A stretch of 30,423 nt of DNA from Asterionellopsis glacialis. Taxonomy: Eukaryota; Bacillariophyta; Plagiogrammaphyceae; Rhaphoneidales; Asterionellopsidaceae. Position 1 is the stretch's first letter, and every line of letters begins with the position of its first letter. The DNA is taken from the NCBI GenBank assembly GCA_014885115.2, contig WKLE02001069.1, forward strand, positions 1,336-31,758, written 5' to 3'. The translations under genes and the position numbers were made by a program. Below are positions 1 to 30,423 of this stretch, piece by piece. The notes under the pieces were generated by a model. The model saw nothing but the letters and a program-made list of their open reading frames with translations, ran no database searches and had not been told where the DNA came from.

Positions 1-527
1 ACTTGCCCAGAGTAATGTTGAAAGGATGTATTACTGTAGATACAGTGTCAGGTACAGTGAGCCATATAAAATTGACAAGCAACGTGAGAAAACACAATTC
101 AATATATCATTTATGTATAGGATCCTCCGAGCGATCGTCTACATTAATACTACATTATAGGTAACTCTCTTTTTTATCTCAAGAATATGATTTGAACCTA
201 AAGGACCTTGTATACAAAGTGTTGACTATTCAAGAGTAAAGTCCGTTATGTGAAATTTGGAAAGTTCTCTAAATGTAGTTAGTTGTAAGCAATCAAAACA
301 AACATCGATTGCGTTCCTTTGCTCCAGGAGATTGAATATTGTTTTTCAGCTTTTTCATTCATGTTTGATATTGCAATGTCTGTAGTGCATGCGTGCGTGC
401 GTGCGTTCGTGCGTGCGTTGTATACTCGTTGTAATTTGAAATATAAAAAAGTAACAACCGTACCAAACGCAGTCCCAGTACAGGCTCCTTTTTTATTTTT
501 CAGAGTTGAAAGTGACAATAGGGTTTA
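1..527. other. Intergenic, no gene seen
   Basis: This is AT-rich non-coding sequence downstream of the minus-strand gene that ends at 528. Short open frames here have no recognisable protein features. The only structure I see is a short (GCGT)n tract, listed separately. Confidence 0.6.
389..419. repeat. (GCGT)n microsatellite
   Basis: About seven near-perfect copies of the tetranucleotide GCGT, with one TCGT interruption. This is simple sequence in the 3' flank of the minus-strand gene. Confidence 0.9.
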
Positions 528-2348
528 TTACATAATGAAGGTTTCTCCCATGGCTTCGACATATCCAATATTAATCTTGCCAGTTTCTTTTTTATTTTTG
601 AGTCTACCAGCAAGGTACTCGTTGCGTAGGGCGGCATCTTGTGCAGCTTCAAAGGTAGCTTCAAACTCGGCAAGGTCATCATCCGACATGAAGGCATCCA
701 AATCTTGTTCCATATTGTTTTCTACCCAATCATTCGATGTTTCTTTATCAGCAGTACTCACCGTAGTAGCCACCGATGAGTCGTATTCTGTTGCGAAATC
801 ATCATCAAAGTGGTCCATAAAATGATCAAACGCAGCTTCGTCTAGAGTTGGCATTGGAGAAGAGTGACCAAGAGGCTCCTTATCATCTTCTTTCAGCATG
901 GTTGTAGCACTATTCTCCGTTTCTTCAATAGTAACATCCTTGATAAAAACTGAATCAGCTATGGCTTCCTCTATATCATTCAAATGAACTTCCAAGTCAT
1001 GAACATCAACTTCGACAGTCTTGAGTTCATCAATACTTTGTCGAAGGTTTTCCATAACTTGTACATCTGGTGGCTCGTACACGTGGTCCTTTGCTGTTTT
1101 TCCTTGTTCTTCTTGAGAGACCTTCATGATGGAAGCAGCGGCCATTACAAAGACAATGCCCAAAGAAGCTGTAGCAGCCGGGGCTAGGATACCATTACTG
1201 GCAAGTTCCTCTAGGTAAGGCGACGAATGAACCAACTGATGCATCAAACCCTGTCCCTGTTCTGTCATGGTATTTATGGCTGATACCAAGGCCGACGTAT
1301 CAAAATCGACATGGGGTAAGTTGATGTCAATGTTTTGGAAGTTTTCCAACTTGGCTGAAGTAGAGGAGACCATATCTGTCCATGATGAAGCCACAAGTGT
1401 AGCCTGGTGTTGCGACACTTCTTTAGTAGATTGTACAAAGTCAGCAATAGATGTACTCATTTCCGTGGCAGCAGCTTGAGAAGAGGCAACCATGTCAGTA
1501 AATGATGAAGCTACTGTAGATGACAGTCCTTGAAGAGTTGTCTGAAAATCTTGGAAAAGGTTATTACAAGACGATGCCACTAAAGAGGATTTCTCGTGGA
1601 GCATTGCTTGTGAGGATGATGCAAAGTTAGCCATGGACGATTCAGTAGCAGAAATTCGATCCATCACAACGTAGTCAGCAGACTTGACAAACTCATCCCA
1701 TTTGGCAACGGCATCCATTTCTGGTAATGATGCAGTGGCGGTAACTTTGGTTGTCATCTGCTTCCTTGCAGTCTCGGTGGATTGGACGAACTCGTTCCAG
1801 TTTGCCATCAAAACAGTAGTATCGATCTTCGCTTGTGCTTGTCCGAAGGATTTGTCAAATGTCTTAACAAATTGATCCCATTGCAAACCAAGCTGTGTGA
1901 GATGTTGATTCCACTGTTCTACAACAGCTGCATTGTCAACCTCAGGAATTGTGGGCATTGTAACCTTGGAGGATTGGATGAATTGATCAAAGTCAGGTAG
2001 TGATGCAATGTTACTATTATCAGATTTGACGGCTTCAGCAATACTATCAACGTACTGAGCAGTCAGAGTAGAAGATGTAGAGGATGGATCTGGTAAAGCA
2101 ACATGAAAGGTTGGAGGTGGAGGCTTCGCTTCCGAAAAGCCCTTGATAGATGTCACCAAATCTTCATAACTGGAATCTGCAAGATATTTGTACTGCGAAA
2201 CAGCAGCTAATCCAGCATTGGAATGCTTGTCACGAGCAGCAGTCCTACCTCCCCAAATGGATGCAGATGAATGCTGTGCTGGAAAGAACTGTTGCTGGAA
2301 CGAATTAACGTTCTCCACAAACAAGAACAAGACAAAGAAGTTCTTCAT
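528..2348 (-). CDS. Unknown protein with signal-like leader, repeated amphipathic motifs and one membrane segment
   Basis: This 606-aa single-exon open frame has no recognisable catalytic family. Residues 1-17 form a hydrophobic signal-like segment (MKNFFVLFLFVENVNSF). The F followed by Q-rich sequence loosely recalls the start of a stramenopile plastid transit peptide, but the typical ASAFAP motif is absent. Residues about 115-330 carry at least seven variants of a short motif, aromatic-x-x-F/M-V/I-x-S (WDQFVK, WNEFVQS, WDEFVKS, FTDMVAS, ADFVQS, WTDMVSS), in Ser/Ala/Thr-rich helical sequence. Residues about 384-407 form one strong hydrophobic segment (ILAPAATASLGIVFVMAAAS), followed by an acidic, helical C-terminal region of about 200 residues. 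A membrane-anchored protein with a long amphipathic or coiled N-terminal part is the safest description. The start is the first ATG of the frame and opens directly into the signal-like segment. Function is unknown. Confidence 0.8.
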   Translation of the reverse strand: MKNFFVLFLFVENVNSFQQQFFPAQHSSASIWGGRTAARDKHSNAGLAAVSQYKYLADSSYEDLVTSIKGFSEAKPPPPTFHVALPDPSSTSSTLTAQYVDSIAEAVKSDNSNIASLPDFDQFIQSSKVTMPTIPEVDNAAVVEQWNQHLTQLGLQWDQFVKTFDKSFGQAQAKIDTTVLMANWNEFVQSTETARKQMTTKVTATASLPEMDAVAKWDEFVKSADYVVMDRISATESSMANFASSSQAMLHEKSSLVASSCNNLFQDFQTTLQGLSSTVASSFTDMVASSQAAATEMSTSIADFVQSTKEVSQHQATLVASSWTDMVSSTSAKLENFQNIDINLPHVDFDTSALVSAINTMTEQGQGLMHQLVHSSPYLEELASNGILAPAATASLGIVFVMAAASIMKVSQEEQGKTAKDHVYEPPDVQVMENLRQSIDELKTVEVDVHDLEVHLNDIEEAIADSVFIKDVTIEETENSATTMLKEDDKEPLGHSSPMPTLDEAAFDHFMDHFDDDFATEYDSSVATTVSTADKETSNDWVENNMEQDLDAFMSDDDLAEFEATFEAAQDAALRNEYLAGRLKNKKETGKINIGYVEAMGETFIM

Positions 2349-3343
2349 GATGAATTATCTAGTTTTCCTAGGAAAGTCCTGGATCTCTCTTTTTTGATGG
2401 AAGTCAAGTCAGGGCAATACAAAGTTACGAAGGAAATATCAGATTTTTCTACTGAGATCGATATACGAATATCTTGTTCTTGTTGATGGCACAAGTAATG
2501 TTATACTCCGCAAATGAATCCCAGTATCCAAAGTCGTTCTTTCGGCTTCGGGTCAATCAGGCACAGCACCCACTCTTTGTGTGATAGACAGAAGACAAAG
2601 GTGAAGCCAGGGAGAGGCTTCTTGTTCCGGTATGTCTCTTTTGTTCTTTTGTTTTAGTTCTTTGGGGGGGGGCGGAGCAGTGCGGTGTCTGTCTCGTGAT
2701 CTTTGTTAGTCTAGGCAGATCTAGGAATAACCCAGAAGTAAAACTTGGGGCGTATCTTTTTCTTTTTTTTGGATGTGGTGGCATCAAGTACAGTCAATGT
2801 GTAAAAAAGACAAAGTTGATCTTCAATCGGGCGTGATCTATTTTCTATCGCTGTACCGGGACATACCGGTATCAATCACACATTCATTCACGCACCGCAA
2901 GCACAGGGCTTCGCCAAAAAACTCCCTATCTGTCGGGTATAAGGCACGACTAATTTTTCAATAAATAATCTTCAAACAGAAGGGAGTGCAGAAGGCGACA
3001 TAATGACATCATCATGAATTAACGACTTCAATTTTTCACATTGAGAATTGAGTCTTATAAAAGAGGAGTCACGTAGAAATATACCAGATATCATATTTGA
3101 AGGTCAATCAGCTCAGCCGTCAGAAATTTAAAGCCAAGCCGAAACGGCTCTCTTTTTTTCTTTTTCATCGAGAAAGAACTCGATCTCTCCGCGTGTTCTT
3201 CTGTAGAGACACGAACTTCTCCCATGCAATACCGTGCGAATTCCTACACGGTCGCATCAGGGCTTCGAAAGCACTGAGCTGTAGAGGCAACACGAGCAGA
3301 AAGCGGCCGAAACAATCAACAGGCTGTACAAGCCGAAATCAAC
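2349..3343. other. Divergent intergenic region between unknown gene and ATG11
   Basis: This roughly 1-kb spacer separates two divergently transcribed genes and should contain both promoters and the ATG11 5' leader. It has a G-run near 2663-2672 and a T-rich run near 2757-2770. I see no convincing coding sequence; the small open frames lack recognisable protein features. Confidence 0.55.
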
Positions 3344-6269
3344 ATGTCGGTCAATATGGGAACGAGCACTGATTCAATACCTATCAGAGTTCTAGTAGCA
3401 AGCACTGGGGTTTGTTACAACATTACTCTTCATTCATCCGAACTAACGTGAGTCAATTCAAAGGGACATGTCATCAACAAAACTTCATCGTGCAGAAGCG
3501 AGAGTCTCGATCAAAAACACTGCAGAAATTCCGGGTTTTTCCTCCATTCGTGTGGATTTTCAAACAAGCACGTTTCAAGGAATATCAGCAATGGGAACAT
3601 GAAACGATGGCGCATTTGCATTGCAATAAAGAGATCATGCTTGTTGATGTCATTTGGTTTTTGTTGGGATGTAAAGTTCGCGATCTTTTTTGTTGACAAT
3701 CGGGTTTTCATGCATAGTCAGTCCTGCGTTCTTTTCCAGAATTTTTTTCTCACATTGCTTCTGCTCTTGTCTTTTTGCTTGTCCATCACTACTTTTGTAC
3801 CTTGCTTTCATTGGAAGTGTATCTAATATTCGACGTCATTTAGCGGCAGTAGTGCCACCCTCAGATCAAATTTTATTGTTGGGTCCACCCTTCAAGGTTC
3901 CTAAGGATGCTACCCTGCAGTCAGATGAAGTCTTAACATCGTTGCGATTGGGAGATGAAGAAGACAGTCTTGTAACAGCAGCACAACAACATAAAGGCGA
4001 TAGTGGCACTTCAACAACAACATCAACAAAGCAAATTTTATCTACAACTGAACGCTCCGGTGCCAGACGTTTGTTTCTTTTTTCTAAACAAGCCCTTTCA
4101 GAATCAGCACCTGATCCACCACCCTGTGAATTGCAACCCATGAATTTAAATTTACCAACGGAACCTGGTCCAAGTCCATTACAATCAATGCTAAAGGATA
4201 ATGCCAATACATCATTACAAGCATCTCAACCCACATCATCACCATTGCATCAAGCTTTGGAAGTATATGAGCGTCAATTCATGTTACATTTATGTCGGGG
4301 ACGGGCCTTAGCAGACGGAGCAGATTTGAGGTTTTCGTCATGTCGAACATGTGTTTCAGAACAGGCTGTCATGGCACGAGCCTTACGTGCAGCAGTCTCC
4401 AATCTTTCCGATCATTTTAATGGTGCCACTCGGACAAGGTCAGAATTTACCACTACCTTTCAAGAAAAAACAGCAGCACATGCCAGCCTCTTACAAAAGT
4501 TTGAATCACATCTGAGCACTTTGCAATCGATATCCCTTCACCCCTCGCTAGTCTCTGTAGCGAGGGCATCAGGAAGGGTTATGGAAACGTTGTTGGATAC
4601 GGTACCTGTCGACAGAGAACGAGCATGGGCCAATCAATGCAGTATATCTCATCAGCGATTGTTGACTTTATTTGGAGAATTAGACACAGCTTTCAGTCAG
4701 TTGGGAACACAAGCGTCCCGTGAGGAAGAAGCAAGACAGGATTTGGTGGCGGAAGACGAAATCAAAGAGTTATGGACAGATGTCGAGGGGACAGCTAAAC
4801 AAATCCGTGATAGACAAGCTCAAAGACTTGAAAGGCTTACATCTGATCATGGCGAGGTGGTGAAACTGATCATGTCTGCAATTTCACAGGGTAATGCTCA
4901 AGCTGCCTTTTCTCCTTTGGAGGACATGTCAAAAGCATCGAGTCACATATTACCAGCCATGGAATCGGATGATGGTGTCCTCCAACAATTGATGCATAAG
5001 GTTGCAGATGCTAAGACTCGTGCTATGAAGCGGATGAAACGACGTCTGCGGGAAGTGAGTGTATCGCAATCATCGATACAACGTGTTCTTTCCAGTTTGA
5101 CTGTACTCCGAGAAGCTTTAGCTCAGCAATGTGATAACATGATTCATTTAGAGCATGTCTCTGAATTACCCGCATCATACCGTAGTTTTCTGTCAGAGCT
5201 CCGGCGGAGACGAGCCTATGGAGCTGCGGTAACATCTACTTCTTCGGCCATGATGGACCGGTTAGCGACCTTGCGAGCTGACGAAGTTAAGAACAGAGAG
5301 AAATTTCTTCGTGGTGCCGGGCGACACTTGATGCCACCCTTTTTTGAAATATTGGCACCAACCCTAGCCACACCACCTCCGCTGTTTACACCACAAATGC
5401 CAGCGATGATTGAATTGGATTCATTACCAGATGTCGGACCATCGGGGGACAGTTCTGTCGTACCTGGCACGTCTTCGGACGCTCATATGGAAGGAAATGC
5501 ATCGGCACAGGGTGGAGGAGTAAGTACGGCATCGTCTCTCACGACGGAAAGTCAACCGCCACAACAAGCTACAGAAAAAGAAAACAAGCCGGAAACAATC
5601 ATAGAGACTTCGGCTACAGAAAATATGGATCAAGCAGGTACAGACCAATTGATTGTAAGTGCTGATGAAAATAGTGGCAATGATCTTATTGTCGAACCAT
5701 CTGATCATGCTGGAGCTGCTGCTGACGCGGAACGTAAGACCTTGGAATATGAAAATGCTGTTCTTCGACAAGCGTTGGAAAGTATGGGAGGTAAGTCACC
5801 ACGTGCTTACATTGAAGAGGCACGCGGACAAAGTAGTGGCAGTAAAACTCCCAAGACTGGCACCACCCATGGCAGTGACGAAGCATCTGAGCTTGCTACA
5901 TTACGCAAGCAATTAGAGAAGGCAAAGGAAGAAGCTCGTTCTGCGAATGAAGCGTTGGTGGCTTCCAAGAAACTGACTGATAAGATTAGTCATTCCAGTT
6001 TTGATATTGGTGATGTCGGACTGTTTATGCCAACAGGACGTGGAAAAGGTGGACGTACGTACCTTGCCTTCCATACGAACTGTCCACATCGGTACTTGTC
6101 GACTGATAGTGTGAAGGATGATCTTGACTTTGTTTTGGGTAGAATTGTTTACCAGGAAGAACTAGTTGCTGGTAAAGTTGGCACTGACGCAAATCCGTAT
6201 GGACTTCATGTTGGAACTAAGTTCTGGGTATTGACAGTCGAACAATTGAATTTGTCAAAAACCTCTTAG
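3344..6269 (+). CDS. ATG11: ATG11/FIP200-type autophagy scaffold protein (2 exons)
   Basis: Exons are 3344-3447 and 3818-6269, joined across a 370-nt GTGAGT...AG intron (3448-3817, phase 2). The product is about 851 aa. ATG11/FIP200 proteins scaffold the ATG1 kinase complex and bind selective-autophagy receptors. Residues about 13-75 form the N-terminal ubiquitin-like fold; exon 1 supplies its first strands (IPIRVLVASTGVCYNITL) and exon 2 the rest (SDQILLLGPPFKV). Next come an LFLFSK strand and a Pro-rich linker as in FIP200 and plant ATG11, then the Atg17-like helical domain beginning near YERQF (residue 185). Coiled-coil lies around residues 670-755. Residues about 765-851 match the ATG11 claw: GLFMPTGRGKGG, NCPHRYLS, a V-x-G-R-I-V-Y-Q-E strand, NPYGLHVGTKFWVLTVEQL. 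The protein is shorter than plant (about 1,150 aa) or human (about 1,600 aa) relatives. Exon 1 is too short to stand out alone, but splicing it restores the fold. Confidence 0.88.
3448..3817 (+). other. Intron of ATG11
   Basis: Donor GTGAGT lies at 3448 and the acceptor AG at 3816-3817. The intron is T-rich toward its 3' end. The open frame of exon 2 extends back to 3690 inside it and would wrongly give a hydrophobic leader that looks like a signal peptide. Confidence 0.82.
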
Positions 6270-6329
6270 AAAACAGATCAAAAAAATAAACAAAAAAAAA
6301 CTAAAGTAGCTTGTACACGTATTATTATA

Positions 6330-6352
6330 AACAAACAAACAAACAAACAAAA
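6330..6352. repeat. (ACAA)n microsatellite
   Basis: About five copies of ACAA in the ATG11 3' flank. Confidence 0.85.
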
Positions 6353-6549
6353 AGCGAAATTTAAAATCGAAACAGTATAGATTACTCGTAACTTGTAAAG
6401 CTGTGTGGACTTTCAAGAAAAAAAATCAAGACAACGCCTTTCTATCAGAGAGTAGATTGTAAAATAAAATAACAATTCAACTATTTATTGAACAACTAAA
6501 AGAAACCCCAAATACACAGTGTTCAGAAAGCATTTTAAAGAACTCTTCT

Positions 6550-6729
6550 CTACTCCCTACTATTGGAACTGAAACATCTGCGTATTAATTCTCTGGCAAC
6601 TAGCAAAAAAAGAATCCCTGTGAAAAAGCCTCGAACTTCATGGACGACATTATCCTCAATTTTATAAACATCCTCAAAACTACCAGCGCCATCATTTATT
6701 ATTTGTAAAGTTCTTGTCTTTCTCATCAT
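6550..6729 (-). CDS. Possible small membrane protein, weak candidate
   Basis: This 59-codon open frame starts at an ATG pair just beyond the 3' end of LSM2. It has one hydrophobic stretch (FFTGILFLLVARELI) preceded by acidic residues and followed by a basic tail. A single-pass small protein is imaginable, and the arrangement slightly resembles small ER membrane proteins. I see no family-specific motif, and the frame may be chance within the LSM2 3' UTR. The longer version of this frame reaching into LSM2 is a shadow. Confidence 0.2.
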   Translation of the reverse strand: MMRKTRTLQIINDGAGSFEDVYKIEDNVVHEVRGFFTGILFLLVARELIRRCFSSNSRE

Positions 6730-6748
6730 TGTTGTGTTATTAAAATTC

Positions 6749-7331
6749 TCATGAGGATGCTGAGGCCGTTGCTGCTGGCTTGGCTTTGGCTGCTGGTGCA
6801 TTTTCTTTTCGTGCTGCATCTTGTAAAAGTTCTGTGTCCACATGTTCTGGTGGGATTTGAATGTACCTTACAACACTACCACGAATAAAACAATTTTGAA
6901 GTGTGCAAAGTTGTGGATACTTTTCTGGATTGACAACTTTTACATTCAGAAGCTTTACATTCAAATATTGATCTACACTATGTAACGTCCCAGTCATTAC
7001 AACATCATTCTTCAATTCGACTGCTACCTCCTTTCCTACAAGGGTTTTGAAAAATGAATAAAAAATCTAGTCACAACCAATATCAATAAAATTTGAAGAC
7101 AAATGCATTATGTTAGATTCCAAATTTGAGAGAAAGCCCATTATGACATTGTATATCCGAGTGACAAATCAGCTAGAGGACCTTGATGGTATACAAACCA
7201 GCGACACACAAAGAGCACTGTGTACTGGAAGACAATATTCCTCAACCTATTCCTTGTCCACGTTGACTAATACATTTTTCATCACTACAGGTCTCTTCTC
7301 TTTTTAAAAAAACGCACGGTCTACTTACCAT
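6749..7331 (-). CDS. LSM2: U6 snRNA-associated Sm-like protein LSm2 (2 exons)
   Basis: On the minus strand, exon 1 contributes only the start codon (7329-7331). It is followed at once by a GTAAGT donor, a 262-nt intron (7067-7328) and exon 2 (7066-6749). The 106-aa product begins M-IFYSFFKTLVGKEVAVELK and continues through GTLHSVDQYLN, the Sm1 signature, and CFIRGSVVRYIQIPPE, the Sm2 signature, then VDTELLQDAARKE. This matches human, yeast and plant LSm2 almost throughout. LSm2 is a ring subunit of both LSm2-8 (nuclear, binds the U6 snRNA 3' oligo-U) and LSm1-7 (cytoplasmic mRNA decay). The C-terminal Ala/Lys-rich tail is lineage-specific. Start choice: exon 2 has no upstream ATG in frame before the acceptor, and ATG followed by a perfect donor restores the usual N-terminus. 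Confidence 0.93.
7067..7328 (-). other. Intron of LSM2 directly after the start codon
   Basis: Reading the minus strand, the donor GTAAGT abuts the ATG at 7329-7331 and the acceptor AG is at 7067-7068. The intron is phase 0 and lies between codon 1 and codon 2. Confidence 0.88.
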
Positions 7332-7573
7332 GGGGGCGTATTTTCGCAAGTGTGAACAACTGTAACGTTGTTGTTGTGATGCACAAGTGAAGTGTGAGGG
7401 GTTCTTGGTGGTCCGTGGTCGGTAGGCCAACAGGCGAGCAACGCGGATATGTTCGGCGCCCTATGTAGACTACTGTACACACGAGTGCGAGTTTTCTTTG
7501 GATTTTTCCGAAAATTTAGCTTTTAGCCTTCATATACCATAAATTTTTCGTAAATCAGCGCTAAGCCTAAGAT
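7332..7573. other. Spacer between LSM2 start and first permuted tRNA gene
   Basis: This should hold the LSM2 promoter and 5' UTR (minus strand) and the upstream region of the first tRNA unit (plus strand). The stretch near 7531-7543 is TATA-like. No coding sequence is seen. Confidence 0.5.
7531..7543 (+). promoter_or_regulatory. TATA-like element upstream of first permuted tRNA gene
   Basis: The stretch CATATACCATAAA lies about 30-40 nt before the 3' half of the first unit, where an upstream Pol III TATA-like element would sit. The other two units have a different AT-rich stretch (TAAATATTTTTC) about 66 nt upstream. The evidence is positional only. Confidence 0.25.
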
Positions 7574-7660
7574 AAGCCCTTGGTCGTGGGTTCGAACCCC
7601 ACCTGGAGCAGCCTTTGAGCTTGTGCTCCTGTAACTCAGTGGTCAGAGTGAGGGTCTTAT
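7574..7660 (+). tRNA. Circularly permuted tRNA-Ile(UAU), copy 1
   Basis: The gene order is 3' half, intervening sequence, 5' half. The 3' half (7574-7610) holds the end of the anticodon loop AA, anticodon-stem strand GCCCT, variable TGGTC, T stem GTGGG, loop TTCGAAC, T stem CCCAC, acceptor strand CTGGAGC and discriminator A. A 14-nt intervening sequence (7611-7624) follows. The 5' half (7625-7660) holds acceptor strand GCTCCTG, TA, D stem ACTC, D loop AGTGGTCA, D stem GAGT, G26, anticodon-stem strand AGGGT and CTTAT. Joining the halves gives the seven-base loop CTTATAA, anticodon UAU, with U33 and A37 as expected for Ile. All stems pair except U6-U67. The B box (GGTTCGAACCC) precedes the A box (TAACTCAGTGG), reversed from normal. 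A T5 run follows at 7671, and there is no T4 run inside the unit. Because ATAA and TTAT overlap, the exact junction can shift by two bases without changing the product. Confidence 0.82.
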
Positions 7661-7670
7661 GTGTGCTTGA

Positions 7671-7675
7671 TTTTT
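7671..7675 (+). terminator. T5 Pol III terminator after permuted tRNA copy 1
   Basis: TTTTT starts 11 nt after the 5' half ends. It closes a transcript that contains both halves in permuted order, and would terminate any transcript running from this 5' half to the next 3' half. Confidence 0.75.
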
Positions 7676-7968
7676 GCTCCACAAAATATCAGCACCGCAA
7701 AGCCTATGCAAAAAGAGACATCGTGTTTCGTGTTTAGAGCAAACAAGCTTGACCGAATGCGTCGACTATCAACGCGATAATTGTCTTAATTGTCTTTGTA
7801 ATACGTGTGTGGAGTGGTCTCTTGGCGTTTTTGCATCTCCCATTCTTTTCGAGATTATTTTGACTGGACGCAACAGATCACACATTGTGTTTTTCTACTT
7901 TTTAAATATTTTTCTGTTCACATTTGTGGGCACAAATTTTTCTCCACATGGGACATAAACACCAAGAT

Positions 7969-8064
7969 AAGCCCTTGGTCGTGGGTTCGAACCCCACCTG
8001 GAGCAGCTTCCTTCCTGGCATCGCGTATGCTCTTGTAACTCAGTGGTCAGAGTGAGGGTCTTAT
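7969..8064 (+). tRNA. Circularly permuted tRNA-Ile(UAU), copy 2
   Basis: The 3' half is at 7969-8005, identical to copy 1. A 23-nt intervening sequence (8006-8028) follows, then the 5' half at 8029-8064. The 5' half differs from copy 1 only at base 5 (GCTCTTG instead of GCTCCTG), turning the C5-G68 pair into a U-G wobble. The U6-U67 mismatch is shared. The flanks and the intervening sequence differ from copy 1, while the tRNA portions are nearly unchanged, which suggests selection or gene conversion on the tRNA body. T5 at 8076-8080 ends the unit. Confidence 0.82.
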
Positions 8065-8075
8065 GTGTGTGTTCC

Positions 8076-8080
8076 TTTTT
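8076..8080 (+). terminator. T5 Pol III terminator after permuted tRNA copy 2
   Basis: TTTTT lies 12 nt after the end of the 5' half. There is no T4 run between the start of the 3' half and this point. Confidence 0.75.
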
Positions 8081-8173
8081 ACTACTAAAATTACTAGCAC
8101 TACTTGTTAAATATTTTTCTGTTTACGTTTGTGGGCACAAATTTTTCTCCACATGGGACATAGACACCAAGAT

Positions 8174-8269
8174 AAGCCCTTGGTCGTGGGTTCGAACCCC
8201 ACCTGGAGCAGCTTCCTTCCTGGCAACGCGTATGCTCTTGTAACTCAGTGGTCAGAGTGAGGGTCTTAT
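8174..8269 (+). tRNA. Circularly permuted tRNA-Ile(UAU), copy 3
   Basis: The 3' half is at 8174-8210, the 23-nt intervening sequence at 8211-8233 (one base different from copy 2) and the 5' half at 8234-8269. The tRNA sequence is identical to copy 2. It is part of the 205-bp tandem duplication. The T5 at 8281-8285 follows. There is no further 3' half downstream, so this 5' half can only pair with the 3' half preceding it. Confidence 0.82.
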
Positions 8270-8280
8270 GTGTGTGTTCC

Positions 8281-8285
8281 TTTTT
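8281..8285 (+). terminator. T5 Pol III terminator after permuted tRNA copy 3
   Basis: TTTTT lies 12 nt after the 5' half, at the same offset as in copy 2. Confidence 0.75.
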
Positions 8286-8305
8286 ACTACTAAAATTACT
8301 AGCAC

Positions 8306-10048
8306 GTACCGGTGCTTTTTTTTAAAAAACTCCTATATCATCTCTACAGACAGTCATGCAGGAAATTAAAGAGTCCTCATTGAAAAAAAACCTTGCTGTC
8401 CCGTAGTTTAGGGCATGCATCTTTTTATCAAGTAAGTGGAAAAGGAAGTTTGTGGTCATCCATTATTCCGTCATGAGGATTCTTTCGAAATATATGGCAC
8501 TAGTGGCAGTCATGGGCAAAGACTCAAAATGTCAAGAAATTTTTGAAAAGGATATGAAAGAAGTTATGGAAGTAAGCAAAGATTACGTACTGTATGTGCA
8601 TGCGCATGGCCACTGGTGTCCCACCAGGATCAGAAGCACCCCCGAAAGAATCACGTATATACCACAACATGATGTAAATACGGGACTCACCAGTTTAGAG
8701 TTTTGGATTTGGATCTTTCATCGTTTGCTTCATTTATCATGATGAGGAATATCATGCCTCTCGAATCAATAACTCAAACTAGGTACTGTAAAGTTTCTAA
8801 AAAAGTGTAGAATGGCTTTCGTACTCTCTAGTTTTCGTCCTCTCTCTAGAGTTTTTCAATATCGATTATTCCAAACTCTTTCCAAGAAGTGAGTGATTCA
8901 GATCTCCCCACAGAAAAAAGAGGTTCCGTACACACGAGTAGGTCCTACCGTACGTACGTACGTCCTTGTAATAGATGGTACTGCATTCTTCTTTCTCCTA
9001 CTCCCATCCAGAGAATTTGTCAATCACATCAGATAGTTATATATGACGTGAAAATGACGTGATTTTGTGGTATATTTTCAATGCAACTAAATATAATATT
9101 ATTGTTTATGTTCACATGACAAAATAAATATCGGGATTCGGACGCCAGAGTCGGAGAAGAACATTGTTCGGAATTCGTATCAGGTATGTAGGTTTTACTT
9201 GGCGGAGTACCGGATAGGCCATTTGTTTAGCGAGCGAGGCATGCATGAGAAAGAACAGACTTCTGCGGCGCCCCTAAATGCGTCAGTCAAAAAAAAGAAA
9301 GAAAGGAGAGGAGACGCGGGAGTGTCTTTTCTGCGTGTTCACAACAGACGCGTCTTCGGATTCCTGTTGGTTGATTTTCTGGACAAATCAGAACAGAGGA
9401 CAAAATCTCCTCGAGTAGGTAGGTAGTGATCGAACGGAATAATTTGTTTTATTCTATTTCTCGTACGTACCGTCGTGGCTTCAACCTACACGTCAATCCA
9501 CAGATTCAGCGGAAAAGACAAGAATCGCCCACAACACAAGGAAAAACACTAAGAAGAAAAAAAAGGAACGAAACAGACACCGACGAAAAGAACAACAAAA
9601 ACAAACCAATAAAAAAATCAACAATAACTATAGAAAGCAATAGATTTCGATTGATGCAACGGTGAATGACGAATCATCATTCGATTGTAAATCAAAGAAA
9701 AAGTCCACTGTGTTTCTCGTCACTTTTTCGTCCATCATCGGTCAGGTTGAAAGATTCCTGGAAGAAACCCGGAAAGTAAAAGCTTCACTGTCCCATCACC
9801 AACAACCGTACAAATTGAGCACTACGACCATCTGCTTCCGCCGCATACCTGGGGTACTCAGCACAATCACATTATATCAATCAAAAATAAGAACGGTACA
9901 TCACAGCCACAGCAATATTCAAGAAATGGTATTGTTACCAACCTGCACAGATAAATCACCACATTCACATCATCATCATCAGCTGCTACAACTGAGACAC
10001 GTAGATTCATCATCGGACAAAAATTACAGTACCACAAAACATCGACGT
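8306..10048. other. Intergenic region and probable 5' leader of the CCA-adding enzyme gene
   Basis: No convincing gene is seen. A 96-codon open frame at 8452-8742 has no recognisable motif. The part from about 9660 to 10048 stays open in frame with the downstream enzyme but is rich in His, Ser and Lys and reads like untranslated leader. A (CGTA)n tract lies at 8949-8963. Confidence 0.5.
8949..8963. repeat. (CGTA)n microsatellite
   Basis: Nearly four copies of CGTA. Confidence 0.8.
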
Positions 10049-12657
10049 ATGAACCAAACACGACGAAAGAACCATCATCTTGCAACAACGGTCATGCTAG
10101 CTTTTGTCGCAGTGCAAAGATTCACAGCAACAGCCTTGGTAACACCGTCATCACCACCAGCAGCAATAGGGCAACGAATTTCTTCGGTGATACGAAAAGT
10201 AGTCTCAAACAGCAATCACAATCACGATGACTTTATGAGATTGTTTGCTACCGATTCGCGTGAATTGCGGTTCTATGCGGGAGGCAGCAGCAGTACACGT
10301 AGTAGCAGTAGTCATCATGGCAATCACCACATGCACCATAATAATGGTGATGCAAGATCGGCAATACTTGAACCACAATTAGCTATAGCAGCCATTATGG
10401 AACCAATCTTGGCGGGTATCAAGGCAGAATCAGAAGATCCTCGTGCTACTACGAAAAATAATGGAGCTTCTCCTTCTTCCTTGTCATCCTCCTCTTCACT
10501 GGATGGTGGTCTATCATCTTCCTTTTCCACATCTACAACAAATAATGGACAAGTGGGGAGTGCTACTACATCTACAACTGGTCCACCAATATTTCCAAAT
10601 GTCAAAACAAATGCACTAGTGTTATCACCCGAAGAACAACAATTATTTAAACTTCTTCATCAAGTTACAAAAGAAACAGAATTATCATCCACTTTACGTG
10701 TAGCAGGTGGATGGGTACGAGACAAATTATTGGCAACCTCTGAATTTCAAAAGAATGTAGATAAAGTGAACAAACCTGAACGGTTGACCTCCAAATACCG
10801 TAGTGGCAGTAGTAGCAGCACCACTTCATCATCATCCTTGGATGATTCATCCTCTTCCTCATCATCGTCCACAAAGAAAAACCAACCTTCCATGGGACGA
10901 CAGGGTACAAAGGTATTAATGGATAAGGGCAATGCACCAGTTGATATTGACATTGCACTTGACGATATGTTGGGACGTGAATTTGCGGATCATTTGAATG
11001 AATGGTTGGCAGAACATGGCAAAGAAACACACTCGGTAGGTGTTGTGTTGAAGAATCCTGAAAAGTCCAAACATCTAGAAACAGCCACCATGAAGGTGGG
11101 GAGTTTTTGGATTGACTTTGTCAATTTACGCGCGGAAGAATACACACAAGACAGTCGTATCCCTGATCTCATGAGAATTGGAACACCAGATGAAGATGCC
11201 TTTCGTAGAGATTTGACAATTAATGCATTATTTTATAACATTAATAATGGCCAAGTGGAAGATTGGACTGGACGTGGCTTTGAGGACCTACGAAGAGGGA
11301 TTGTGGCAACGCCATTGGCACCTCTTACAACACTGTTGGATGATCCTCTACGTGTCCTTCGAAGTGTCCGATTTGCGGCGAGATTACGATTTGCCATGGA
11401 TGATACGCTTGTCGAAGCTGCCAAGGATGAGCGTGTCCGTGAGGCACTTGCACAAAAGGTATCACGAGAACGTGTCGGTGGTGAAGTTGACCTTATGCTT
11501 CGATCACTGGATCCTGTCGGTGCTATGCGTCTACTATGTAATCTCAATCTTGTTTCAACGGTATTTCCATTGGAATCTTGTTTGCCGGAANNNNNNNNNN
11601 NNNNNNNNNNNNNNNNNNNNNNNNNTTGACCTTATTGTCTACAACACATGATCACTTATGTGACTGCCAATTAAATCCTCCTATTTGGTGTGAGGCCAAA
11701 CGTGCCTCCAAGTCTCTCATCTTTGGTGTAGATGAAACCATGCTCATGGAAAATGATGAAGCACGACGATTGTTGTGGTACGCTGCCTTCCTCAAACCCT
11801 TGTTAGATTATTCGAAAATTCGACAAAGTCAGATAAGTCCACTCAAGTCATCCAAAGGTCAGGGCCGCAAGGCAAATCGGTCTGTCATACAAAAGTTATT
11901 GGTGGATGAACTTAAACGACCTACACGTGATGCAGATGCTGTAGAACGTATCATGAAAGCTGCAGATGACTTTACAAGACTCATCAATAGTGGATGTGAT
12001 CTATCCGCAATGGCGATTCTCATGAGTGAAGTCAAGGTGGAATACACGGGTGATGGTGATAACATCACGTTTTCCTGTGCACTAGATAACCAATCTGTGG
12101 ACAGTGAAACGGAAACCCACCCTGTGTGGATCCATGCTATGGAATTCCGACTATTGTGTTCCAAGGTATTACAACGTTCCAATACACTGTGGAGAGCGGC
12201 ACTATTCCTTTCCCTATCTGAACAATTGGTTTCCTTGGATGATGAAATTGATTATGCAATTGAAGGAGATGTGGTAAGTCGATTTGCTTTTTGTAACTCC
12301 AAGGAAGCTCAGCAAGAACGAGTGTGGACCATGGAAAATTGTGATTCTAACTTGTGTTCCTCGTTTGTATACACTTCTTTTCAGGTTGATGAGATTCATG
12401 AAGAATACAGAAAAGGAGTTCTTGAGAAATACAATGCATTTGCGGCTGCCTTGCAACAAATGGGTCTTATTGGAATTTGGGATCAAAAACCATTAATAGA
12501 TGGAGGGGAAATGAAAAAAATCCTTTCCAATATTCCAAAGGGACCTGTGTTTCGAGAAATTATGGATGAACAAGATAATTGGCTAACAACTCATCCTGGT
12601 GGAAGAAAGGAAGCACTTGCAGAGCATCTAAAGGAAGTATTCCCAGACTTTGTATAG
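10049..12657 (+). CDS. CCA-adding tRNA nucleotidyltransferase, interrupted by an assembly gap
   Basis: This enzyme adds or repairs the 3'-CCA of tRNAs (class II CCA-adding/poly(A) polymerase head family). Counting from 10049, the nucleotide-binding motif VAGGWVRDKLL is at residues 218-228, the metal-binding DID at 299-301, EDAFRRDLTINALFYNI near 381-397, the EDWTGRGFEDLRRG segment near 404, and LDDPLRVLRSVRFAARL at 430-446. A Ser-rich low-complexity insertion lies between the first two motifs (about 10800-10875). The C-terminal helical part continues after a 35-N gap at 11591-11625. The start at 10049 gives a hydrophobic leader (HHLATTVMLAFVAVQRFTATALVTP) that could be a signal or transit peptide; in-frame ATGs at 9926 and 9662 are alternatives. 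A probable 111-nt intron (12274-12384) lies near the end. The frame changes across the N gap, so the stated gap size is probably wrong or an intron lies there. Confidence 0.85.
11591..11625. other. Assembly gap of 35 N
   Basis: The gap interrupts the CCA-adding enzyme gene. Codons start at positions 2 mod 3 before the gap and 1 mod 3 after it. Continuity would need a missing length divisible by three, for example 33 or 36, or an intron. Confidence 1.
12274..12384 (+). other. Probable phase-0 intron, in-frame and free of stops
   Basis: The segment begins GTAAGT and ends with a pyrimidine-rich tract and CAG (CTTCTTTTCAG). It is 111 nt long, divisible by three, and open in the gene's frame. Its 37 codons read as Cys/Phe/Ser-rich sequence unlike the surrounding helical protein. 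Removing it joins DYAIEGDV to VDEIHEEYRKGVLEKY. Retention would still give a full-length protein. Confidence 0.75.
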
Positions 12658-15400
12658 AAAAAGAGGGGCAGGGAGAGAAACAAATATAAATTTACGTAAC
12701 TTTATTCTAGACAAGAAAAAGAAGAAAAAAAAAAAGGTTTCTGCCACAATCTCAAAATCGCCATGTTAAATGCCAGCTCTGTTTCCAGAAAACAATCATG
12801 TCTTTGAAAAGAATTCTCTTGTTTCTCTTTCCCGTAGTGTTGTGACATGAGAGACAATAGAAAGAATTTCCTTTCTGGTGTACAAAGCAAATAATTATCC
12901 CAAGAATTGTTTTACTTCCAACTGGTTTCAGGTGTAAAAACAAATCATAAATCAATTTGTTAGGTATTGCACCACTTCAGCTTCAGCTCCTGAAGACCAA
13001 AGTGTACTGGTGATACTATTCAGAACCAGCATGGTTTCATTTGAATTGCACTGAACTGATACACTAGAGAAGAGGACTAAGTTTTGATAGTATTTTTTCC
13101 TAGCCCTAACCACATGGCTGACTTGTCTACATATATGATGCATATTCAAATTTTTCCATGAAAACCTTCTGAGCTTTGGATATGAATTATTTTACAAGAA
13201 TCTGCTTGGTCCTTTAAAGTTCTACCTTCTAATTCTACACTATCTCTACAAATTGGACTACCAATCAGTAAGTATTTTGAAGCATTCATTTTCAATAATC
13301 CATTTTTGCTATAACTTTAATCACATACTCATTATTTTCTCAAAAAAGTTGGAACTCTTCCTTGAAACTAGCATCATTCCAGAAAGAATTTCATGATCTT
13401 GACCATGATAGCATAACATCATTTAAATTAATTTAGATTAGACAGCTTGTTCACTCTGACTACATATCTTTGTGAACCTCTTTTTCCTAATTATATTCTT
13501 GAAGTTAGAATCATCAATATTACTGATAGAACTTTCAACTTTTGAATTGTCTGAATATATCTAGAGGCTTCCTGTCAGTTTCTGTGTCAGCTAAATCTAG
13601 GACTGAAATTATGGTGGGTTCTGGTCCCAATGTAATTTTTCCCAAGATCCTCTCCAAGCTCAACAATAAATAAACTACTTAAAAGGAATCTACTTTCATT
13701 GTTGTGTACCACAAATTATTGCATGCCTTCCATTTTAGTGGACCCCTTTTAGTCTAGCATCTACTGATTTTCTTTATGAATAAACTTTCTTGCCATTTTT
13801 TCATATTATCATTCAACATGTACTTGTTCTTCTTGTGTTAATTCTTTCAGATCTTTACTCTAATTTTCATACCTTGACTTCAATTTGTAGTAGGCCTCAA
13901 TAGCCTTGCTAGTATTAATAACATTTGGATATCTATAGACTTCTTTTAGATCTAGAGACACTGCTGGGGTGTACCAACATTTAGAATGTTTTTTAATCCA
14001 GCAAACAAAAACGAGGGGTATATTGGAGTACTCACACTAGTTATACCTATTTATTCCATTGTATTATGAGAGCCTTTTTAATTCTGGTGGGTTCTTTGGA
14101 TCCCTGAGAATACCTTCCAGTATGAATGGGCTTGATAGGAACATTATTTGGGCTTTATGCTGTGTAGTAGTCCATTTACCCAAAAAAGAACATGGAACAG
14201 AAAGCACAAAAAGGATATATTTGATACTGATATTTTCTAGCATTGGGTGAACCAGACTTGTGGTATTTGGTCTATAGAGATGCTGTGCAATAATTCAAAA
14301 AAGTATATATTTAACAATCAACATACACTAGTACTAATCAATAAAAAGATCTTACTGATTACTGAGTACATAGTACTATTTCTTGGGGTGTCTATTTACT
14401 GTGGGAGACTTTTTAGTTGCCAAGGATGTATCAGGTTACAATGTGATAAACCTGTTTTTGGTGATATAACTACCATGTCCCATTTTTTGTGTAAATCTTC
14501 TTCTTTCAATATTCTTTTTTTATCTAATTTTATATGTAAGATTCTTCTTCTAGTGACATTTCTTATGTATTTTTTAAAGGATGGGGTTAATTAGTATCTT
14601 GTAAGAGGAGGAGTGAATCGTTACAGGAGTATGGTTATACTTTTAGCAGCTACTAGAATTGCTTGTCATATGGAAGATGCTTTTTCAAAATAGTCATAAG
14701 TAGCTTTCAAAGCCCTAAGCCACTGATTATATTTATTCATGCAATAGTTTTCTCAATAATATAATTGGAGGAGTTGGGAAGAATTCTCCATCAGGAGGGA
14801 TGAGATGCTTGCTGGGTTTGTCCAAGTGTAGGCACTATTATTTGCTAAAAGTTTGCTGGTGTGAGAGTCAGTGTGGTGTTCCTATATTGCCAATGGTATT
14901 TGTTGGACAAAAACTAGATTGAAGTTTTGTATTTACCTTTTCTCATGGCTTGAGTACTTCCTTTTGGTGGAGATGCACCAGTTGAGACTGCTTTTTATTG
15001 GATATCAATCTCTATGCAATAAAGTCTCTTGAAAGCAAATTGAACCCATTCAATAGTGGTGTCTTAGTAATGTAAAGTCCGGAAGACAGTGGGATTGATG
15101 TTGTTGTATTTGAAGGATGTATAGTATTAAGCAAAAGCACCATTTAGGAGGTGCAATCTTTGATGTAAGTAATGCTCTATGTTCTTGTAATCATATTGAA
15201 AGTAGACCATGGGCCAGGTATGTGCATTTATTGCTTTACCTATAAATCCAACTATCTTTGTACAATATTTTTCTAGAATTAGTTGCTTCACATATTTCAT
15301 GATTCTATAAATATCACTCTATGCAAATTTGTGTTTGCAAGTCCTGAATCAGCCAAAAAAATTGCAGTGTCATGCTACCATACTATGTCCATTTTGTTCT

Positions 15401-15797
15401 ATGATTTGTTGTGTTTAAAAGTTCTTTCTTATTTCTACCTCAATACAAAAAAGTATACTTGTGCAATGTTTGTATTGTTGCCAGAATAGGTTGTATCACC
15501 ATATTAACCAAACAAAAATAATGACAACCAATATTATACAGCTAAGTAAAATCTGTATTTTGACCATTGTTGCAAGAGGTTGAAAAACTAAAAACAGTTA
15601 AAAACAGTTTTATTAATTTGTTGTGTTAAAAGTTCTTTCACTTCTCCTACCTCAATATAAGTAAAGATAATCATGTATTAATTGTGTTGTCATCAGAATA
15701 GGTTATATACCATGATGCCCAAACCAAAAAATGAAGAAACCTAAAGTACAATACAAATATTACAATCAGTAAAACTTGTATTTGACCATATGAAATG
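15401..15797 (+). repeat. Diverged tandem repeat, two copies of about 210 bp
   Basis: Copy 1 begins near 15406 with TTGTTGTGTTTAAAAGTTCT, and copy 2 near 15618 with TTGTTGTGTTAAAAGTTCT. Both continue with a CTACCTCAATA stretch, an AGAATAGGTT stretch, a CCAAAC(A)AAAAATGA-like part and a final TGTATTTTGACCAT or TGTATTTGACCAT. The copies are clearly diverged and A/T rich. Confidence 0.7.
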
Positions 15798-18269
15798 GTT
15801 AAGTACAGTTATGAAGTAAACTGTTATACATGAAAACAAAATAATATGTTGAAATCATTTATTTTTTAAAATAAAGGGCAGTATGTATTGAGAACAATAA
15901 AGTAGCAACATGTGTCCTATATTTTTAATGATCTCAAGGCAACAAAAATAATGTGTGTGTATCATGAATAAAATTGAATACACAAAAATCATCTCATGAA
16001 AAGAAGAGGCAAAATTGCTCAACAAAATATTTCTCATGTGTAGTAAAAAGATAGACAAGCCCCCCTGAAGGGGAGCATGAACCTGCTCTGCACATGTTCA
16101 ACACTCCAGGCCGATTACCTATAGTATACATGTATGAAAATTAGCACCAACTAATCAACAAATTTGCCCTATAAGAAGAAGTTACTCTCAACTTGAAAAG
16201 CATATACAAAAAGATAAAAAAAGAATGCAGGTTGCCTTATCTAGGTCAAATTTTTGGTAAACAAGTGTGATTCTGCTTTCTTGAGTACAAGTGACTGGAA
16301 TTACCTGTGGTATATTGCTTCTGCTTTTTTTGTTTAGGTTCTTCTGTGAAAGTCCACTCCAATTTTTATTAGTACTAGCAAGTCATAATCTTCTTCCCAT
16401 GTTAAATAAATAAATAATATTTGACCACATGCACTATGCTATAAGCATTATTGGAAATCTACTCCTATGTAGCTAGTACCACTCTCAGACCATTAAGTGC
16501 AACTCATATGCATTGTTGAGTGACAAGTTCCTACAGATAAAAAATGAAAAAATTATCTGAGTCATGCAGCAAGAACAAAACCTTGAAGAAGTAGGAACAA
16601 AGCATATAAAGAAACAGCAATCCCAGGGATAGTAGAAAAGATTTCTCCAGCTAAGTTCATTTGCTCAAAAAATTAATAAATAGTTAATGGATACTTCTTA
16701 AGGGGATAGAGTCCTTGGTTTGCTGCTTAGTATGGTTCAGACTGTGGACTATTTTGACAAACAACAAGCAAATGCTGTGTCAAAGTAGGCCATGATAAAA
16801 AACTTAGTAATAGTAGTATGTTTGTTAGGGAGACATAGTTTTGCATAGTTGCTAGTCCTTTCCAATATAGATAGATGTGGTAATAATGTTGCTTGATGTA
16901 TCTTCATGCAAAGGAAGACAGTTGAATAAAAATTGGTCTTATGTTTAAAACTGTGAGCAATTCATTTTATAAACAAGGAAACAAATTTCAGGCATAGAAG
17001 GCCATGATGTTTGATTTTCTGGATTCAAGCTGGGCCTTGATGCTCATGCTGGTCATTTCTATCTTGCAATACTTCTTTTTGTATGTATGTCCAGAGCTGG
17101 TTGGTAAATAGAGTGGTCCACCTGTAATGGGAAGGATTAGTAGCATCCATTGGATTGCTTGCACATTAGTATATTAGTAGGCAACCTTTGCTTCCCCCCA
17201 ATGCACACTCACCCTATCCATCTTATTCTATTGAATTGATTTAGGATTCTTAGAGAGACATGGTACAAGAGTTTGTCTTTGTTATTATGAAATGAAACAA
17301 GGTTGCACTTGTAAATTTCCTAATTAATAATTCCTTGCGCAATAGTTTTTAGCATGTACAGTAGAGCTGGATTGATTTTTGCATGTAGTACATTCTTGGA
17401 CAAATGTTGTGGGACTCTGTACATGATTTGACCAGATTCTGAAGGCAACATCAGAGAGCATGTTGTTGAGCTTCCCTGTTTGCCTTGCAACTTGTACAAT
17501 CTATAATTAGAAAAATCTATACTTAGTGTTTGGTGTACATCAGTATCCTTGTCCCTACTAGTATTTTTATATTTATAATCACTAGTATGTTTATGTGTTT
17601 GTCAGAAGAGTCAGATTTGCACTAGATCTTACCCTTCTTTTTATTGGCTTCTTAGAAAGCTTCTTAGAGAGCCAACCATCATATTTATGTACAGGTCACC
17701 TCCTCAAACAATCAAAGATCTACTGCTTAGCTCAAGATTGAATTTGTCCACAACTCTCTCTCACAAGCAACACAGAGTTGTTCCAGGAGCCACCTATTGT
17801 GACAATTGGTCTGTAGACAGCTGCGTAGATTAAAAACAACATGTTGAGCTTTTTAATATATTCATACTCTAATACTTTATGTTCAATTAATATTTTTTTC
17901 ACAATAGGCATTTTTAAGCAAATAATAGTATTATATATAATGGAGTATAAAACCTACCATGTTATATGTATGTATGTGTCATAATTTGTTATTCACAGTA
18001 TCTGTACATTTGAACATGCTCCAATGTTTCAGTATTTAAATACAAGAAATATAAAATGTACTACAATACATGAAGGAATGTGTCAAAAGTTGGAATTTGG
18101 AGTATCAGTATATTTTGAAAATATCCAATGTATACTGTATGATTGTACATACATGTCATTTTGAAATTCAAGCCAGCCAATTATATTTTGGTGTTGCTTG
18201 CAATTTTCAAGACTATGCCAGTGCTCCAATGGCCAAAAATTGGCACACGCACCCAATCTCTTCCAATGC

Positions 18270-18415
18270 TTTTTATGGTACCAATTTCTTGTTACACAGC
18301 CAATTTCAACTAGTAACCACTGGTATGGTTCCATACAGGAGTGTCTTGTGCATGGAACAGTACCAGTGATTACAAGGTGTAGGTAGCCGTGTAAAGAGAC
18401 ATTGATACCGTAAAA
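18270..18415. repeat. Large imperfect inverted repeat (hairpin), possible MITE
   Basis: The left arm from TTTTTATGGTACCAAT (18270) and the reverse complement of the right arm, TTTTTACGGTATCAAT (ending 18415), align over about 70 bp at roughly 70-75 percent identity, with a short loop near 18337-18350. Both arms contain TTACACRGC, TAAYCACTGGTA and GTTCCAT blocks. Both strands therefore read similar open frames. Several of the few CpGs in the whole block lie in or near it. Confidence 0.7.
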
Positions 18416-21127
18416 AGGTATGTCGTGCCATCTAATATCACACAAAATTACTAGCTTTGACTAATTGGACTAACATTTTTCTACGTCACAGTTCATTACT
18501 AGACTGGTCCACCTAATCCTTGGACAACTCCCCATAAGCTTGAAAAAGGGTGGAGTTTTTGCTTATTCTTTCATGACATGTAGTTTTTGGGTGCCTGCCT
18601 AAAAATCTGTTGAATACCAAATTTTCTCTTGTTTGTCAGCTGACAGTTGGTTAGATTAAGCTTGAATTTTTTGTATCACCTTGAGTAATACCAAGCTTGT
18701 CAAAATGGGCACTGTTGCTTATTTGAGGAGGCTACCTCTGTACTACTTCTTCATGTATGACATATTGTTATTGTGGGGGCTGTTCTTGTAATTTTTCAAC
18801 TTATGTCATGTACTCTAAATGCATTCTTGTGACTGATCAGTCTTGTTTTGTTGTTGGTCATTCTTCTTGTTGTCCTTTGGCTTTGTAACTGTTTGGGATT
18901 CAGATTTTGGGCAGTCAAAAATGTTATTGTAAACTTCCAGCTACTCAAATCAGTCTGCAGCCTTTTTTCGTGTGATTTTATAGGAGATCAAGATTAGAAG
19001 CCAGGAGGAGAGATTTCCACTTAAGTTTTTTTCACAATCAAATATATCAATGAATTTGTTGTCACCAAATTATTTATTTTTTACAATTGTTATTCAGCAG
19101 GAAGTATGGCAAATATTTGTTCAGTTGATAAAGTCTTACAACCAACTCATGAAGTTCAAATTGGATGATCAGATGTTTTCAAAGACTTACAGGGAATTGG
19201 GAACAGAACATTTTGTTATCTTAAGGCCTGGCCAGGTGCTTCAATGAAAAGAGAATTTTGTCCATGATGTTGTGAAAGAAGAGGACCAATAGATTCTCAG
19301 CAGGTTATGATTTTTTGTAGTACTGTTTAGATTTTTGCTCTTCTTATTAGTATTTCTAGCCCCCTGAAGAGCTGTCAAGCATGCAGTTTTGTGAGTATTA
19401 GCAGTGAGTAGTGCCATACTATTAGCGGTCTTAGAGAATGCAATTTTTATGGAATTGAAGTCTCTGTTGACCTGGGCCATTTAATTTGCCATTGGATCCA
19501 CTCTTTCAAAGTCATCTTTAATGTTTTTTTTTACATCAGAAGTTTTGTCAGAGGGGGATCATTGTGGATGTTGATGACAAGAGAATTTAGCAGGAGGCAG
19601 CAGGGGTTGGTGTCATTGGCTTAAAACTATTCTTGAGCTTCTCTTTGTTCTGTAATGGCAGAACAAGTAATGAAAAGTAGGAAGAGTATGTACCAAAAAT
19701 GCTGGAATTTTTAAGTAAGAGGAAAGCTTGAGTCTAGCTGCCAATGCCAAAACCAATCATCAACCAGCATCAAAAATACCACTTGGCTGTCCTAACTAAC
19801 AAAAAACTCATTGCAGTATTAACATATCATGTATCCATGGAATCCAAAAAAGAAATTTAGCAGAAATATCAATCTCAAACTGGTACTAGTACTCCTATAA
19901 GAAATATTATCAACATTTTGCCATAATTTTTTATTTTTAATTCATTTTTATCATGTTCTTTCTATCAATACCCCAGAAGCTTTGACAACTATTCAACTGT
20001 TTTCAAATCTAAGAGGTCCTCTTTTTATATAACAAGTTGAACTTGCAGCAATTCACTGGTTTTTCCTAAAATTTTGGATAAGAACTTTCTATTTCAAAAT
20101 ATTATGGTTTATTTTTTTGTAGATCACATTTTTGTACTTTGTTTCTGCTGAGTTCTGGTCATTGAATAAACAACAACAGCTCCCATGCAAGATATCAAAC
20201 ATGTAACATACATAGTACTTTATGTTTAGAAAAAGATTCTATGACCCCATTCAAAATTTTCCAATTTTATGGTCAGAACTTGACGAGGATAGTTCTCTAA
20301 TTCATCATTGATTTCCCAAAGGATTCTAGGTAATTCTAATCCTGTTGTTCCAGTGACCAACATGAGAGAAAATATGTTTAATATCTTATAACAAGCTTGT
20401 TGTGGCATCAATATGTGCTCAAAATCATCTATCACTCTCCATTTTTCTAGTTTTGCTAATAGACTGGTGAATTGTTGTTCTCTCATCCATAACTATCATC
20501 TTACTGTTTATTTCCTACCTTTGGTTTGATAAGCAGTGGATTTCTTATCCTAAATTTTATGCCATTCATACAGTACTTTCTGGAAACACCACAGTCATAG
20601 CAGGAGAATTATCATTTCATTTCTTGTTGTTTGCTGGACAGAAATTCACCAATGTGTGATCATACTTCAATGATCAGTTCCTCCACATGTTCTGCATATC
20701 TTTTCTTTTGTTTTTCTCTTCTACAAGATTTTCCTTCCCATTTAGAAACCAATACTAGACATGCATACCTTACACCCTCCCCAGTCTTCATTTGGGTCCT
20801 TGTGGTGGCCCTTATGGTTGAATCTTTGTGGTCTTGAGTACATACACATTTTAGAAAGATGTACATAATACATGGGGCCTCATTGTTCACTTGTCCCACA
20901 CTGTCCTTACCAATGATGGGTTTCAAGTTTCAATCCTGCTTTATCTGTGATATCTAATTATTCTCACCATCATGGGGCTCGTCTTGCTCAAACATTGCAG
21001 ATATTTTATGATACTTGTTAATTTATCATCTATGATACTACTACTACTTGGCTCTAGACCATCCTCCAACCAAGACTACAACTTACAAAAGAACAAGAGG
21101 ATAAGAGGACAAAAGGAGAAATTTGAA

Positions 21128-22122
21128 ACGTAGGTCTGCGTGTCCATGGTTGTTGATGTGTGTAACCTGTGTGTGTGTGATTGAAACCGCGATTCCGAAA
21201 TTTCAGATTTCGAGAGATCGTGAGAAGATGACTCCCGGTAGCCTACACCATGTAGTGTATTATTCATTTAGTACTCAGACAATGGTCCTACATACATAGG
21301 GCTTAGAACTAAACTAACTTGTATTGGTGCTCCTGATTATTCCCTCTAGACACTACGGTAGCAGAAAGTAATTGTCTTCAATACTAAAAAAATCAGTATA
21401 CAAGGAACCAACGTAGCTGTAATGTACCTTTTACAATAATTAAAGAAATTACGAAGCAGCACAACTCCCGCGTGGGAGAATGCCACTCCTCACATTTTTT
21501 TATCGCTTCGTACTACGATCAAAAAGAGAACCATCTTGCAAAGTGACTCTAAAGACAACTCCCGTATGAGAGTAGTGCAATCTTGAAATACCGTGGAAAA
21601 TGTTATAAGCTACTGCACAAGTGCCAGAAGTATGTTGGAGTGGTCCCATGCAGTGTGTGGAACTCATTATTCAACAAAAAGAGGAAACAATCATCACCGG
21701 GATCCGATTCCGGCTACGCCAGTACTCGTACAGTAGTAAATGACTCACTACTCCCACGTGGGATACTTGTCCCCTCACATCATTTTTTCACCTGATGATT
21801 CAACAGTACAAGTAGCTAACATTAAAAACCACCTGAAGCGCTATTGGATTAGAAATATATATATATATGTATCAAAATAAGTTGCTACAGGAGAGTGACC
21901 CGAACAAAAAGAAGAAACGGTCAAAACCTATCACTACCACTGCCCACCATCGTACATCCTGCGAGACAACACTGAGACGAGGAAATAGTTTTTATTTTTT
22001 AATCTGAACAAACAAACTTTTTATTCTCATAATTTGCGTTTGTACTTGTACATTCTTCCACAAGGTATCTCTCATCGACACACCCTGTGTTTCATTATTC
22101 TATAGCTCAGTAACGTATAACC
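21128..22122. other. Spacer upstream of the secreted-protein gene, with repeated motifs
   Basis: CpG content returns to normal here. No convincing gene is seen. The spacer holds diverged repeats with G-box-like palindromes (listed separately) and a short (TA)n tract near 21857-21870. Confidence 0.5.
21462..21920 (+). repeat. Diverged direct repeats with CTCCCnCGTGGGA palindrome
   Basis: ACTCCCGCGTGGGAGAATG at 21464 and ACTCCCACGTGGGATACTT near 21749 are each followed, about 15 bases later, by CTCACAT and a T6 run. A weaker copy, ACTCCCGTATGAGAG, is at 21558. A second element, CAAAAAGARRAAC-like, occurs near 21522, 21676 and 21906. The CACGTG core of the third palindrome is a G box. These could be cis-elements or remnants of a small repeat. 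Confidence 0.5.
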
Positions 22123-23035
22123 ATGAAGATCCCTATCGGTATGCTTTCTACTATCATGATACTTTTTGTATCACCTCACATTTCTTTAGCCAGGTATGCA
22201 ATGAAATCAGCAAAAATTGAGCTTCTCACGGAAGCGGACATGCCAGCCTTTTCTACTGCTGAAAATCTTTATGTGGAAGGTTGTCTTCAGGCAGCTCATA
22301 ACGAAGTTCTGTCTGTCGATGATTACAAAATTGATATTGTAAAGGCCGTAGGTGAAATTGACGAACCTGTTGATCTTTCTGACATTGGGGTGTTGGATGA
22401 AGAAGACGAAAACGACGATATGGATGATTATGATGATGACATTGATGTTTTCGACGACGACGATACGAACGATGATTGGAGGCGCAATCGCAAACTTTGG
22501 AGGTCTCGTTTTTCTAAATTGTATTTTCCTCGCAATCATAGAAGTGGTCTTCAAAAATGGTTAGATGGCTTACGTAAAGCTATACGTGAAAGTAAACAAC
22601 TCACTTACCAATCCAGATATCAAGCAACAAGTAAGTAATTAAAAAAAGATGAATTGTAAATTGTGTCATCTGGAACGCTTTTAGAGATGGCTATAGTGTG
22701 TGTGTGTGTGCGCGAGCGTGTACCTTACACCCTTAGTGTCTCTAATTATGTTGTGATATATTTACATTTTTTTGTGTTTCATAACAAACACACGCATATA
22801 TATAATATGTATCCAAATTTCTTTCCTCTTTTCTATAGGTGGACGATGCGAAAATTGTCCCGCCGATGACGGTGATGATGATGGATATTTTCGACGTTTG
22901 AAACATGAAGAAACTAATGCTGCTTCCGAACATTTCTGTAAATGTATTATGAAGTCTCCATTCGATTCTTTCGATATGATTTATGCCTGTGGCTTGTCCT
23001 TTGATAATGTCATGCCGGTCTATGGTGAGGTCTAG
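22123..23035 (+). CDS. Acidic secreted protein with C-terminal cysteines, unknown function (2 exons)
   Basis: Exons are 22123-22630 and 22839-23035, joined across a 208-nt GTAAGT...TATAG intron (phase 1). The product is 234 aa. Residues 1-23 form a clear signal peptide (IGMLSTIMILFVSPHISLA). The middle is very acidic, with a run of Asp/Glu around residues 88-125 (NDDMDDYDDDIDVFDDDDTN), followed by a basic Arg/Lys stretch. Exon 2 encodes a short Cys-containing end with CENC, a CKC pair and a final YACGLSFDN segment. An isolated Cys earlier (VEGCLQAAHNEV) adds to this set. It may be secreted, and the acidic stretch could bind cations or basic proteins. I recognise no family. An exon-2-less reading would stop shortly after the donor and lose the cysteines. 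Confidence 0.78.
22631..22838 (+). other. Intron of the acidic secreted-protein gene
   Basis: Donor GTAAGT lies at 22631 and the acceptor TATAG ends at 22838. It contains a (GT)n/GCGC tract near 22697-22714. Confidence 0.8.
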
Positions 23036-23389
23036 ATAGCAAACTAGTGAGTGCCTCTCTCTTTGAGGAGGAGAAAAAGAGAAACAGGTGTGTATATGGA
23101 TTTTACTGGATAATGGTGACTACAGTATTATTGGATGCGTGCACTCTATACGATGCTGACTGATTGTACTGCAAAATGAAAAAAAGGTACTATAGTCTTG
23201 GTTTGTTTCATGTATGTATTGGTACTGTATTTGATAGATTTCAGTCGGTGAGATATATCATCATTTGTTGACCAACAACATATATAGTATAATAGATTAT
23301 AGCTTTGAATAGTTGTAACTTTGTAGAACTGTTATTATATTTCCATCACTACAGAGCAATAGAATACTGTATAGATTTTGATTTTTACA
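23036..23389. other. Convergent intergenic region
   Basis: This 354-bp spacer should hold the 3' ends of the secreted-protein gene (plus) and the TPR gene (minus). No other feature is seen. Confidence 0.55.
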
Positions 23390-24850
23390 CTATTTTGTGT
23401 TTGGCTCAGATGGTGGATCATCTTCACTTTCTTCCACATCATAGGAATCCACAATTTCATTACGAAGTTTATTGGCACCATCTTCATCACCCAAGGTAGA
23501 TAACAATTCAGCCAAACTAAACTTGGTGGCAACCAAGTCTGGATGTGCATCATGTAATAACTTTGCTCGTACAAATAATGCTGCTTCATATAATTGTTTA
23601 GCTTCTATCAAACTATCATCATTCTTATATTGTTTGATACGTTTCTTTGTAGCTTCATCGATTTTGTTGTCAGCAGCATCGGACAATGACAATGTGGGTG
23701 GTGCACCTGCTGTAGCACGACCTTTTAAAAAGACAGCAAGATTTTGTGCAGCAGATGCAGCTGACAAGGTTGTAATACCATTATATTGTTGTTGTTGTTG
23801 TTGTTTCTTATGTGGATTAAATTGTTTCTTCTTCTTCTTTTTGGTTTCCACCTTTTTCTTCCCACGTGGATTATGTATGGCTGTTTGCAAGGAGGATCGT
23901 AAATGTTCTTCTGCTGCCTCCCAACGACGTTTGGTTAGTTTGGATGGTGTTTGTCTTGTTTCCTTGGAGGTATTGGCCATTTGCTGTAATACTTGTGTTG
24001 CAATGGTACTTCCCAAATTAGATCGACTTGCTACCGTATGTGGATGTTCTTCCCCTAATTCTACAGTTCGAATTTGATATGCTTCTTCCAAGTACTCAAT
24101 GGCATCCTCATTTAATTTTAACCGTTCCATGGCTGTAATACTATCATCTAAATATATTTGTGACCGATTTAAATTCCCTAAATTATGCAAGGCTGCTGCA
24201 TAACTGGAATGATCCTTCCCCACTACACGTTCATAAATCCTCAAAGCTTCATAATAGTTGGTACGTGCTGCCTTGAATTCACCCATTAATTTATTCATGA
24301 GTCCTATATTATTGTAGGCAGTCGCAGTCGCTGGATGGTCTTTACCAAACCAATTTTCTGATGTTTCCAACAATTTGGTTGCCACCTCCAAGGCTGTACC
24401 GTACTGACCATGTTGATGATGTAAACTCACTTCATGTTGTAATTTACGTATTTCACTTTCCTTTTTAGGATTTGGCATTTGATGTTCGTCATATATTTCG
24501 CTTTCCTCCTTATTCTTGACATTGTCATTCGTATCAGTAGACGAGGAAGGTGCTACGACTACTGATTCTTCGGCTTTGGAAGGTGGAGTTGCAGTTGTTT
24601 TTGTAATTTCAATACCACCTGTTCCTTTCTTTGTTGTTTCTGATGCAAATGTACGAATAATACGAGACGTTGGTGATACAGGCAAACTGCATAATATTGT
24701 AGACTGGATTGGCGTATGACAAATAAAAGTTGTCGTCATTGAGTGTGAGTTTACAAGGAGTAGTGTCGATGATGGCGGTTTTGTAGATACTTGCCGACCA
24801 AACCGACGAAGTAGTGATGAACTAACTCTGTTACTTGATGACGCTAACAT
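23390..24850 (-). CDS. Kinesin-light-chain-like TPR protein, probably mitochondrial
   Basis: This 486-aa single-exon protein starts with an Arg/Ser-rich, acid-free N-terminus (SSLLRRFGRQVSTKPPSS and later RIIRTFASETTKKG) typical of mitochondrial presequences. After a charged linker, tetratricopeptide repeats begin near residue 140 (GQYGTALEVATKLLE, then HPATATAYNNIGLMNKLMG, SYAAALHNLGNL, HPHTVASRSNLGS). The spacing and the HPxTA-x-NNxG pattern are those of kinesin-light-chain type TPRs. A Lys/Gln-rich low-complexity insert lies around residues 330-351, and another TPR-like pair around residues 412-460 (EAKQLYEAALFVRAKLL, HPDLVATKFSLAELL). TPRs mediate protein-protein contacts; the partner is unknown. 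TTC19-like proteins are mitochondrial relatives in other eukaryotes, but orthology cannot be shown here. Confidence 0.8.
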   Translation of the reverse strand: MLASSSNRVSSSLLRRFGRQVSTKPPSSTLLLVNSHSMTTTFICHTPIQSTILCSLPVSPTSRIIRTFASETTKKGTGGIEITKTTATPPSKAEESVVVAPSSSTDTNDNVKNKEESEIYDEHQMPNPKKESEIRKLQHEVSLHHQHGQYGTALEVATKLLETSENWFGKDHPATATAYNNIGLMNKLMGEFKAARTNYYEALRIYERVVGKDHSSYAAALHNLGNLNRSQIYLDDSITAMERLKLNEDAIEYLEEAYQIRTVELGEEHPHTVASRSNLGSTIATQVLQQMANTSKETRQTPSKLTKRRWEAAEEHLRSSLQTAIHNPRGKKKVETKKKKKKQFNPHKKQQQQQQYNGITTLSAASAAQNLAVFLKGRATAGAPPTLSLSDAADNKIDEATKKRIKQYKNDDSLIEAKQLYEAALFVRAKLLHDAHPDLVATKFSLAELLSTLGDEDGANKLRNEIVDSYDVEESEDDPPSEPNTK

Positions 24851-25253
24851 TATTATTATAATCTTGGTATATTTGTGAAAGAATCGTGCCTGACAAGAAA
24901 ATGTGAATACTTACACAGTGTGTATCACAAGATGTTGTCGTCTCGTTGGCAGCAGCAGCAAGGCAATAGCAATGAGTTCTGGGTGGGAGAAAGTGTGATG
25001 TTTGTACGGCTCCAATCACTTCTGTGGCTTGCGCAGGGTTGTCGGTGGGAGGTCTCTGCCGCCTCTTCTGGGCTCTGGAGACAAGACAAACCCTCAACCC
25101 TATCATTATTGAATTGGAGGATTCGCATTCCCCCTTGACAGAAAAAAGAGCACACGCGCCATTATGGAGAAGAATCTGAGGGTGTCGATATGATTGGATA
25201 GAATTTGAAATCTTATATACATAATCATGACGGAGATATTTGAATCTAAAATC

Positions 25254-25263
25254 TTGGCGCGCC
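25254..25263. promoter_or_regulatory. E2F-like motif TTGGCGCGCC
   Basis: The motif is close to the E2F/DP consensus TTTSGCGC and lies about 540 bp upstream of the MCM3 start. MCM genes are classic E2F targets in plants and animals. Function here is inferred only from the motif and context. Confidence 0.4.
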
Positions 25264-25513
25264 TCCAGTTTTAGAAAAACCAACGGCGAAAAACCCACAT
25301 CTCTCGCGCGGTAGGAAAAAACGAAACCGTCGTTTTGAAATTCAGTATACCAAGAAGATGTACAATTTTACATTGTACGTGTAGATTTCAGGGGTATTGA
25401 AAAATTTCTATTATTTGTCCAATATGCATCCCTTGATATTGGAAACTCAAATGGAAAAAGAAATTCATTCTACCTTTTTACCCTGGGTTTGTAAGTGGCA
25501 CGTCTTTGCTAGC

Positions 25514-25525
25514 TTGGGCGCCAAC
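25514..25525. promoter_or_regulatory. E2F-like motif TTGGGCGCCAAC
   Basis: A near-palindrome containing GGCGCCAA, an inverted E2F-like core, about 280 bp upstream of the MCM3 start. Confidence 0.4.
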
Positions 25526-25681
25526 ATCAATGGGTATTTTTGAAAGCCAACACAGGAGGGGGTAGTTTTGAGTGATTGGTGAGGTGCATCGTTGTCTACT
25601 CCAGTCCTACTTGATCGTCGACAGAGTCTGGCAAGAGCAACCTACCGAACCACATGCCTTGGAGGAACTTTCGTCTTTTGA

Positions 25682-25710
25682 GAATTGAATTGAATTGAAT
25701 TGAATTGAAT
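25682..25710. repeat. (GAATT)n microsatellite
   Basis: Almost six uninterrupted copies of GAATT, about 95 bp upstream of the MCM3 start codon. Confidence 0.9.
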
Positions 25711-25804
25711 GAAAAGCAGAATTAGATAGATACAGAAAAAGAAAATAGTTTACAGAGGTAGTTGTCGCTATTATTAGAAAAGGGACTGACTTTATTGTGA
25801 AAAT

Positions 25805-28582
25805 ATGGCAAATAGTTTAAACGAGCTTCAAGCTCAATATGAAGACTTTCTTCGTGGAGAGGTGAGAGTAATGACACGATTAGATAGATAGATGGAAGTG
25901 AAAACGATAGCTAGTTGATAATGGTTTCACTCACAGCACATATATTCTCTTTCTTTCTCTGTTTCTTCTACTTTCTTTCTCTGTAATATTTATTATATTT
26001 TATAGAGATACAATTGTACAGAACGAATTGCAACAGCTGTGGATGATTACGTCCATCGTTCACGAACCAATGGTGGAAATAACAATGGCGGTGGTGGCAA
26101 GGGAGAAAATGGAACTTGTGATGCTGTAGGATGGGGATGTCCACGTGTTCGCATCAGTATGGCAGAACTAAGGTCAGAAGATCCACAACTGTCACAACGT
26201 TTACGTTTAGATCCTTTACGACATTTACGTGCCCTGGAAGCAGCATGTCATTCTGTCGCAAGTGAAGAACGTCCTGGATACGATAAGGAAGGTAAGATTT
26301 GTCTAGCGGTGTTGTTCTTGTTATTGGTCGATTGTCTTGTTTGTTGGCTGATTGTTGTCATCATCGTCATCGTCATCGTCTCACTCTTTGTTGCTTCATT
26401 TCGAAATGCGGTTCATCTTCCTTGTCAACTATGAACTCGTCGGACATGAAAAATCATAGATGTGAAAATCAAGGTAGCATTGTCAGGTCCTGTCGGAGCA
26501 AAGCCATCCAGTCCACGGGGACTCACATCATCATCCTTGAGACAGCTTGTCTGCGTCGAAGGTGTTGCCACTAAAGTATCTGCCATCAAACCAAAAGTTG
26601 TGAAATCTGTCCATTACTGTCCAGCCACAAAACAGCACCAGGCACGAGAATATGTAGATGCAACAGATCCTCAATTGGGATTGAATGCTGTGGACTCATC
26701 CGGAAGAGAACTACCCGACAGAATAATCAATATTACACCGACCGTCTACCCCACCAAGGACAATGATGGGAATTCATTGGAAACAGAATTTGGATTATCG
26801 ACCTTTAAAGACCATCAAACAATTACACTTCAAGAGATGCCTGAACGTGCACCCATGGGACAATTGCCACGTTCTGTAGAACTTGTATTGGATCATGACT
26901 TGGTGGACAAAATCAAACCTGGTGATCGTGTTCAAATTGTAGGTGTCTACCGTGCATTGGCAACAGCAGCATCTGGTCAAGCATCAACGAGTGGTGTGTA
27001 CAAGACCGTTGTACTTGTCAATAATGTTCAAATCTTGGGACGGGACGTAAGTCATCTTACATTTTCATCACAAGATATTCGTAACATCCGATCCATTGCC
27101 AAACGTGATGATATTCTAAATATTTTGGGAAGGAGTATTTCACCCTCCATTCATGGACATACAGTCATTAAGAAAGCATTGGCATTACAACTACTATCCG
27201 GAGTGGAAAAGAATTTGGAAAACGGAACACATCTTCGTGGTGACATTAACATTTTAATGGTGGGTGACCCATCTACAGCCAAGAGTCAACTGTTACGATC
27301 TGCCATGACAATTGCACCTCTTGCTGTATCGACCACTGGTAAGGGTTCATCCGGTGTTGGTTTGACAGCAGCAGTCACATCCGACCCGGATACTAGAGAG
27401 CGACGTCTCGAGGCAGGTGCCATGGTGTTGGCGGATCGTGGTCTTGTCTGTGTGGATGAGTTTGATAAAATGGGAGAAAATGATCGTGTTGCTATCCATG
27501 AAGCCATGGAACAACAAACAGTTACGATTGCCAAGGCTGGTATCCATGCAAGTCTCAATGCGCGATGTTCTGTATTGGCAGCCGCCAACCCTGTATATGG
27601 TCAATACGACCGGAAACGACGTATCCAAGATAACATTGGACTGCCCGATTCGTTGTTGAGTCGTTTCGATCTTTTGTTTATTGTTTTGGATCAAATAGAT
27701 CCTGAAATTGATCGTAAGATTGCAGCCCATGTCATTCGTGGACATCGTTATCGATCCACTCATGGACAATCTGGACATGACAGTGATTATGATGACGACG
27801 ATGATTCAGATGATGAAGATGTCACTGGTGATGGCAACAGTAACTCTCGAAAGCAATCGATATGGCAACGATCGGCACTCATGGTCCAACAGCAACAGGA
27901 ATTTACTAGATTGGATACCTATGAAAATCCTGATCCACATTCCAATGATATCTTACAACACGACTTTCTTCGAAAGTACCTGCACTTTGCCAAGACACGG
28001 ATGAAGCCCGTATTGACAGACGGTGCTAGGGAATGCATTGCCAACCGATACGCTGAAATGAGAAGTAGACAAGACGAACGGACGTTGCCCATCACAGCAC
28101 GTAGTTTGGAAACTGTCATTCGTTTGGCGACAGCTCATGCCAAGGCACGTCTTAGCAATGTTGTGGAGGCTGAACCTGATTGCACTGTTGCCATGGACAT
28201 TTTGGGATTTGCACTGTATCATGATAATGAACACAATGTCGCCGGTAATAAGACAGACAAGCGTTCCGCAGAGGTATCTGAAACTGAAGGCGAAGATGGA
28301 GACACCTCCAGTGAAGGAGATGATTCCAGCCCCAAAAAAAAACAACGTCTTGACCAACAAGATGAACAAGAACCTACAAGCACATCATCATCATTGTCAT
28401 CTTCATCAAAAGAAAAGCTCAAGACTCAAGTATGGGATGAATTGGAATCTCAAGATGGTGAATTGGCATTGGATCAAGCCTGTGCGGACGTCACAGATCG
28501 CGACATGATTATGGAAGCTGTTCAAGAACTTGTCAAGGAAGAAAAGCTCATGCTAAGTGACGGAATGCTCTATCAACTATGA
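25805..28582 (+). CDS. MCM3: DNA replication licensing factor MCM3 (3 exons)
   Basis: Exons are 25805-25861, 26006-26291 and 26460-28582, with introns of 144 nt (phase 0) and 168 nt (phase 1). The product is 821 aa, close to human MCM3 (about 808 aa). MCM3 is one subunit of the MCM2-7 replicative helicase. MCM3-specific stretches include KVVKSVHYCPATK, VYPTKDNDGNSLETEFGLS, KDHQTITLQEMPERAPMGQL and PRSVELVLDHDLVDK. The ATPase core has Walker A GDPSTAKS (from residue 383), Walker B VCVDEFDK (first Asp at 447), the sensor-type AAANPVYGQYD and the arginine finger SRFD (515-518). An acidic insert (SDYDDDDDSDDED) follows the core, a KKKQR basic patch may be a nuclear signal, and the winged-helix-like C-terminus ends at YQL. 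The first exon start MANSLNELQAQYEDFLRGE matches the usual MCM3 N-terminal helix. Confidence 0.95.
25862..26005 (+). other. MCM3 intron 1
   Basis: The intron begins GTGAGAG, ends TTATAG, is 144 nt long and phase 0. Confidence 0.85.
26292..26459 (+). other. MCM3 intron 2
   Basis: The intron begins GTAAGA, ends CATAG, is 168 nt long and phase 1. It contains an in-frame stop, so retention would truncate the protein. Splicing makes GAT (Asp) at the junction and restores the N-terminal domain. Confidence 0.88.
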
Positions 28583-30291
28583 TGAGGATAATCCTTATTT
28601 TTTTTCATGCTTTTTGTGATTGAACCTGAAAAAGCAATACAAACTAACTATTTTTATAAAAAAAGTAGTGTACACTACAGCAAGCAGTATATGAGTATTC
28701 TCCTCTAGAGTACGTTTAGAGGCGGGAATAAAAAAATCAAATCAAACCGTACAGATACTTCATCATCTGTTACCCAATCTTTCTAGATATATAGGAGATG
28801 TACATGGGGTATGTAAATCATCTTAATACTAATCTAGAAAAAAAACTACTATTTTGCACAACAAATCTTGATAGACTAGTCCACTTCGCACGTTTAGTAA
28901 AGACTATTGGTAAAGGACATTGATCCTAAAACCTATAACGAATGACCTAAAAATCAATCCAAAATTCTCGAACACACACAATTTCACAGGCACGGCGCAG
29001 ACATGGGTTTGAGTTGGTTGTTGAGAGCTGTGTACAAGGGTAATTTGAGTACCAGCTTCATACAGTATTTCAATTTTTTCAATATCATTTAACATTTTTG
29101 ATCGTAACTTCTTTTGTAAGTGGAATTACTAACTCATTCCTGTGTTTAAAATTCTTCTCTATTCAACTTAGTTACTCTTTCATACATTCTGTATACAATT
29201 TGTAACTCCTTTTAGGTTGGTTGTTGAGAAATGTATACAGACCTACACGTAATGTTAGGACTAGCTTTATATTTTTAGTGTTTATGCTGCAACCATTTTG
29301 GTCACAACTTCTCTTGTATTTGAAGTTACAACCCCGTTCTTATTTCATTAAACATCTCCTTCCAACGAAGATGCATTTTCAAATACGATTTGTTGTCACT
29401 TTTAGATTGGTTGTTGAGAAATGCATACAAAAGTAAATGTATGACATGATTCACGATCTTTTTTTAAAAACACTGTACTCGTAACGTCGTGGACGGTAAA
29501 GGATGTGATGACAAATTCTGTGGACGGGTCTCTAGTAGAGAGTATATTGACAAAGAAATAGAGTTGCACAAAGTCTTGTACAGGCAGTAAATCCACTGCG
29601 AACAATCAAAAGTAATTGTGAGTCCATGTTGATGCTAACAACTTTGGATAAAAAGTCATTTTATGAGAATAAGTTTACTTGTCCATTTGTTTAGTGTTCT
29701 AAAATATGCCAGATTGTTTACAATTTAAGTGCTGTACAACACAGAATGGTTTATAACTTCAAGATAATTTCTACCCACTTTTCTACAGTGTGGTCAAAGC
29801 CATACTATGTAGTGACTTGCTTAACTAAATCAGGTGCAACTAAACGTCCCCAAATCCCAGGTTGCGACCAAGAATAATGTGTCACATCTTCCAATACTTT
29901 ATTTTCTACATTATCTCCTTTTAGTGACACTGAAAATCTGACGTAACTTGAAATTTAACATGAAAGAGAGAGCATGGGCGGCATACATGTTCAAGATTAG
30001 AGTGTCATTCTGCAATTGGAAAATATATAAAAACATAGGCAGCAAAAGTTCTTCAAACCAATGATTGGAGAAATTGAAGAAACTAGTATTTCAGTGATTT
30101 CCAGGTAGATATGAAATTTTTTACTGTGCATAAAAGTTGACAATTTGTAATAAGAAACACACCAATTATTGTTACGTCCTTTTTCCTATTATTGTTTTTT
30201 TTACATGATTACAATGCATAAAAGCGAAACGCTCTAATTTAGGTAATTATTTCGTGTAGTCTCAAACTTGATCCTTTTCTGCATTCTTTGA
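28583..30291. other. Intergenic region with a diverged tandem repeat
   Basis: AT-rich, no convincing gene. It contains the three-copy diverged repeat at about 29011-29440, listed separately. Confidence 0.55.
29011..29440 (+). repeat. Diverged tandem repeat with TTGGTTGTTGAGA anchor, three copies
   Basis: TTGGTTGTTGAGA occurs at 29014, 29217 and 29407, giving periods of 203 and 190 bp. After each anchor comes a TGTATACA- or TGCATACA-like stretch. The first two intervals also share later blocks (TAGCTT/CAGCTTCATA, TCGTAACTTC or TCACAACTTC, TTTTGTAAGTGGAATTAC or TCTTGTATTTGAAGTTAC). The third copy is incomplete. Confidence 0.7.
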
Positions 30292-30423
30292 TCAGTTGAC
30301 ATACTTGATAAGTCCCTTGATGGAGTCCAATGCTGTCTTTGGACCAACTGCATTCTGGATCCATTTAGGAATTGAACCACCGGTGTCACCGCTAAAAGCA
30401 TACCTAATCGTTGTCCCAATAAT
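30292..30423 (-). CDS. C-terminal end of a START-like lipid-binding protein (partial)
   Basis: The final 43 codons of a minus-strand gene run off the right edge: the stop is at 30292-30294 and the 5' part lies beyond 30423. The peptide contains GDTGGSIPKWIQNAVGPKT and then ALDSIKGLIKYVN. START-domain proteins commonly end with a similar DPGG-x-IP-x-W-x-x-N stretch and a last amphipathic helix that covers the lipid pocket. The frame stays open to the edge. The assignment rests on this short segment only, so the ligand and full domain set cannot be judged. Confidence 0.6.
   Translation of the reverse strand: MIGTTIRYAFSGDTGGSIPKWIQNAVGPKTALDSIKGLIKYVN

What the first reader, a model, noticed from the sequence alone, without database searches (positions are those of the whole stretch)
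7574..8269. Three tandem circularly permuted tRNA-Ile(UAU) genes
Three units each carry a tRNA 3' half (T arm with perfect B box, acceptor strand CTGGAGC, discriminator A) 14 or 23 nt upstream of a tRNA 5' half (acceptor strand GCTCYTG, D arm, anticodon-stem strand). Joining the outer ends gives the loop CTTATAA (anticodon UAU, Ile), a 5-bp anticodon stem, a perfect T stem and a perfect D stem. The acceptor 3' strand and loop agree with what is known of eukaryotic tRNA-Ile(UAU). Permuted tRNA genes are known from red algae such as Cyanidioschyzon, prasinophyte green algae, a nucleomorph and an archaeon. I do not know of a description in a diatom or other stramenopile, if that is what this is. 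Standard tRNA finders would miss these genes.
Basis: partly seen in the sequence, partly recalled or inferred. Interest (0 to 1): 0.95.

Follow-up and report, generated by a model that had tools for sequence, protein, structure and literature searches.

The report
Rearranged (permuted) tRNA genes in a diatom
A diatom genome carries tRNA genes whose two halves lie in the wrong order, so that the RNA would have to be cut and rejoined to work; they look like the only genes for two of its tRNAs, and I found no earlier report of such genes in diatoms in the papers I could search.

Summary
The finding holds. Three tRNA 3' halves each lie 14, 23 or 23 nt upstream of a 5' half; joined, each pair is a 73-nt tRNA-Ile(UAU). 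A rotated covariance model built from 20 other tRNAs of this genome scores them 59.7, 56.0 and 56.0 bits. The genome is a diatom close to Asterionellopsis glacialis. The main rival, two normal-order genes with 308- and 109-nt introns, strands two of six halves and puts T4+ runs inside both introns; no permuted unit has one, and T5 follows each 5' half. The same genome holds three more permuted genes, all tRNA-Arg(ACG), on three contigs, where no other half was found, so no long-intron reading is open. Two of these carry the upstream box of normal tRNA genes before the 3' half. No normal-order Ile(UAU) or Arg(ACG) gene was found at BLAST sensitivity. Expression and the circular intermediate are untested. 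The Ile join looks like 36/37, not the usual 37/38. A known kind of gene in a new lineage.

The parts
7552..7573 (+). unit 1 leader (22 nt used in the pairing tests), ending AAGAT before the 3' half
7574..7610 (+). unit 1 tRNA-Ile(UAU) 3' half (positions 37-73; B box, T arm, acceptor 3' strand, discriminator A)
   Evidence: R2 59.7 bits
7611..7624 (+). unit 1 intervening sequence, 14 nt
7625..7660 (+). unit 1 5' half (positions 1-36; acceptor 5' strand, D arm, anticodon-stem strand, CTTAT)
7671..7675 (+). T5 run, pol III terminator-like, 10 nt after the unit 1 5' half
7947..7968 (+). unit 2 leader
7969..8005 (+). unit 2 3' half
   Evidence: R2 56.0 bits
8006..8028 (+). unit 2 intervening sequence, 23 nt
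8029..8064 (+). unit 2 5' half
8076..8080 (+). T5 run 11 nt after the unit 2 5' half
8152..8173 (+). unit 3 leader
8174..8210 (+). unit 3 3' half
   Evidence: R2 56.0 bits
8211..8233 (+). unit 3 intervening sequence, 23 nt
8234..8269 (+). unit 3 5' half
8281..8285 (+). T5 run 11 nt after the unit 3 5' half

Best explanation
The three units are circularly permuted nuclear tRNA-Ile(UAU) genes of a diatom. Each is transcribed by RNA polymerase III as leader - 3' half - short intervening sequence - 5' half - trailer, ending at the T5 run. The precursor folds so that the acceptor stem forms a hairpin over the intervening sequence and the leader and trailer pair next to the anticodon stem. The tRNA-splicing endonuclease cuts both ends in the anticodon loop, a ligase joins them into a circle, and RNase P and RNase Z then cut out the intervening sequence to make the tRNA ends, to which CCA is added. 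Shown here: gene order, cloverleaf, T runs, no normal-order copy found at BLAST sensitivity, two endonuclease-domain matches, and a second permuted isoacceptor (Arg ACG, three loci). Inferred from Cyanidioschyzon (PMC3978253): transcription, circle, end processing and function.
For: Halves and join, ARAGORN Ile(tat) 3 of 3. Rotated model R2, built with no window or Ile row: 59.7/56.0/56.0 bits. Three permuted Arg(ACG) genes at C211, C835 and C1021: 58.0, 58.6 and 59.6 bits, ARAGORN Arg(acg) when joined. In these the halves are identical while 100-nt flanks match at only 22-36 of 100 ungapped positions and spacers differ. The 73-nt Ile query matched 9 places: the six halves and three tRNA-Ile(AAT) genes at 84%; the Arg query matched 6, its own halves. 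No T4+ run inside any Ile unit and T5 at +10/+11/+11; T4-T5 at +7 in the Arg genes. TATATTTTGAT (consensus picked by eye from the normal genes) is exact in 10 of 59 normal tRNA upstreams and 0 of 1180 shuffles, and 30 and 32 nt upstream of the 3' half in 2 of 3 Arg genes. Own leader-trailer pairing ranks 2 of 120 reassignments. Nucleotide -3 of the leader is G opposite C32 in all six genes (for Ile, if joined at 36/37) and in the tRNA-Tyr intron. PF01974 endonuclease matches at C14 and C351. AUA occurs 20 times and CGT 49 times in 2661 codons of four window ORFs.
Against: No RNA data and no relative's genome was available. The Ile units and C211 have no match to the upstream box above chance (8 of 11 positions). 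T6:T67 mismatch in all three Ile units. A canonical 37/38 join would give G37. The Arg tRNA has three G.T acceptor pairs, a 3-bp D stem and T as discriminator. Leader-trailer pairing is weak for unit 1 and C211 (shuffle fractions 0.157 and 0.1925), and the C211 leader pairs better with Ile trailers than with its own. Unconstrained folding gives a clean cloverleaf for C1021 but not for C211 or C835. The lack of normal-order copies rests on a draft assembly and searches that score only the best candidates.
Confidence: 0.93

Rival explanations
1. Two normal-order tRNA-Ile(UAU) genes with long introns (5' half of unit 1 + 3' half of unit 2, intron 308 nt; 5' half of unit 2 + 3' half of unit 3, intron 109 nt), flanked by stray halves.
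Against: It leaves the first 3' half and the last 5' half unused. The introns contain 8 and 3 runs of four or more T, the first 10-11 nt after each 5' half. In the same genome Arg(ACG) was found only as isolated 3'half-5'half units, where no such reading is open. The spacer between acceptor ends is short (14, 23, 23) while the 'introns' differ threefold.
Confidence: 0.04
2. Pseudogenes or a broken tandem array without function.
For: T6:T67 acceptor mismatch; tandem duplication of units 2 and 3; no promoter box above chance.
Against: 3' halves identical and 5' halves different at one position between unit 1 and units 2/3 while leader, spacer and trailer diverge; no other Ile(UAU) gene found, though AUA is used. 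A U6:U67 mismatch is, as I recall, also present in yeast tRNA-Ile(UAU); a review passage says Pus1 modifies position 67 there (PMC4090602).
Confidence: 0.03
3. Y RNA (YrlA-like), a non-coding RNA with a permuted tRNA-like module, not a tRNA.
For: Rfam YrlA matches all three units over its whole length: 29.6, 24.5, 23.3 bits.
Against: Far below the gathering score of 69; 84% identity over 60 nt to this genome's tRNA-Ile(AAT); full anticodon stem-loop with Ile anticodon; the Arg(ACG) parallel.
Confidence: 0.02

Closest known systems
Type II permuted tRNA genes of Cyanidioschyzon merolae (red alga), PMC3978253
   Same: 3' half upstream of 5' half, short intervening sequence (7-74 nt there, 14/23 here), T-stretch after the 5' half, join in the anticodon loop, no CCA encoded
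   Different: Diatom; Ile(UAU) is not in that review's table of 34 genes; multicopy (tandem trio and a dispersed Arg trio; C. merolae has one pair, Gly CCC); apparent 36/37 join in Ile
Permuted tRNA genes of prasinophyte green algae and the Bigelowiella natans nucleomorph (table in PMC3978253), and of Auxenochlorella (PMC12633428, passages)
   Same: 3' half before 5' half, short spacers; mostly type II in the review's table
   Different: Other lineage; Ile(UAU) and Arg(ACG) are not among the isoacceptors of the review's table (those of Auxenochlorella were not seen); O. lucimarinus shows an extra 5' half, here whole units repeat
YrlA Y RNAs (Rfam RF02553)
   Same: T arm, acceptor-like hairpin, then D arm (alignment)
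   Different: Score below half of the gathering threshold; these are full tRNAs with an anticodon arm

Membership tests
circularly permuted tRNA gene | 3' half encoded upstream of 5' half on the same strand | tested here: met
circularly permuted tRNA gene | joined halves give a full cloverleaf with a clear anticodon | tested here: met
   ARAGORN Ile(tat) 3 of 3, one acceptor mismatch
circularly permuted tRNA gene | short intervening sequence without terminator, T-stretch after the 5' half | tested here: met
circularly permuted tRNA gene | TATA-like element upstream of the 3' half | tested here: inconclusive
   exact box in 2 of 3 Arg genes, 0 of 3 Ile units
circularly permuted tRNA gene | BHB-like structure at the junction | tested here: inconclusive
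   leader-trailer pairing rank 2 of 120 but weak in single genes; C32/G-3 in six genes (that position 32 pairs with intron -3 is recalled)
circularly permuted tRNA gene, type II | junction at position 37/38 | tested here: inconclusive
   fits Arg(ACG); in Ile the sequence gives A37 only with a 36/37 join or a shifted equivalent
circularly permuted tRNA gene | no intact normal-order gene for the anticodon (not strictly required) | tested here: met
   at BLAST sensitivity in a draft assembly
circularly permuted tRNA gene | circular RNA intermediate and aminoacylated mature tRNA | not testable with these tools
   no RNA data
YrlA Y RNA | reaches the Rfam gathering score | tested here: not met
   29.6, 24.5, 23.3 against 69
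YrlA Y RNA | Ro-binding stem | not tested
   -
tRNA gene with long intron | 5' half, intron without pol III terminator-like T run, 3' half | tested here: not met
   8 and 3 T4+ runs in the introns

The most novel reading that the evidence does not exclude
In this diatom lineage permuted tRNA genes have fully replaced the normal-order genes of two isoacceptors (Ile UAU, Arg ACG) and have multiplied in permuted form, in tandem and by dispersal, with the Ile genes joined one nucleotide off the canonical 37/38 site; permuted tRNA genes would then be a stable, inherited gene form in stramenopiles.
Probability: 0.4. Interest if true: 0.85.

Novelty: new member of a known kind. Interest (0 to 1): 0.76.

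Why it matters
Permuted tRNA genes were listed from red and green algae, one nucleomorph and one archaeon (34 genes in 2014, PMC3978253). A diatom, from another supergroup, supports repeated origin and suggests that stramenopile genomes should be rescanned with rotated models. Multicopy permuted genes that appear to be the sole source of two isoacceptors make their cost, origin and processing testable. They also show how intron-tolerant tRNA searches can report normal-order genes that are probably not there.

Tried and rejected
Long-intron reading: rejected. Y RNA reading: rejected, but its Rfam model proved a usable probe for permuted order (46 of 470 candidates scored).

Search for further permuted tRNAs: every site of four B-box patterns was either fetched and looked at or lay in a tRNA gene already called: GGTTCGAATCC 17 of 17, GGTTCGATYCC 52 of 52 (27 fetched, 25 in known genes), GGTTCGARYCC 47 of 47, which include the former 17, GGTTCAARTCC 61 of 61 (55 fetched, 6 in known genes), with fetches. 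Only the six genes reported came out as permuted. Weak R2 matches there that I set aside by eye or as normal genes: L116 18.7 bits, L181 12.6 (a normal Leu) and L175 11.6, L081, L082 and L085 24.6-31.2 (normal Pro) and L102 24.8 (His-like). GGTTCRANNCC gave 419 sites against 426 control sites; only its first places were listed and the rest was not followed. B boxes without the leading GG, and permutations at other positions, were not searched.

The RF00005 list scored 63 of 1479 candidates and missed normal genes found later, so absence of other anticodons from it means little. The 13-tRNA query found only normal-order genes and missed the permuted Arg genes although it held a human-like Arg(ACG), so it is insensitive. 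R2 alone is no proof: a tandem pair of normal tRNA-Arg(TCG) genes scores 54.6 (L003) and a phage array of normal genes 37.3 (L194). One of three unconstrained precursor folds of the Arg genes shows the cloverleaf.

Papers: PMC3978253 abstract, sections 4, 5 and 8, part 1 of section 10, and passages; passages only of PMC12633428, PMC4090602, PMC8450103, PMC9602550, PMC11528492, PMC13353863 and PMC4929541; others as search listings. Library searches: permuted tRNA (45 papers, 40 listed); with diatom (6 papers, 5 listed, passages of all 5 seen, none about a diatom's permuted tRNA; in PMC12633428 only the word permuted was looked up); with stramenopile (1 paper, only reference-list and unrelated matches); PlantRNA/Phaeodactylum terms (6, 4 listed); circularly permuted + tRNA genes + diatoms (3, one opened); a broad two-of-six search was uninformative. 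None showed a permuted tRNA gene in a diatom; most subscription papers are not in that library.

Full report
What is there. The window lies in a 40.3-Mb, 1503-contig assembly. Its MCM3 gene has as best named hit among the 120 listed, at 93% identity, a protein of taxid 33640, Asterionellopsis glacialis, a diatom. At 7574-8269 there are three 3' halves and three 5' halves of a tRNA in the order 3'-5', 3'-5', 3'-5', with 14, 23 and 23 nt between the halves. Joined, 3 of 3 are called tRNA-Ile(tat) by ARAGORN. The D and T stems are perfect, the anticodon stem has one T.G pair, and the acceptor stem has a T6:T67 mismatch in all units. I recall the same mismatch in yeast tRNA-Ile(UAU), and a review passage names position 67 as a Pus1 target there, so I do not read it as decay.

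Not chance. A covariance model of rotated tRNAs, built from 20 normal tRNAs of this genome with no Ile or window row, scores the units 59.7, 56.0 and 56.0 bits. An earlier model that included them gives 67.2, 63.9 and 63.9. Tandem normal genes can mimic this: an Arg(TCG) pair at L003 scores 54.6, but both of its copies are intact in normal order.

The rival to weigh. With introns allowed, ARAGORN reads the array as two normal-order Ile(UAU) genes with introns of 308 and 109 nt, and cmscan gives 46.1 bits for 8029-8210. But the array begins with a 3' half and ends with a 5' half, so this reading strands two of six halves. No unit contains a run of four T from 20 nt upstream to its end; T5 follows 10, 11 and 11 nt after the 5' halves; the supposed introns hold 8 and 3 such runs. 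Pol III would be expected to stop in them (general knowledge).

A second permuted tRNA. Rfam's YrlA, a Y RNA with a permuted tRNA-like module (recalled), weakly matches the units; searched over the genome it gave 6 matches, among them C211:60471-60572. This is a permuted tRNA-Arg(ACG) gene: 58.0 bits with R2, Arg(acg) by ARAGORN when joined. All 17 GGTTCGAATCC sites of the genome (5 in the control) were then scanned and gave two more, on C835 and C1021, with 58.6 and 59.6 bits. The three have identical halves, spacers of 6, 6 and 7 nt, and unrelated flanks (22-36 of 100 ungapped positions equal). A joined Arg query finds these six half-matches and nothing else, so here the permuted reading has no long-intron alternative. 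The joined Ile query finds the six halves of the window and three tRNA-Ile(AAT) genes at 84% over 60 nt. Both searches score only the best candidates in a draft assembly. Oddities of the Arg tRNA: three G.T acceptor pairs, a 3-bp D stem and a T discriminator.

How it is likely transcribed and processed. Of 59 normal tRNA upstreams, 10 carry an exact TATATTTTGAT box (0 of 1180 shuffled; the consensus was picked by eye from such genes); C835 and C1021 have it 30 and 32 nt before the 3' half. This suggests that transcription starts upstream of the 3' half. C211 and the three Ile units match at only 8 of 11 positions, which shuffled sequence often reaches. Leader and trailer of one gene pair better than expected: rank 2 of 120 reassignments among five genes, with unit 2 or unit 3 as the second Ile gene. 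Single-gene shuffle fractions are 0.157, 0.0255, 0.0035, 0.1925, 0.0635 and 0.016, and the C211 leader pairs better with Ile trailers than with its own, so the signal is modest. The third nucleotide before the 3' half is G, opposite C32, in all six genes (in Ile, if the 3' half starts at A37) and in the intron of this genome's tRNA-Tyr; that this is the anticodon-intron pair is recalled. Two loci match the splicing-endonuclease domain PF01974. Circle formation, ligation and end cutting are inferred from C. merolae (PMC3978253, sections 4, 5, 8 and part 1 of 10 read).

The junction. Arg(ACG) fits 37/38. In Ile the 5' half continues with G after CTTAT, so a 37/38 join would give CTTATGA with G37, and CTTATAA with A37 needs 36/37 (or a shifted equivalent). 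A37 is expected for a tRNA with U36 (general knowledge), and the C32/G-3 pair also fits 36/37. I favour 36/37; sequencing would settle it.

Age and origin. Units 2 and 3 are 94% alike over 206 positions at offset 205. Unit 1 differs in leader, spacer and trailer but by one base in the halves, as expected if only the halves are constrained. AUA occurs 20 times and CGT/CGC 54 times in 2661 codons of four window ORFs, so both tRNAs should be needed.

What is known. The 2014 review lists 34 permuted genes in six algae and one archaeon, none for Ile; Auxenochlorella was added in 2025 (passages). Library searches showed no permuted tRNA gene in a diatom or stramenopile. I therefore rate it a new member of a known kind in a new supergroup, with multicopy and junction features that could make it a variant.

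Noticed in passing
L078, L097, L100 (G000 contigs C211, C835, C1021): Three dispersed permuted tRNA-Arg(ACG) genes with identical halves, 6-7 nt spacers and diverged flanks.
   Followed up: yes
L072 4838-4931 and 5006-5107 (IMGVR_UViG_3300037308_000148): Two permuted-looking tRNA units in a phage contig with tail sheath stabilizer and head closure proteins and a homing endonuclease next to them; acceptor and anticodon stems pair within each unit; R2 32.9 and 45.4 bits. No normal tRNA in this locus by ARAGORN. Could be permuted phage tRNAs or Y-RNA-like elements; a library search for permuted tRNA + phage (6 papers, 5 listed) was not followed up.
   Followed up: partly
L073 10345-10447 and 10506-10580 (IMGVR_UViG_3300031555_005060): Two permuted tRNA-like elements (R2 39.7 and 60.1 bits) sharing outer flanks that can pair by eye, in a contig that also encodes a polynucleotide kinase-like protein; no Rfam family at gathering score in this locus.
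   Followed up: partly
window 9662-11578 +: A gene about 1.4 kb downstream of the tRNA array resembles tRNA CCA-adding enzymes (PF01743; PDB tRNA nucleotidyltransferases).
   Followed up: partly
L052 (G000:C550:18141-18228): ARAGORN's 'Ile(gat)' with a 17-nt intron is by eye a tRNA-Tyr(GTA) with an intron at 37/38 ending CTGAT, so canonical tRNA introns exist in this genome.
   Followed up: partly
L028, L036 and others: upstreams of normal tRNAs: Many normal tRNA genes of this diatom have an upstream TATATTTTGAT-like box (9 or more of 11 positions in 26 of 59, against 58 of 1180 shuffles) and a T4-T5 run downstream.
   Followed up: partly
L102, L137, L171: tRNA-His-like repeated sequences; L102 and L137 share a downstream tail, perhaps a tRNA-derived repeat.
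   Followed up: no
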